A stretch of DNA of 60,817 bases, taken from contig JASJDA010000015.1 of NCBI GenBank assembly GCA_030065755.1, positions 1 through 60,817 on the forward strand, written 5' to 3'. Shown here in pieces: positions 1-60,817 of the stretch. The notes under the pieces are model-generated. The model made no database searches. It worked only from the letters and a program-made list of their open reading frames with translations, and was not told where the DNA came from. Each line of letters starts with the position of its first letter. The stretch's first letter is position 1. The DNA comes from Prochloraceae cyanobacterium. GTDB lineage: Bacteria > Cyanobacteriota > Cyanobacteriia > Cyanobacteriales > JASJDA01. The position numbers and the translations under genes were made by a program.

Positions 1-150
1 GTTGAAGTTAATAGTGAGTTAACACGAGGTCAAACGATCGTAGATGAATTGGGAGTATTGAAAAAAAAGCCTAACATAAATGTAATCTGGTCAATTCATA
101 CATCTCGTTGGAAAGATAATTTATATCGTAGCTTAATGGTTCATCGATAA
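1..150 (+). CDS. Nucleoside hydrolase, C-terminal end (partial)
   Basis: The first 49 codons are the tail of a gene that begins before the window and ends in TAA. The segment with the SELTRGQTIVDELG pattern, followed about 25 residues later by the end of the protein, matches the last strand and helix of the inosine-uridine-preferring nucleoside hydrolase (IunH) fold, where a conserved G/R-x-Q-T turn precedes the C-terminal helix. These enzymes hydrolyse ribonucleosides to base and ribose in the cytoplasm. The Ca2+-binding aspartates lie outside the window, so activity cannot be judged. A second family member lies at 15449-16372. The assignment rests on a short segment. Confidence 0.6.
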   Translation, partial: VEVNSELTRGQTIVDELGVLKKKPNINVIWSIHTSRWKDNLYRSLMVHR

Positions 151-156
151 CCTATT

Positions 157-188
157 CCTACACTGCCGATCGACAAATACGGTGTAGG
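157..188 (+). terminator. Candidate terminator hairpin after the nucleoside hydrolase
   Basis: CCTACAC (157-163) pairs with GTGTAGG (182-188) 7 nt after the stop codon, and is followed by CTTTTC. The stem is short and the loop about 18 nt, so it is a weak candidate. Confidence 0.4.
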
Positions 189-294
189 CTTTTCAACTTG
201 ACAATTGAGCATTTCTGCTAATAATACCATTTCTCAAAAGTAACTAGAGAGATAAGAAATAGTTTTTATTAATAAAAAAAGCTCAAATCCCTCT

Positions 295-358
295 GTTCCC
301 TATTCCCTATTCCCTATTCCCTATTCCCTATTCCCTATTCCCTATTCCCTGTTCCCTA
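295..358. repeat. Heptamer microsatellite (TTCCCTA)n
   Basis: About nine consecutive copies of a 7-base unit TTCCCTA, with GTTCCCT variants at both ends. Short tandemly repeated heptamers of this kind are common in intergenic DNA of filamentous and some unicellular cyanobacteria. The rest of 151-395 holds no gene that I can see. Confidence 0.9.
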
Positions 359-395
359 AGTCTCTCGTTATTTTCGAGAATTGGTATAAGTGGTG

Positions 396-797
396 CTAAT
401 CAGCCCAATTCTCCAGTTTAAGGACAGAGATGGGTTTAAACTCGTTGATGTTATTAGTAACTAAAGTCAAATTATTGGCGATCGCGACAGCAGCAATCAA
501 TAGATCCATTGCGCCTATTGATTGCCCAATTTTCTCCAAGTTAGCCCGAATCTGTCCGTAAACAACAGCACAGTTTAAGTCAAAACCAACAATATTGAGA
601 GGTAACAAAAATTCTCCGAGGGCCTGTTGATTTTTGGCGCTGGCATTAGTTTTTTGAACTCCATATTCAAGTTCAGCTACGGTAATTGAGGAAATACTTA
701 GATCTCCAGGTCGGTAAGTCTTGAATCTTTGCAAAACAGATGGGGGCTGACGCTTGATAATGTAGATGCAGATATTAGTATCGAGTAAACAACTCAT
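396..797 (-). CDS. vapC: VapC-family PIN-domain ribonuclease toxin
   Basis: A 133-residue single PIN domain, the usual VapC length. The acidic metal-binding residues are visible: D6 in LDTN, E42 in AELEYG, D98 in AMDLLIAA, and the VTNNINEF segment (113-120), where the fourth acidic position is asparagine as in many VapC proteins. Members cleave specific RNAs, often tRNA, when released from their antitoxin. The gene lies 23 nt downstream of vapB on the same strand, the usual antitoxin-first order. Expression is probably autorepressed through the palindrome at 1036-1072. The catalytic set looks intact. Confidence 0.93.
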   Translation of the reverse strand: MSCLLDTNICIYIIKRQPPSVLQRFKTYRPGDLSISSITVAELEYGVQKTNASAKNQQALGEFLLPLNIVGFDLNCAVVYGQIRANLEKIGQSIGAMDLLIAAVAIANNLTLVTNNINEFKPISVLKLENWAD

Positions 798-820
798 TAA
801 TCAAAAGCCTCATCCTGCAG

Positions 821-1030
821 TTAGACATCTGGCTGTTGACGGGAATCCATAAAATCCGAGCTGAATTTGCCTAGACTATCATACAAAGAAACCCAGGAAT
901 CGTTAACAGGTATGAGTACTACTGCGTTGCCTATCCTTTTGATATAAACTTCCTCTCCACTGAAGCGAAACTCTTTCGGTAGTCTTACTGCTTGACTTTG
1001 ACCATTTTGAAACAATTTAGCCGTTTTCAT
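821..1030 (-). CDS. vapB: VapB-type antitoxin (AbrB/MazE swapped-hairpin fold)
   Basis: A 69-residue protein whose first 45 residues fit the SpoVT/AbrB-like antitoxin fold: KLFQNGQSQAVRLPKEFRF, then EEVYIKR and VVLIPV. This half dimerises and binds operator DNA; the variable tail (residues 46-69) normally threads into the VapC active site and neutralises it. It is the first gene of the pair. Its ATG is only 6 nt from the perfect inverted repeat at 1036-1072, as expected for an autoregulated toxin-antitoxin operon. Confidence 0.92.
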   Translation of the reverse strand: MKTAKLFQNGQSQAVRLPKEFRFSGEEVYIKRIGNAVVLIPVNDSWVSLYDSLGKFSSDFMDSRQQPDV

Positions 1031-1035
1031 TTTAC

Positions 1036-1072
1036 TTCGATTAATATATATTATTAGTATATATTAATCGAA
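1036..1072. promoter_or_regulatory. Perfect 15-bp inverted repeat in the vapBC/Roadblock divergent spacer
   Basis: TTCGATTAATATATA (1036-1050) and TATATATTAATCGAA (1058-1072) are exact reverse complements with a 7-nt centre. The palindrome fills almost the whole 45-nt spacer between vapB (leftward) and the Roadblock gene (rightward). Its AT-rich arms could also hold the -10 elements of one or both genes. VapBC complexes commonly repress by binding such palindromes, so this is a likely operator. Confidence 0.75.
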
Positions 1073-1075
1073 ACA

Positions 1076-1450
1076 ATGGTTATCAAATCTAAATTACAAA
1101 ACCTCTTAGAAAATTTTACGAGTAGCCTTCCTGGTGTTGAAGGTGTTGTGGTGGCTAGTGTGGATGGATTGTCTATTGCTTCGGTAATATCAACCAAGAT
1201 AGAGGAAGAAAGAACTTCTGCTATATCTGCGGCTATGTTTTCTCTTGCCGAACGTATAGCTGGGGAATTATATCGAGGTCATGTTGAGCAAATATTGGTA
1301 GAAGGAGAAGAGGGCAAAGGAATCTTAGTAAGCTGTGGTACTGAAGCAATATTATTAGTCTTAACAAAAAAGGAAGCAAAATTGGGGTTACTTTTTCTAC
1401 AAGTTAAACGTTTAACCGAAGAACTTTTGCCTTTACTATCTGAAAAATAA
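1076..1450 (+). CDS. Roadblock/LC7 domain protein
   Basis: A 124-residue single Roadblock/LC7 domain (MglB-like): the N-terminal helix LQNLLENF, GVEGVVVASVDGL (about 20-32), the central amphipathic helix, and the ILVSCGTEAILLVL strand pair. Family members dimerise and act as GTPase-activating or scaffold partners of small Ras-like or MglA-like GTPases, or in cyanobacterial motility and signalling proteins. No GTPase gene is adjacent. The start codon is 3 nt after the right arm of the palindrome and I see no clear Shine-Dalgarno, so the mRNA may be nearly leaderless or start inside the palindrome. Domain length supports this start. Confidence 0.85.
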   Translation: MVIKSKLQNLLENFTSSLPGVEGVVVASVDGLSIASVISTKIEEERTSAISAAMFSLAERIAGELYRGHVEQILVEGEEGKGILVSCGTEAILLVLTKKEAKLGLLFLQVKRLTEELLPLLSEK

Positions 1451-1559
1451 ATAATATTCCTTAATATGAGCCATTTATCTACCATTAACTATACTATGCC
1501 TAACTTCCTGTACAGTAACTCGTGGTGCATAACAGATTCTACTGAGTAATAACTCTCGG

Positions 1560-1621
1560 TTCGCTCATTTTTTCTGGAGGAGCGAAAAATTAGCTATTAG
1601 TGAGTAATTCTGCTCACTAAT
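1560..1621. repeat. Two adjacent small inverted repeats in an intergenic region
   Basis: TTCGCTC (1560-1566) pairs with GAGCGAA (1580-1586); directly after it ATTAGTGAG (1596-1604) pairs with CTCACTAAT (1613-1621). Neither is followed by a clear T-tract on the plus strand. They could be the 3' end of the Roadblock transcript or an unannotated RNA. The remainder of 1451-1928 shows no gene. Confidence 0.4.
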
Positions 1622-1928
1622 TAAGGAAAATATAGAAGCATATTACCGTAGAATATCCGTCAAGCATAGTGGAAAGTAAAGTTGTACAAAAAGCCAAGCT
1701 TTTGTCAGCAAGAATACGAACAAATATCTTTCTCAACTATATCGTTAGTTAATCAATAACTGCGAAATCGCCCTTGTCAAATTGACAAATAAGCTAGAAA
1801 AAATAATACATAAATTAACTAAAAAAGAGAAGATACTTATTAAGGGTTTAAACTAAGAATAAAGACGTAACAATTAATCGACTTTTAAATCACAATTTTT
1901 AGGTATAAGTAGTTGCTCTGGAGGCAGG

Positions 1929-2411
1929 ATGACGAACATGACCTTACGCACTATACAACTAGAATCTTCGGCATTCGCCGCTGATGGTTTAATTCCGTCT
2001 AAATATACCTGCGACGGTATTAATATTTCCCCGCCCCTCTCCTGGCGCGAATCCCCAGAAGAAACTCAAAGTTTTGTTCTCATTTGTGACGACCCCGACG
2101 CACCAATGGGGACGTTTGTTCACTGGGTACTTTATAATCTGCCCGCCGCTACTCGCCAGCTCCCAGAAAACTTACCTAGCGACCCTACGCTGAAAAATTT
2201 AGGAGTACAGGGAAAGAATGATTTTGGCAAGCTGGGTTATGGGGGTCCCTGTCCTCCTGGGGGGACGCATCGATACTTTTTCAAACTTTATGCCCTTTCT
2301 CGGCAACTAGATTTAGCACCAGGCGCAACTAAAGGGCAGGTAGAGAGGGCGATGAAAGGTCAGATCTTAGCAACGACCGAAATGATTGGACGCTATACGC
2401 GCCAGCGCTAA
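1929..2411 (+). CDS. YbhB/YbcL family PEBP-like protein (Raf kinase inhibitor-like)
   Basis: 160 residues, typical for bacterial phosphatidylethanolamine-binding-protein homologues. Conserved ligand-pocket motifs are present: DDPDAP (54-59), HWVLYNLP soon after, and GGPCPPGGTHRYFF in the second half. The bacterial proteins are soluble and have no firmly established substrate. A GGAGG ribosome-binding site lies 5 nt before the first ATG; a second ATG at codon 4 is a less well-placed alternative. The next gene follows on the same strand after 49 nt with its own ribosome-binding site. Confidence 0.9.
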   Translation: MTNMTLRTIQLESSAFAADGLIPSKYTCDGINISPPLSWRESPEETQSFVLICDDPDAPMGTFVHWVLYNLPAATRQLPENLPSDPTLKNLGVQGKNDFGKLGYGGPCPPGGTHRYFFKLYALSRQLDLAPGATKGQVERAMKGQILATTEMIGRYTRQR

Positions 2412-2460
2412 TAGAAATGAGACTTCATTAAACATTTAGGAAAAATATCAGGAGTAGAAA

Positions 2461-2865
2461 ATGGCGACAGCTCTTGAAGTAGTGAAACAGGTTTACGATC
2501 GTTTTGCTGAAGGCGATCTTGACGGGTTTTTGACACTTTGTTCGGAAGATATCGAATGGGTTGTAAATGGCCCTTCGGCATTAGAAAAGTGCCAAGCTTT
2601 TCATGGCATCAGCGGTGTACGTAAATTTCTAGAGCTACTCGGAAACACTTGGGAGTTTAATTCTTTTAAACCGCAAAAGTTTTTCGTAGATGATATGACA
2701 GTAATTGTACTTGGCGAAGAAACAGGTGCATACAAAGCTTCAGGTAAACCATTTCAAAATCGATGGGCGCACGTATTTGAAGTGCAAGAAGAGCGCATTG
2801 TCAACTTTCGAGAATTCCTTTGTCACTGGATGGCTGAGCAACAACCACCTGCGATGTCCTGGTAA
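2461..2865 (+). CDS. NTF2-like / SnoaL-type protein
   Basis: A 134-residue alpha+beta cone protein: helix VVKQVYDRFAEGD, then LCSEDIEWVVNGP, FHGISGVRKFLELL, and the C-terminal sheet with WAHVFEVQEERIVNFREF. This is the ketosteroid-isomerase-like NTF2 superfamily, whose small members bind hydrophobic ligands or catalyse isomerisation or hydrolysis; the substrate here cannot be predicted. AGGAG precedes the ATG. It may be cotranscribed with the PEBP-like gene. Confidence 0.85.
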   Translation: MATALEVVKQVYDRFAEGDLDGFLTLCSEDIEWVVNGPSALEKCQAFHGISGVRKFLELLGNTWEFNSFKPQKFFVDDMTVIVLGEETGAYKASGKPFQNRWAHVFEVQEERIVNFREFLCHWMAEQQPPAMSW

Positions 2866-2961
2866 AAAATATCAGCAGATGAATTCAAAGCCGATCGCAA
2901 TTAATGAGCTTAAAGCGGGTTTCTAAAGATTTACGATAAGGGAAAACAGTAAAGTGTAAAT

Positions 2962-4440
2962 TTACGGACTATAGTAGTTCCAAGTCATTTTACTGCGGCG
3001 GTAATAGTTTTGAGACCACAGCCTTGGTTTGTCAGGATTGGGATTTGGTTCGGAGTTAGAGTAAATGTTTAGCTGACTGCCACTGAGGACAATTAATTCC
3101 TCACGCCAATCTCCGGAGACATCGGCCACATAGAGTCGATCGGCCTTTTCCTGAAAGAGGTGGAGAAATTCCCCATTGAGTGGATCGAAAATAGCTACAT
3201 CCCCTGGCTTATGACGTTCTTTGGCAGCGGCTAATTGCTTTGAATCCCCCGTCCAGTCAATGGTAAAAATGAGCTCTACACCTCTTTCTGTCCAATTTGG
3301 CGGTGCAACCTTCTCCATTTCATAGTCAGCGATTAGCTTTCCTCTAGCATCAAACACAAAGGGTTTTTGGTTCTCTTTGTAACGACTGCGACACCAGACT
3401 TCTAATCCTGGTCGAGTGGGATCGAAGTCACCAACAGCAGCATTTTGAGGTTCCTGCCTCTTATAATTAGTTTGCCAAATGAGGCGATCGCGATTATATA
3501 AGAAAACGCGATTATCACCCCCTTCTTCTAAAGCGACCACTTCTAATCCAGGAATATCTGGACGTACGTCAGCAACAAAAACAGAATCAAGATGATGATT
3601 ATTTTTATCTAGTTTCAGGGGTAGTCGGAAGAGAACTTTTCCTTGAGAATTAACGATCGTGCCGCCCAAAACCTCATCCTTGCCATCTCCATTTAAATCC
3701 GCTACCCGTGCGCCATTGTGAGCATTAGCCAAGAAATCATCTCGCGTCCACAATGGTTGAGGACTTTTTCCTTTGACTGGGTTATCTAGGGGATAAGCTG
3801 CGAGATAACGACCCATATGGTATCCTTCAGCGTTAGTACTCTGAAGTAGTAAGTCGCGATCGCCTTTGCCTCGGAAATTAGCGATTACTAGGTGTTCCCA
3901 ACGCTCTGTACCTTCTGGAGATGGGAGTTCGATCGTTTGCTTCGTCTCTCCATTGACCCCCTCAACAATATGAACAGTATTGTCTTTGGTTAAAAACAGA
4001 ACTTCTGCTTTGCCATCCCCATCTACGTCAGCTGCCTGGACGCCGGCTCCGTGCAACCCTGGTAGTCCTTGGCTTTCTGACTTTGCACTCAGTTGGATGT
4101 CGATATCCTTGCTCCAGAGTTTTTTTCCAGAATGCTCGTAAACTTCAATACGACCTGGCTTAGTGATTATAAAGTCTCTTTGCTCGTCATTATTAACATC
4201 TGCTGTAATGAGTCCGCCGATGCCATTTTTTCTTACATTCAACTCCGGTTCTTTTTGAGTAGGTAAATCTAATTGGATAGTCTGAGGGTTGATGTTGGAA
4301 TAGGCTAAATCAATCTTTTTACCATTTAACTTTATTCCACATCCTGCGATCGAGATTATATAAATTACAAAAAGTGAAGCTTTTATTGGTAATAGGTAAT
4401 TGAAAAGTGGGATACTGGGATGCCGTTGATAATTTTTCAT
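2962..4440 (-). CDS. FG-GAP/VCBS-repeat lipoprotein
   Basis: 492 residues. The N-terminus has a hydrophobic stretch (21-33) ending in a lipobox I31-A32-G33-C34, so lipidation at C34 and an envelope location are likely. The rest resembles an FG-GAP beta-propeller: calcium-loop segments such as ADVNNDEQRDF, ADVDGDGKAEV and ADLNGDGKDEV recur with later degenerate copies. Such propellers bind ligands or Ca2+ outside the cytoplasm. It is the last gene of the first minus-strand glycan block, 125 nt after the GT39-like gene, which suggests a role in export or surface assembly of that block's product. No catalytic motif was seen. Confidence 0.8.
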   Translation of the reverse strand: MKNYQRHPSIPLFNYLLPIKASLFVIYIISIAGCGIKLNGKKIDLAYSNINPQTIQLDLPTQKEPELNVRKNGIGGLITADVNNDEQRDFIITKPGRIEVYEHSGKKLWSKDIDIQLSAKSESQGLPGLHGAGVQAADVDGDGKAEVLFLTKDNTVHIVEGVNGETKQTIELPSPEGTERWEHLVIANFRGKGDRDLLLQSTNAEGYHMGRYLAAYPLDNPVKGKSPQPLWTRDDFLANAHNGARVADLNGDGKDEVLGGTIVNSQGKVLFRLPLKLDKNNHHLDSVFVADVRPDIPGLEVVALEEGGDNRVFLYNRDRLIWQTNYKRQEPQNAAVGDFDPTRPGLEVWCRSRYKENQKPFVFDARGKLIADYEMEKVAPPNWTERGVELIFTIDWTGDSKQLAAAKERHKPGDVAIFDPLNGEFLHLFQEKADRLYVADVSGDWREELIVLSGSQLNIYSNSEPNPNPDKPRLWSQNYYRRSKMTWNYYSP

Positions 4441-4565
4441 CTTTATGAGATCTGGTTTTTTCCTAAATTCCAGCTAGTTTAAATAACTGTTTGATAATTT
4501 TTTCGTCAATAATTCTGCATATCAGCCCTAGTTATTAGGATTTCCAAGTTTGATAGCTGCAGAGT

Positions 4566-6068
4566 TTATTTTTCCTGGTCAGGAGCGGAATGAGGTTCGA
4601 GTAGAAAAACATCCGCCTTTTCAAATTTCTGGCGCGATCGGACATTAAACTGCTCTTCAAGAACAGACGAAAAAACTGGAGATGGATTGGCGTATACTAG
4701 CCATATACGCGATTGAGTTTTGGGCCAGCTGTCAAGCCAACTTTCCACGGCTGGCTTATCACCTTCTGTGGTGGCTTGAGGTCCATATTTTCTGACCTCA
4801 ATAGTTGCAGAGCCGCGATAGTAGTGGTTTAGGGGCCTAGGGATGGTCTGACCTATAGACCAAACAATGAGATCGCCAGGTTCTTGGTTCTTGTTAATCG
4901 TTTCTACCAAGCCGCGCCAATCCTCATTGTCCATCACTGTATAGTGACGCTTTAGCGCACCACCGGCAGCAATTAAATAGATAAGTGCAACAACGAGGCT
5001 TCCCACACGCCATTTATGCCAAACTGCTATAAAGCCAGCCGCTAAAAGAATAAAAATGTATGGAGAAGTAAACAAAAGGTAACGGTCTACCCAGAGAGAG
5101 CGAGAGATTTGGGAAACTAAAAAGAGCGGTACTAATGGTAAAAGTCCCCAGGCAGCAATCCAAGCCAACCGATTTGAGCGTTGTTTGTTGAATAGGGCAA
5201 AACCTAGTAAGCAGGCTACCATTACACAATAAGCATTGTAAAACCAGTAGATCGCATTTGAAATGGGTCTACCAAACCACCAGGCAGTAAAGCGACCTGG
5301 CTGGAAGAGTACGTTAATGAGATTAGGGCTATTTTTGAGAGCTGGGTTAACTGTACCAGGCGCTTTCACTCCCCCCATGAATTTTGCTGAGCTCATAGCT
5401 ACAGTTATTAACCACGGAGACCATAAAAGACCGATCGCTAACAGACCTTTCCCAAAAGCAAATAACTCCCGAGGTTGGTTGCGAAATCTCCAACCAAACA
5501 ATACAACGTCTGGTAGCAGCAACAGTAAAGTGAGCGGCGTACCTAGAATTGCTAACCATCGCAATATCGCCCACCAGGCGATCGAAAGGGCTTTCGGATT
5601 CTCGAGGGCATGGCTCAAAGCCAATGAGCCCCACAGCCCCAAGAAAGCACTCGGTGCGTACATCCGCACCTCTTGTGCGTGATGGATGAAGACTGGTGAA
5701 AGGGTGATGAGAACGGCAGCGATTAAACCTGTCGATTTTCCAACTAGGCGGCGACCGAGACGATAAGTCAGGAATACACTACCTAAGCTAAACAGAACGC
5801 ACAACCCCCTCAGCCAAGCATCGCTGCTGCCAAATTTCATCCAGACACTGAGGAGCAAGTAATAGAGGGGACGTACCCGCCAAATATCTAGGTTATGAGG
5901 TTTGGCACGATCGACACTGATCAGTTCGTCCATCCACAAACTCTCCGCACCGAGTTGATAGAGGTATAACCCAGTAGCGACTAACAAGATTAAGCTAATG
6001 GGTATCCACTGTTGGAGCCAATCTACTTTAGTTGTGATTTTCGCCGAATTATGTGTTGTTGGTTTCAT
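4566..6068 (-). CDS. GT-C fold membrane glycosyltransferase (GT39/ArnT-like)
   Basis: 500 residues with roughly ten hydrophobic segments spread through residues 20-365, then a soluble C-terminal part. The first periplasmic loop has the acidic pair in LWMDELIS (D47, E48), the hallmark GT-C catalytic/metal site, and the second loop has AQEVRMYAP. Related enzymes (PMT/ArnT/GT83) move a sugar from a polyprenyl-phosphate donor to a protein or lipid on the outer face of the membrane. Lying between a flippase gene and an FG-GAP lipoprotein gene on one strand, it probably decorates a surface glycan or protein. The acceptor is unknown. Confidence 0.85.
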   Translation of the reverse strand: MKPTTHNSAKITTKVDWLQQWIPISLILLVATGLYLYQLGAESLWMDELISVDRAKPHNLDIWRVRPLYYLLLSVWMKFGSSDAWLRGLCVLFSLGSVFLTYRLGRRLVGKSTGLIAAVLITLSPVFIHHAQEVRMYAPSAFLGLWGSLALSHALENPKALSIAWWAILRWLAILGTPLTLLLLLPDVVLFGWRFRNQPRELFAFGKGLLAIGLLWSPWLITVAMSSAKFMGGVKAPGTVNPALKNSPNLINVLFQPGRFTAWWFGRPISNAIYWFYNAYCVMVACLLGFALFNKQRSNRLAWIAAWGLLPLVPLFLVSQISRSLWVDRYLLFTSPYIFILLAAGFIAVWHKWRVGSLVVALIYLIAAGGALKRHYTVMDNEDWRGLVETINKNQEPGDLIVWSIGQTIPRPLNHYYRGSATIEVRKYGPQATTEGDKPAVESWLDSWPKTQSRIWLVYANPSPVFSSVLEEQFNVRSRQKFEKADVFLLEPHSAPDQEK

Positions 6069-6091
6069 GCTGCATATCTATTAAAGTCTAT

Positions 6092-7492
6092 TTAATCAAT
6101 CTGTTTGAGGAAGTAATTAGGGCGCATCAAAAAAAATATTGCCAGCAAGCTAGGGATTATAAGACCAATAGCCATAGCTGAGTTTAGACCATTAAGCATT
6201 AGAGACGGGATTGCTGCTACCAGCAGGCTAATTAAGGAGATTAGAATAAGACGTCGAGCAACTCTTTTGTAACCTATGCGCGTCATTAGGATCAGACCAG
6301 CTATTGCCAGCACAATTTCGCTCAATAAGGTTGCAATAGCTGCTCCCATTGCTCCCATTTGTGGTATGAGAAGAGCATTAGAGATGATGTTGACGATTAC
6401 AGTGGTCAGGAGAAGAGGAGGTAGAAACTTTTCTCGCCGAGTAGCTTGGAAAAAATATTCCACTAAAGTTCCAAACATTTTAATACCGAGACTGGGAAGA
6501 AGAAAAGCAAGGGAGTTAATAGCAGGAGAAAAAGCTTTACCATAAATAGTTTCTACTATAAAAGTTTGCAAAAGACCCCCAGCAACAAGAACTGGCAAAA
6601 CTCCTGCTAAAAGCAAGTAAGCTGATTTGTGGATTTCCTTTGGCAACTTCTCTGGTTCTGTGGATTGGCATAGGGCAAATCTAGTGAAAGTAACAGAAAA
6701 AATAACTCTCGGTAGAGAAGAAAAAATTTCTGTTATGCGATAAGCAGCACTGTAGAAACCTGCCTCTTCAGTGGGGGCAAGTCCCTTGAGCATTAAAAGA
6801 TCGATTTGATAGTAGAGAATCCATAAAACTGCCGATATAGCAAAGGGGTAGGCCATCTTGAGGGTTTGCCAGAGACTCTCAAAGCTAATCGGAGACCAAA
6901 TTTGTGTCTTCTTACTCAGGTAGTAGAGCAGACCTAAGATGTCGACGGTGCGGACGAGGACTAGGGTTGCTACTACCCACACTAAATCCTTAGATAAAAA
7001 TAAGACAACACCTGAAAGCAGAACTACCAAAAACCGCTCTATTGCCACAGAAACGGTTTCAGTCCTGAACTCTCCCCAGCCTCGGAAGACAGAACGTATA
7101 GTTTGCTTAGCGCTACGGCAAACTTCTGCCAAAACTAGCAAGTAGCAAATTGTAATGCCAGTACCTTGAAAACCTAGTGCGCGGGCAACGGGAAAGAGAA
7201 TAATAAGAACCAACAGAGAGTTGAATCCCTGAAGCACGAGAAACTCGATCGTAGATTTTGAACCTTCTTTAGGGTTAGCGGCAACTTCCCGTCCTAGCAA
7301 AAATGGCAGCCCAAACTGGATAAAGAAGGCAAGGATTATTGCCAAAGCACCAGCAGATGCAAAAATGCCATATTGCTCGGGTCCGAAAACTCGGGCTAAA
7401 ACCATGTAGAAGATGAAGGTTAGACCCAGAGTGGCTTCGCTGAGGAAAGCATAAATATAGGATAAATCTAGGCGACCAAGCAGGTTTTTCAT
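6092..7492 (-). CDS. Wzx-like oligosaccharide flippase (first copy)
   Basis: 466 residues, about 12-14 hydrophobic helices, no soluble domain. The opening GRLDLSYIYAFLSEATLGLTFIFY and YGIFASAGALAII patterns fit the polysaccharide-biosynthesis branch of the MATE/MVF superfamily, which flips undecaprenyl-linked oligosaccharides across the cytoplasmic membrane. It lies 23 nt upstream of the GT39-like gene on the same strand, so the two are probably cotranscribed: lipid-linked sugar would be flipped, then used outside. A second flippase is at 25461-26738. The exact substrate cannot be read from sequence. Confidence 0.87.
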   Translation of the reverse strand: MKNLLGRLDLSYIYAFLSEATLGLTFIFYMVLARVFGPEQYGIFASAGALAIILAFFIQFGLPFLLGREVAANPKEGSKSTIEFLVLQGFNSLLVLIILFPVARALGFQGTGITICYLLVLAEVCRSAKQTIRSVFRGWGEFRTETVSVAIERFLVVLLSGVVLFLSKDLVWVVATLVLVRTVDILGLLYYLSKKTQIWSPISFESLWQTLKMAYPFAISAVLWILYYQIDLLMLKGLAPTEEAGFYSAAYRITEIFSSLPRVIFSVTFTRFALCQSTEPEKLPKEIHKSAYLLLAGVLPVLVAGGLLQTFIVETIYGKAFSPAINSLAFLLPSLGIKMFGTLVEYFFQATRREKFLPPLLLTTVIVNIISNALLIPQMGAMGAAIATLLSEIVLAIAGLILMTRIGYKRVARRLILISLISLLVAAIPSLMLNGLNSAMAIGLIIPSLLAIFFLMRPNYFLKQID

Positions 7493-7638
7493 GAAAAGCT
7501 AAGTCTGTAGGAATTTTACCTTACTAAATTGGAGGTATTGCAACGGAATTTACCCTTGCCTAAATATTTAGATGAATTTTTAATCCTTAACCACCATAAC
7601 AAACTCTTGTAACTATTCTCCTTTAACAACTCCATACT

Positions 7639-8400
7639 TCACAAATCTCCCCGCATTTTAGTGATTTTAGCTGGAACTCCGACAGCAATAGCATAATCGG
7701 GAAGATTTTTGGTAACTACGGCACCTGCGCCGACAATACATCCTTTGCCAATTTGAACTCCATCCAACACAATCGCTCCAGCACCCAACCAAACATCATC
7801 ACCGATCGCCACTGGTCCTTTTGAATAAACGCCCTGTTCCATCATAGGAATATCCAAACGGTCTGATATGTAACGACCACCGCCGATGTAACAGTTACCA
7901 GCAATTAAAACAGAATTACCAATAAAAATACCAGCACCTGAAGAGATGATAGCGTTACATCCAATATCGGTTTTTCTACCAATAACTACAGCACCAGTTT
8001 TTCCTTGAATCACGCAATTTCTGGAAACAATAATATCGTCTTCTAAAGTTATTCCCTCCTCTCCAGCACCGCCAGCGTCCAGGAGAACGTAATCGTCTAT
8101 AGCAACGCGATTTCCCAGAGTAATTTTTCCAGGATGGCGCAAAACAATTCCCTTACCAAAAATAACTCCAGAACCTACAGCTTTGAAAAGGCGAGAATAA
8201 AACTTTTTCCTCAATAGATATCCAGCTCCACCAGCCAGATTGCCAAATAATAAAGTAGCTAATTCATATTCAACTAAAGAAAATAAATTCTCTTTTCCTA
8301 TAACTTTAGCTTGATAACTCTTCAATAAAGAAGAATTTGTTTTATTGAGTTGCTCTGTTAAAGGAACTTTAGAGATCGATTGTCTTTCTTTATGCTCCAT
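7639..8400 (-). CDS. Left-handed beta-helix (hexapeptide) O-acyltransferase
   Basis: About 253 residues. From roughly residue 75 on, hexapeptide turns build a left-handed parallel beta-helix ([52 protein letters not shown]), followed by [20 protein letters not shown], the usual end of WbbJ/maa-type acetyltransferases. Such trimers O-acetylate sugars in surface polysaccharides. I start at the ATG at 8400, preceded by GAGAAGAG; a TTG at 8421 would abut the upstream stop codon but lacks a ribosome-binding site. The epimerase gene ends only 21 nt upstream, so the two form an operon. Confidence 0.85.
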
Positions 8401-8421
8401 CACAATCAAGACTCTTCTCAA

Positions 8422-9480
8422 CTAAGTTAACTTTTGTTTGGAAACTAATTTAGGTTTTTTAATAGATAGCCATCCTCGATCGAGATACCATTGAGCTAAT
8501 TCTTTTAAGCCTTCCTCATCTGAATGATCGGGCACAAACCCCAGTAAATTTTTCATCTTTGCTGTGTTAAAGGAGCGGTCTTTTGTATAAAATGCTAGCC
8601 GTCGTCTATAAATAGGCGGTTCTATCCCTAAAGGGCGACAAATTAGCTCAAAAAAATCGCCTAAGGCAAATATGGGAGCAGCTGGCAAACTAATGAATTT
8701 AAAAGAAATACCATAATATTCACTAATAATAGAGACCATTTTCTCAAACGTAATCGCCTCCTTACTGCCACAAATAAACACTTCTCCTACTGCTTGAGGA
8801 TGAATGGCTGAGAGTAGAAAGAAATCGGTCAGATCGTCAACGTGAATTAAATGGAGTAAGTTACTACCATTACCAATTATTGGGATCCACTGACGGCAAA
8901 CCATTTTGAAAATTTTCAAAAACCTTTTTTCCCCAGGACCGTAAATTCCTGCTGGTCGAACCACAGTGACTGGTAATCCTTCCTTTTTAGCAAAATCTCG
9001 GATCCAAAGTTCCCCTTCTAGTTTGGTTTCTTGATATATATCTCCAGGATGCATTGGAGAATTTTCATCACCAGGAGGATTTTCTATATGACCGTGGACG
9101 CCAATAGTTGAAACGTGGACAAAACGTTTAAATCCTGGTTCTTTTAAAGCATACTTTGCTAGCAATTGCGTACTTAAAACGTGAACGTTGTAATAGACCT
9201 TGTCAGCTGATTTTGCTTCCCTAAAAGGAGTAACAATGTGAAATATATAATTGACTCCTTGAATTGCTTTCTTAATTAACTCTTCATCAAAAACGTCCCC
9301 TCTAATCCATTCAATTTTCAGATCGTTGAAAGGTTCGAGTTTAGAACTAGGACGTGCAATAGCGACGATATCTAAACCTTGTGCCGCTAGTTTGCGAACG
9401 AGAACCGAGCCTGTAAACCCAGTAGCCCCAGTTACTAAAACGCGACTACCAGTGGGGAGTTTAAATTGAGATTCTTCCAT
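8422..9480 (-). CDS. NAD(P)-dependent epimerase/dehydratase (extended SDR)
   Basis: 352 residues with an N-terminal Rossmann fold: the nucleotide motif TGATGFTG (17-24), S124 in VHVSTIGV, and the catalytic pair Y149/K153 in IYQETK. The C-terminal half is the variable substrate domain. The family includes nucleotide-sugar epimerases, dehydratases and 3-beta-HSD-like reductases; the pattern VRPAGIYGPGE is typical of the group. In this cluster a nucleotide-sugar or lipid-linked substrate is plausible. It follows the methyltransferase fusion gene by 31 nt and precedes the acyltransferase directly. Confidence 0.87.
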   Translation of the reverse strand: MEESQFKLPTGSRVLVTGATGFTGSVLVRKLAAQGLDIVAIARPSSKLEPFNDLKIEWIRGDVFDEELIKKAIQGVNYIFHIVTPFREAKSADKVYYNVHVLSTQLLAKYALKEPGFKRFVHVSTIGVHGHIENPPGDENSPMHPGDIYQETKLEGELWIRDFAKKEGLPVTVVRPAGIYGPGEKRFLKIFKMVCRQWIPIIGNGSNLLHLIHVDDLTDFFLLSAIHPQAVGEVFICGSKEAITFEKMVSIISEYYGISFKFISLPAAPIFALGDFFELICRPLGIEPPIYRRRLAFYTKDRSFNTAKMKNLLGFVPDHSDEEGLKELAQWYLDRGWLSIKKPKLVSKQKLT

Positions 9481-9511
9481 ATACTATCTCCGTAATTAGT
9501 CAACCTGGAAA

Positions 9512-11101
9512 TTAATTTTTAGTAACCTTTAAAATTACTGGCGAACCGAATAAGTAGGTCAAACCTGAAAGTCGAATTAGCCCTTCTAAGGTTGCAGAAA
9601 GTCCAGGAGATTTTAAGGTACGATGGAGTACCATGGGTAAGAAAAACTGCGGATATCGGTTAGCTTTGCTCAGACCAAGAGATTTAAAAAAATCTAGAAG
9701 CTCGTGCTCCTGATAACAGATAAACTCTCGTGTATTTCCTTCCAAACCTTTCTTGAACTTAAATAGATATGGTGCGATAGCATTTACGCTCCTAACGGTA
9801 GGATAGTCTACAATTACTGCTTGCTTGGCGACTCGATTTAGTTCGGATAAAAAAGATTCCCATTGAGTCACGTGAGCGAGAAATCGATAGGCGATCGCCA
9901 CGTCAAAACTTCCATCTGGGTAAGGTAGGTCGAGAACATTACCAACTTTAAATTCACAAAGATTGGCATCAATAAAATTCTGAATCCGCGCCTTGCAAAT
10001 ATCAGCACTCCCAACAACAGTAACTTGATAGCCATTTTTAATCAAAGCACCTGTAATTTGACCGTGTCCTCCTCCCACATCTAAGACTTTGGTTTTGGGA
10101 TAGGGTGCAAGCATCTTTAAAGTAGCTTCTTCTTGCACTTTTAAAAGCCAAGCACCAATTTCTCCAGCAAAACGCGATGCATAATCTTCAGAAGAAGTTT
10201 CAATATCTGCTGTTTCTGGAAAACCATTTGTAGAAACTACTTGTTTATTTACTTTAGTTTGTTTATTTTCACTTTTATACCTAATTGCTAACTGGTTACG
10301 AATAAACCGCAAAGGTGTTTCTAGAGAACCATAAGCCTGAATATTGGTGGTTGAATCGAGTAGCATTTGTTTGATCTGCTTTCCTGGTTCTTCTCTACTC
10401 AATGAACCCTGAATTGTAAATCCAAAACTACCAGGACGAGAGAATTCAGAAGCCAAAGGTAGTGGATCGGTTCCTGGCAAAATCCGCAATCCTTTTTTTT
10501 CTGCTAGTTGGAAAGTAAATGGTCGCCGCCAAAAGATTGGTCGACCACTATTGTCACCAAGAAAAAGAATAGGAAAGCTATTAGCTTCCAAAAAATTATT
10601 TAAAAGTTTACCTCTACTTCCCATCCATTTCCCAACTCCCCAAGGGAGTACGGGTATCCCACCTTCAGAAAGAATCGCCTCGATCGTTTCTTCTAGAGGT
10701 AAACCATCTTCAAAGCTTCGATCGGTTATCAGTGCCAAAACTTCAAGGTTTTCTGCTGTAACAATTTGTCTGCCAGCAATTAAGAAAATTCCTCGATCGC
10801 TCTGTTTGCTGGCGTATAACGATAAACCTTCCTGAGTGGGATGGAAAGTCCAATCATCTCTTGAAATGCTTGTATTAGTTTGATTTGGATCGCGATCGAG
10901 AAATTTTTTAAAACAAGCTTGAGGGCCTATTTCTGTCAAGAACAATACGGCGGTAAAATTTTCTGAACAACCTTGTTTACTCGCAAATTTTTGAAAATTA
11001 TTCCAAGCTGAATTGAGCAGTTTACTTAGATTAAAACAGTCGTAAATATGAACGTGAGCGTCAGCAAGGATCAATTGATTGTCTTGGGAAAAAGCTGTCA
11101 T
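9512..11101 (-). CDS. PHP-like domain fused to SAM-dependent methyltransferase
   Basis: 529 residues in two parts. Residues about 10-270 resemble a metal-dependent PHP/amidohydrolase barrel: ADAHVH with H16 and H18 placed like the first metal ligands, GGIPVLPWGVGKW, ILFLGDNSGRP and ILPGTDPLPL. A poorly conserved linker (about 275-330, Lys/Thr-rich) leads to a class I methyltransferase with VLDVGGGHGQ (motif I, about residue 336), FKVGNVLDLPYPDGSFDVAIAY and a late FLSELNRV helix. The methyltransferase half probably methylates a lipid or sugar intermediate; the N-terminal activity is unknown. It opens the 9512-7639 gene run. The two-domain layout is clear, the PHP label less so. Confidence 0.75.
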   Translation of the reverse strand: MTAFSQDNQLILADAHVHIYDCFNLSKLLNSAWNNFQKFASKQGCSENFTAVLFLTEIGPQACFKKFLDRDPNQTNTSISRDDWTFHPTQEGLSLYASKQSDRGIFLIAGRQIVTAENLEVLALITDRSFEDGLPLEETIEAILSEGGIPVLPWGVGKWMGSRGKLLNNFLEANSFPILFLGDNSGRPIFWRRPFTFQLAEKKGLRILPGTDPLPLASEFSRPGSFGFTIQGSLSREEPGKQIKQMLLDSTTNIQAYGSLETPLRFIRNQLAIRYKSENKQTKVNKQVVSTNGFPETADIETSSEDYASRFAGEIGAWLLKVQEEATLKMLAPYPKTKVLDVGGGHGQITGALIKNGYQVTVVGSADICKARIQNFIDANLCEFKVGNVLDLPYPDGSFDVAIAYRFLAHVTQWESFLSELNRVAKQAVIVDYPTVRSVNAIAPYLFKFKKGLEGNTREFICYQEHELLDFFKSLGLSKANRYPQFFLPMVLHRTLKSPGLSATLEGLIRLSGLTYLFGSPVILKVTKN

Positions 11102-11169
11102 TATTTTCTTAAATTATGGAATTCATCAAGTTACATTGGTATTAAATTAATTGAATGTCTGTCTGCTAA

Positions 11170-11709
11170 TTAGGAGTTATTTTTTTTTCTAACCTGGAAA
11201 GTTTTCCACCGAGCAACTAACCAAAAGAGTAAGGCTGAATAGGTTAATTCAAAAACTAAAGGGATGAGGTGGCTTGAGTCCCATAGACCCCTGGAATAAT
11301 GAAATCCTGGGAAAATTATTAATGGTGACTGAAAGTAGCTATCTGTGAAAGGCCAAAAAAGTTGTATACCTCTACCTTCGCTGAATAAATCTAACAATAG
11401 ATGAGAACAATAAAATATTAACGTCAATCCAAATATAATCTTGTATGAACATTTCCACAAGTGACTGAATATTAAGCCAATAATTGCGCTAAAGGCAATG
11501 GCAAAGATTAAGCTGTGGGTCAGACCCCGATGATAATTTTCTCCTGTGATTAATTGAGGAATAAAATCAAAGTCAGCAGCAGCAGCGACTAAGACAGGAT
11601 AAAAAATATGTATGCCCCATCTCTTGTACCCAGAGGGAATTAATTGGTTAAGTGGCAGAAACTTCGCAATAATATATCCAGAAACTGAATGAGCAATGGG
11701 AGATGGCAT
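11170..11709 (-). CDS. YdjM-like membrane-bound metal-dependent hydrolase family protein
   Basis: 179 residues. It begins MPSPIAHS, the standard opening of the YdjM/DUF457 family, in which the early histidine and the later YHRGLTHS and SHLLLDLFSEG motifs supply metal-binding His/Asp residues. Four to five hydrophobic segments place it in the membrane. Despite the family name the substrate is not established. It lies between glpD and the methyltransferase fusion on the same strand, with 51-68 nt gaps that contain no obvious terminator. Confidence 0.8.
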   Translation of the reverse strand: MPSPIAHSVSGYIIAKFLPLNQLIPSGYKRWGIHIFYPVLVAAAADFDFIPQLITGENYHRGLTHSLIFAIAFSAIIGLIFSHLWKCSYKIIFGLTLIFYCSHLLLDLFSEGRGIQLFWPFTDSYFQSPLIIFPGFHYSRGLWDSSHLIPLVFELTYSALLFWLVARWKTFQVRKKNNS

Positions 11710-11760
11710 TGGTTATGTCAGTATAAAAATCTATTATATTCCAAGAAAAAATTGGTTGTT

Positions 11761-13455
11761 CTAAACTTCCTCTCTAACTAAACAGTGACTTTTACTCGCA
11801 TTGCTTACTTCTTGAAGTTCTTGTTGAATTTGGGAAAGGCTCCAGCCAAGTTCTGCAGCCATGGTTTGAGCACAAATATGAAGGGCTTTATTGCCAGGAT
11901 ATCCAGCACTTCCTAGTTCTGTTCGGCGAAAAACTACATCTGTTAATTTCTGTGCCATTTCTTCTCTTACTCCGTGAATAACCTCAGCTTTGATTACATC
12001 TAGATTATCCAGGAATTTCTGGTCTCGATCGAGATTGGACTCTAAGTACTTGAGTACTTCTGGATAAGCAGAACCGTAGTTATAAACTAGGCGGCGCATT
12101 ATCTCCTCGTCTAAACCATAGGGTGCATTGGCGATCGCCTCGTCTAAAAAAGTTTCAAATTTTTCGATTTCTCCACCATACACTGGTGTCGTTGCTGAAA
12201 GTGATTTGGGAGGTTTTTTACCCCACGATTTAAATACCCGATCGATTACCTTCTGAGCGACATCTCTGGCAGTTGTATATTTCACCCCTACCACCGATAT
12301 CAATCCTAGTAATCCTTCTTGGGAATGGTCGTGCAACTGATAATGTTTACTCAGCAATGGTTCTCCTGTTTTTGGCTCGATGCCGCTTCTAGGAAGAAGA
12401 CCGCCGTGAACAAAATCAACATCTTCCATTTTTAAGGAAGCTGGTGGATATGCTTGGTTAATTTCATTGAGAAAAGCTTGGATATCATTTTCTGTGACTT
12501 GAAAGTCATCTGGATCTCCATCGTAAACACTATAGTTAGTGCCAATCATCGATTTGCCACGCCAAGGAGCAACAAATAGCAGACGAGAACCTTTGTTAAT
12601 CACAGCATCAGGATCGCTATAGCTTTTCTGACTGGAAATACCAACAGCATAGTTTTTAAACAGCGGACGGCGAATTACCAAATTCATTGCTTTGGCCAAA
12701 GACACCTGGCAGCGAGTTTTTGAACCTTTAACTAAGTCCAGAACGCGATTAACCCAAGGACCAGAAGTATTCACCACTGTCTTAGCCTGAATATCAAACC
12801 GATCGCCCGTTAGTGAATCTCGGACTCGGACACCAGTAACGCAATTTCCAGATTGCATAAAGCCGATAACTTCAACATAGTTGGCCACAGCCGCGCCAGT
12901 TTGCTGAGCTTTCCGTAGAAATGAGATAGTTAACCGCTCTGAGTTATAAACTTGAGCGTCGTAGAATAAAGCACCCCCAGTCAACCCTTGACTAGAAATA
13001 CCTGGTAGTAAGCTCTGACACTCTTGCTTAGAAAATATACGACCGTTGGGAATATGTTTTTGCGGGTCTTTTATCCAATTGCGATCGCAACTAATTAGGT
13101 CATTGAGGAACAAAGCCACAGACAACACTTCTTTTCCCTTGATTCCACTTCCGTAGGTAGGGAGTAATACTGGTAGTGGATGAATTAAGTGGGGTGCGAT
13201 CCTCATCAGGGTTGTGCGTTCGTAAATTGATTCGCGCATCCGCTTTAAATCGGCGTGTTGTAGATAGCGCAATCCTCCGTGAATGGTTTTGAGACTGTTA
13301 GCAGAGGTAGCTTCTCCAAAATCTCCTTTTTCTAACAAGGCTACTGATAAACCTCGCAGGCTTGCTTCCCAGGCAATGCAAGCACCATAAATGCCACCGC
13401 CAATAACTAGGAGTTCGTAAGCATTTTTGGTTAACTCTGCTAAATCTCTCTGCAT
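11761..13455 (-). CDS. glpD: FAD-dependent glycerol-3-phosphate dehydrogenase
   Basis: 564 residues, the full length of GlpD. The FAD-binding Rossmann motif GGGIYG is at 19-24, followed by ALLEKGDFGEATSANSLKTIHGG with the conserved HGGLRYL segment. A C-terminal helical domain is present. The enzyme oxidises sn-glycerol-3-phosphate to dihydroxyacetone phosphate at the cytoplasmic membrane and feeds electrons to quinone. The ATG follows the stop codon of the GT4 C-terminal ORF with no gap, and AGGAG lies 8 nt before it, so translation is coupled. Its place in a glycan operon suggests glycerol phosphate or lipid turnover, but this is inference. Confidence 0.93.
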   Translation of the reverse strand: MQRDLAELTKNAYELLVIGGGIYGACIAWEASLRGLSVALLEKGDFGEATSANSLKTIHGGLRYLQHADLKRMRESIYERTTLMRIAPHLIHPLPVLLPTYGSGIKGKEVLSVALFLNDLISCDRNWIKDPQKHIPNGRIFSKQECQSLLPGISSQGLTGGALFYDAQVYNSERLTISFLRKAQQTGAAVANYVEVIGFMQSGNCVTGVRVRDSLTGDRFDIQAKTVVNTSGPWVNRVLDLVKGSKTRCQVSLAKAMNLVIRRPLFKNYAVGISSQKSYSDPDAVINKGSRLLFVAPWRGKSMIGTNYSVYDGDPDDFQVTENDIQAFLNEINQAYPPASLKMEDVDFVHGGLLPRSGIEPKTGEPLLSKHYQLHDHSQEGLLGLISVVGVKYTTARDVAQKVIDRVFKSWGKKPPKSLSATTPVYGGEIEKFETFLDEAIANAPYGLDEEIMRRLVYNYGSAYPEVLKYLESNLDRDQKFLDNLDVIKAEVIHGVREEMAQKLTDVVFRRTELGSAGYPGNKALHICAQTMAAELGWSLSQIQQELQEVSNASKSHCLVREEV

Positions 13456-14094
13456 TTAATTACTCCTAGTAATTTCCATAAAATTGATTGAAGGTGCAGC
13501 TTTATCCCGCAATAAATCTTCTTGCAGCCAATCATAGAGATTGTTTAATTTTTGGCGAAAAGCCCTAAAAGTGTGTCTCTGTTCTATCAATTGTTTACCT
13601 GCATCTCCCAGCACAAGCCTCAAATTAGCATCTTTAATTAGACAAATCATTGCCTCTGAATAAGCATCTGCACTGGGCTCAGCCAGCATGGCAATGTCCT
13701 GGTTTAATAATTGAGTATGGGTAGGTAAATCTGTAGCTAGTAAAGCTTTGCCACTGTCGAGATAGGAATAGAGTTTCATTGGCGTATTTTTGCCCTTAAT
13801 CCTAGGAGATACTAAAAGATCGGCCTGGTCGAGATAAAATCCTAGATGGTCAACTGGTTTTGGCCCTAAAAAATGAACTTTTGTCTCAATTCCGAAAGCT
13901 CGGGCCTTATTCTGATATTTTTTAATATCAGAAGCTTCTCCACCAATAATCACTAAATCACTCTGGTCTGTGTGTTTTAAAGTTAAGGCAAAACTCTCTA
14001 AAAGTAGGTCAATCCCTTGGTAAGTTTCTAGATTGCCAACATACATGATTAGGAGATTACTAATTCCTAATTCTTTTTTTAAATTATTCTTCAT
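13456..14094 (-). CDS. GT4-like glycosyltransferase, C-terminal (donor-binding) half
   Basis: 212 residues corresponding to the C-terminal Rossmann domain of a GT-B glycosyltransferase: LLIMYVGNLETYQGIDLLLESF opens the domain, and SPRIKGKNTPMKLYSYLDSG holds the nucleotide-sugar binding region, although the usual E-x7-E first glutamate is replaced. The N-terminal half is encoded just upstream at 14124-14684 in another frame; frame of this ORF opens at 14112, six codons before the ATG. AGAGGA lies 13 nt before the ATG. Either the two halves work as separate subunits or the gene was broken by a small indel. Confidence 0.75.
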   Translation of the reverse strand: MKNNLKKELGISNLLIMYVGNLETYQGIDLLLESFALTLKHTDQSDLVIIGGEASDIKKYQNKARAFGIETKVHFLGPKPVDHLGFYLDQADLLVSPRIKGKNTPMKLYSYLDSGKALLATDLPTHTQLLNQDIAMLAEPSADAYSEAMICLIKDANLRLVLGDAGKQLIEQRHTFRAFRQKLNNLYDWLQEDLLRDKAAPSINFMEITRSN

Positions 14095-14123
14095 ATCGAT
14101 CTCTAAATCCTCTTAACAAAAAA

Positions 14124-14684
14124 TTACTTTAAAAGCGATATATCTGGAATGACTACCACATGCTTGGGGTTGTACTTGCGAATATCCTCAGCCAAGGCAT
14201 CACAAACTGCTATAATCACCTTTGCATTCTTAACAGCAATACCTTCTAAGTAATCAAATAATGAAGCAAAAATACTTAGGAGGGGATATTTTTCAATCAT
14301 TTGTTGAGCTAAAGACGAATCCATATCATAAACATAGGGAAGCTTGAAGATTACTTTCAGCACTAAACCTATAAAAACAGATTCTTCACCAGCGTGAACT
14401 AAATCGTAGCGCTTGCAAAAAATAAGCTGGATAACTTGAAAAAACATGAAAAAATCACAAATTATTTTCTTCCAGGAAAAGCCTGGTCGAATATTACGAA
14501 CAAAGGGAAGCTGAGGTGTTCGGTAGATTTTAACGTTTTCATAATTAACATTTTTCCCCTCAGGATAAGTGACGACATCAATGGAGTCCCCACGTTTAGA
14601 CAGTACCTTTAGAACCAAATCCACTGCAATTGGTGTGCCACGGTTCTGATAAAAAGGATGGGGAGCTAGTAGTAATATCTTCAT
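14124..14684 (-). CDS. GT4-like glycosyltransferase, N-terminal (acceptor-binding) half
   Basis: 186 residues matching the N-terminal Rossmann domain of GT-B enzymes: MKILLLAPHPFYQNRGTPI, then RYDLVHAGEESVFIG, LPYVYDMDSSLAQQM and the closing VIAVCDALAEDIRKY. It stops at the point where the inter-domain linker should begin; the matching C-terminal domain follows after 29 nt in a different frame. Full-length relatives are single chains near 400 residues, and the two ORFs together (398) match that. The catalytic cleft would form between both halves. No promoter was identified. Confidence 0.72.
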   Translation of the reverse strand: MKILLLAPHPFYQNRGTPIAVDLVLKVLSKRGDSIDVVTYPEGKNVNYENVKIYRTPQLPFVRNIRPGFSWKKIICDFFMFFQVIQLIFCKRYDLVHAGEESVFIGLVLKVIFKLPYVYDMDSSLAQQMIEKYPLLSIFASLFDYLEGIAVKNAKVIIAVCDALAEDIRKYNPKHVVVIPDISLLK

Positions 14685-14998
14685 ATTAGATTTAGATTGA
14701 TTTTTATATGAGCTTACTTTTTGGTAGCGAGGAGTTAGTAATTAATAATTTTTAGACTCTAAAGCTTCACTTTAAACTACTGGAATGTAACGGTACTGCT
14801 CGCCTCGAATTAGCTACCAATGACCGAGAATTGGCAAACTAGTCTTTGGTAACCATGAATAAATCGAGTATTTGTGTTAGAAGTATGTAGTAAAGAGATA
14901 GAGACTGTTTCTTTGTCAAATTAAAACATACTTATTACTGTAGTAAATTATTTTTTCGATTTCAACAATGATGCTAACACGAATTTTTTCTACTCAGT

Positions 14999-15082
14999 AC
15001 AGTTTAAATTGAACTTCATCGAAACTTCTTGAACTCTGGCACAGTTTAAATTGAACTTCATCGAAACTTATTAAACTTTGGA
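14999..15082. repeat. 42-bp tandem duplication
   Basis: Two head-to-tail copies (14999-15040 and 15041-15082). The first 30 bases are identical; differences are confined to the ends of the units. The region 14685-15140 otherwise shows no gene. Confidence 0.85.
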
Positions 15083-15140
15083 GAAAGCACAAATCCTGAG
15101 TGAGGCACGGTACAACTTTTAAAAGTTTTTTATGATATGA

Positions 15141-15420
15141 TTGAAAAATTACTATTTTTTTATTAAAAATGAAATAGCGATTCTGGCTGGTGAACGGAAC
15201 CCAGAAAAGCTGGCATTATTAAAACAGTTATCAGTTATCAGTTATCAGTTATCAGGTCTCCCTCATGGATTTAAAAGGAGACATTCTACCTATAGAGGTA
15301 GGGGACTTTCTATCTCATTCACAAATTTGACTTGCGGACTTATCTTTATCGCCTCAGTGGCATAGATTTCGCACAAATTGACGGTTTTGGAGGCACGGAT
15401 TTTTTACCGTCTTTGGACTA
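15141..15420 (+). pseudogene. Decayed IS110-family transposase fragment
   Basis: Around 15165-15225 the plus strand encodes IAILAGERNPEKLALLK, close to the conserved GERDPEKLAAL segment of IS110-type transposases. Near 15362-15400, in another frame, QIDGFGGTDFL recalls the later QIDG region. Between them lies a (CAGTTAT)n heptamer repeat. No full catalytic domain is left. I read it as an internally deleted, frame-broken remnant; the family call is from short matches only. Confidence 0.45.
15225..15255. repeat. Heptamer tandem repeat (CAGTTAT)n
   Basis: About four and a half copies of a 7-base unit inside the transposase remnant, another short-tandem-repeat family distinct from the TTCCCTA array at 295-358. 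Confidence 0.85.
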
Positions 15421-15448
15421 CTAGAGATGCCAATCCCATTTTTCTCGG

Positions 15449-16372
15449 TCAAGCAGAAAATTGTTGGAGCAGATAAGCAAAAAAGGATTCTTTATCGACT
15501 TTTTCCATTACCTTAATTTTTCGTCCCCCAGGTTGGATCTTCGTTTGACCCTGACTGATACCAGTTGTAACAATAGCTGTCTCCCATTCGCCAACTTGGT
15601 AAAATTCAGGACGATCTAAATAAGCAGTAGCGACAACATCCCAGCAATAATAATCTTGGGGACTGGTGAGAGCGTAACACAACCCCACAAAATCTGAGAG
15701 AGGGTAATGACGATTTCGAGCTAGTTTAGTGGTAAATTCTGAGGTTACGGGTACGGTATTAGTTAGATCCAGAGGACATAGAACGATCGGAATATTGGTT
15801 TGCCAAATGCGATCGGCAGCAATTGGATCCCAGTAAACATTCCACTCTGCTGACCCGTCGTGTTCTGGAGCAAAGTTTTTTTCTACATTACCTCCAGCCT
15901 TTAGGGATCCTCCCATCCAAACAATTTGTCTAATTTTTGTTTCGATTTCTGGAGCGAGATCGAGAGCAGCAGCCAAATTTGTTAAAGGTCCCGTCACCAT
16001 TAGAGTAACTGGCTCTGGAGCTGACTGCAAGACTTTGGCGGTAAAAATTTGTCCTGATTCTTCTATTAGAGGGGTGCGAATTGTTTCTTGTTCGTTGAGG
16101 ATCGGGAAGCGATCGATAATTACAGAATCTCGTCGGTAGAGAGAAGGAAAGGGATTGATACCCCTTACGGTGCTTTGAGCTACTGGCACTTCATAGTGTC
16201 CTATAAAATCGAGAATTTTACGCGTTACGCTAACGGCAGAACAAATGTAGCAGTCAGCAGGAGTAACGATCGCCCCAATAGGTCTAACATCTTCCATTCT
16301 CATCAGTAGGACGAGAGCTAAAAAGTCGTCTATCCCACCGTCGCAATCAAATAGTACTAGTTGTTTTGACAT
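15449..16372 (-). CDS. Nucleoside hydrolase (IunH family)
   Basis: 307 residues from the chosen ATG. The N-terminal Ca2+ site appears as FDCDGGIDD (D9, D11, D15, D16), a variant of the usual DTDPGIDD. TGPLTNLAAAL, VWMGGSLKAGGNV and AEWNVYWDPIAA follow the family order, and CWDVVATAYL takes the place of the C-terminal HDP Ca2+ ligand. These enzymes cleave N-glycosidic bonds of nucleosides. A longer frame open to 16429 begins inside a terminator stem, so the ATG at 16372 is preferred. The non-standard DCDG and CWD motifs may mark a divergent specificity. Confidence 0.87.
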   Translation of the reverse strand: MSKQLVLFDCDGGIDDFLALVLLMRMEDVRPIGAIVTPADCYICSAVSVTRKILDFIGHYEVPVAQSTVRGINPFPSLYRRDSVIIDRFPILNEQETIRTPLIEESGQIFTAKVLQSAPEPVTLMVTGPLTNLAAALDLAPEIETKIRQIVWMGGSLKAGGNVEKNFAPEHDGSAEWNVYWDPIAADRIWQTNIPIVLCPLDLTNTVPVTSEFTTKLARNRHYPLSDFVGLCYALTSPQDYYCWDVVATAYLDRPEFYQVGEWETAIVTTGISQGQTKIQPGGRKIKVMEKVDKESFFAYLLQQFSA

Positions 16373-16401
16373 TTTTTTTATTTTAGAAAAATTTGTATTT
16401 T

Positions 16402-16434
16402 TTTTATAAAAAAAGCGGGTTAATCCCAACCCGC
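16402..16434 (-). terminator. Rho-independent terminator after the DUF2949/34-aa unit
   Basis: GCGGGTT (16415-16421) pairs perfectly with AACCCGC (16428-16434). On the minus strand the stem is followed by a run of seven T, TATAAA and more T. The stop codon of the 34-residue ORF lies inside the stem. Confidence 0.85.
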
Positions 16435-16524
16435 ATAATATTTATTTTCTTGATATTTGCTAATAGTTTCTTTAAACAACCATCTGGGGATAGGAGCGAC
16501 ATTAAAGTATAATCCTCGAAACAT
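16420..16524 (-). CDS. Small ORF, 34 residues, unrecognised
   Basis: ATG at 16524, TAA at 16420-16422; the product starts MFRGLYFNVAPIPRWLF and ends YYAGWD. It is basic and aromatic-rich, with a PIPRWLF turn and no membrane segment. A strong ribosome-binding site (AGAGAGGAA, 7 nt before the ATG) lies in the spacer 32 nt after the DUF2949-like gene, and an intrinsic terminator overlaps the stop codon. Ribosome-binding site, short spacing and terminator argue that it is translated. No family recognised. Confidence 0.6.
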   Translation of the reverse strand: MFRGLYFNVAPIPRWLFKETISKYQENKYYAGWD

Positions 16525-16555
16525 TATCAAATTCCTCTCTACTGATATTTCGGGA

Positions 16556-16747
16556 TTATACTGTTTCTAGCCAGTCATAAATGCGGTCTAGCTGCTCTAA
16601 GGTAACTAGACCATACTGCCAGAGGATCATCGGTAAAGGTCCTGGATTTTTCTGTACAGAGCGTTCTAGAACAGCAATTGAGTCGGTAGAGATATCTAAT
16701 TCTTCTTCCAAAAAATTAATAAATCGAGAATAAGTAATAGATGCCAT
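16556..16747 (-). CDS. DUF2949-like small cyanobacterial protein
   Basis: 63 residues, with the closing LPMILWQYGLVTLEQLDRIYDWLE that I associate with the cyanobacterial DUF2949 family; function unknown. The N-terminal half (TYSRFINFLEEELDISTDSIAVLER) is predicted helical. First gene of a two-gene unit with the 34-residue ORF and a shared terminator. Family assignment is from memory of the motif. Confidence 0.75.
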   Translation of the reverse strand: MASITYSRFINFLEEELDISTDSIAVLERSVQKNPGPLPMILWQYGLVTLEQLDRIYDWLETV

Positions 16748-17828
16748 AATTGTTTTCCTACGTCAAATTCAAATTTACTTCTTTGGTGTTAAAGTGTTCG
16801 CTTTTATTGATTGTGAAGTGTATCTTTTTAATTGCCCATGTCGGAAATCACACCTTAGTAAAGATTTAGATTGTTTAGTGATAAATTTAATTTATCTTTT
16901 TAGGATTTAGAGCGGTTTCCCACTTGTATTAGTCCATATGGGGGTTGGGTTACGATAATTCTAGAGAGCAAAGGTTACACGGGAGTGACAGATTATTCTC
17001 AATCTCCCCTATATTTTCTAAACATTGCTTTTTAAAGCCTCGTACCCGAGAAGCCTTAAAGTTATTAGAATAAAGATCCCGTTATTTTTTGAGACCAAGG
17101 GGAATGGGAAGGGAGACCGAGCGAGGATTGAACATTGGTGTGAGACCTTTGAGTATAAGTTGTATTAAGGACAAAATAAGAGTTAGAAGTTTAATTTAAG
17201 CCCGTAAGACAAGGGCCAAAACGTCTCACAAGAAAATTCAATTTAAGATAGTTGGACATTGAATATGAAAATTATATTCAATTTTGGGCTTTGCGATCTC
17301 TTTTGGAGTATTTTAGTTTGATTCTGTCATAAATATATCTATCAATGGTTTTAAATTTGTAAACCACGCAACAAATTTAAGTCAAGTTTTTCAACACAGC
17401 CAGCTCTCAAAAACAGAATTTTTTATCCTGAATCGGAAATCGAACATTCCCGTCGCGGACAGATTAAGATTTATTTAACTTGATGTCAGGGCTCTAACGG
17501 ACCATCGCTCTTGAGAGGGCGAATGGGTAAATAATTATCCTTGTAGAAATGTTCCAGGGAACGTCTCTACTTTCCTTTACCCCAACAAAAATATAACTAG
17601 CCAGATGTGCGGAAAATGATATCACAAGTGTCTAAAATTGTTAATTTAGACAGAGGTTCGCGAATACTTTTGATTGTTTGTTGTATAATAGAAAGCTGAA
17701 TTTTAAATTAGGGTAGTATTTGGACTCTAATTGTACACCAATAGCAGTCTTGGATACAGATCGTGACAAAAATTAATATAAAGACGCAAGGGAAGAGTCA
17801 GACGGGAGATCGATCGCTAGACTGAGAT
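16748..17828. other. Gene-poor region of about 1.08 kb
   Basis: No ORF with coding character, no tRNA and no known structured RNA was recognised on either strand. It holds a REP-like palindrome at 17541-17570, G-rich purine tracts near 17095-17125, and several weak stem-loops. It may hide a non-coding RNA or decayed genes. Confidence 0.5.
17541..17570. repeat. REP-like palindrome (GTAGA...TCTAC family)
   Basis: Core GTTCC-AG-GGAAC flanked by GTAGA and TCTAC arms. This resembles the dispersed cyanobacterial palindrome of the type GTAGAGACGTT-GCAT-GCAACGTCTCTAC. A second diverged copy is at 37408-37439. Confidence 0.65.
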
Positions 17829-18335
17829 TCATTCATTAAGGTTCTTCTCGTGAAGGGCTAGCTGCTCCTCTAAATACTGAATCTCTGCATCAAGAGTTAT
17901 TTGGTCGTTATCTTTTAAACCCAACTCAGATTTTGCATCCAGTCGATTTTTAATAATTTTTTCGAGCAGTTCGACCTCTCTACGAGCTTCCCAAAAACGA
18001 AGGTCTTCAGGGAAATCCTCTTTGAAGTCGATCGTTTTTTGCAAGCTATTATTAATCTGCTTTTGCAAACTATTCTTAATTTGCGTCATCTGCTCCATAA
18101 AGCCACTGTAACGCAGCATCGTCCGCGCAGTGCGATCGTGAAGGACTATATCCATCGGCTTAGCTTCTAAACCACATCTGATGTGGATGTTTGTCACCAG
18201 CCCATTCTCATCGATATCGTAATTAACTCTAACCGTATTACCTTCTAGGTCTGGGTCAAGATAGACGGGAACTTTACCCTTTATATTAGGGGAAAGGTAT
18301 TTCTCAAAATTCTCAGCTCTTTTAAGATCTTGCAT
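17829..18335 (-). CDS. Hypothetical protein with C-terminal coiled coil
   Basis: 168 residues, family not recognised. The N-terminal 75 residues look like a small beta-rich domain (KVPVYLDPDLEGNTVRVNYD, then NIHIRCGLEAKPMDIVLHD); the rest is charged and helical with heptad-like spacing (MTQIKNSLQKQINNSLQK, then LEKIIKNRL and IQYLEEQLALHEKN). No signal peptide or membrane segment. It stands alone between a gene-poor kilobase and the alpha/beta hydrolase, 72 nt from the latter on the same strand. The compact N-terminal domain could be the detached end of a larger protein family; this is speculation. Confidence 0.6.
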   Translation of the reverse strand: MQDLKRAENFEKYLSPNIKGKVPVYLDPDLEGNTVRVNYDIDENGLVTNIHIRCGLEAKPMDIVLHDRTARTMLRYSGFMEQMTQIKNSLQKQINNSLQKTIDFKEDFPEDLRFWEARREVELLEKIIKNRLDAKSELGLKDNDQITLDAEIQYLEEQLALHEKNLNE

Positions 18336-18407
18336 TGCTATCTTCTTTCACGTATTTAGCATACAAAGGAACTTTACCCTTTCCCCTATGCTGCAAGTGC
18401 CGTCGAT

Positions 18408-19298
18408 CTAATTCATTTTTCCCAGCCAATTCAAAATCAACTCATTGACCTTTTCCGGTCGATCGTCGTGAGGACAGTGACCGGCATTAGGAATAGAGTA
18501 AAATTCCGCATCTTCTCTAGTTGCAGCCAAATCTTGGTAAATTTTCGCCCCTTTAATTGGAGTCCAAGGATCGTCTTCTCCCCACAAAACTAACAGAGGA
18601 TGTTGTAATCTGTTAAGTAACTCAGTAGGTTTTGACCCTGGTGGTGCGCTAAGTACGGAAGCAAATACCTGCTGCGCTCCAGGATCGCAAGAAGGTTCGT
18701 AAAGCATATCTACCAGTTCGTCGGTAACTGCCTCGCGGTTAGAATAAACTTGGTAGAGAGTGCGGCGAATTTGGGATTTGCGGCGAATGTTATCAAACAT
18801 AAATTTTCCCACGACTTTAGAACTTACCACTTTAGTAAAAGTCCCCATTATCAACCGCAACGGGAGATTTAACTCTTCAGGACGGTGATTTAGTCCCCCA
18901 GCGCAGTTAATTAATACTCCACCTTTAGCGATTTCTGGACGATCGCAGATCGCACTGAGACTAATTAACCCCCCAATGGAGTTACCCACAAAAACGGTAG
19001 GTTCGTTGATGTGAGCTAACCAAAAATCTTTTACCTGTTCTTGCCACAATTCTATACTGTAGTCTAGGGCTGGTTTATCGGAACCTCCAAATCCGAGGAG
19101 ATCTAGAGCAAATACTTTATAACCCGCTTCTGAGAAGACGGGGATATTTTTCTTCCAGTGTCCGATCGAAGCACCAAAACCGTGAATTAAGAGTAAGGGT
19201 TGTCCTACTCCAGTTACGGTATACTTAATTTCGCGACCTTGCCAAGTCCAGGAAAGCTTTTCTATGTTGTTTGTCGGTATTATTGGTTGAGTTGTCAC
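18408..19298 (-). CDS. Alpha/beta-fold hydrolase
   Basis: 296 residues. LLIHGFGAS (oxyanion-hole region, 36-44), nucleophile elbow GNSIGG with S107, an acid in LWGEDDPW (D242 or D243) and H274 in NAGHCPHDD form a complete catalytic triad. A cap domain lies around 120-215. It is similar in layout to the cyanobacterial pheophytinase/chlorophyllase-like and epoxide-hydrolase-like groups, but substrate is not predictable. No signal peptide, so cytoplasmic. It is divergent from the DUF3531 gene across a 99-nt spacer. Confidence 0.88.
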   Translation of the reverse strand: MTTQPIIPTNNIEKLSWTWQGREIKYTVTGVGQPLLLIHGFGASIGHWKKNIPVFSEAGYKVFALDLLGFGGSDKPALDYSIELWQEQVKDFWLAHINEPTVFVGNSIGGLISLSAICDRPEIAKGGVLINCAGGLNHRPEELNLPLRLIMGTFTKVVSSKVVGKFMFDNIRRKSQIRRTLYQVYSNREAVTDELVDMLYEPSCDPGAQQVFASVLSAPPGSKPTELLNRLQHPLLVLWGEDDPWTPIKGAKIYQDLAATREDAEFYSIPNAGHCPHDDRPEKVNELILNWLGKMN

Positions 19299-19397
19299 AG
19301 TCTTTTATTATTAACTTTAGTAAACATTTTACTTGCTGGGCTAGGGTAATTGAAGATCGAATAGAACAATAACTTATAGGGCGCGATCGCAGTTGCT

Positions 19398-19853
19398 ATG
19401 GAAATACAGTTTCGAGAATTTAATCCTTTCGATCTCTGGATTTGGCTGGAATTTGACACAGTTCCTTCGCCAATGGAAAGACAGTATGTAGAAGAAGTGT
19501 TTAATTCGTGGTTTTACTTGGGTAGATTGGGAGGATTCAACGCCGAAAATCTTCAGGTTCAAGATATGGGCGTTGACATTAGCTACATGGAATATGATGC
19601 TGAAGTAGCAAGTAAAGCTTTAATGGCTCCCATGCACAATATGGCCGATATGCAGTATCAAGGTACTTGGGGACGCTGTTGGATTGACCTGGGAACCAGC
19701 GACGCGATCGCCCTGGATGTTTTAATTAATGCTTTAAGTCAACTTAGCACAGAATACGTTCAAATTAAGACACTAATCATTGGCGGTGAAAATAAAAATT
19801 GGCCAATTGATAAAGAAAGTCGTTCTCTTTTTGTTGACGAACAATTTAATTAA
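19398..19853 (+). CDS. DUF3531 family protein
   Basis: 151 residues. MEIQFREFNPFDLWIWLEF and the RCWIDLGTSDAIALDVLINAL segment match the DUF3531 family, which is nearly confined to cyanobacteria and plastid-bearing organisms; function unknown. A HIP1 site lies just before the ATG. The Nudix gene follows 15 nt after the stop codon, so the two are probably cotranscribed. Confidence 0.85.
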   Translation: MEIQFREFNPFDLWIWLEFDTVPSPMERQYVEEVFNSWFYLGRLGGFNAENLQVQDMGVDISYMEYDAEVASKALMAPMHNMADMQYQGTWGRCWIDLGTSDAIALDVLINALSQLSTEYVQIKTLIIGGENKNWPIDKESRSLFVDEQFN

Positions 19854-19868
19854 ATTTGCTTAAAAACA

Positions 19869-20300
19869 ATGCCCCATAAAGAAGGAAAAATTCGCGTTTT
19901 AGCACTCGGGCTAATTAGAGATAACGATCGAGTATTTGTTTCTGTTGGTTTCGATCCAGTGAAAAAACAAACCTTTTACCGCGCTATGGGTGGGGGTGTA
20001 GACTTTGGCGAACACAGTCTAGAAGCACTAAAAAGAGAGTTTTTAGAAGAAATAAATGCCGAAATTACTAATATTAAATATCTGGGATGTCTGGAAAATG
20101 TTTTTGTCTATAGTGGCAAGCAAGGACACGAAGTTATTCAATTGTATGAGTGCGACTTTGTCAAATCTAAATTTTATCAACGAGAAGAGATAAAGTTTAA
20201 TGAAGGGAAACGTCAAAAAACTGCTTTATGGGTTAATGTCGATCGCTTTCGCTCGGGAGAATTGCATCTAGTTCCCGAACAATTTTTAGATTATCTATAG
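19869..20300 (+). CDS. Nudix hydrolase
   Basis: 143 residues. The Nudix box is complete over residues 42-64: G42, E48 (in VDFGEHS), then R56-E57-F58-L59-E60-E61. These residues bind Mg2+ and hydrolyse a nucleoside diphosphate linked to another moiety; the substrate is not predictable from the box. The late WVNVDRFRSGE segment is common in small housecleaning Nudix enzymes. It follows DUF3531 by 15 nt. ilvC begins 160 nt downstream. Confidence 0.9.
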   Translation: MPHKEGKIRVLALGLIRDNDRVFVSVGFDPVKKQTFYRAMGGGVDFGEHSLEALKREFLEEINAEITNIKYLGCLENVFVYSGKQGHEVIQLYECDFVKSKFYQREEIKFNEGKRQKTALWVNVDRFRSGELHLVPEQFLDYL

Positions 20301-20354
20301 AATTATTTCCAGGAAGGTAGCGATCGGTCGGATATTAAAAGAAAATTAGATGAA

Positions 20355-20385
20355 TCTAAAACTATCCTTATACAGTAGTTTTAGA
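20355..20385. promoter_or_regulatory. 10-bp inverted repeat upstream of ilvC
   Basis: TCTAAAACTA (20355-20364) and TAGTTTTAGA (20376-20385) pair perfectly around an 11-nt loop, 75 nt before the ilvC start. No T-tract follows. It may be an operator or leader hairpin for ilvC, or the end of the Nudix transcript. Confidence 0.4.
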
Positions 20386-20460
20386 GATCTAAACAGGTGT
20401 AATAGTATAAAACGACTTATCGAAGCAGTATCGTAAAGCTTAGACTCAGGAGACAGCCCT

Positions 20461-21456
20461 ATGGCTCGGATGTACTACGACGAAGATGCCAACTTAGACC
20501 TACTTGGAGATAAAACAGTTGCGATTGTAGGGTACGGTTCGCAGGGTCACGCCCACGCCCTCAATCTTAAAGATAGCGGCATTAATGTCATTGTGGGGCT
20601 GTATCCAGGTAGTAAATCGATCGACTTGGCGAAAAAAGAAGGTTTGCAAGTTAAGAATGTTGCTGATGCTGCAGCGGCTGCTGACGTAATCATGATTCTG
20701 CTACCAGATGAGGTACAAAAAACAGTTTACGATCGCGAAATTAAGCCCCATTTAAAAGAGGGGAAAATGCTAGCTTTTGCTCACGGATTTAATATCCATT
20801 TCGGTCAAGTTGTACCTCCACCAGAAGTAGACGTGGTCATGGTTGCTCCTAAAGGGCCAGGACACCTAGTAAGACGAACTTACGAACAAGGAGAAGGAGT
20901 TCCTTGTCTGTTTGCAGTATATCAAGATGCTTCAGGTCAAGCTCGCGATCGTGCCATGGCTTATGCTAAAGGAATTGGCGGTACGAGAGCGGGTATTTTA
21001 GAAACTACCTTTCGAGAAGAAACAGAAACCGATCTTTTTGGTGAACAAGCAGTCCTTTGCGGTGGTTTAACGGCTTTAATTAAAGCTGGATTTGAAACCC
21101 TAGTAGCTGCAGGGTATCAACCGGAGTTAGCTTATTTTGAATGCCTCCACGAAGTCAAATTAATTGTTGACTTAATTGTAGAAGGAGGTTTAGCAAAAAT
21201 GCGCGACAGCATCTCAAATACTGCCGAATACGGCGATTATACTCGCGGACCTCGAATTGTTAACGACCAAACCCGCGCTGAAATGAGCAAAATTCTTCAA
21301 GAAATTCAATCGGGTCAATTTGCAAGGGAATTTGTCTTGGAAAATCAGTCTGGTAAACCAGTATTCACCTCAATGCGCCGTCAAGAAGCCGAACAGGAGA
21401 TTGAAACAGTGGGCAAAGATTTACGGGCGATGTTTAGCTGGCTTAAAGATAAATAA
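20461..21456 (+). CDS. ilvC: Ketol-acid reductoisomerase (NADP+), class I
   Basis: 331 residues, class I length. [17 protein letters not shown] (24 on) is the dinucleotide-binding turn; [18 protein letters not shown] and [17 protein letters not shown] carry the Mg2+-binding acids of the helical domain, and [11 protein letters not shown] follows. The enzyme converts acetolactate or acetohydroxybutyrate to the dihydroxy acids of valine, isoleucine and leucine synthesis in the cytoplasm. AGGAG lies 7 nt before the ATG. It is a monocistronic-looking housekeeping gene. Confidence 0.97.
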
Positions 21457-21469
21457 TAGGGATTTCTTG

Positions 21470-21564
21470 AGGGGGAGAGGGGGAGAGGGGGAGATGGGGA
21501 GTAGGGGAGCAGGGAGATAATTAACAGCTAACAGCCAACAGCCAACAGCTAACAGCTAACAGCT
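21470..21564. repeat. G-rich and (CTAACAG)n heptamer repeats after ilvC
   Basis: 21470-21516 is a run of GGGGGAGA-type units; 21521-21564 is six to seven heptamers CTAACAG/CCAACAG. They fill the spacer between the converging ilvC and polymerase-like genes. Confidence 0.85.
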
Positions 21565-22865
21565 TATTTCTCGCGAATTGTAGGTTTAAAAGCAATACCC
21601 ATAATTACCAAGCCAGGCCAATAGAGATAGGCGAGAATCTCTAAATTTTCGCCAAAGGTGTAGAGAAAAAGAATAAATAAGATAGCTAAACCCGATCGCG
21701 CTGTCTCATATCTCTGCGCCTTAATCAGAAGCACGAGGAAACTCAAAGCCATCGGAACGGCTAAAGCGTAAAAACCTACAATTCCCTTGACAAACAGGAG
21801 ACCGTACCAGGTGTGGTGGGAGCCAATAGGCATATATTCTACCAGGTGAGGGCCTCGCTCTACTACGCCGTGTCCCCAAATTGGGGCTTCAGTTTCCCAG
21901 CGATAGCCTGCGATTTCTTTAAGAACCATGCGCACTCGCGTAGATTCGGCTCTCGCCTCCTTAAATTTAGTCCAGAAAGAATCGAAGGCGTTGATTATGG
22001 GTGTAGAAAGCAGTCCCCCAAATACGCTAGTTGCACCTAGAAGCACGAGAACGAAAGGACGGGTGAGTCGAGAGATAAAAAAGATAAAAGTAGGGGTGAC
22101 TATAAGGCAAACTTGGGCTAGCCGTGACTTACATATTAAGCACATGTAGATCGAGCCAATAATTCCGAACCAGCGCCACTTCTTATTTTTCTCCCGCAGA
22201 GCCATAGCAAAGTAAACATTACCCACAAAACCCAGTGCTGGTCCCCAAGGCGCAAATAGGCGCTGACGAATTTCTCCTTCCAAATTTATTTCATATAAAG
22301 AAACATCAAAAAAGGTTGTACCTGGTCCACCTACTGCTTTGAGTGGAGAAACATAGAGAATTTCTGGCAAGTGCAAAATCGGAGCAACAATCAACAGGGG
22401 TGAGAGCAAAAGGGTATGAAAGCAAACAATACAAGCAGCGCGGTAAACGATCTGAGGTCGAATTTTCAAACAACCTGCAAGTGGATAGAGAGCAAGCACA
22501 GCCCAACCTTTTGCCCAACCAATAGAAGACTTAATGATGAGGGAGGTCGGCAAGTTAAAATCGAGATGACCCATAATTAGGGCAACTTCCATAACCAGCA
22601 TCCCAACAATCCACACCCAAATAATCAACGGGATGAAAACTCTTTGGCTGGATGGTGTTTCCTCAGTTTGAAACCAAATCTTCAAGACTAGGTAGAAAAA
22701 AAAGATCCAGGCTAAAACTGCGCCAACAATATATAAGCCGCCGATGAGGTAGAAAGCGTAAGTCCAGACCATGGTGTGCCAGACCAACTTCTCAGGGAAA
22801 TTTTCTGGCTTAATATCAGCTTTGCTACTTCTAGAACTAAGAGTATTATCAACTTTATTCGTCAC
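21564..22865 (-). CDS. O-antigen ligase/Wzy-type polymerase family membrane protein
   Basis: 433 residues with about ten hydrophobic helices and a large loop that contains WGHGVVERG and IGSHHTWYGLLFVKG, the position of the catalytic periplasmic loop in the WaaL/Wzy family. In a cluster with Wzz, Wza and Wzx homologues it is the expected polymerase that links repeat units outside the membrane. It is the last gene of the minus-strand cluster and overlaps the end of the co-polymerase gene by 4 bp. Ligase versus polymerase cannot be told from sequence alone. Confidence 0.85.
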   Translation of the reverse strand: MTNKVDNTLSSRSSKADIKPENFPEKLVWHTMVWTYAFYLIGGLYIVGAVLAWIFFFYLVLKIWFQTEETPSSQRVFIPLIIWVWIVGMLVMEVALIMGHLDFNLPTSLIIKSSIGWAKGWAVLALYPLAGCLKIRPQIVYRAACIVCFHTLLLSPLLIVAPILHLPEILYVSPLKAVGGPGTTFFDVSLYEINLEGEIRQRLFAPWGPALGFVGNVYFAMALREKNKKWRWFGIIGSIYMCLICKSRLAQVCLIVTPTFIFFISRLTRPFVLVLLGATSVFGGLLSTPIINAFDSFWTKFKEARAESTRVRMVLKEIAGYRWETEAPIWGHGVVERGPHLVEYMPIGSHHTWYGLLFVKGIVGFYALAVPMALSFLVLLIKAQRYETARSGLAILFILFLYTFGENLEILAYLYWPGLVIMGIAFKPTIREK

Positions 22866-24289
22866 GCCAATATTTCTCGAACGATATTTTTCATCGCTTT
22901 ATTTACAGGCTCCCGCCACCAAATTAAAATCAATCCAGTACTTACCAGGATTGAACCCAAAAGGGAGCCAGCCAGAACTAGTTTTGTCTTAGGAGAAGTA
23001 GGATTGTCGGGTAAGCTAGGTTCCTCAATAATTTGCAGCAGAGGAAAAGATCCAAATGGATCTCCTTTGCCTAAATCTATCTTGGCTAAAGTAGAGGCAA
23101 AGACAGCTTCAGCAATTTGGAGATCTCTTTCCAAACTTTCCAAGATCGATTCTTTGGGTGTTAGATCCGCTAATCTGGCTTCTAATTGAGCAATCTGTTG
23201 CGTAAGTACTATAACCTGAGCGGCTATGCCCTGCGATCGTGCATTTAAGGTTACGACTTTTTGAAAAAGTTCACTGCGTTTGATGCCAGAACCATTGCTA
23301 TTATCCAGACTCAGCCGCTCCAGGGTTAATTGTTCCACTGGTCTATTTAATAAGATTTGACCTCTTTCTAAAAGAGCAGTTAGAGCTGCTTCTTGTTTTT
23401 GTCGAGCTACCACCACATCTGGATAGTTGGGACCTCGATTTTTCTGAAGGGAGATTAATGTCGTAGTTGCGTCTGCGTATTCGGTGAGATATTTTTGAAA
23501 CTGTCGATCGGTTTGCAAGGCTAGGGCATCAGCAGCTTCTTGAGGAGACAACTTGAGGTGGGCAGAAAGCTGTTGAAGCTGAAGAGCAACCTGCTGCTGT
23601 TGTGCAATAATTTCCGCTCTTTGTTTGCGCAAACTTTCAATATTATTAATTAAATCTGTGATTTGGTTAGAAGAATTGAGTCCCGATTTCGCTTTATAGA
23701 GGGAAATATTTTTTTGCGCTTGGGTCAATTTTACCTGAGCATTCTCTACAGCTTTCTGAATTGCTTGATTTCGCTGCAGAAGTTCTGCCTCTCGCAGACT
23801 TTCAATGCGCTTGTATAAGGCTTCGTAGAGAGCCTTAACCTTGGCTTGTGAATTGGCGGGATTACTTCCATCTAGCTCTACCATTAACATAGTAGTATTA
23901 TTGACTATTGTGATGGTAGGCTCGCCGAATTCTTGCTCCGATATATCCAGTGAAGCTGCTGCTGCAGCTAGGACAGCAGGACTCATGGCAATCAGTTTGT
24001 AATTTTCCCTTGGATCGGACGATCTACCAAAGGCAGAGCTACTTGAAGTTATTGCTTGACCAATATTTGGTAAGTTGATATTGACCCCTGGACCTGTTGC
24101 TCCCACATTCAGAATCATTTCGCTGGTGTATGAAGGAGCAGTTGTTTTTAAGTAAAAAATAGAAAGACCCCAAATTGCACTATTGCAGAGAGTGCCAATA
24201 AGCATATATTTCAAGGTACGCAGTAGTCTCGATTTCTTCGAGACTACTACTGAGTTGTCCTTTGGTAAAGAATTGGGGCTGCTTTCCAT
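22862..24289 (-). CDS. Wzz/GumC-type polysaccharide co-polymerase
   Basis: 475 residues: transmembrane segment about 26-47, long periplasmic part rich in heptads (coiled coils about 150-250 and 300-400), and a second transmembrane segment about 440-462. There is no cytoplasmic tyrosine-kinase domain and no Walker A motif, so it is a kinase-less chain-length regulator rather than a full Wzc. Such proteins form periplasmic oligomers that control polymer length and bridge to the outer-membrane channel. The start codon directly follows the stop of the Wza-like gene, and its end overlaps the polymerase start by 4 bp. Confidence 0.9.
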   Translation of the reverse strand: MESSPNSLPKDNSVVVSKKSRLLRTLKYMLIGTLCNSAIWGLSIFYLKTTAPSYTSEMILNVGATGPGVNINLPNIGQAITSSSSAFGRSSDPRENYKLIAMSPAVLAAAAASLDISEQEFGEPTITIVNNTTMLMVELDGSNPANSQAKVKALYEALYKRIESLREAELLQRNQAIQKAVENAQVKLTQAQKNISLYKAKSGLNSSNQITDLINNIESLRKQRAEIIAQQQQVALQLQQLSAHLKLSPQEAADALALQTDRQFQKYLTEYADATTTLISLQKNRGPNYPDVVVARQKQEAALTALLERGQILLNRPVEQLTLERLSLDNSNGSGIKRSELFQKVVTLNARSQGIAAQVIVLTQQIAQLEARLADLTPKESILESLERDLQIAEAVFASTLAKIDLGKGDPFGSFPLLQIIEEPSLPDNPTSPKTKLVLAGSLLGSILVSTGLILIWWREPVNKAMKNIVREILA

Positions 24290-25354
24290 CTAAAATCTTC
24301 GCAATAATATATCGATCGGATTTAATATGTCTCCTAGAGTACGGAAAACATCCCTAAGGTTGCTAACTCCAGAATCATAGCAAGTTACTCCATCTCTAGG
24401 CATGAGTAAGGGGTTATCAGCATCATTATGAGAATTACTTAGCAAATCCTCAATGGAACGCTCTAGCAAGGTGGTTTTTCCAGTAATTTGGTCGACTCGC
24501 ATTAGTGCAATTTTTCTTAAGCCATTAGTAGATATGATTCCCCCCGAACAGTTGGCAGAAATTGCTGCTTGAGATAAACGAGAGCCGTAGGGAAAAGTAA
24601 TCCCTTCTTCTTTGTTGCCAGTGGCTGAAGAAGCATTACTGTTGGCAGGAACGGTAAGATTAGAAATAAATACCTTAATCCCAGGTGGAGTAATTTGGGA
24701 AGGGCGTACTAATTCGGCTTGAAAGCTTTCTGCAGTGGGAACGATTATTCTATCTTCAGCAATTAACGGTACGTCTTCAGCAGATTCGCCACTAAAAATC
24801 CCATAAATATCGATAATTGTTTCTCGATCGTCTCGTAGCAAAATAATGTTTTTAATATCTGCTGTAGGTGTCACCCCACCAGCAGCTCTGATAGCATTAC
24901 TTAAATAGCGTCCTCGAGGGTAGTCACCAGTAATTTGGCGAGCCTCTAGAGAAATAGATGTTTCGGGAGGCTTCTTAGGTTCGTTAATCAGCACCCGACC
25001 TCCTCTAAAAACTTCTCCACTAACATATACTTGTACTGGAGCCCACTGCAAAATTTGAACGGTCAGTACCAGGCTGTCAGCCAGAAAAAAACCTTTATCT
25101 ATCAACGCTTGAGATAAGTTTTCCTCAACTTCTGTCGGTTCTAATCCCCTAACGGGTATATGTCCGAGATACGGCACTTCTAACTCTCCGTCTTGATTGA
25201 CTTCGTAAGCGCGACTAAAGTAGGAATCGTCGGGGATAGAAACTTCTAGACGATCGCCTGGAGAAAGGGGTAAAGCCCGCACTAGGGAGGTATTTCCTAA
25301 AGCGATCGCTACTATGCTTAATCCTAAACAGAAATAGCTATTTTTGATTCCCAT
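24290..25354 (-). CDS. Wza-type polysaccharide export protein (OPX)
   Basis: About 354 residues. Signal peptide near 1-28 (hydrophobic FCLGLSIVAIALG, cut near VRA). LSPGDRLEVSIPDD opens the poly-export domain, followed by GELEVPYLGHIPVRGL; one SLBB-like domain covers about 105-210 and a second, more diverged one about 225-330. The protein should form the outer-membrane export channel for the cluster's polysaccharide. No lipobox cysteine was seen at the signal cleavage site, unlike classical Wza. I chose the ATG at 25354; a TTG at 25366 overlaps the GAGGAG ribosome-binding site. Confidence 0.88.
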   Translation of the reverse strand: MGIKNSYFCLGLSIVAIALGNTSLVRALPLSPGDRLEVSIPDDSYFSRAYEVNQDGELEVPYLGHIPVRGLEPTEVEENLSQALIDKGFFLADSLVLTVQILQWAPVQVYVSGEVFRGGRVLINEPKKPPETSISLEARQITGDYPRGRYLSNAIRAAGGVTPTADIKNIILLRDDRETIIDIYGIFSGESAEDVPLIAEDRIIVPTAESFQAELVRPSQITPPGIKVFISNLTVPANSNASSATGNKEEGITFPYGSRLSQAAISANCSGGIISTNGLRKIALMRVDQITGKTTLLERSIEDLLSNSHNDADNPLLMPRDGVTCYDSGVSNLRDVFRTLGDILNPIDILLRRF

Positions 25355-25460
25355 CCAGATTGCCAATCTCCTCGTACATCACTTTCAGTTTCCAAACTAT
25401 ACTTGCAGAGCCAATTTTAAAAATATTAATAATGTTCCCTTTGCCTATTCCCTGTTCCCT

Positions 25461-26738
25461 TTAATCTGACTGATACAAATATATACGACGAAAAACATAA
25501 CGGCTTGCCCAAAAAATAAATAAAGGTAGGAAAATTATATGGGTTAGCAAGACTGCTGTTGCTACGCCAATACTTTGCCACTGAACCCCAATTAATAAAC
25601 CCGTAGTAAACAATCCAGTAAAAATCACATTCCAGTACAAGTCTAACTCTGGTTTATCTACAGCTACCAATAATTGAGAAGCTGCATCAGCAAAGGGACG
25701 GGGAATTGCTGACAAACAAATTAATATTAGGACGGGAATAGCATCAATCCATTTTTCTCCAAACACCAACGGAACGTAAAACGGAGCTAAACTAGACTGC
25801 AATAAAGCTAAAGGAATAATTGCTAAACTAATTGTTTTAAAAGTATTGTAGTATTGCTTGCCGAATTGTTTCAAGTCCGATCGAGCTTGACAAAGATGGG
25901 GCAATAAAACGGGTTTAATTGAGTTAATTACGCTCAGACTTATTCCTAACCCCGCATTGAAGGCAAAGTAGTAAATTCCCAGAGCCTCAATACTTAGAAA
26001 ACGGCCGACAATCAAATAGTCTAAGTTAGAACGAAGGGTATTAAGCAATTCTACCCCCACAATATTACGACCAAACCTAAACATTTCTCCCCAATGGTCA
26101 GTAGTGAAACCACCCTTAGGTTTCCAGGAATGATTCCTGCTAATGGAATAAGCCCAGATCGGTGTTACCAGAATTTTTGGCAAGACAATTGCCCACATCC
26201 CCAATCCCCCAAAGGCAAAGACTAAAGATAAGAGATTGTCACTAGAGATTTGTATCATCTCTGTTATGGCAATAATTTTAAAACGACCTTCCCGTTGCAG
26301 TAAGGTCGCTTGTACTAAGCCCGTCGGCACGATTAGCAGACTCAACGCCATAGTGCAGATCGGTAAAATTATTTGGTTATCTTGATAAAACCAAGCCAGG
26401 GGAAAAGCAGCTAAACACTGAATAACAAACAAGCTAACAAACACCAACCAGTTGAGCCAATAAGCAGATTGAGCAAGATATTCCACCCTGCTTTGCTCGA
26501 CTTGGATCAGACGCTTACCTACCCCATTACGAGTAAAAACCCGCACTAATTCATTAGCAGTTAGGACGATCGCGGCTAAACCGTAGTCATGAGGGGTCAA
26601 ATATCGCGCCAGTACAATAGTAGTCATCAAGCGAGTAACCCGAATTACTAGCCTACCAGCACTTAACCAACCGACATTGCGAATGAAAGAATTATCGAGC
26701 TGCTTGAGCTTCTGCCCCATTTTAATTAGAAAATTCAT
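25461..26738 (-). CDS. Wzx-like polysaccharide flippase (second copy)
   Basis: 425 residues, around 12 hydrophobic helices. The start RNVGWLSAGRLVIRVTRLMTTIVLARYLTPHDYGLAAIVL is characteristic of the WzxC/teichuronic-type lipopolysaccharide flippase group in the MVF superfamily. It would translocate lipid-linked repeat units for the Wzy-type assembly proteins encoded downstream. It differs clearly from the flippase at 6092-7492, so two separate glycans may be made. It lies 43 nt after the sulfotransferase gene on the same strand. Confidence 0.88.
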   Translation of the reverse strand: MNFLIKMGQKLKQLDNSFIRNVGWLSAGRLVIRVTRLMTTIVLARYLTPHDYGLAAIVLTANELVRVFTRNGVGKRLIQVEQSRVEYLAQSAYWLNWLVFVSLFVIQCLAAFPLAWFYQDNQIILPICTMALSLLIVPTGLVQATLLQREGRFKIIAITEMIQISSDNLLSLVFAFGGLGMWAIVLPKILVTPIWAYSISRNHSWKPKGGFTTDHWGEMFRFGRNIVGVELLNTLRSNLDYLIVGRFLSIEALGIYYFAFNAGLGISLSVINSIKPVLLPHLCQARSDLKQFGKQYYNTFKTISLAIIPLALLQSSLAPFYVPLVFGEKWIDAIPVLILICLSAIPRPFADAASQLLVAVDKPELDLYWNVIFTGLFTTGLLIGVQWQSIGVATAVLLTHIIFLPLFIFWASRYVFRRIYLYQSD

Positions 26739-26781
26739 CTAATTTACCTAAATTTTGCCCCTATTTTTAACTTGACAAAAT

Positions 26782-27696
26782 TTAATCATTATGGTATTCA
26801 TAACGTGCAAGTAAGGGGAAAGTTAGCAAGGTTACTTTTTGCAGATCGTTCGCGGTCATCTTTTCTTTCCAAGCTTCATCGAGTTTGAGTCGATCTACCC
26901 CAGAACGAAATCTTTGAGGACTTCCAGCAATGACGTGATTGCTAGTGACAGTAAATTGATTATTTTTTACAAGAGGAAGAGAAACGACATCTTCTTGAAG
27001 AAGGTTACAAATTTTTCTCAGGTTTAGATCGGGTTGACGCACAAAATCTTCATAGCGAATGCGTAAATATCGATCGGGAGTTTTGTTTCCCAACCACTCC
27101 ATTAAAATATTTTTGGCTGTCCAAGCAAGAGAACCTTTAACTAGACTGTGATGCAAAAATTCTGGCACTCCTTGAAGTTTCCGTTTGATTAAGGAGAACT
27201 CAACACCGCGAGGATCCCTTACTAAATGAACCAGATACACGTCGAGAGTCGGTAGTTGACTCAGGAGATAGTAATGAACTAGTGATTTAGAGGCGTCAAT
27301 AATAACGCGACTGCCTGTTATGGTTGGAATTTTGCTATAGAGTTTTTCTACTGTAGCCGGATAATTACCAAGAAGAGACATGAGGAATTTGCTCCCACCT
27401 GGTAAAAATGCTAAGGGGAAATAGCGCACTAATTTGCGACTCAGTTGAAACATTTTTTGGGGGTCAATTTGACCTAGATCGGCTTTTTCTAGCACTTCTT
27501 GCCAAAATTGACAGTCATTAAAAGAAACGCTACAACCACACAAGCGATTTTCCATGAGTCCGTAGCGCCAGATAATATAGAGTTCGCCAACAGATATAAA
27601 GCCGTGAAGTTGTCCGAGAATCTGACTGATTAAAGTGCTTCCACTTCTTTCCTGGCTGGCAATATATAGAACTTTTGTTTTAGGAGTTTGTTTCAC
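26782..27696 (-). CDS. Sulfotransferase (PAPS-dependent), first copy
   Basis: 304 residues. SQERSGSTLISQIL (about 13-26) is the 5'-phosphosulfate-binding loop and LVRDPRGVEFS the 3'-phosphate-binding segment; RIRYEDFVRQP is a further family motif. A CGCSVSFNDCQFW cluster near residue 53 is common in bacterial carbohydrate sulfotransferases. It would transfer sulfate from PAPS to a sugar hydroxyl of the repeat unit. It stands between the flippase and a GT4 gene, so a role in sulfating the exopolysaccharide precursor is likely. Confidence 0.87.
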   Translation of the reverse strand: MKQTPKTKVLYIASQERSGSTLISQILGQLHGFISVGELYIIWRYGLMENRLCGCSVSFNDCQFWQEVLEKADLGQIDPQKMFQLSRKLVRYFPLAFLPGGSKFLMSLLGNYPATVEKLYSKIPTITGSRVIIDASKSLVHYYLLSQLPTLDVYLVHLVRDPRGVEFSLIKRKLQGVPEFLHHSLVKGSLAWTAKNILMEWLGNKTPDRYLRIRYEDFVRQPDLNLRKICNLLQEDVVSLPLVKNNQFTVTSNHVIAGSPQRFRSGVDRLKLDEAWKEKMTANDLQKVTLLTFPLLARYEYHND

Positions 27697-27728
27697 GATC
27701 TTCTTTCGTAAATTAATTTGGTAGTGTT

Positions 27729-28958
27729 TTAAGAGGACGATCGAGTGAGTAAGTTTTGATAGATACTTTGTAAACGGTCTGCTAAAAAATTCCAGTCGTA
27801 ATTTGTACGAACTTTGGCATATCCACTTTCACCCATTTGCTTTCTTGCTAAAGGATCTTGTAGTAATTGCAGTAAACTGGAGGCGATCGCTTGGGCATTT
27901 TGTTTGACAATCAATCCATCCTGGCGATCGGTAATTACACTGTGAATGGCGGGTATATCTGCTGCAACAACAGGCTTTTTATGCAACCATGCTTCTAAAT
28001 AGATACCACCTAAACTTTCTTTAATCGAAGGGACGCAAAGTATATCGCAAGCTGCTAACGCCGATGTTTTGACTGCTAAACTTACTTTACCCAAATTGAC
28101 AATACGTCGATCGCTTTGTTGAGTAAAATAGGTTGCTGAGGCTTCTGTATGAGGCCCTAAAAAAACAAAACGAGTTTCAGGTTGTTCCGACCAAATTCGA
28201 TCGGCAGCTTCGCATAATTGTTGATAGCCTTTGTAAGATACTTGGCGACCAATAAATAGAACTATAGGATGGTCTCCTAATTGATTTTGTTGGCGAAATT
28301 CGGCTGGATTTGCTTCCTTAGCGACTAAAGGACCAATGGGACAGATGTGGATGCGATCGGCATTTAGGTTTTGTTCGATGAGCCAATCCCTCTCGAAAGA
28401 AGTCATGGCAATCAAAGCATCTGCACGTTGATAAAGTCTTCGTAGGGAGGAAGATAGAATTTCTTTACCGCTAGTAATATGGGGTAAAGGTGTTAGAACA
28501 AAAGGAAGTCTCAACTGTTTGGCTATCTCAACCACCGCTTCTACACTACAGGTCAAACCACTATAGACAGCGTGGAGAATTTGATAATTAGGGACAATTT
28601 GCCGCAGTTGGTTGGCTACACTAACACGAAAAAGGTTGTGATATATAGGTCTGGTAAGACGATAATTAGAATAATAACTACTAAAGTACTTTATCGAGCG
28701 TCGCCAAGGCTCATTTGGTGCAACTTGATAAATCGGAATTTTGCCATCCATTAAGGTGTTAGATCGATACTTTGTCAAAGCGATTTCTTTGGAGCATGAT
28801 TCGTCAGCACAATGGCGAATGACACCGATGTGATGTTGACGTTGTAAATGTTGAATTATTTCTCTGGTATGTAAAGCTGCTCCCGTAGTTGCTGGCCAGT
28901 AGCGACTGACGTGAAATAAAATTTTAGGTGCTTGGGAATCTATTGTAATTGCCATCAT
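27729..28958 (-). CDS. Family 4 glycosyltransferase
   Basis: 409 residues, a complete GT-B protein. The N-terminal domain has HVSRYWPATTGAALHTREI; the C-terminal domain opens with VLFIGRQVSYKGYQQL and carries the retaining-enzyme E-x7-E site in PSIKESLGGIYLEAW. It adds a sugar from a nucleotide donor to the lipid-linked repeat unit in the cytoplasm. The flanking genes on both sides encode sulfotransferases; it begins 4 nt after the stop codon of the second. The first ATG is immediately followed by another, so the start is certain to within one codon. Confidence 0.92.
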   Translation of the reverse strand: MMAITIDSQAPKILFHVSRYWPATTGAALHTREIIQHLQRQHHIGVIRHCADESCSKEIALTKYRSNTLMDGKIPIYQVAPNEPWRRSIKYFSSYYSNYRLTRPIYHNLFRVSVANQLRQIVPNYQILHAVYSGLTCSVEAVVEIAKQLRLPFVLTPLPHITSGKEILSSSLRRLYQRADALIAMTSFERDWLIEQNLNADRIHICPIGPLVAKEANPAEFRQQNQLGDHPIVLFIGRQVSYKGYQQLCEAADRIWSEQPETRFVFLGPHTEASATYFTQQSDRRIVNLGKVSLAVKTSALAACDILCVPSIKESLGGIYLEAWLHKKPVVAADIPAIHSVITDRQDGLIVKQNAQAIASSLLQLLQDPLARKQMGESGYAKVRTNYDWNFLADRLQSIYQNLLTRSSS

Positions 28959-28962
28959 GCTC

Positions 28963-29859
28963 TCAAATCTGATAATTGAGCCAATGAGAAAGGTCGCGAT
29001 CGATTAAATCCTGACAATTCAAAATATCTTCTCGATATAGAGCGCTCAGTTGTTGACGCACCTCTGGAGAAATCTCAGGTTTGACCAGATTTGAGTGCTG
29101 GATTTTTTGACGCAGCACAGCAGGAAACAGAGGTTTAAGGGCAGTTTTAATCGGGTTGGGTTTAGTAAGTAATTGATGGAAAAACTGGTTTTTTGGCATC
29201 CCCGACTTATTTGGTCGGATTTTCATGTCTGGAACAAAAGTGTCATCGACATTGAGAAAACCAAAAATATCCTGGAGTAAAGCAACAGGATTTTTGCGAA
29301 AATCTTCGTAGAGGTAAATTCCAATCTGGCTGCGATCGAAGATGTGATAATAGCGCTGAATTTGCTTAGCATAGTAGCCAATTTGGATATAATGCCAAAA
29401 CCACTCCCAGTTTTCCTCAATTCGTTTCGGTTCGTCCTGCAATGCTTGTGTAAAATCCTTATGGGGTTCGCGATCGTCCCGAATTAGATGGAGAAAATTG
29501 GCATAAGCGCGCTCGACTGGGTTGCGAAGAATAATAATTAAACGAACGTTGGATAAGTGAGCGCGAATTCTTTCTGGGGCTTTGGGACTGTATAAGTAGA
29601 GAGGAGATGATTCTCCAATGGCAACTTCATTCGTAACTCCCTTAAACTCTGCCTGATAAACTGGTAAACTAACCATCGAGAAATCGTTAGTTTCTTTATC
29701 TCCAGGCCCCTGAAAATTCACGGTTTCCCCTTCCAAGGCAAAAAAGTTAGTTTCTTTCTGGGAACTCATGTAGATTTTGGGGTGCTGCTTGAGATAGGCA
29801 TGAAGGGCTGTTGTCCCTGCCTTTGCCGCCCCAACAATTAGAAAATTTGGCATGGTCAT
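28963..29859 (-). CDS. Sulfotransferase (heparan-sulfotransferase-like), second copy
   Basis: 298 residues. LIVGAAKAGTTALHAYLKQH near residue 6 is the 5'-phosphosulfate-binding loop, KETNFFALEG follows, and ILRNPVERAYANFLH is the 3'-phosphate-binding segment. This is the Sulfotransfer_1 type related to heparan N- and O-sulfotransferases and clearly different from the one at 26782-27696, so two positions in the repeat unit may be sulfated. It is separated from the GT2 gene by 151 nt. Confidence 0.9.
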   Translation of the reverse strand: MTMPNFLIVGAAKAGTTALHAYLKQHPKIYMSSQKETNFFALEGETVNFQGPGDKETNDFSMVSLPVYQAEFKGVTNEVAIGESSPLYLYSPKAPERIRAHLSNVRLIIILRNPVERAYANFLHLIRDDREPHKDFTQALQDEPKRIEENWEWFWHYIQIGYYAKQIQRYYHIFDRSQIGIYLYEDFRKNPVALLQDIFGFLNVDDTFVPDMKIRPNKSGMPKNQFFHQLLTKPNPIKTALKPLFPAVLRQKIQHSNLVKPEISPEVRQQLSALYREDILNCQDLIDRDLSHWLNYQI

Positions 29860-30010
29860 GGTTTTAAGCCCTGTGAGGATTATCCCTCGTGCTTAATTGC
29901 GATCGACTTAAGAGACCCTGTTTGCCTAGTCCGTATATAAGCTAGGTCGATCGAGAGATCTTAAAAGCCTTAACTATAAAATTCCCAGAACTTTCCTCTA
30001 ATTAACAATC

Positions 30011-31036
30011 CTAAACTTCTTGCTGCTGACTCATAATTTTTCTTTTCTGGGAAAAACCCGTTATTTTCAATGCCAATGCTTCAATTTGAGCGTAGAAAGA
30101 GAATGGCAAAAGACGCATTAAGTAAGCAGCGCTTAAGGTGAGCAAAGTGCGACGCGGTTCGGAAAACAAAATAAACCAATGAGTTCTTAATGCTTCATTG
30201 ACGAGTTTAATTGCCATTTGGGTATCTTTTAAACGAATTGCTCTGCGAGCTAAATACCGCAATTGATAAGCTCGTGCTGGTTTTTCCCAGCGTTCGAGTA
30301 CTTCTGGTGCGTAGTTACGAGTTTTTTCGATAACTTTTTCCCAGGAGTCTAATTGCTTGAGAATGTTAGCCGAAAGTCCTTCTGTATTGACTCGATAAAG
30401 GGTTAAAGCTTCGGGAATTCCTTCAATTTTCCACTTTGTTGTCAAGACAATCCGAATCCAGCACTCGATATCTTCTGACTGTCGAAAGCGATCGTCAAAG
30501 TAAAAATTTTCTACTGTTCCATAAAAATTCTCTTGAAACTCGATCTCTTTTAAAGTGTCGCGACGAATCACAGGAGCAGATCCATTTCCAATAGGATTGC
30601 GACAGAGCAAATGTGTTGCTGTAATGTCCTTGAGTTTTGGCATCTGATAAATTCCCAGGGATTTGCCATTGCCATTAATAAATCCCGATCGACTGAAACT
30701 AATACCAACTTCAGGGGAACGATCGAGATGTCGGACGTGTTTTTCTAATTTTTCGGGTAGCCAAAGATCGTCGGAATCGAGGAAAGCTAAATAATCCCCT
30801 GAAGCGTGACGAATTCCAGTGTTCCGCGCTCCTGCTAAGCCTCTATTTTTTTGACTAATAATTTTAATCCGAGGATCTTCAAATTGCTGACAAATTTCTA
30901 CGCTGCGATCGGGGGATTCGTCGTCAATAATTAGCAATTCAAAATTAGAATAGGTCTGCTCTAGGACAGACCGAATAGTACTAGCAATATACTGCTCGAC
31001 GTTATAAGTAGGAACGATAACCGAAACTAACTTCAT
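30011..31036 (-). CDS. Family 2 glycosyltransferase
   Basis: 341 residues. VSVIVPTYNVEQYIASTIRS at the start, LLIIDDESPDRS with the nucleotide-binding acids, and FLDSDDLW as the DxD metal site give a canonical GT-A GT2 domain over residues 1-220, followed by a helical C-terminal region near 240-330 that often tethers these enzymes to the membrane. It is an inverting cytoplasmic transferase for the repeat unit. It follows the Alg13-like gene by 18 nt and is probably cotranscribed with it. Confidence 0.92.
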   Translation of the reverse strand: MKLVSVIVPTYNVEQYIASTIRSVLEQTYSNFELLIIDDESPDRSVEICQQFEDPRIKIISQKNRGLAGARNTGIRHASGDYLAFLDSDDLWLPEKLEKHVRHLDRSPEVGISFSRSGFINGNGKSLGIYQMPKLKDITATHLLCRNPIGNGSAPVIRRDTLKEIEFQENFYGTVENFYFDDRFRQSEDIECWIRIVLTTKWKIEGIPEALTLYRVNTEGLSANILKQLDSWEKVIEKTRNYAPEVLERWEKPARAYQLRYLARRAIRLKDTQMAIKLVNEALRTHWFILFSEPRRTLLTLSAAYLMRLLPFSFYAQIEALALKITGFSQKRKIMSQQQEV

Positions 31037-31054
31037 GTTAACTCTCGCGAATAT

Positions 31055-31582
31055 TTAAATATAGTTTGGTATTAAAGTTGTCAGTTTTTCTTCTCTTAAA
31101 TCTTTGCCGAATTTTTGTTCTAGCATATAAGAAGCTTTAGCATAATTATTTCTTGGCGCTACAAAGCTAGTTGTTTTAGGATAGGCAAGAAAACTCACTA
31201 AGTCTTCAACAGATTTAGCAATAGGTACTCCTGTGCTTTCCAAACCTTCGGCTAGCTCGATTTGATGGTCGTCTACGTGTTCTCCTAACTGATGAAAGCG
31301 CGGCACTAGAATAAATGGCTTGCCGCTTGTTACTAGCAAATCAACAGTTCCTTCTCCACAATGAGCAATAATTAAGCGAGCTTTTTTAACTAAATCTTTG
31401 AATTTATTTTCTGGTAGAAGGGAGAAAGCTTTCACCCCTGATGGCAAAATAGTACAGGAGCCATACTGAATGAAAACTTCTTCTCTATCTGGTTGTAGAA
31501 AACCTTCTTCGATAAGCCGATCGATCCACCGCATCAAGCGATTAAAAGGATATTTTTCTGTACCAACTGTGATGAGAATCAT
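31055..31582 (-). CDS. Alg13/PssE-like glycosyltransferase subunit
   Basis: 175 residues, a single C-terminal GT-B Rossmann domain: MILITVGTEKYPFNRLMRWID, FIQYGSCTI, then ARLIIAHCGEGTVDLLVTSGKPFILVPR, the UDP-sugar-binding site of the GT28/Alg13 group. Alg13-type proteins work only with an Alg14-type partner, which is encoded at 34553-35095 on the same strand, 2.97 kb upstream; the glycanase gene lies between. Together they would add an early sugar to the lipid carrier, as PssD/PssE or EpsE/EpsF do. Confidence 0.87.
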   Translation of the reverse strand: MILITVGTEKYPFNRLMRWIDRLIEEGFLQPDREEVFIQYGSCTILPSGVKAFSLLPENKFKDLVKKARLIIAHCGEGTVDLLVTSGKPFILVPRFHQLGEHVDDHQIELAEGLESTGVPIAKSVEDLVSFLAYPKTTSFVAPRNNYAKASYMLEQKFGKDLREEKLTTLIPNYI

Positions 31583-31830
31583 AATAATTAGATTGCTAAA
31601 TAAATATAAGATAAAGATTGAATTATGGAAATAGTTGAAATAAAATACTTCAGAAATATTTCAAGATAAAAATATCTGAGAAAGAAAAAATTTAAAATTA
31701 ATAACTAATTAATAATATTCACTGTGATTTTAAATTGAATTTTTCCTTTACTTAGTAACAATTATATTCGCTACAGATTTTTTATACCTCAGTGAAAAGT
31801 CTTATTGTCTACTAACAAGAAAAAAAAATG

Positions 31831-31929
31831 TAGGAGTTACTGATTGACAAACATATGAATATATGTGTTAAAAGACGATGCGAACATCTTCTAACACATA
31901 TTAGGCATTCTGTCAACAGAAAACTCCTA
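31831..31929 (-). terminator. 99-bp imperfect hairpin with T-tract
   Basis: TAGGAGTT (31831) pairs with AACTCCTA (31922-31929), TTGACA with TGTCAA, and ATATGTGTTAAAAGA (31861-31875) with TCTTCTAACACATAT (31887-31901) with one mismatch, around an 11-nt loop. On the minus strand the stem is followed by a T-tract of about nine. It would end the glycanase transcript. Size and two-sided symmetry also fit a MITE or a structured RNA. Confidence 0.6.
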
Positions 31930-31983
31930 TTAATCTCGAAAATCTTAGAGATAAATAAATGCAGTAATTATTGCAGGTAAATA

Positions 31984-32089
31984 TCACGACTTGGCAAGTT
32001 AATCGTTGGAATGCGCTCTTCAGAGCCAGAACCCAAGGCTAGAACCCTTATTATTCCGTCGCGAAATTAGCTAACTTGCCAAGTCGTGA
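31984..32089. repeat. 18-bp perfect inverted repeat across the glycanase stop codon
   Basis: TCACGACTTGGCAAGTTA (31984-32001) is the exact reverse complement of 32072-32089, which lies in the last codons of the glycanase gene. The mRNA would form an 18-bp stem with a 70-nt loop that includes the stop codon. Confidence 0.8.
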
Positions 32090-34360
32090 AATATCGTTAC
32101 TACTTAAGGCTAAACCAGGAGATAAAACTGCTAGATCCACTTGAGATTGATCTCCAACCCCATCAACGTCAAATGATAGCATTCCAGTGAGATCGTTATA
32201 AATAAAACGATGGCTAGATTCGGTAGCACTCGAACCCACGTAAAATTGATTTTGAAGCAAAGGAGAACCAGAATAAGTTGTAGGATTCAATCCACCGCCA
32301 AAATTATCAGCATTAATAACTATTTTATCTCCTTGTGAAATTGAAAAATTTTCGATCGTATCTATTCCTTCATTGGGGGAGTTAAAAACAAATTTATCCG
32401 CACTGTTACCACCGACGAGGGTATCATTTCCAGTTCCACCAATAAGTACGTCAAAATCTGCAAATTGAGAAATTAACCACTCTCCTTTTTCAAAGACAAA
32501 ATAATCTACTGTTTCATCCCAGTGCTGACCATCTAAATATTCGGGTTCTTCTAAAAATGCAGTAAAATTGTCGCTTTGAATGTCTTGGATACGAACTGCA
32601 ACTGGTTGACTTCCTACATAAGAATTAACTCGAGCAAAAACTACAGGATTAACATAATCGAAAAGAAGATCGATCTTTGTAAACTGTTCGTCGAGTTCGA
32701 GCGTACCCATTTCACCGACTACATTACCAAAAACATCTCGAATAAAATCAGACCCTTCAGTGCCATTAAAAGCTAAATAATTAACTTCTTCAGTAGCATG
32801 CCAAGTTTCTGAATCTTTACTTTGTTCTTCATCTACTTTGAGTTCTACTCCATCAGTATTTAAATTTTTTAAACGCAACCCAGAAGGATCTGACCCGTTA
32901 TAGGTAGCAATGTTGCTGAGAATTCGAGGTGTTTGATTAAAAGTAGTATTAAGATTTAGCGTTTGAAATTGATGTGAGATCGTATTTCCAGTATTACCTG
33001 CTTCTAAATAATAATCGTTGCTTCCCGATTCGATCGCTAACCAACCAATAGTCTCGGTTCCATGACCGGTTTGATTTAATGCTTCTTCTTCTTCTAATGC
33101 AATTTGGAAACCACCTGTAGTGGTATTTTGTTGGCGAGTGCGAACGAAATCAATGTCATTATATGTTTGTACATTACTAAAAACAAGGGGATTTTGGCTG
33201 AAATTAGCGCCAAAATTAACTGTTTCAAATCCGTCACTGTCAGTAGTGACTTTGTTAGTATCGAAAGTGCCTACTTCTAGTAAAAAAGTAGTCTGGCTAA
33301 TGCTATCGTTACCTGCTTCGAGGCGATCGTTACCAGCACCCCCATCGAGAAGATAATTACCATTTCCTGTAACAGTAAGAACGTCGTCTCCATCAGTTCC
33401 ATTTATTTTATCTGGAGTTCTCTGTAAATCTCCCCAAGCAATTTTTCCTAAATCGGTAAGAATTTCAGTATTAGTACCGTCAAAGTGTTCCCCATGTCCT
33501 CCTTCACCGTAGGTAACGTCATTATTATCCTGCGCTCTCATCGTCCAAACCATTCTACCAATACCGAGCTCGTTAGCAGCTTCGACTGCGCGACGACTAG
33601 CATCTAATGTGTTGATGTTGGCATTTTGATTTTCAGAACCGTATTCGCCAATCATCATGGGAATGCCTAGATTCTGTAAAGCTGTTAAATATGCACGAAT
33701 ATCTTCGTATCCACCAGGATTATCGGGATTATCTTGTTTATTAGTACCGTTCCATTGGTCGTAAATATGGATGTCAAAAATTACATTCTCATTTCCTTCC
33801 ATGACGTCTAGAGCGGAACTAGCTAGTGTTTGAGTGAAATAATCTTGACCCCAAGCTTCTCCGTTAACGACAATGATATTGTTCGCACCTTCAGCACGAA
33901 TGACATCGATTATTTCGCGATGATAACTGACCCATTTTTGAGGATCGGCAGTTGCATTACCTGGTTCGTTAGATAGATTGAACCAAACATTAGGATTGTT
34001 GCCAAACCTTTGCGCCATATCTCTCCAATATTGTAGGAGGATTTCTTTTTCGTTCCCTTTGTAATATCCCCCGATCCGATCGTGAGCGTCAAATATGACA
34101 ACTCCATCATTATCAGTAACAGCATTTGCAATTGCTTCGTTGTTGGCATAGTTATCTTCATTGGGATGAGCTTGACTGTAACTTCCTAATAAATAATTAG
34201 GAACTCTAAGAGCATTAAATCCCCAATCGTTCATATAGGAATCTATATTAGAAGTTCCTTCCCAAGCAAACATATTTGCTCCTTGGATAATAAATTCTTC
34301 GCCATTTGGATCGTATATTTTAGTTCCAATTACTTGAAATCCTTGAGAGATGTTAGACAC
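32051..34360 (-). CDS. Secreted GH5 glycanase with lectin-like repeats and RTX repeats
   Basis: 769 residues. Residues about 5-315 are a GH5 (cellulase/mannanase type) barrel: acid/base E132 in NLSNEPG and nucleophile E239 in MMIGEYGSE. A first RTX-type Ca2+ stretch follows (LDGGAGNDRLEAGND, about 340-355). Residues 358-640 contain three related segments of about 85 residues, each with a FxQNPxVxxxVxTYN-like strand and a W/Y-L-x-x-E/N-G end, resembling H-type lectin repeats. A second RTX element (IGGTGNDTLVGGN) precedes the tail. No N-terminal signal peptide, which with RTX repeats suggests type I secretion. The gene interrupts the Alg14/Alg13 pair and is AT-rich on both flanks. Probably trims the matrix polysaccharide or an outside glucan/mannan. 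Confidence 0.88.
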   Translation of the reverse strand: MSNISQGFQVIGTKIYDPNGEEFIIQGANMFAWEGTSNIDSYMNDWGFNALRVPNYLLGSYSQAHPNEDNYANNEAIANAVTDNDGVVIFDAHDRIGGYYKGNEKEILLQYWRDMAQRFGNNPNVWFNLSNEPGNATADPQKWVSYHREIIDVIRAEGANNIIVVNGEAWGQDYFTQTLASSALDVMEGNENVIFDIHIYDQWNGTNKQDNPDNPGGYEDIRAYLTALQNLGIPMMIGEYGSENQNANINTLDASRRAVEAANELGIGRMVWTMRAQDNNDVTYGEGGHGEHFDGTNTEILTDLGKIAWGDLQRTPDKINGTDGDDVLTVTGNGNYLLDGGAGNDRLEAGNDSISQTTFLLEVGTFDTNKVTTDSDGFETVNFGANFSQNPLVFSNVQTYNDIDFVRTRQQNTTTGGFQIALEEEEALNQTGHGTETIGWLAIESGSNDYYLEAGNTGNTISHQFQTLNLNTTFNQTPRILSNIATYNGSDPSGLRLKNLNTDGVELKVDEEQSKDSETWHATEEVNYLAFNGTEGSDFIRDVFGNVVGEMGTLELDEQFTKIDLLFDYVNPVVFARVNSYVGSQPVAVRIQDIQSDNFTAFLEEPEYLDGQHWDETVDYFVFEKGEWLISQFADFDVLIGGTGNDTLVGGNSADKFVFNSPNEGIDTIENFSISQGDKIVINADNFGGGLNPTTYSGSPLLQNQFYVGSSATESSHRFIYNDLTGMLSFDVDGVGDQSQVDLAVLSPGLALSSNDISRLGKLANFATE

Positions 34361-34552
34361 GATTTTCCTCCATTTTTTCTTTATATCTATACATATTTTG
34401 CTTATTTAAAGAGAGATTTAGCTTCTGTGTAAATACAGATTTTTTTGAATATAAAGTAAAAGTTTATATATAAAAAAATAGTATTAATTTATGCGAATAT
34501 AATATTTTTTTCAAATAAATAAAAATGCAAACAAGGTAATTTTATAAGTGAG

Positions 34553-35095
34553 TTATTTTGTTGACATGAGCGATCGCCAAATAGCATAGGACCATATATA
34601 TCGTGAATCTGGAAATGTTAAATTGCGAAAAAGTGTTTTTTTCTTAGGTACTTGAGGAGCTATTAGTTCAGCTTGGGGATATTTATCCAGAAGTTGTGGC
34701 CATTGAACGTAAAGAGTATCGAGAAAAGGAAGAACTAGACGCGCTGATAAACTGATGTCTTTTACCCGAGTGAAAGATTCGACAAAAGCTGTTTTGCAGC
34801 CTAATATTTTGCCTAAGATAATGAAAGGAACTCCAACTCCTGCTCCTGTAGAAAGTATCATTTGGGGACGTTCTTTTAAGATCGCTTTCCCCGCCAGAAA
34901 AAAATTGCGGATTAGGTTGGGTAAATGACGATTGGTAGGACCCCAACTCCAGTAAACCTTGGCGTGTTTAAGTGCTTTTTCAGTTGCAGGGGTGCGCTCG
35001 GTAATCCAACAATATTGATACTTACTCCAAAAAGGACTGAGATTTTGTAAAGCTCTAAAATGGCCGCCATGGGAAGAAACAAGAAGAATTTTCAT
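34553..35095 (-). CDS. Alg14/PssD-like glycosyltransferase subunit
   Basis: 180 residues. MKILLVSSHGGHFRALQNL opens a GT-B N-terminal Rossmann domain; MILSTGAGVGVPFIILGKILG, AFVESFTRVKDISLSARL and LYVQWPQLLDKYPQAE are the Alg14/PssD signature segments. These proteins bring the catalytic Alg13-like partner (31055-31582) to the membrane and bind the acceptor. The two partner genes are usually adjacent; here the GH5 gene lies between them. RNA coupling to the partner is therefore uncertain. Confidence 0.87.
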   Translation of the reverse strand: MKILLVSSHGGHFRALQNLSPFWSKYQYCWITERTPATEKALKHAKVYWSWGPTNRHLPNLIRNFFLAGKAILKERPQMILSTGAGVGVPFIILGKILGCKTAFVESFTRVKDISLSARLVLPFLDTLYVQWPQLLDKYPQAELIAPQVPKKKTLFRNLTFPDSRYIWSYAIWRSLMSTK

Positions 35096-35556
35096 GTTTA
35101 ATTTTTTATTAGGAAAATCGATCGATTTTGTTGTGGAAAAATAGTTTGTAGCGAGCTCTACAAGCTATTTTTGAATTAGAGTTACTTGCAGTAAAGTAAG
35201 TCCCAGCTTGTGATTGAAGGTGCTTGAGTAAAGGATACCCGAACCAATTTCCTAGTTTTCTAGCCCTCGATCGAAGTTGATTTGGAAACATCTAGCAGAG
35301 TCTGATTGACGATATTAATGATAATAGTCGTCCTCTCTACTAACAATCTTATTTGCTATGTATTTGTGATGGTTCAGTAGAAAGTACGATTTTTTTTTAC
35401 GCAAAAATTATTGGTTTTCTACCACCCCGATCTGCGCGATTGGAAGAGCTAATGGAATTATTGGATAAATATTGAACAATTTTTGATAAAGCAAGTTGCG
35501 ATCGAAGGGAAAAATTTCTAGATTTTTTGATAGTAATTATACGTAATGAAAAATAT
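35096..35556. other. Intergenic region without a recognised gene
   Basis: A 60-codon frame on the minus strand (35109-35291) has no ribosome-binding site and no recognisable family. A short plus-strand frame near 35405-35475 (LPPRSARLEELMELLDKY, then stop) looks like a fragment at most. I see no RNA gene or terminator. Confidence 0.4.
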
Positions 35557-37329
35557 CTAAAGACCTGTTTGTACCCGCCACAGATTAGTGTAAATACCGT
35601 TTTGTTGTACTAATTCTTCGTGTTTTCCTCGTTCGACTATTTTTCCTCTCTCGACGACATAAATACAATCGGAGTGACGAATGGTAGAGAGACGGTGAGC
35701 GATCGCGATGGTGGTTCGCTCTTTGGTGATATATTTAATCGATCGAGCAATAGCTGCTTCTGTCTCGTTGTCCACGGCTGAGGTGGCTTCATCTAAAATC
35801 AGGATAGGCGGATTTTTTAAAATAGCACGGGCGATCGCCAATCTCTGTCGCTGTCCGACGGATAATTTTTGTCCTCTTTCTCCTACAATTGTGTCGTATC
35901 CGTGGGGCAATTGTACGATAAATTGATGAGCTTCAGCAATTTTGGCTCCGTGTATAATTTCTTCCAAATTAACATCGGGATTACCATAGGCTATATTGTC
36001 TCTTACTGTTCCGCGAAACAAAAAGACATCTTGACTCACCCAAGCTATAGCTTGACGCAGGTTGGATAAGACAATATGCCTAAGATCGATACCGTCTAGG
36101 GTAATATTTCCCTCTTGCAATTCATACAGACGCAAGAGAAGTTTGACAATAGTACTTTTACCAGAACCAGTGGAACCGACGATCGCAATAGTTTGACCAG
36201 CAGGGATATGCAAGGAGAAATTTCTAATTACGGGTTCCCTGTCTTTATAGGCGAAAGTAATATTGTTTAATTCTATTTCGCCGCGAATAGAATTTACAGC
36301 TAGGCTAATGTGTCCTGGATGAGCCACAATAGGAGTATCGAGCAAATCCATGACCCGATTGGTAGAAGCCATCGATCGCTGATATAAATCTAGGGTTTGT
36401 CCGAGACTGGTTAGGGGCCAAAGCAAACGCTGAGTGAGAAAGACTAAGACGCTGTAAGTACCTACAGCTAGATTACCTGCTACTGTTGCCATACCCCCAT
36501 AGAGGAGGATAGCGGTAAAGCCTACTAAAATGACGATGCGAATGAGGGGGACAAAAGCGGCACTCATGGCGATCGCTTTTCTGTTACTCTGACGATAGGC
36601 TTCACTATCAATTCTCAGTCGTTCTATTTCATAAGCTTCTGTAGTAAAGCTTTTGATAGTAGTAATGCCGCTGAGATTGTTAGAAAGCCGACTGTTGAGA
36701 ATACTTACTTTTTCTCTGACATCAGCATAAAGGGGTGTCAAACGCTTTTGAAATACGATCGACCCCCATAAGATAAAGGGTATAGGTAATATCGCCATCC
36801 AAGCAATGTCAGGAGTGAGAATAAAGAAAGCGGAGCTGACAAGAATTACAGTAGTGCTTACTTGAAGGATTTCATTAGCACCTATATCCAAGAAACGCTC
36901 TAATTGATTTATATCGTCGTTGAGTATGGCTAGCAGCGCACCCGTACTTCTTTCCTCAAAATAAGCTAAGTCTAGATTTTGTGCGTGAGTGTAAGCATCT
37001 AAACGCAAATCGTGCTGAATATCTTGTGCTAGATTGCGCCACAATCTTTGGTAAGCATACTGAAATATAGATTCTAATCCCCAGATAATTAGAGACAAAA
37101 AGCACAAGAACGCGAGCTGTGCAAAAATGTCAGTAATTCCTAGATTGGCAATAATAGAATCCTGTTTTTTGACAACGACATCCACTGCTGCACCGATTAA
37201 AGCAGGGGGGGCTAGATCGAATATTTTGTTTAAAATAGAGCAGGTAATGGCTTGCCAAATTAAAACACGGTATTTGCTTCCGTATTTAAAGAGACGCGCC
37301 AAAGGATGTTTGTCTTTATCTATTGGCAT
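35557..37329 (-). CDS. ABC exporter, fused membrane and ATPase domains (MsbA-like)
   Basis: About 590 residues. Six transmembrane helices in residues 20-300; the ATPase domain has Walker [12 protein letters not shown]-loop AWVSQD, signature [14 protein letters not shown], Walker [11 protein letters not shown] and the switch [10 protein letters not shown]. As a half-transporter it should dimerise and export lipids, glycolipids or drugs. It lies 460 nt upstream of the Alg14-like gene on the same strand and may serve the glycan cluster. I use the ATG at 37329, preceded by GAAGG; a GTG at 37350 extends the frame by seven codons. Confidence 0.9.
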
Positions 37330-37407
37330 TATTGCCTTCAACCTCAGCACTTCTTCAGGATTTTGAGCGTATAGAAATGCTACAAAGTTATCTAGATGTT
37401 GTCAAAA

Positions 37408-37439
37408 TTGTAGGGACGTTGCATGGAACTTCTCTACAA
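37408..37439. repeat. REP-like palindrome, second copy
   Basis: TTGTAGGGACGTTGCATG pairs imperfectly with its right arm GGAACTTCTCTACAA. It is nearer the common cyanobacterial form than the copy at 17541-17570, and lies in the divergent spacer between the ABC exporter and the small Cys-rich gene. Confidence 0.75.
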
Positions 37440-37505
37440 AGGCAATGAAAATTCGATCGAGATATAGATATATTAGTAGTTGATTTTGCGTAAGGAGGAA
37501 CGCCC

Positions 37506-37706
37506 GTGGAAAATACTGTCAATTGTAAGGTAGATTGCGTAGATGGCTGCGTTTTAGACGATCGATGTCCTCATAAAGAATATGCAGCAGAAGCATCTAA
37601 GTTTATTGAGGATACTTCTCTGGACAAAATGATTGAGATAGCTGAGATAGCGCGTATGAAAAAACTTACCGAACCGCCAAAATGGGTTATTCCTGAGGAT
37701 ATTTAA
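37506..37706 (+). CDS. Small Cys-rich conserved hypothetical protein
   Basis: 66 residues, GTG start with a strong AAGGAGG 8 nt upstream. Four cysteines near the N-terminus (C7, C11, C15, C21, spacing C-x3-C-x3-C-x5-C) followed by an acidic helix and a closing PPKWVIPEDI. The Cys pattern could bind a metal or Fe-S cluster, but no family function is known to me. The next gene begins 1 nt after its stop codon, so the two are translationally coupled. Confidence 0.8.
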   Translation: MENTVNCKVDCVDGCVLDDRCPHKEYAAEASKFIEDTSLDKMIEIAEIARMKKLTEPPKWVIPEDI

Positions 37707-37707
37707 G

Positions 37708-38061
37708 TTGAGTAAAACTGTAACAATTTATCTCAAGCATTTGCGAAAATTGGCTGCCACTCTGATGCTTATTTCTGGAGTGACACATATTTTGCAACTT
37801 TTTGTCTACCCCGCTGAATTTCACGTTCTCGGTGCTGCTGCCTTTGGTGTAGTCTACTTTATTATCGGTATTCTTCTATTAGGTTACAGTCGTACAGCTT
37901 TGTGGCTGGGGGCAATTTTACCGAGTATTGGCGGGGTGTTAGGAATTTATCGATTTATATTTCTTCATCCCAATCCATTTACAGTTTTTCACGTGGCGAT
38001 CGATCTGGTAGTGATTCCTATATGCACATACAACCTGATTAGAAAGAAAAGAAGTTCTTGA
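37708..38061 (+). CDS. Small integral membrane protein, unknown function
   Basis: 117 residues with four hydrophobic helices (about 14-32, 40-60, 63-82, 92-110) and a basic tail RKKRSS. No family recognised. The start is TTG, 1 nt after the preceding stop codon; GAGGAT is about 8 nt before it. Codon 20 (ATG) is an alternative that would cut into the first helix. Coupling to the Cys-rich protein suggests joint function at the membrane. Confidence 0.7.
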   Translation: MSKTVTIYLKHLRKLAATLMLISGVTHILQLFVYPAEFHVLGAAAFGVVYFIIGILLLGYSRTALWLGAILPSIGGVLGIYRFIFLHPNPFTVFHVAIDLVVIPICTYNLIRKKRSS

Positions 38062-38123
38062 AATAGGTTTATTGCAATCTAATTCTGAAAATACTTGTTT
38101 TAGGTAGTCTGCGAGGGTATTTT

Positions 38124-39908
38124 ATGCCAATTGATTTTCGTAACACTAACACCCTCTGGGCTTCAATTTTAGTAGAAACCCTGCAACGCTTAGGGTTGAC
38201 TACCGCTGTTATTTGTCCTGGTTCTCGATCGACTCCTTTAACTATAGCTTTTGCACGACATCCTCAAATAGAAGCTATTCCAATTCTCGACGAACGATCG
38301 GCTGCTTTTTTTGCGTTGGGAATTGCTAAGCGATCGAAGCTTCCTGTAGTTTTAGTTTGTACTTCTGGGACAGCAGGAGCAAATTTTTATCCCGCAGTTA
38401 TTGAAGCTAAATACAGTCGCGTACCTCTGATCGTTTTAACTGCCGATCGCCCCCCAGAGTTGCGAGATTGCTATTCAGGACAAACAATAGATCAGCTAAG
38501 ATTATACGGCAATTACCCCAACTGGCAATCAGAATTAGCAATCCCCAGTGTAGATATACAGATGCTGCGCTATTTACGACAAACGATCGTACAAGGATGG
38601 GAGCGATCGCTTTTTCCTATACCAGGAGTAGTTCATCTCAATATACCTTTTAGCGACCCTTTAGCACCAATTCCTCAACCTGACACCAATATTCTCAAGT
38701 CAGATTTTCAGCCAGAAACATTTTTTAGCAACATACCTCGTTCTGGTCTTCCCATCTACCCATCTCCTCATCTTCCCAGTATTCCCATCCAAGAATGGCA
38801 ATTGTGCGATCGAGGTATTATTATCGCAGGAGTAGCCCATACTCAAAGTCCGAGAGAATATTGTCAGGCGATCGCTACTTTATCTCAATATCTTAAATGG
38901 CCTGTTCTTGCTGAGGCACTTTCACCGGTAAGAAATTATGCTGACTTCAACCCCTATCTTATTTCTACCTACGATTCGATGTTGCAAGACAGGAAAATCG
39001 CCCAAAATTTAGCGCCAGAAATAGCGATACAATTGGGTTCCCTTCCTACCAGTAAGGAGTTACGCTCCTGGTTAAATACTATCCTCCCCAAACGCTGGAT
39101 TATAGATCCTAGTCCTGAAAATTTGGACCCTGTTCGCGGGAATACTGTTCACTTGAGAACCTCGATCGAACAATTAACGGCGACTATTATTCCTTTTTTG
39201 CAGAAAAAACAAGGTAAGGAGCGAATAAATACAGGTTCTAATTACCTCAATCTTTGGTGTAATGCGGAAAAGAAAATCAGGGAAGCGATCGACCTAACTA
39301 TGGAGTCTGTGGATACTCTTTTTGAAGGTAAAGCGGCTTGGTTGCTGTCCCAAGTTTTACCGCCAACAACGCCAATATTTATTGCTAACAGTATGCCAGT
39401 GAGGGATGCTGAATTTTTTTGGACTCCAAATAATAAGAAAGTAGTTCCTTATTTTAACCGAGGTGCAAATGGCATTGATGGCACTTTATCTACTGCTTTA
39501 GGTATTGCTCATCGCGATCGAAGTGCCGTAATGTTGACAGGAGATTTAGCTCTTTTACACGATACAAATGGATTTTTAATCGGTAATAAATTGAAAAATC
39601 ATTTGACAATTGTTTTGATTAATAATAATGGGGGCGGTATTTTTGAAATGCTTCCTATTGCTGAATTTGAACCGCCTTTTGAAGATTTTTTTGCGACACC
39701 ACAGAATATTAATTTCAAGTTTTTATGTCTTAATTATGGTGTTGAATATGAGTTAATTAGTCATTGGGAACAGTTGCAGAATTTATTAAATCCACTTCCT
39801 AAAACCGGAATTCGTGTTTTAGAAGTGCGAACAGATAGAAAAGCAGATGCACAATGGCGAAAAGAAAAGTTGGGCAATTTTGCTGCTAATATTGACGTTT
39901 TTAGTTGA
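38124..39908 (+). CDS. menD: 2-succinyl-5-enolpyruvyl-6-hydroxy-3-cyclohexene-1-carboxylate synthase
   Basis: 594 residues, full MenD length. ICPGSRSTPLTIAFA near residue 31 and LDERSAAFFALGIAK follow the MenD pattern; RGANGIDGTLSTALGIA and MLTGDLALLHDTNGFLIG form the thiamine diphosphate/Mg2+ site in the C-terminal domain. The enzyme joins isochorismate and 2-oxoglutarate (succinyl-ThDP) in menaquinone or, in cyanobacteria, phylloquinone synthesis for photosystem I. The gene lies 62 nt after the membrane protein gene. No other men gene is in the window. Confidence 0.97.
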   Translation: MPIDFRNTNTLWASILVETLQRLGLTTAVICPGSRSTPLTIAFARHPQIEAIPILDERSAAFFALGIAKRSKLPVVLVCTSGTAGANFYPAVIEAKYSRVPLIVLTADRPPELRDCYSGQTIDQLRLYGNYPNWQSELAIPSVDIQMLRYLRQTIVQGWERSLFPIPGVVHLNIPFSDPLAPIPQPDTNILKSDFQPETFFSNIPRSGLPIYPSPHLPSIPIQEWQLCDRGIIIAGVAHTQSPREYCQAIATLSQYLKWPVLAEALSPVRNYADFNPYLISTYDSMLQDRKIAQNLAPEIAIQLGSLPTSKELRSWLNTILPKRWIIDPSPENLDPVRGNTVHLRTSIEQLTATIIPFLQKKQGKERINTGSNYLNLWCNAEKKIREAIDLTMESVDTLFEGKAAWLLSQVLPPTTPIFIANSMPVRDAEFFWTPNNKKVVPYFNRGANGIDGTLSTALGIAHRDRSAVMLTGDLALLHDTNGFLIGNKLKNHLTIVLINNNGGGIFEMLPIAEFEPPFEDFFATPQNINFKFLCLNYGVEYELISHWEQLQNLLNPLPKTGIRVLEVRTDRKADAQWRKEKLGNFAANIDVFS

Positions 39909-40350
39909 GCTATTTTTTACTAGCAAAGAGCAGTAACTCTCTATAATTAAATAAAGGTTATATTGATTTAATCTAAGTAGCTAAACTTTGGGGAAGCGAT
40001 CGGAAAGATAGGCTAAAATAATGGCTTAGTCTTGTTTTTACTTAAATTTGTCTCTCTAGACATTTTTGAGAATTGGTATGATAATAGCGAGCGCTTCTAG
40101 CTTTTAGTTCAAATTACTTAGTCAACCTTCTGAATTTTTCAGTCAAAATACTGTTTACAGAATTGGTAAAATCTTCGATTATTAGGATATAAGGATAAAT
40201 GGCTAATTATTAGATCCCTATTTTTATCTTTCCACTCTTTTTTTATCTGCAAGGTTTAACAATCTTAGAAACTCTAGTAGTCTTAATTATCTATCGTAGG
40301 TATATTGCTACAAGTTGGAATAGCAGCAATATATCAATAATTAGTTAAAT
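39909..40350. other. Intergenic region before the 40.3 kb gene pair
   Basis: No gene recognised. TATATTGCT (40301-40309) pairs with AGCAATATA (40325-40333), 17 nt before the next start codon; it could be an operator or a hairpin in the 5' leader. Confidence 0.4.
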
Positions 40351-41052
40351 ATGAAAAGCATTATTAATTTCTTAAATTCTGAGTTCAAATTTAATTTCCA
40401 CTCCAAAAAATCAACAAGAAATTCTTCTCAGTACAATTATAGATATACATATAGATCGGAAGATGGCAAAGCAACACTATATGAAATTGAAAGTCAAAAT
40501 ATTGCTAATGTTGCTACATATAGAATTATTCACGAAGACGGACAAGGTGAGCTGATAGTTGAACTTAATAACCTTTATAAATTAAAAAATGAACTACAAA
40601 AAAAAATAATTAGTGCAGCAGAACAAGGATTTCTCAATCGAGCAGAGTATTTGCTAAAAAAAAGCCATAATATCAACACAACATTATATACACATAGAAT
40701 AGATATTTTTCAAGTCAAAGGAACTCGAATTACCTCTTGGATAATTGACGCAAAAATTCAAAATGACGATAACAAATATAGTAAAAAAAATTCTCAAAGA
40801 ATAGTAAGATTTATGTTGCAAGATTTAATTAATAAATCTTATAATTCTCAAAAATATGAAGACAGACTAGAAATCATGCTCAAAGAACCTTGGGATAAAC
40901 ATCTTCAATCTTATGTAAATAAATATTATCTTAACAATCAACAATCAATTTTACAGATAACACCCAAGCTTGTTTATTGTCGTTATAAAACCAAAAACCC
41001 AAATATGAATAAAATCAAAAACACGCTAGAACGTTCGCTTAATTTAGTTTAG
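40351..41052 (+). CDS. Hypothetical protein, AT-rich gene
   Basis: 233 residues, family not recognised. Lys/Asn/Ile-rich; a central helix ELQKKIISAAEQGFLNRAEYLLKKS is the clearest element. No membrane segment or signal peptide. Codon use is more AT-rich than that of menD upstream, which may mean recent acquisition or weak expression. The next, similarly AT-rich, gene starts 20 nt downstream, so they form a pair. No ribosome-binding site stands out. Confidence 0.6.
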   Translation: MKSIINFLNSEFKFNFHSKKSTRNSSQYNYRYTYRSEDGKATLYEIESQNIANVATYRIIHEDGQGELIVELNNLYKLKNELQKKIISAAEQGFLNRAEYLLKKSHNINTTLYTHRIDIFQVKGTRITSWIIDAKIQNDDNKYSKKNSQRIVRFMLQDLINKSYNSQKYEDRLEIMLKEPWDKHLQSYVNKYYLNNQQSILQITPKLVYCRYKTKNPNMNKIKNTLERSLNLV

Positions 41053-41072
41053 AATTCCAATAATTATTTGCT

Positions 41073-41543
41073 ATGAGTTCCAATAGCCTGGAAATAATCT
41101 CAAATTTATTATCTTTTTCTGATTTAAAATTTAATTCAATTCAAGACTGTCCTAGACCGATATTGACATATTATTCTGGATTCTTACCAGTGACAAAACA
41201 AGCAAGACATTTGCTCAGTGTTGTCAAACTTACAGGCTGGGTATCTCCTGAAATCGATCGAAAAATACTAGGTTCAATTTACAAAAAAGATCCCCAAGCA
41301 ACTCATGATATTTGCTGTATTTACAAAAAAGAAACATCTAAGCAAATAAGATTATTGTTTGATTTTCAAATTAAGACTAATGATATTAATGCTAAAAATA
41401 TCGGCTTTTTTTTAGCTCAGGCAATGATTAAATGTCAATCGAATGATGTCAATTATTTACTAGAAGAAAGATCTTATAAATTTTGGAGAGAAATTGCTGT
41501 AGTAAAGCTTTTATTCCTGGATCGTTCGGCTAAATTAATGTGA
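41073..41543 (+). CDS. Hypothetical protein, second gene of the pair
   Basis: 156 residues, not recognised. Features visible: LEIISNLLSFSD at the N-terminus, ILTYYSGFLPVTKQARHLLSVVKLTGW, and a Cys pair in HDICCIYKK. Mixed alpha/beta, soluble. Pairs with the gene 20 nt upstream and precedes the GGDEF-EAL gene by 230 nt on the same strand; a link to c-di-GMP signalling is possible but not shown by sequence. Confidence 0.6.
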   Translation: MSSNSLEIISNLLSFSDLKFNSIQDCPRPILTYYSGFLPVTKQARHLLSVVKLTGWVSPEIDRKILGSIYKKDPQATHDICCIYKKETSKQIRLLFDFQIKTNDINAKNIGFFLAQAMIKCQSNDVNYLLEERSYKFWREIAVVKLLFLDRSAKLM

Positions 41544-41773
41544 AAGATTTTGTTAAAAAAATCTCTAACACGAGCTTCAAAAAAGCATTGAGCCGAGATA
41601 GGCCTAAACCTAAGATAGCTGTCATGAGGTGTCTAAGAATGTATCAAATAAGATAATTAACTTATAAATACTTAAAGATTTTACGTATTTTGTCCAATTT
41701 ACGAAAGCTCGCTCCCTTAGTTATCCTATAACTATTCAGATATATATTTTTTTAAGTAAGCCAGGTTAACTAC

Positions 41774-44596
41774 GTGAAAATACATCAAAAATTGACTTTA
41801 AGTTTTTTTGGTACTTCCTTGCTCTTAGGATTTCTAGGCTTTCTCTCTTGGCGAATAAATGTAGGCATAGAACATGACAGCGAACGGGTAATTCAAGAGT
41901 CATTAATCGAAATCAAAGCCAGCGAAGAAATGCTTTATTCTTTACAAGAAATCCAGACTGCTTCTCAAGAATTATTGCTAGATAAAGATAACGAATCAGA
42001 TTCAAATAAATCGAGGGTTCAAAAAGAAATAGTTAGAGCTTATCAAGTAATTCAAAACAATATAGCTAATTTTGACCAAAATTTTCTGGTCGCTAAAGAT
42101 AGCAGTTTAAATTCTACGATTAACTCGAACCATCTCTTAGAAAAAGAAGAAAAACAATCGGAAAAACTAGACCTAAAATCCTTAGAAAAGATCCAAAAAG
42201 AATTTTTAATTTATCAAAATCTCGTTAATAATTACTTAGTCCTCACTAACGAAAACCCAGAAGAGGCTTACATTTTTTTAGAAACCAAGTTAGAACCGCA
42301 AGTTAGGAACGTTCTCCTGCCTCTAGTGAAGGCCTACAAAGATGATTCTCTAGAAGAGATGAAATCTGAAGCAACAAAAATTAAGAACTCAGCTTCCCAG
42401 GATGATTTATTAATCTTAGTTTTTTCCCTAATCAGTATTTTTATTTCTCTTGGCTTGGGCACTATGCTATCCGATTATATCCGAAAAACTACTGTGTCTA
42501 AGTCTTATGTGGATAATATTCTTACTTCAATGAACGATAGCATGATTGTCATTAATCTCGACGGAACTATCGAGAAAGTTAATGAGGCTACTCTAAATCT
42601 TTTGGGATATCAAGAAGATGAATTGATTACTCAAAGTATCGGCTTGGTTCTAGCAGATAAATCTTTGAAAATCAAGCCTTTGGTTCCACAAGATTTTCTG
42701 GGCAATCGCGAGACAGTTTATGTCACAAAAGACGATCGAAAAATTGCTGTGGCTTTCTCTAGTTCTTTTATTCTTGACGAACAAGGTCATGCTAGAGGGA
42801 TAGTTTGTGTAGCTAAAGACATAACTGAGAAATGCTTAGCAGAGAGAGCATTAAAGGAAAGCGAAGAGCGATATGCTTTGGCTTCTCTTGCTGCTAATGA
42901 CGGACTGTGGGATTGGAATCTCAAAACCAACCAGATCTACTTTTCTCCACGTTGGAAATTCCTGCTCGGTTATGAAGAACAATCACTGGGAAATACTCCA
43001 GATGAATGGTTCAAAAGAGTGCATCCTGACTATCTTGAAGAACTTTCTCAAGCAATTATGGCTCACTTACAAAACCCGATCTCCAACTTTGAACTTAACT
43101 ATCAGATGCTTCACGCAGATGGTAGTTATCGTTGGATGCTTTGTCGTGGCATTGCAGTTAAAGACGAGCAGGGAAAAATCTATCGTCTCACTGGTTCTCA
43201 AACTGACATTACCCAATCTCAGGTGGCTGTAGAACAATTGCGCCACGATGCTTTGCACGACAAGCTAACTGGCTTGCCCAATCGCGCCTTTTTGCTAGAA
43301 AAGCTAGAGAAATTGCTCAAGCTGAGCAAACAACAGCCCGATTATTTGTTCGCTGTGGTGTTTATCGATCTAGATCGCTTCAAGGTGATCAACGATAGTA
43401 TGGGTCACTTAGTAGGAGATCAATTGCTGGTTGAGTTTACTAAGAGGATCGAGAGCTGTTTGAGACATGAAAATACGTTCGCGCGGCTCGGAGGAGATGA
43501 ATTTACCATTGTAGTTGAAGGGATCCAAGAGCTTGGCGATGCTACCAAAATAGCTCAGAGAATTCAAAGCCAGCTAGAGCAACCTTTTAAGCTGCAAGCA
43601 CAAGAAGTATTTGTTACTGCTAGTATCGGTATTGCTCCTTCGACAAACAACTACAAACAGGTAGAAGAACTTCTTAGAGATGCAGACACGGCGATGTATC
43701 AGGCTAAAGCCAAAGGTAAAGCTCGCTACATAGTCTTCGAGCCCAATATGCATCTGGATGCAGTTACTACCTTAGAGTTAGAGAACGATCTGCGGCGAGC
43801 AATTGAGCGGCAAGAGTTTCAACTTTTCTACCAGCCAATTGTGCAACTAAGCAACCGTAAAGTTATTGGCTTTGAAGCACTGCTGCGCTGGCAGCATCCA
43901 GAAAAAGGGCTTATTTCTCCAGAAAAATTCATTCCTTTAGCCGAAGAAACGGGATTGATCGTGCCAATTGGTTGGTGGGTCATGGAACAGGCATCTCGTC
44001 AAATGCGTCAATGGCAGGAGAAATATGAAGTGGCTAGCTCTATGGCAGTCAGCATCAATGTATCGCCGAGGCAGTTGGAGGGAATTGATATCTCTAATTG
44101 CATTAAGAAAATTTTAGAAAAAACGGCCTTGTCACCTGGTTGCTTAAGACTAGAGATTACTGAAAGCACAATTATTGACAATATTGACCAGACAGTTTCC
44201 CTATTCACACAATTAAAAGCGCTGGGAATTAAATTGTCGATGGATGATTTTGGCACGGGTTATTCATCTTTGAGTTATCTCAATCGCTTACCAATAGATA
44301 CTTTAAAGATCGATCGCTCTTTTGTTAATAAGCTAGAGAAAGAGCCAGAAAATATCAAACTAATCCAGACAATTGTTAATTTAGCCAAAAATATGCAAGT
44401 AAATGTGATTGCGGAAGGAGTGGAAACAAGCGATCAACTTATTCAGCTCAAAGAATTAAATTGTGAATACGGACAGGGATATTTATTTTCTAAACCAGTA
44501 AGTGCTGACGGGGCAGAAATCTTAATAACTACAATGGAACAATTTACCAAGTTGACGAGTGTAAATCTTTTCAATGATAGTTATGTAAAGATTTGA
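41774..44596 (+). CDS. Membrane PAS-PAS-GGDEF-EAL protein (c-di-GMP turnover)
   Basis: 940 residues, GTG start. Transmembrane helix near 7-25, a helical extracytoplasmic sensor region (30-205), a second transmembrane helix (about 213-232), PAS (about 243-355), a second PAS with PAC (about 365-485), GGDEF (G573-F577) and EAL (E701-L703). The diguanylate cyclase site is intact; the inhibitory RxxD site before it reads R-H-E-N, so product inhibition may be lost. The EAL domain keeps DDFGTG, LKIDRSF and AEGVE, so phosphodiesterase activity is likely too. Senses an outside or redox signal and sets c-di-GMP, possibly for matrix production. Confidence 0.93.
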   Translation: MKIHQKLTLSFFGTSLLLGFLGFLSWRINVGIEHDSERVIQESLIEIKASEEMLYSLQEIQTASQELLLDKDNESDSNKSRVQKEIVRAYQVIQNNIANFDQNFLVAKDSSLNSTINSNHLLEKEEKQSEKLDLKSLEKIQKEFLIYQNLVNNYLVLTNENPEEAYIFLETKLEPQVRNVLLPLVKAYKDDSLEEMKSEATKIKNSASQDDLLILVFSLISIFISLGLGTMLSDYIRKTTVSKSYVDNILTSMNDSMIVINLDGTIEKVNEATLNLLGYQEDELITQSIGLVLADKSLKIKPLVPQDFLGNRETVYVTKDDRKIAVAFSSSFILDEQGHARGIVCVAKDITEKCLAERALKESEERYALASLAANDGLWDWNLKTNQIYFSPRWKFLLGYEEQSLGNTPDEWFKRVHPDYLEELSQAIMAHLQNPISNFELNYQMLHADGSYRWMLCRGIAVKDEQGKIYRLTGSQTDITQSQVAVEQLRHDALHDKLTGLPNRAFLLEKLEKLLKLSKQQPDYLFAVVFIDLDRFKVINDSMGHLVGDQLLVEFTKRIESCLRHENTFARLGGDEFTIVVEGIQELGDATKIAQRIQSQLEQPFKLQAQEVFVTASIGIAPSTNNYKQVEELLRDADTAMYQAKAKGKARYIVFEPNMHLDAVTTLELENDLRRAIERQEFQLFYQPIVQLSNRKVIGFEALLRWQHPEKGLISPEKFIPLAEETGLIVPIGWWVMEQASRQMRQWQEKYEVASSMAVSINVSPRQLEGIDISNCIKKILEKTALSPGCLRLEITESTIIDNIDQTVSLFTQLKALGIKLSMDDFGTGYSSLSYLNRLPIDTLKIDRSFVNKLEKEPENIKLIQTIVNLAKNMQVNVIAEGVETSDQLIQLKELNCEYGQGYLFSKPVSADGAEILITTMEQFTKLTSVNLFNDSYVKI

Positions 44597-44630
44597 TAAC
44601 TGAGATTATCCCACCTCAACCTTAGGCAAA

Positions 44631-44657
44631 TCTGGGTTAAATTGGCTTTAACCTAGA
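44631..44657. terminator. Inverted repeat after the GGDEF-EAL gene
   Basis: TCTGGGTTAAA (44631-44641) pairs with TTTAACCTAGA (44647-44657) with one G-T pair around 5 nt, 32 nt after the stop codon. No T-tract follows, so terminator function is uncertain. Confidence 0.4.
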
Positions 44658-44755
44658 TAGAGATGGAGTTAGAGCCACAAAAGAGAAAGCGATCTCGACG
44701 ATCGCGCTGGTTGACTTCGGAGAGTGATAGAACAAGGATACATTGCCAATAAAAA

Positions 44756-45487
44756 TTAATTGGTTTGACTTTCACAACTTTTGTTCAAATGAAATGTAGT
44801 GGAAGAATAAAGTCCACTCCCAAGGGGCGTATTGATAAAAGCGCTATGAAGACCTTCTGCCGTCCAAGAGTTACAATGGCGAAGAAGCGAATAAGTGCCA
44901 ATAGCAGCATAAAACCTAGTTTGACTGTGATGTTCTGTTGCGATCGGGATTTTTCTTCCCATCTCGTCCAATTGAAAAGAAGTCTCGATGAATTCCACTA
45001 ACTTCAAATAACCAATTCTACTAACTTCTGTGCATTTTACTTCTAGATGTTGCGGAATTTGAGGATATGATTGTACTCGCATTACTGAAGGAGTAGGAAG
45101 AAATAGGGCTTTGAAACCAAGAGAAAGTTGTTCTCTAAGTTGAGTTGGAGATTTCATAAAAAAGGCACGATCTCCCCAACCAAAACTCAAGTACCGATAA
45201 GAAATCTGACGATCTTTATTGACGTCATTATCTACAATAAACTCTTGCCAAGAGTAGATGGAATTTTCTGCGGGAACTATTAGGTCGGTATGAAATCCGC
45301 TTTTGGCTACACAAATAATGCACTCACAAATTTCTCGAACGTTGTTTTCCTCTTTTCTTGTAATTAAAGCAATTAATAACAACAAGAAAATTGAGATAAT
45401 AACAGTTACAAATTTAATCCCTATTTTTCTCCTGTCGCCATTGACAAAAGATTTAAGTATGAAATCGATCTTTTTGAAGAGTATCAT
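44756..45487 (-). CDS. DUF2459 family membrane-anchored protein
   Basis: 243 residues. N-terminal transmembrane helix about 24-42 (VTVIISIFLLLLIALI), then the family motifs GFHTDLIVPA, YLSFGWGDRAFFM and, near the end, CNSWTAEGLHSA, where an otherwise conserved NTC motif reads HCN. DUF2459 (TIGR02117) proteins are periplasmic-facing and of unknown function. The gene follows the PNPOx-like gene by 3 nt on the same strand, so they are an operon. Confidence 0.8.
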   Translation of the reverse strand: MILFKKIDFILKSFVNGDRRKIGIKFVTVIISIFLLLLIALITRKEENNVREICECIICVAKSGFHTDLIVPAENSIYSWQEFIVDNDVNKDRQISYRYLSFGWGDRAFFMKSPTQLREQLSLGFKALFLPTPSVMRVQSYPQIPQHLEVKCTEVSRIGYLKLVEFIETSFQLDEMGRKIPIATEHHSQTRFYAAIGTYSLLRHCNSWTAEGLHSAFINTPLGSGLYSSTTFHLNKSCESQTN

Positions 45488-45490
45488 TAT

Positions 45491-45946
45491 TTAGCGCTTT
45501 TCAAAGCGTCCAGTCTTTTCTGATAGGTGGATACAGAAAATGACGGCAAGTGGTGAAGGCTGGTAGTCCTTTCCTTGAAGAAGAGCTTCTTCGGTGTGGG
45601 ATAAATGGACGGTAGCGCTTGCCATTAAAGGCATAACACGCTCGACGAGCAACCCCATCGCTTTTTTGGCTGCTTCACCATGCAACTCTTCGTACTCGCC
45701 CCAAGCAATAACGCTTCGCCAGTTAGACAAATTGTCTACTTGTTCGACCTCGAAGCAAACTTCTGGGTTGGAGCGCATCATCTCTATTTTCATTCCCTGA
45801 GTGCTGTGACAGATAACCCGCTCGCCGTCATAAGCGTAGGTAATAGGAACCACATAGGTTTTGCCGTTGGCGTGGCAGCCGATTCTACCGATTACATCTT
45901 GGCGAAGAACTTGTTCGATTTGTTCTGAACTTAGCGTACCAAGCAT
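45491..45946 (-). CDS. PNPOx-like flavin split-barrel protein (NimA-like)
   Basis: 151 residues. MLGTLSSEQIEQVLRQDVIGRIGCHANGKTYVVPI and YDGERVICHSTQGMKIEMMRSNP match the pyridoxamine 5'-phosphate oxidase-related, FMN-binding split-barrel group often annotated as nitroimidazole-resistance or general stress proteins. It probably binds FMN as a dimer. A full AGGAGGTAAAAAG ribosome-binding site precedes the ATG. The DUF2459 gene follows directly. Confidence 0.88.
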   Translation of the reverse strand: MLGTLSSEQIEQVLRQDVIGRIGCHANGKTYVVPITYAYDGERVICHSTQGMKIEMMRSNPEVCFEVEQVDNLSNWRSVIAWGEYEELHGEAAKKAMGLLVERVMPLMASATVHLSHTEEALLQGKDYQPSPLAVIFCIHLSEKTGRFEKR

Positions 45947-46277
45947 CTTTTTACCTCCATTGCCGGATACCTGGGTTTATCTACCTTTATTTTATTTCTC
46001 TGCAGCTATCTTTGCTAAAGTTTATCGAGAATTATAAAGTTATTAAAGGCTGTAAATCTCGTTCAAAATAAGTGGATTCAGATGGGGAAGTTCACGATTG
46101 CTATATATGAGGATTTATATGAGATTTTTTATGATATTTATGTGGTTAATAATTTTGTCTAGCTAGCTAACATAATAACAAATAAGAAACAAGCTTTTCA
46201 AGAGGCTAATAATTCAAGCCTATTTGAACATTTCCTCAGATAAATCTCTTTTATGTCCCGACCAGGAGGTAGAATAA

Positions 46278-46421
46278 ATGTACGTAAAATGGAACAAGTT
46301 ACTTCCTCACATAGTAGTATGGTTAGCCACTGAGTTTTGTTTAAGCTTCCTGGGACTCGATGAGTTAGCAGATTACAGCGAGTTTATTTTTGAAAAAAAT
46401 GTCATAGTGAATTTAGCTTAA
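46278..46421 (+). CDS. 47-residue small protein, conserved-looking
   Basis: The ATG at 46278 is preceded by CCAGGAGGTAGAATAA, a near-perfect Shine-Dalgarno at 8 nt. The product begins MYVKWNKLLPHIVVWLATEFC and continues SFLGLDELADYSEFIF; a hydrophobic helix near 9-25 could be membrane-associated. I believe similar 45-60 residue proteins occur in other cyanobacteria, but that is from memory. It overlaps the convergent gene 46413-46868 by 9 nt. Confidence 0.72.
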   Translation: MYVKWNKLLPHIVVWLATEFCLSFLGLDELADYSEFIFEKNVIVNLA

Positions 46422-46868
46422 AATTAGCTGCTCCGTTCCTGACGATCGCGTTTCAACAGCTAATCTTTCTACTTCAGTTTTTAAGATGTTATAGGCTTGT
46501 TGATTGAGACGAAACAAAATTTCAATTTTACTAACAATACTTATCTTTATATTAACCAATTGATTCGTCAAAAACCTCTGTATAACTACAGTTTTAATAG
46601 AGTCAATTGGGTTTTTATATTGAGGAATCTTGGAATATTTGTTGAGACGAGTGAGATATTGGTTGTGGCTGTGAAGAGGAAGTTCCTGATAATATGCTCC
46701 GACATAGTCGCAGTATCCTTGATAGAAATCTGATTGATAGGGGTCGGTGGCGCCTTGGGGCGAAATGTTCCAACTAGGGATAAATTTGACGAGCTGAAAG
46801 TTGGAGATTTTGCGAGAAAATAATTTAATTTGAACAAATTTATCTGTATTGATTGCAGTATAATTCAT
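46413..46868 (-). CDS. Hypothetical protein
   Basis: 151 residues, not recognised. The middle, WNISPQGATDPYQSDFYQGYCDYVGAYY, is aromatic-rich; the rest is Lys/Ile/Asn-rich and helical. No membrane segment. No clear ribosome-binding site before the ATG. It converges with the 47-residue gene and overlaps its 3' end by 9 nt. The protein looks plausible rather than random, but expression is unproven. Confidence 0.5.
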   Translation of the reverse strand: MNYTAINTDKFVQIKLFSRKISNFQLVKFIPSWNISPQGATDPYQSDFYQGYCDYVGAYYQELPLHSHNQYLTRLNKYSKIPQYKNPIDSIKTVVIQRFLTNQLVNIKISIVSKIEILFRLNQQAYNILKTEVERLAVETRSSGTEQLILS

Positions 46869-47337
46869 ATTATTTACTTGACCTCAGTTCGATAAAAATT
46901 TCAAACTTTATTTATTTAATATATATTAATATCTATTAATTATTTAGCGATTTCATTGATCTGAATCAGGAAATATACTTATAATTATCACTGGTTTTAT
47001 CAGTATTATGTATTTAGTCAAAAAGAGATTTAATTAATCGGCAAAATTGCTGAATATGTTTAAGATAATATGCGTAGATTCACATAAGGGAATGCTTTAT
47101 TTGTGAAGAAGTGACAAAGCTCACCAAGGTTCTTAAAGTTCGATCGCTTTCGTAAAAATACGGAATTGTTAAGCTGTTATATAAATAAGAAAAAGTTGAG
47201 TCCTTAATCGGTTAAACGATACTAAAAATTAAGCCTTATTTGTATCTAGTGAAGACTAATTTTTCACATATATTAGCGATTTTATTTATCTTTTGGGCGA
47301 TTGCTTCAGTAAATTATTTAGCAAATTTAAAAGTTTC
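46869..47337. other. Intergenic region without recognised genes
   Basis: AT-rich, contains only short frames and weak inverted repeats. Nothing recognised. Confidence 0.4.
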
Positions 47338-48651
47338 CTATATCAATTTACAACTCAGCTCCATTATTTTTAAGGCTTTTATTAAATTTCCCTGAGTCCA
47401 TAATAGAGGAGTTGCATCATTCGGTATGTAGCGATCGTTTTGGATGTAATAAAGTTCTGGACATTTGAATTCTCCAAACTCGCAGTCTTTATTTGTTAGT
47501 TGTCCTAGAGAGCGATTTAAATATTGTGTTTGTTGTTCTAGATATTTTTTGTTGTGAGTTTTTTGAAATTTGATTCCAAAAATGATTGAAATAATAGGGT
47601 CGAAAATACACCATTCAGCTTCTTCTCCTTTTTTTAACTCCTGGTTGCGATCTTTAAACCATTGTTCGCGATCGCTAGAAATAATCGTGCGTATTTCTTT
47701 CGGTAATTTTTTGTAATTACGACACCAAAAAGAATCCCCTAAATATCTTCGGATCCCATAATTTCCTTGCAAATTCTCAATTACATCACTAAGAATTAGC
47801 TCTGCTTTTTCTGTCTCAACGATCTCCAAGGGGTAAATTAAGAAGAGTAATGCAGCATCATATTGTCTTTTTTTTGTCTCTGGTTCAATACATTCTGCTG
47901 GGAGAATCTTATCTAGTGATTCTTTACCTGTATCAATTAAGTCTTCCAGAAATTCTACAGTAACTAATTTATCTTTGTATTTGCAGTGAGAAGCTAAATC
48001 ATTATCTGTAAGTAACTGTTTCAACTGCAATAATCCTGCTACAACTGTCCCAATACTGGAAGCTTCTATTTTTCTTTCTTCTTCCCAATGACCGCTATCT
48101 TCATCTTTCCAATAATGAATTTTTTGAAAATATAAGGGAAAAAGTGCCAAAATTCTTAAGACATCTGGTTGAAGTTTCAGCAATTTTTTTCTAGCTAACT
48201 TACAGTAAAACCAAAGGAAGTATCCTAGAGCATCATTTTGTGCGTGTTCCCATTTTCGATCTATTTCTTGAAGATTGTGTCCGTCGAATCGTATGTGTGG
48301 CCGCTCCATAACATTATCTGGGTCTATCTTTCCTTCAATAATGTTTTCAAAACGCCATTTATACTTTTTAAAATAATTCATTAAAGAGTTAACATTTTTT
48401 GTAGCTACATCAATTTTCTCCAAAACATAATGAGTATGAGCTAGGTGTATATTGTCTCTTACCCATACACTAGAATAGCCAATATATTCTGTTTCTTTTT
48501 TTAAGATTGCAGCAGAAAATAGTCCATTGTCTAGTGGAGAAAAATTGAAAGTGTTTTTCTTTTCTAAAAAAACATTAAGATTGTGAATATCTTCTGTTTT
48601 GTATTCAGATTTAATTAAGTCAAGAAGTTTTTCGTTATTTACTACGATCAT
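47338..48651 (-). CDS. GH15-like (glucoamylase / phosphorylase kinase-related) protein
   Basis: 437 residues of alpha/alpha-toroid type. [62 protein letters not shown] and the end [18 protein letters not shown] match the GH15/phosphorylase-kinase alpha-beta family. In true glucoamylases two glutamates act as acid and base; E in RKIEASSIG fits the first, the second is not certain. No signal peptide, so cytoplasmic. It may act on oligoglucosides or only bind them. Its 5' end abuts the pstB fragment at 48666. Confidence 0.82.
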
Positions 48652-48665
48652 TAGTATGCAATGAA

Positions 48666-48860
48666 TATAGGTTAATGGACGAACCTTGTTCTGCCCTCGA
48701 CCCCATTTCTACTTTCAAAATTGAAGAACTGATGCAAGAACTTAAAGAACAATACCCTATTGTCATCGTTATTCACAATATGGAGCAAGCAGCGCGGCTA
48801 GTAGATTTTACTGCTTTTTTCAACCTCGAAACTACAAAAGGAGGGAAAACTGGTTATTGA
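48666..48860 (+). pseudogene. pstB: Truncated pstB (phosphate ABC transporter ATPase) fragment
   Basis: [13 protein letters not shown] is the Walker B/D-loop of PstB, followed by the family's [37 protein letters not shown] with the switch histidine, and by GGKTGY, after which the frame stops at TGA although PstB normally goes on LVE(F/Y). The Walker A and signature halves are missing; sequence upstream belongs to the divergent GH15-like gene. A rearrangement cut the gene. Not functional. Confidence 0.85.
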
Positions 48861-48982
48861 GTCGAAAAAGCTTTGCTTGTAAAGGCGCTTGAGTAGAATG
48901 GGTTGCACCGAAATGGGGATTTCTCCAATCTGCCTTTTAACTGCAACGTCCAATTACAGGTAGTTACACCCACAATTTAGAG

Positions 48983-49540
48983 ATGAAATTCTTTACTATT
49001 TCAACTTCACTGGTAATGACTTTAGGAATAGCTGGGACTAATTTTGTGCCCCCAACCGTTGCCGGTCAACTCGCAAATGGAACTGTTTTTTTTGATAAAT
49101 CTCCTCGCCTGTTAGAAGCTTATAGTACTATAAGCAATGCTAGAGCTTGGGGTGCTAAATATTATTTCACCATCGAGCTACCAGAAAATGCAGGAGAACC
49201 TCTGCAAAAAGTTGTCATTCAACAACGAAATAATGACGAACTGGTTCGGTTCCGTGGAGAGCGAACATTAGCTTTCAATGGTACCCCTTTCTCAAAAGGA
49301 GACGTACTTGACTTGCAAGCAATCAATCTGTTGCAGGAAACGCGGTCAATTGAGTTGATTTTTCAAGAGCCAATATCACCTGGTAGAGTTTTTACGGTGG
49401 GGATTGTTCCCAAGAAAAATCCTCGATATGCTGGGATCTATTTATTTGGAGTAACAGCTTTTCCTTTGGGAGAAAAATCAAACCCTACCTATTTAGGAGC
49501 GGGACGTTTTCATTTTTATCGAAACGGAGGACGTTACTGA
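48983..49540 (+). CDS. DUF2808 family secreted protein
   Basis: 185 residues. Signal peptide about 1-28 (LVMTLGIAGTNFVPPTVAG). The mature part begins LANGTVFFDKSPRLLEAYSTI and contains YYFTIELPENAGEPLQKVVI and TVGIVPKKNPRYAGIYLFGVTAFPLG, the pattern of the cyanobacterial DUF2808 family of beta-rich periplasmic or cell-surface proteins, function unknown. Monocistronic by position. Confidence 0.88.
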   Translation: MKFFTISTSLVMTLGIAGTNFVPPTVAGQLANGTVFFDKSPRLLEAYSTISNARAWGAKYYFTIELPENAGEPLQKVVIQQRNNDELVRFRGERTLAFNGTPFSKGDVLDLQAINLLQETRSIELIFQEPISPGRVFTVGIVPKKNPRYAGIYLFGVTAFPLGEKSNPTYLGAGRFHFYRNGGRY

Positions 49541-49579
49541 AATCCCGCTTTTATTTTCAAGATAATCGCTTCAGTTTAC

Positions 49580-49871
49580 TTGGATGCTGCTGTCTTCAGC
49601 CCTCGATCTATATTTTTTTTGTACCTCTTCTATCAAGTAGATAGAGATATTGCGGCGGCTCAAGAGTTGTGTAATCGAGGAATAGAAAAACTTAGTACCC
49701 AGGGACTCTGGGGGAAAGAAATAGGCTGTCAAGTCGGGCTTTCGGGGGCATTTAGCCTAGACAAGTGGCGAACATTAGATGGTTACTTGCCATCTAACAG
49801 GGCAGCAATACCCAATTGTAAGGTTGGGAAGCCCCAACTATAATCGAGCGATTTAGTTGGGGAGGATGTCA
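49580..49871 (+). mobile_element. IS200/IS605-like remnant: TnpB C-terminal fragment and right end
   Basis: From about 49640 the frame encodes QVDRDIAAAQELCNRGIEKLSTQGLWG, the C-terminal part of TnpB after the zinc finger, and ends KVGKPQL. Directly after it a hairpin CCCCAACTA (49832-49840)/TAGTTGGGG (49854-49862) and AGGATGTCAC give the structured right end typical of this family. No TnpA, RuvC motifs or left end are present. It lies between DUF2808 and the transglutaminase-like gene, whose stop codon is in the element's end. Confidence 0.75.
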
Positions 49872-51560
49872 CTCTTGCGAGCCTGGAATCAATTCTTTTA
49901 AAATTGTAAAACGGACGTGATTAATGGCTAAATCGCCGATCGAAGTTTGTTCTTTACTTAAAGGTTCTCCTTTACTGTAGATAGTTTCAAAAGGAACTCC
50001 TTTTGCCATTTCAGCATGGTACCAAGCTAAGCCCATAAAAAAGCGAGTAGGATAGGGGCCACCTTCTATTATGTCGTCAGGATTAGATTCCATAGGCAAC
50101 CAGCCTATTCCTGGAATGTAGAATTCCATCCAAACGTGATTGAAATCGGGTTGTAAAGGAACCCCTTGCTGGTGGGGATGGGGAGGGCATTTATAGCGTC
50201 CGACAGTGCGACAAGCAATCCCATTTAATCGCGATAGTGCGAGTAAAACTCCTAAATACTCCCCACAAGAACCTACGCCCCGTTTGAAGACAATATCTGG
50301 GGTATCGATGTGGGGTTTAATGCCATAGGAGAGTCGATCGTAAACGTAGTTGCGAATATTATACATTTTGCGCAGTACATTTGTTTCTTTTCCGATGGAT
50401 TCAGTAGCAGCGCGACGGATAATTTCTTTATCCATAGCTAAATTATCGTCATCTACCAAATAGCGTTGCTCGAAATCTGAAGGTAGATCGGGGAGATTTT
50501 CGCACTCTCGCGGGTGTAATTGATATTTGATACTCCAAACTTCTAAAAGTGCTTTCCAACCAAAGACGTAGCGATCTTTATCGGTGAGGCGATCGAATTT
50601 AAACACCGCTACCTTCTGACCATTTTCAATTTCTTCAGTAAAAGGCAGCCCCACGGCTTCAACTTTTTTTACTTTTTGCCTGGCGGTTTCTGCTGGTAGG
50701 GCGATTCGCCATTGAAGGTCTTCGATCGAGATCCGATCTAAAGGAGATATCTCCTCAGTGTAAGTTATTTCTACTAAATAGCCATTAGAGAGGGCGTAGG
50801 GGTTTTGACGATCGTAGTGAAAATAAAGAGGGTGAATGAAAGTGCGATCGCGATAGAGAAGTTCTTTTTCGGCTTCTGAGTTAGGATTATCGCGAATATA
50901 AGCTTCACGATCGGCATAAGCGACGTAGAGAGTTCGTTTTCCCGTTATCGGGTCGGTATAAAAACTCAAACCAGTGGGTGACTCAAAAGGAGTTAAAACG
51001 CTAAAAATAGTTTCTCCAGTAGCGCGATCGAGACAGTAAACAGTCTGTTCGAGATGATCTGCAACCCAAAGTTCTTCTCCTGTGACAGTAAGATTTTCGA
51101 TGCCAATACCAGGAGAGAAAAAGCGAGTAATTTCAGCCCCCGTATCGCGGTTAAAAATTAAAATTTCTCCAGTTCTATGACAACTGACGTATACAGTAGA
51201 TTCCCAAACAGCAACTCCGTTAACTGGGTAAGACAATCTGGTAAAAAGTTCTAAATTCCATTCTTGTCCATCGTCTAGGTTGCAGTAATAAACGCTCTCT
51301 TCTGTGGTGAACCAAAGAGTATTATTAGAGATAGCTAGACCTGTAGCCCCGACAAAATCAGACCAGTGTTGAGAGTTTAAAATTTGGGTATTGTCGGTTT
51401 GAGGGTCAATTTCTAAAAGATAACCGTTAATCGAGTCAATTGCTAGAATTTTATCCTTCCAAAAAGCAATACCGTGTAGAGAACAAGCGGCGATCGGTCT
51501 GATAGTTCTAGCTTCTAGTCGATCTGAAATGGAAACAGAAGTTGCGGAATTAGAGAACAT
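49869..51560 (-). CDS. Beta-propeller plus transglutaminase-like protein
   Basis: 563 residues. Residues 20-260 have repeated strands of NHL/SMP-30-like propeller type (LHGIAFWKDKILAIDS, GATGLAISNNTLWFTTEESVYYC, GIENLTVTGEELWVADHLEQTVYCLD). A transglutaminase-core domain follows (about 390-510): nucleophile C432 in GVGSCGEYL, H475 in FNHVWMEF and an acid in ESNPDD (D495 or D496). It may cross-link or hydrolyse peptide or amide bonds. No signal peptide seen. The last codons and TGA come from the IS605-like right end, so the native C-terminus is probably replaced. Confidence 0.85.
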   Translation of the reverse strand: MFSNSATSVSISDRLEARTIRPIAACSLHGIAFWKDKILAIDSINGYLLEIDPQTDNTQILNSQHWSDFVGATGLAISNNTLWFTTEESVYYCNLDDGQEWNLELFTRLSYPVNGVAVWESTVYVSCHRTGEILIFNRDTGAEITRFFSPGIGIENLTVTGEELWVADHLEQTVYCLDRATGETIFSVLTPFESPTGLSFYTDPITGKRTLYVAYADREAYIRDNPNSEAEKELLYRDRTFIHPLYFHYDRQNPYALSNGYLVEITYTEEISPLDRISIEDLQWRIALPAETARQKVKKVEAVGLPFTEEIENGQKVAVFKFDRLTDKDRYVFGWKALLEVWSIKYQLHPRECENLPDLPSDFEQRYLVDDDNLAMDKEIIRRAATESIGKETNVLRKMYNIRNYVYDRLSYGIKPHIDTPDIVFKRGVGSCGEYLGVLLALSRLNGIACRTVGRYKCPPHPHQQGVPLQPDFNHVWMEFYIPGIGWLPMESNPDDIIEGGPYPTRFFMGLAWYHAEMAKGVPFETIYSKGEPLSKEQTSIGDLAINHVRFTILKELIPGSQE

Positions 51561-51581
51561 TAGCTTGATTATATCCTTCCC

Positions 51582-51712
51582 CTAGGTGTAACAAAATAGT
51601 GAAATAAATGCTCCAGGTTAAGCGCACGTAGATAAAATTCTAGTGCGATTGCCCTTTAGGGTAGCGTCCTAACAGCGGTCGATCGACCCTCCCACAGCTT
51701 AGTTACACCTAG
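51582..51712. mobile_element. MITE-like 131-bp element with 11-bp inverted ends
   Basis: CTAGGTGTAAC (51582-51592) and GTTACACCTAG (51702-51712) are exact reverse complements, with TA at both edges. An inner stem CGCAC...GTGCG lies near 51625-51650. No coding capacity. Fits a small non-autonomous element or a long structured palindrome. Confidence 0.5.
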
Positions 51713-51837
51713 ATCTAGAAGCCAATTTAGTCTTAATTGACTTATTTTAAGCCGATGCGATCGCAAATGGTTAAAGCCGATTTGCTTCGCTTCCTTACAA
51801 TTAGCTGTTACCGAAGAAGCGCTCAAACAATTACCTC

Positions 51838-54714
51838 GTGACCCAATTATTATCATCCAAGTCTTTACCCAAACAAAGACAATCTTGGCACACTCATTCA
51901 ATCGATAAAACCTTAGAATTGCTACAGAGCAATCGCAGAAAAGGTTTAACAACCTCTGAAGTTCAACAGAGACTCAACCATTACGGGCCAAACGAACTCA
52001 CAGAAAGCGCTGGTCGCACTAATTGGCAAATTTTAATCGACCAGTTCAAAAATATCATGCTACTGATGCTGATCGCAGTAGCAATTATTTCTGGAATCTT
52101 AGACCTAAGCGATCTCCAAAGCGGCAAAGCAGCAGCAGGAGGAGTTCCTTTTAAAGATACGATCGCTATCCTCGCTATTGTAATTCTCAACGGAGTCTTG
52201 GGCTACTTACAAGAAACCCGCGCTGAAAAAGCCCTCGCCGCATTAAAAGCTCTGTCTTCTCCTAAAGTACAGGCGATCCGAGACGGTCGCAGATTGGTAG
52301 TAGAAGCTAAAACTATTGTCCCAGGAGATATTATTCTTTTAGAAGCAGGATCTCAGGTTTGTGCTGACGGACAAATTATTGAAGCTTCTAGCTTAAAAGT
52401 ACGAGAATCTGCACTAACTGGAGAAGCTGAGGCAGTAATAAAGTATCCTGCCAAATCTGGATTGGAGCACGATCTACCCTTAGGCGATCGCTACAACATG
52501 GTCTTTACTGGTACGGAAGTAGTGAACGGACGTGCCAAAGTTGTGGTGAGCAATACGGGGATGGACACCGAACTGGGAAAAATTGCTCAAATGTTGCAAT
52601 CTGTGGGTCAAGAAGAGACCCCCCTCCAGCAACGCATGACCCAGTTAGGTAACGTTCTGGTCACTGGCTCCCTAATTTTAGTAGCTGTAGTAGTACTAGC
52701 AGGGATCGTACAAGTAGGTCCCCAGGGCATAAGAGTAGATTTTAGCCCCCTACAAGACCTTTTGGAAGTATCTTTGTCTATGGCAGTGGCGGTAGTTCCC
52801 GAAGGACTACCAGCCGTAATTACCGTTACTCTAGCACTAGGGACGCAGCGCATGGTCAAGCGTCACGCCCTAATTCGCAAACTTCCCGCAGTAGAAACTC
52901 TCGGTTCGGTTAATACCATCTGTTCTGATAAAACTGGTACTCTCACCCAAAACAAAATGGTGGTGCAGGAAGTACAAACTTTAGGAGAAGCTTTTGAAGT
53001 CACGGGGGAAGGTTACAGTCCTACTGGGGAATTTTTCAATTCTCACCAGCAGTCAGTAAAAGTAAGCGATCGCAGCGAATTTCTAGTATTATTAGTCGGT
53101 TGCGTGCTTTGTAACGACGCGCTTCTGAGTCAAGAAAGAAACGAAAAACACCGAGAAAAAGCTCCAGAATGGAGTATTATTGGCGATCCTACAGAGGGAG
53201 CCTTATTAGTTTTAGCAGCAAAAGCAGGTTTATCTCAGCACGAAATTAACTTTCAATTGGAGAGAGTTTGGGAATTTCCCTTTTCCTCCGAACGAAAGCG
53301 CATGAGCATTATCTCTCAGAAAAAGCCAGAGGTAGACAAGCCAATTTCTGAATTTAGCATTCAAAATTCAAAATTCATCATGTTTACTAAAGGCTCTCCA
53401 GAATTAATTTTGGAACGCTGTGGCTATTATAAAGTTGATAATAATACTCTGGGTTTGGGCGAAGAACAGCGTCGCCAAATTCTCAACACCAATAACCAAA
53501 TGGCGAGTAGAGGTTTGAGGGTTTTAGGATTTGCTTATAAACCCCTGCAAGAAATACCCGCCAAAAAATCGGAAGAAGTCGTAGAACAAGAAATGATCTG
53601 GTTGGGGTTGGTGGGAATGATGGACGCTCCTCGAGCGGAAGTAAAATTAGCAGTAGCTAAGTGTAAAGACGCGGGTATTACACCAGTAATGATTACTGGA
53701 GATCACCCATTAACCGCACGGGCGATCGCTCAAAAACTGGGAATTGCTAACCACGAAGATCGCCTCCTTACAGGTAGAGACTTGGAAAATCTCTCTCAAA
53801 ATCAATTAGAAAGGGAAGTAGACCACGTCAGTATTTACGCTCGCGTCTCTCCAGAACACAAACTCCGCATCGTTCAAGCCCTACAAAAGCGCGGTAAATT
53901 TGTGGCAATGACGGGAGATGGAGTTAATGACGCACCCGCCCTCAAACAAGCTGATATAGGCATTGCTATGGGGATTACAGGTACGGATGTGAGTAAAGAA
54001 GCGAGCGACATGGTACTCTTAGATGATAATTTCACCACTATTGTCGCCGCTACTGAAGAAGGTAGGGTAGTATACAGCAACATTCGCCGCTTCATTAAAT
54101 ATATCCTCGGTAGTAACATCGGCGAGGTATTAACTATTGCTGCTGCACCCCTCTTAGGACTTCCCGACGTGCCTCTAACTCCTTTGCAAATTCTCTGGAT
54201 GAACTTGGTAACAGACGGTTTACCCGCCCTGGCTTTAGCAGTAGAACCAGCACAACCCGACGTAATGCGCCATCTTCCTTTTAGTCCGAGAGAGAGTATT
54301 TTCGCTAGGGGTTTGGGGTATTACATCATTCGTATTGGAATTATTTTTTCGATCGTCTCTATAACCTTAATGTTGTGGTCGTATAACAATTCTTCTGGCG
54401 ATCCAGATAGTTGGAAGACAATGGTATTTACTACTTTGTGTGTAGCGCAAATGGGTCACGCAATTGCCGTGCGATCGGAAAGTCGTTTTACTTTTCAGAT
54501 GAATCCTTTTAAAAATCCCTATCTTTTGGGAGCTGTAATTGTGACCACTGCTTTACAATTTATGTTGATCTATGTCGAACCTCTACGCAATTTCTTCGAC
54601 ACCACAATTTTGACTGGAGAACAATTGGTTGTCTGTTTATTTTTTAGTAGTTTGATGTTTGTTTGGGTGGAGTTCGAGAAGTTGTTTATTAAGTGGTATA
54701 AGTCGAGAAAGTAA
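51838..54714 (+). CDS. P-type Ca2+-transporting ATPase (P2A type)
   Basis: 958 residues, GTG start. The A-domain ESALTGEAE, phosphorylated D364 in [13 protein letters not shown] in the N-domain and [20 protein letters not shown] are complete. Helix M4 reads VVPEGLPAV and M6 NLVTDGLPA, the Ca2+-site pattern of SERCA/PMCA-like bacterial pumps. N-terminal cation-ATPase domain with [18 protein letters not shown] begins near residue 36, supporting this start. The gene exports Ca2+ or a related divalent ion from the cytoplasm. A TTAGGTG/CACCTAA inverted repeat is found just after the stop codon (54721-54745). Confidence 0.93.
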
Positions 54715-54929
54715 ATGTTTTTAGGTGGGTTGAAAGCTCACCTAAGTTAACAGATTGTGCAGGTCTCAAAAAAATATCTGTATGGGAGATATAGGAGGTG
54801 TGGGGTTGAATCAACTTTTATGCTTTTTTCCACTTTCTCCCCATACTCTCCTTTGTTGGTTGAACAATTAACTATCAACTGAAGTTTAGACTAATTATCC
54901 CCAAATTTAGGCAATTTCCAGTACACCGA

Positions 54930-57266
54930 TTAAGATACTGTTTTTTTAGATTTTTCCAAATTTTCTTGATAAATCCACTCTAAATTTAAATACTGCTGCA
55001 AATATTTCAGTAATAGCTCTTCGTCAATGGGTTTGGGCAAAAAGACATTACAACCAACAGTGAGACTTTTCTTCTCCATTATCTCTAAGGTAGAAGCAGA
55101 ATGAGCAATAACTGGGGTATTTTTAAATTCTGGTCTTTGTTTTAGATCTGAGACCATGGTCAGTCCCGTTTGACATGGCATCAATAAGTCGGTCAAAATC
55201 AGATCTGGCTTCAGAGAAATTGCTACTTCCAATCCCTCTTGACCGTTAACTGCCTCTGTAATATTAAAGCCAAGAGGTTCTAGAATCTTGAGCAGAAGGT
55301 CGCGATTTTCTTTGCGGTCGTCTACTAGTAAAATCTGACGAGTATTTCCCTCATAACCTAATATCTGAGATTTATTATTATGCTTTTGTGATATTTGCTT
55401 ATCTAGTTTTTGTTCTACAACATCAACTTCTACAACATCAAAGGCGGCATCAAACCAAAAAGTAGAACCACGACCTAATTGGCTTCTTACTTCGATCTTG
55501 CTTCCCATCAACTCAACTAATTTCTGGGATATGGATAAACCCAAACCCGTTCCTTTAGCTCGATTGATGTTATCTCCCGCTTGCTCAAAAGGTTGGAATA
55601 TTTTCTCTAATACCTCTTTTTTCATGCCAACCCCTGTATCGATGACTTCAAACCTAATGGTTTTTTGCTTAGTTTTCTCGTTGGCTTCACTATTAGGCAC
55701 GAGACTAACTTTGAAAGTTACTTCACCCAACTCGGTAAATTTGATTGCATTACCCAAAAGATTTAGTAAAACCTGTCGCAGTCTTTTAGAGTCAGCTAAA
55801 ATTGCAGATGGTAAGTCAACACCACTTTCATAACATAGAGCAATACCTTTTTCTTTTGCTTCCGCCTGAAACAGTTCTACTATTTGAGAGAGAAAAGAGT
55901 ATAAGTCCACCTGAGTCAAACTCAACTCCACCTTATCGGCTTTAGTTTTAGAGAAATCTAAAATGTCATTAATTAGGATCAATAGATGAGATCCACTTTG
56001 TTTAATAATTCTGAGATCGAGGAGTTGGGATTGTTCGAGATTGGGCGCTCGCAGTAATATTTTGGTATAGCCTAAAATTGAGTTAAGAGGGTTGCGCAGT
56101 TCGTGGCTGATATTGATGAGAAAATTGTCTTTGGCTTGATTTGCCGCCTCTGCAACCTCTTTAGCTTTTTTTAGTTCGACAGTGCGCTCTTGTAGTTTGT
56201 CGAAGGAACTTTTTAAGTTGCTTGTCATCTGAGCAAAAGAGTTTGCCAGAATTCCTAACTCGTCCCTCCGCTTAACATTAACTTTGAGATCCAATTGACC
56301 CTCAGAAATTCTCTGAGCGGCTTCACTCAGATTAGTAATTGGCTTAATTAGACGATTAGCCAACAACCAAGTTAAAACACTTACTCCTAAAACTGTAACT
56401 GCAGTCACCAACAAGGCTAAACCCAGAAATTCGTTTTCGCTGTTGAGAAACTCTTCTTTTTCCTGAAGAATTACAATACCCCAGCCATTGTCTAAACGAA
56501 TACTATGAGAAATCCAATCGACACCAGAAGATTCGTCCATAAAGGGTAACTGACCATTATTACCTTCCAAAAGGTTTTTTACAGGTGGATAGTTACTCAA
56601 GTTTTTCAGTTCTTTTCCAGTGAAGAATTTTGAATCGGGATCGGCCAATACCATACCGTTGCTATCGACTACTAAGGCATAACCTGTTTTCCCAAACTTT
56701 ACTTGACTTACTTGCTGAGTCAGAGTGTCGATATCCGTACATATTGCCGCTACGCCTATTATTTTTGAAAAGTTCTGGCGAATCGGTGCTGACATACATA
56801 AAGCTGGTTTGTTAACAGTACGGCTAATTAGAGTTTGATAGGTAATATCATGACCTGCCAGAGCCCCTTTAAACCAAGGTCGATCGCCGCGATAGCCTCC
56901 TGGTTTCTTATTATCACTTCGAGCTACGATTTGACCGTCAATGTTAACAGTGACAGCTACATAGATATGTTTGTAGTTTTTTGCCAATTTAATTAGCGCT
57001 GGTTTTTGTCTGTTGGGGTTCGTGCTGATAATATCTGGTTGTTGGCTGAGGTTGCTTAGAGCTAAGATATTTAATTCATTGGATCTAGATACAGCTTCAG
57101 CCAACATATTGGCTTTTAAACTCAAATTTTCCTCAGCTTCGGTGCGAATTGTTTTCGTAGCTCGATCGCTTGCATAGAAGATAGCTAGCAAAATTAACGG
57201 TATAATGCCCCCTAATACAACCAGAGGCATCCGCAATCGCAAACTCTTAAATAACAATACCTTCAT
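54930..57266 (-). CDS. Hybrid sensor histidine kinase (Cache-HAMP-HisKA-HATPase-REC)
   Basis: 778 residues. Transmembrane helices near 12-30 and 284-306 enclose a periplasmic double-Cache sensor with KPGGYRGDRPWFKGAL and KPALCMSAPI; HAMP follows (310-362), then HisKA with H388 in NISHELRNPLNS, an ATPase domain with FEVIDTGVGM and GTGLGLSIS, and a C-terminal receiver with D693 in LILTDLLMP. The ligand is probably a small molecule, as in other Cache sensors; no response regulator gene is adjacent, so phosphotransfer partners lie elsewhere. Confidence 0.93.
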   Translation of the reverse strand: MKVLLFKSLRLRMPLVVLGGIIPLILLAIFYASDRATKTIRTEAEENLSLKANMLAEAVSRSNELNILALSNLSQQPDIISTNPNRQKPALIKLAKNYKHIYVAVTVNIDGQIVARSDNKKPGGYRGDRPWFKGALAGHDITYQTLISRTVNKPALCMSAPIRQNFSKIIGVAAICTDIDTLTQQVSQVKFGKTGYALVVDSNGMVLADPDSKFFTGKELKNLSNYPPVKNLLEGNNGQLPFMDESSGVDWISHSIRLDNGWGIVILQEKEEFLNSENEFLGLALLVTAVTVLGVSVLTWLLANRLIKPITNLSEAAQRISEGQLDLKVNVKRRDELGILANSFAQMTSNLKSSFDKLQERTVELKKAKEVAEAANQAKDNFLINISHELRNPLNSILGYTKILLRAPNLEQSQLLDLRIIKQSGSHLLILINDILDFSKTKADKVELSLTQVDLYSFLSQIVELFQAEAKEKGIALCYESGVDLPSAILADSKRLRQVLLNLLGNAIKFTELGEVTFKVSLVPNSEANEKTKQKTIRFEVIDTGVGMKKEVLEKIFQPFEQAGDNINRAKGTGLGLSISQKLVELMGSKIEVRSQLGRGSTFWFDAAFDVVEVDVVEQKLDKQISQKHNNKSQILGYEGNTRQILLVDDRKENRDLLLKILEPLGFNITEAVNGQEGLEVAISLKPDLILTDLLMPCQTGLTMVSDLKQRPEFKNTPVIAHSASTLEIMEKKSLTVGCNVFLPKPIDEELLLKYLQQYLNLEWIYQENLEKSKKTVS

Positions 57267-57910
57267 CTAAAAAAAAGTTCCTTGAATAATAAATTGATTT
57301 GCAGAAATGTTGAAAGCTAAAATATAACTTTACGTATCAAGTAATAGCTATCTTCTCAAAAGAAATCGCTAACAGTATTTTACTATTTTATTCATCGAGT
57401 GAATACAAGTTATTTCTTGACACATACAAGCTTGAAGATAGTATATTTCATTTAATAAATGATCTCTGAATTCCGCGAACTATTCTATAATTATTTTGTG
57501 ATATAATTATAGAACTGTCAATTTCGTGAAATACAAATGAAATATTGAATCTTTCGCAAAGTTTCTGCAGAGAGATTTAAGCGATTTTTTGGTGTAAAAC
57601 AAATATTCAGAATTTTATCAGATCGATATAGAAATCAGCATCGACACTTTGGCTTAAGAAGCAATTTAATTGTAGGGATTTATAATTATCAATTAGCCTT
57701 ATAAATATGTTAATTGTTCGTATTCGGCGATCGCCACTTGTCTGAGGCACTAACCAACCCAGAATCGATTCAATTTTCATTATTTGAGTTGCTTGAATAG
57801 ATAGGAATCTCCGTACTTCCAGGGCGGAGAGGACGGAGATTTATCTTGGATGGGTTATTAGGTAAACGGCAGCAGGCGGCTTAAATTTAATTTAGTATCT
57901 ATTTGCTTTG
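57267..57910. other. AT-rich intergenic region with one hairpin
   Basis: No gene recognised. ATCTCCGT (57807-57814) pairs with ACGGAGAT (57833-57840) about 70 nt beyond the FkbM stop codon. On the minus strand it could serve as terminator for fkbM, but no strong T-tract follows. Confidence 0.4.
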
Positions 57911-58696
57911 TTATCTCCAGAAGTAATGTAATGATAAACGAGACGAGTGAGAATTCTTTATTTTTAACTGTTTTTGTCTGGGAAATTCTGTTCCCAAAAT
58001 ATTTAGGCAACGCTCGGCATCGCAGATGTCATGATGTATCTCAAATATTGCACATCTAACCTTTTTCAGTAAATGCTGATGGTAATTTTCTAAAAAGCTT
58101 AACTCAGAACCTTGAATGTCACTTTTTAGCAGGTCTATTTCTCGGTCAGATTTGCACAAATCATTAAGATCGATATATTTTACCTGACTTTTACGCTCTG
58201 ATAAGTTGTTACTAAATAGAGAATTGGTAATGTGAAAGTCAGATTCAAAAATTTTTCCAACTCCCTTTGGTTCCCCAATTAATCCGTGAATAAGTTGTAG
58301 CTTTTTACTAAAATGTGGCTCTTGGTCAATTCTCTGTTGCAGCTCTGAATAAACAGACGGACTTCCTTCTACAAGAACGCCACGGAAATCAATTTCAGAG
58401 TTGTTATGCTGGAGTATTAAATCGGCTACTTTAATTGTGAAAAATCCAACGTTAGCACCTAGGTCTAAAAATGTGAATTTATCGGGATTGACCCTAGATT
58501 CTAAAGCATGTTGAATCGATGTATCATACTCTCGATCTACGAAAATATCATTATAAGCTTTCCATTCAGCATGACTTTTAACTTTCACAGTTAGCCCAGA
58601 GTACAACTTCCACTCTAGATTAAGTTTTTGCCAAATCTTAGAAAGTTCGTAAAGTTCAGAATTTGGTAGTTCTTCAACTAATTTTTTACTGTTCAT
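57911..58696 (-). CDS. FkbM-family methyltransferase
   Basis: 261 residues, class I fold. FLDLGANVGFFTIKVADLI (motif I), then KSDIQGSELSFLENYHQHLLKK and AIFEIHHD, the FkbM pattern in which the D-x-x-G-x-E segment binds the substrate. Family members O-methylate sugars or polyketides, often in surface-glycan loci. No neighbour gives the acceptor. A weak inverted repeat follows the gene at 57807-57840. Confidence 0.85.
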   Translation of the reverse strand: MNSKKLVEELPNSELYELSKIWQKLNLEWKLYSGLTVKVKSHAEWKAYNDIFVDREYDTSIQHALESRVNPDKFTFLDLGANVGFFTIKVADLILQHNNSEIDFRGVLVEGSPSVYSELQQRIDQEPHFSKKLQLIHGLIGEPKGVGKIFESDFHITNSLFSNNLSERKSQVKYIDLNDLCKSDREIDLLKSDIQGSELSFLENYHQHLLKKVRCAIFEIHHDICDAERCLNILGTEFPRQKQLKIKNSHSSRLSLHYFWR

Positions 58697-58948
58697 TTTC
58701 TTTTTAAATTATCTGATGTTACCTCATTGAACTTAAGCGATAAAGTATTTACTACAAACCCGCATCCCGCAGCCCTATCTTTAGCCCACAAATATTTTGT
58801 TTTTGCTTATAAATAACTTAATTAATTTGAACTAAATAGTATAGGTAGATAATAGAAACTTACCATTATATATACATTTAACCTATAAACGGTCTTTGCT
58901 AAGTAGTTTCTTAGACGAACATGTAGGTTTAGCTAGATCGACTAAAAA

Positions 58949-59521
58949 TTAAGCCCAATCTCCGTAAGGAACTTTCGTAAAGGACTTAATTTCAATCCCG
59001 TGACCAGAGGGGTCTTTTACGAACATGACGTATTGCTCGTGACGTTTACCAATAAACCTTAAGTGTGCTTCGACAATAAACTCAATATTAGAAGCTATAA
59101 GACGCTCTTTTATCCTTTCAAATTCTTCAAAAGTCACAGCAGCTCCAAAGTGGGGAACTGGTACAGTTTCCGCTTCGACTTCTCGTTCGATATTCTCGGT
59201 ACTGTAGCCAGGTACTTCATGACAGGTAAGTTGACAGCCATAAAAGTTAAAATGAACTGATGATTTATTGGTGCGGCGTTCTTCAACGCCAAGGATATCT
59301 TTGTAAAAGTGTCGTGTTTTCTCAAGATTGTCGACACACATTGATAGATGGAAGGAAGTTCTCACTGATAAGTTTTCTGTTTTTACATGTCGTGTTTTCT
59401 CAAGATTGTCAACACCCATTGAGAAATGAAAGGGAGCTATCGCTGATTTAGCAGTATTAATTTGCTTGTGTTTATCTTTACTGGTGTAAGTATAGTTGAC
59501 CTGTTTGTTGTGAAAACGCAC
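58949..59521 (-). CDS. VOC (glyoxalase/bleomycin-resistance-fold) protein with N-terminal duplication
   Basis: 190 residues. The VOC domain (residues 56-180) opens FHLSMCVDNLEKTRHFYKDI and ends FVKDPSGHGIEIKSF, with metal-ligand-like H and E positions in FHLS, CHEVP and HGIEIK. The preceding 55 residues are not standard: FHFSMGVDNLEKTRH (32-46) repeats FHLSMCVDNLEKTRH (58-72) with a period of 26 residues. The 26-codon repeat is visible in the DNA as well, so the extension arose by duplication. The usual family start would be near residue 55. Substrate unknown. Confidence 0.82.
   Translation of the reverse strand: MRFHNKQVNYTYTSKDKHKQINTAKSAIAPFHFSMGVDNLEKTRHVKTENLSVRTSFHLSMCVDNLEKTRHFYKDILGVEERRTNKSSVHFNFYGCQLTCHEVPGYSTENIEREVEAETVPVPHFGAAVTFEEFERIKERLIASNIEFIVEAHLRFIGKRHEQYVMFVKDPSGHGIEIKSFTKVPYGDWA
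59311..59448. repeat. 78-bp-period direct repeat inside the VOC gene
   Basis: 59311-59370 and 59389-59448 are direct copies, with the first 22 bases identical and the later bases partly diverged. The 78-bp offset is 26 codons, so the duplication keeps frame. Confidence 0.85.
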
Positions 59522-59537
59522 CTGATATTTCTCCTTT

Positions 59538-59621
59538 TTGATAGTTTTCCTAGTTGAATAGTTTGCCTAGTTGAATAGTTTGCCTAGTTGAATAGTTTGC
59601 CTAGTTGAATAGTTTTCCTAG
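59538..59621. repeat. 17-bp tandem repeat upstream of the VOC gene
   Basis: Five units of TTGAATAGTTTGCCTAG: a 16-bp variant at 59538-59553, three exact copies at 59554-59604 and a one-base variant at 59605-59621. They begin 16 nt upstream of the VOC start codon and could affect its expression. The rest of 59622-60019 is AT-rich and without a gene. Confidence 0.9.
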
Positions 59622-60019
59622 TTGCTTATAGTGCTTATTTAATAACTCGACTGTAGTAACGAATTGTAAACAAGCCTATTAACATAATAGTAGTTTATGC
59701 TTAACCTATGAAATAATTACAAAAATTCTTGACACCATTTTTTGCTATAACTACGAAAACGAGATTTTAAAAATCTTGTAGCGCTTCTAGTCTTATCTGA
59801 GATAAGATATCTATTGTTTTTTGATAAGATGAAGCGTTCGATATCTTTAGTTAACTTTTGCAAGAGATTTATTATAAAAAATTGAGAAAGTCTTGTTACT
59901 TATCTTTCTAGTATTAACAACTCTAGCTTTTTGAGAACAATTTGCGAGACTACTTTAATATAAAAATCTTAAACTAATCTTCTCTTCTTTATATTTTTTG
60001 CTAACTAAACCTATTTTTT

Positions 60020-60493
60020 TTATTCCTTGGGTGCTGTTTCAGATTGATTAGCTTTTAAGATATAAGGTTTTCCGTACCTGACTTTAAATTGTTTTCTTAA
60101 AATTCTCCATACTCCATCGTAAGTATAGCTTATCCCTCTTGTTTCTTCTATATAAGCTCTAATATCTCTAAGGGTATAGCCTTTTCCTTCTATTTCTTCT
60201 ATGATTTGTAACCATTCTCGATCGCTAATATATTTTTTTCTACCTCTTTCATTGTATTTGTCTTTTAATCCTTCAATTCCAGCAAAATTCCAAATATCTA
60301 CCCAATTATAAATAGTTCTATGAGCTACTCCTATAATTTTAGCTACTTCAGTAGCTTTGTAACCAGAATAAAGCATTTTAATGGCTAAAAGTTTTTCTTT
60401 AACTCTAGGGTTAGAGCAGTCTTTGTGTAATAAGGTTATTTCTTCTTTACTGATATCTCCTCTGAGTGTTTTTACCACGTGCGATCGCTCCAT
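60020..60493 (-). CDS. IS630-family transposase OrfA (N-terminal DNA-binding part)
   Basis: 157 residues with two helix-turn-helix units: VKEKLLAIKMLYSGYKATEVAKIIGVAHRTIYNWVDIW, then a winged region GYTLRDIRAYIEETRGISYTYDGVWRILRKQ. This is the IS630 OrfA layout; OrfB with the DDE residues normally follows, but the 400 nt after the stop codon (toward 59622) contain no such frame. It is therefore an orphan or truncated element and probably inactive unless complemented. Confidence 0.82.
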   Translation of the reverse strand: MERSHVVKTLRGDISKEEITLLHKDCSNPRVKEKLLAIKMLYSGYKATEVAKIIGVAHRTIYNWVDIWNFAGIEGLKDKYNERGRKKYISDREWLQIIEEIEGKGYTLRDIRAYIEETRGISYTYDGVWRILRKQFKVRYGKPYILKANQSETAPKE

Positions 60494-60684
60494 TTTGTCA
60501 TTCAGGTATTATTATAATATTTTTTGCAACTATTTTATCGACTAATTAGATTAAAATTCTGATTATGCATTTCAATTTGTAGGACAATTTTAGTATGAAG
60601 CTAAAAGCATTGATTTAAAATACAATAAAATTTGTCGATCGCACGTGTTGATTAAACAATGCTATTTATGGGATTTCGATCGAG

Positions 60685-60811
60685 CTAGAACACCGATTCA
60701 GTAATCCCAAAAGCTATTTTTCCAGACATAGATTCAAGGAAATCTAGCATTTTCAGAAACAACGAAACCTCTGAATTGGAATGGATTCTGAATAGTGAAT
60801 CGGTGTTCTAG
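60685..60811. mobile_element. TA-flanked MITE-like element with perfect terminal inverted repeats
   Basis: CTAGAACACCGATTCA (60685-60700) and TGAATCGGTGTTCTAG (60796-60811) are exact reverse complements. Taking TA as the target duplication, the element is 60688-60808 (121 bp) with 13-bp ends GAACACCGATTCA. No ORF inside. TA target sites are characteristic of the IS630/Tc1-mariner group, and an IS630 orfA lies just 190 nt away. Confidence 0.75.
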
Positions 60812-60817
60812 AACTAA

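Follow-up and report, generated by a model that had tools for sequence, protein, structure and literature searches.

Small repeats of mobile type have been proposed to serve as terminators: SPRITE, a small terminator-like repeat of Streptococcus pneumoniae, is suggested in PMC3049150 to have been co-opted in this way, and MITEs are the subject of a review (PMC10969869). Among full-size insertion sequences, the ISCysp20/ISCysp21 group of the IS701 family is annotated in plasmids of Gloeothece citriformis and Rippkaea orientalis, and 4-bp target duplications are described for IS701 elements in PMC2266710. A limited literature search on IS701 and MITEs, which took in part of PMC9208149, found no description of an IS701 MITE. 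Here we examine a 99-bp palindrome in a 60,817-nt stretch of DNA from Prochloraceae cyanobacterium (contig JASJDA010000015.1 of assembly GCA_030065755.1), referred to below as the window. We conclude with considerable confidence that it derives from an IS701-family insertion sequence resembling ISCysp20 and ISCysp21, as a miniature element that is degenerate and non-autonomous.

The palindrome opens with TAGGAGTT (31831) and closes with AACTCCTA (31929), and it sits in a 468-bp intergenic stretch with minus-strand genes on both sides (Table 1). Its arms pair in three main blocks, consisting of 8 bp at the termini, about 9 bp at CTG/TTGACA and a longer inner stem; there are small interruptions, and the loop of 4–7 nt varies with the strand. 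Compared with each other without gaps, the arms are identical at 14 of 19 positions. Folded as RNA, the interval 31811–31949 reaches −45.4 kcal/mol on the minus strand (z −7.67) and −35.7 kcal/mol on the plus strand (z −5.90), and none of 200 dinucleotide shuffles folded as well on either strand. Folded as DNA, the 99 nt give −22.1 kcal/mol (z −7.61). The long hairpin and its three-block pairing, both reported in the initial annotation, are therefore real: the coordinates were exact, both strands fold far better than shuffles, and the folds bear out the blocks. The arms had also been described as ending, on the minus strand, in a T-tract. Nine T residues do follow at 31828–31820, after CA, and they belong to the sequence outside the palindrome.

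Table 1. Positions in the window of the palindrome, its putative parts and the flanking genes.
Feature	Position	Strand	Basis or remark
Gene for a protein with a glycosyltransferase family 28 C-terminal domain, first gene downstream of the palindrome (minus strand)	31055..31582	-	ORF and domain match
T9 tract, host flank outside the palindrome, 2 nt past the stem	31820..31828	-	Intrinsic-terminator-like layout
Whole palindrome, probable IS701-derived miniature element with ends head to head	31831..31929	.	Fold and end matches
Left terminal inverted repeat TAGGAGTTACTGATTGACA	31831..31849	+	Similarity to IS701 ends
Right terminal inverted repeat TAGGAGTTTTCTGTTGACA, GAAT next inwards	31911..31929	-	Several own-genome IS ends likewise have GAAT
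GH5 cellulase gene, upstream in the orientation of the terminator-like layout	32051..34360	-	Pfam PF00150

Both outer tips read TAGGAGTT-N5-TTGACA, which is the form taken by the ends of an IS701-family insertion sequence. We searched the organism's own genome (8,455,803 bp, or 8.46 Mb, in 455 contigs, the window being contig 226) for such ends. Allowing up to three mismatches, the left tip matches 14 sites, itself included, compared with four for the reversed pattern, and nine of the 13 other sites read TAGGAGTTTCGCATTGACA. Exact matches to the 19-nt motif TAGGAGTTNNNNNTTGACA number 11, namely the two tips of the hairpin and nine sites with the sequence TAGGAGTTTCGCATTGACA. When one mismatch is tolerated, the motif occurs at 27 sites, versus 14 for the reversed control.

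Several of these ends belong to full-size elements. Contig C367 carries two facing ends, both among the nine TAGGAGTTTCGCATTGACA sites, that bound a 1,695-bp element; its transposase is in broken pieces, with stops inside, and the pieces match NCBIfam IS701_2 with E values of 2.8e-70 and 2.1e-14, below the cut-off. On C429, two ends (one with a single mismatch), separated by 1,380 bp, enclose a stop-free transposase frame that scores 363.8 bits against IS701_2 (cut-off 250) over profile positions 9–315 of 318. The transposase of the copy on C25, at 281.4 bits, is also above the cut-off. Aligned with an own-genome IS end, the left tip is identical at 16 of 19 positions and the right tip at 15 of 19, the latter continuing inwards with GAAT as several own-genome ends do.

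Because the fixed positions of the motif TAGGAGTTNNNNNTTGACA were picked after the tips had been seen, the test was repeated with profiles built without the hairpin. A 36-nt profile was made from 11 IS ends of the own genome and applied to 781,627 bp in 45 stretches, a non-random sample in which many contigs were chosen for an IS end or for the repeat that neighbours the hairpin. The tips score 28.8 at 31831 (+) and 23.6 at 31929 (−). In the rest of the sample, the seven of the 11 training ends that fall inside it score 47.8–56.9, the next non-training site scores 11.7, and the maximum of the reversed profile is 11.4.

A second profile drew on other cyanobacteria. In plasmids, the IS701 transposase is best matched by IS701-family elements from cyanobacteria, ISCysp20 and ISCysp21 among them. 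Ten elements were fetched from the best 15 of 372 matching records, and six were used. The remaining four were set aside: the Gloeothece verrucosa element in a duplicate copy; ISPna6 of Polaromonas, which is not a cyanobacterium, with one end that diverges after TTGA; an element of Calothrix brevissima, whose ends start ACAGG; and one of Nostoc UHCC 0302, in which a terminal repeat could not be found. The ends of the six elements run from TAGGA or TAGAA to ACGCATTGACA, and one end has TTGTCA. With the 19-nt profile from these 12 ends, the left tip scores 22.3 and ranks seventh in the sample, behind six own-genome IS ends, where the control maximum is 15.1; at 8.4 the right tip stays under that maximum and is not significant alone. 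Of the two tips, only the left is confirmed by ends from named cyanobacteria. Its identity is 17 of 19 positions with the IS701-family element of Gloeothece verrucosa, at the right end of that element; the right tip of the hairpin matches an end of the same element at 14 of 19.

The initial annotation had read the symmetry of the hairpin as that of a mobile palindrome or MITE and had proposed a genome-wide search for copies. By BLAST at the DNA level, the own genome holds one copy. A search there with the two inverted tips as a gapped pattern found no second palindrome, and a covariance model built from the palindrome's two strands recovered only the palindrome itself; the multiple dispersed copies of a MITE were thus found by none of the three methods. 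Further afield, there was no DNA match to the whole hairpin in 99 relatives, none to 31600–32120 (hairpin and flanks) in plasmids and none to 31821–31939 in phages, and a stricter pattern, run on a 386-genome sample of the phylum that included the own genome, matched in the own genome only. Matches in the pattern scan of genome contigs are dominated by unrelated GTTGACA-type tandem repeats; among the matches listed, for which 118 stretches were fetched, 121 were judged by eye, of which one is the own copy and none of the other 120 is hairpin-like beyond the pattern. Other marks of a MITE are present. The hairpin is short and non-coding (99 bp, with no ORF of at least 60 aa overlapping it), and its terminal repeats are common to an autonomous element, namely the IS701 elements of the own genome. 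The transposase that defines an IS701 insertion sequence is absent from the hairpin and present in its full-size own-genome relatives. Since the hairpin is single-copy, we call it MITE-like and assign it to no MITE family; the mobile reading holds as to origin, both tips being IS701-type ends, and fails as to copy number.

Such an element would consist of two transposon ends, some 40–45 bp of each, that meet head to head with hardly any interior, and would therefore form one long palindrome. Its ancestor may have been an IS701 copy whose interior was lost, or two ends that fused head to head; the IS701 transposase of a full-size element, acting on TAGGAGTT-N5-TTGACA ends, could once have mobilised it in trans. 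The sequences flanking the hairpin have only TA in common, and this TA may be part of the repeat; judged by eye, the flanks of the six related plasmid elements likewise share only TA. In the one same-genus genome searched (G001) no empty site was found, because synteny is broken at the locus: there the glycosyltransferase and the N-terminus of the cellulase lie at the edge of a contig, and their order differs. The single copy, these flanks and the lack of an empty site weigh against the IS701 derivation, and transposition of the hairpin as a miniature unit is accordingly only conjectural.

A variant of the IS701 origin is that two independent solo ends landed head to head by chance. Solo IS701 ends of about 20–60 nt are present elsewhere in the own genome, which speaks for it; against it, the arms also pair inside the ends, in the inner stem and the shared CTG, which fits one palindromic unit. 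We consider such a chance encounter unlikely, its odds overlapping those of the miniature derivative that we prefer. The apparent solo ends lie on C157, C262, C341, C179, C183, C217, C299 and C359, where about 20–60 nt are shared with end sequences elsewhere and the stretch read contains no partner (profile score >11); the one on C183 has a further repeat in common, more inward. On C367, C43 and C429 (L025, L027 and L032), one IS701 end bears a tandem array of ~21-bp units with GCGATCGC, a motif that is frequent in own-genome sequences and that we take to be HIP1. The frequency of this motif, together with the relatives of the transposase, suggests a cyanobacterial host.

The stability of the fold on both strands, together with the position of the hairpin 248 nt upstream of the start of the glycosyltransferase gene, could also suggest that the hairpin is a small regulatory RNA, or that it serves the gene as a structured leader; a regulatory RNA was among the options first raised. 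Rfam has no family at the gathering threshold over the window and none up to E 5 over 31500–32200. Neither the DNA searches of relatives, plasmids and phages nor the strict pattern in the other 385 genomes of the phylum sample produced a homologue, and symmetry combined with transposon ends accounts for the fold. This option found no support, and we regard it as improbable in the extreme.

On the minus strand the hairpin follows the GH5 cellulase gene, whose RTX and H-lectin matches are weaker and under their cut-offs. In the minus-strand transcript the palindrome would form a strong stem, and the order of stem, CA and T9 is that of the stem and U-tract of a rho-independent terminator. Lying 2 nt before the T9 and 121 nt past the cellulase gene, the palindrome may therefore act as a terminator; we give roughly even odds to a secondary role for hairpin and T9 as a rho-independent terminator or a 3′-end stabiliser. 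Among 350,718 noncoding strand-positions, 370 (~0.1%) have eight or more T in a row within 3 nt, a share that rises to 0.2% when the tract may lie at either end; a tract this close is thus uncommon and hints at co-option, but as one case. A consensus terminator scan, which accepts only stems with loops of 3–8 and T directly after, listed nothing at the hairpin.

One might go further and deny any mobile origin, taking the hairpin for nothing but an oversized intrinsic terminator of the GH5 gene. Its place 3′ of a gene on the same strand, with the T9 two nucleotides beyond the stem, agrees with this, as does the single copy, which by the reasoning of the initial annotation would mark a plain terminator. 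Homology of the ends outweighs that: both tips match own-genome IS701 ends far above control, the presence of TAGGAGTT-N5-TTGACA at each end would be unexplained in a plain terminator, and the hairpin is absent from the consensus scan. A terminator of wholly non-mobile origin is thus very unlikely. Derivation from IS701 adds the locus to the candidate cases in which a mobile-element relic lies where a terminator would be useful; its wider significance is modest. The idea that IS701 ends surviving as solo pieces of ~20–60 bp, together with the co-opted head-to-head palindrome, show one IS family repeatedly supplying a cyanobacterial genome with terminators is a long shot.

The surroundings of the hairpin hold further features. 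Between 31055 and 35095 of the window, the cellulase gene stands between Alg14-like and family 28 glycosyltransferase genes, which usually work as a pair; the gene order at this locus is different in the same-genus genome. Adjoining the hairpin is a second palindromic element of 104 bp (31985–32088). Its terminal repeats are 17 bp long (CACGACTTGGCAAGTTA), and AAATAT on either side (31979–31984 and 32089–32094) forms a 6-bp target duplication. The element has ten matching places in the genome, itself included: three others cover 96–106 bases at 86–89% identity, and six are partial. By eye, the copy on C34 has the duplication TTCGGT and the copy on C317 has no 6-bp duplication. This inserted repeat supplies the last 11 codons of the cellulase gene (RLGKLANFATE) and its stop codon (32051–32088), and similarity of the cellulase to the C-termini of other proteins ends at residues 758–760 of 769, just ahead of the repeat. 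An ungapped inverted-repeat survey of sampled own-genome contigs gave 93 entries, which are no count of hairpins like the one studied here, since the survey missed that hairpin because of the small gaps in its arms. Judged by eye, 14 of the 93 belong to a family of ~100-bp palindromes with AT-rich arms such as TTATTTTTTATAAAGTACCCCTT (for example at L193 2259, L195 17827 and L207 72), apparently another dispersed miniature element.

Together, these results allow an apparently unique hairpin to be assigned to a transposon family by way of its ends, where whole-length similarity fails. Compared with the ISCysp20/ISCysp21 group, it differs in its length of 99 bp, in having no transposase and in the five bases in the middle of the repeat (ACTGA and TTCTG, against ACGCA or TCGCA); it shares with that group the terminal TAGGA(G/C)(A/T)T-N5-TTGACA repeats at both ends, and its own-genome relatives have an IS701_2 transposase above the NCBIfam cut-off. 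Unlike bacterial MITEs, including the cyanobacterial Nezha (cited in PMC10969869), it is single-copy and has flanks that share TA only, although it is short and non-coding and has ends in common with an autonomous element of its own genome, as they do. SPRITE, compared by its description in PMC3049150, carries its U-rich tract within the repeat and has 30 copies in one genome, whereas our hairpin has one copy and borrows its T-tract from flanking DNA; the two are alike in joining an overlong stem to a U-rich tract near the 3′ ends of genes.
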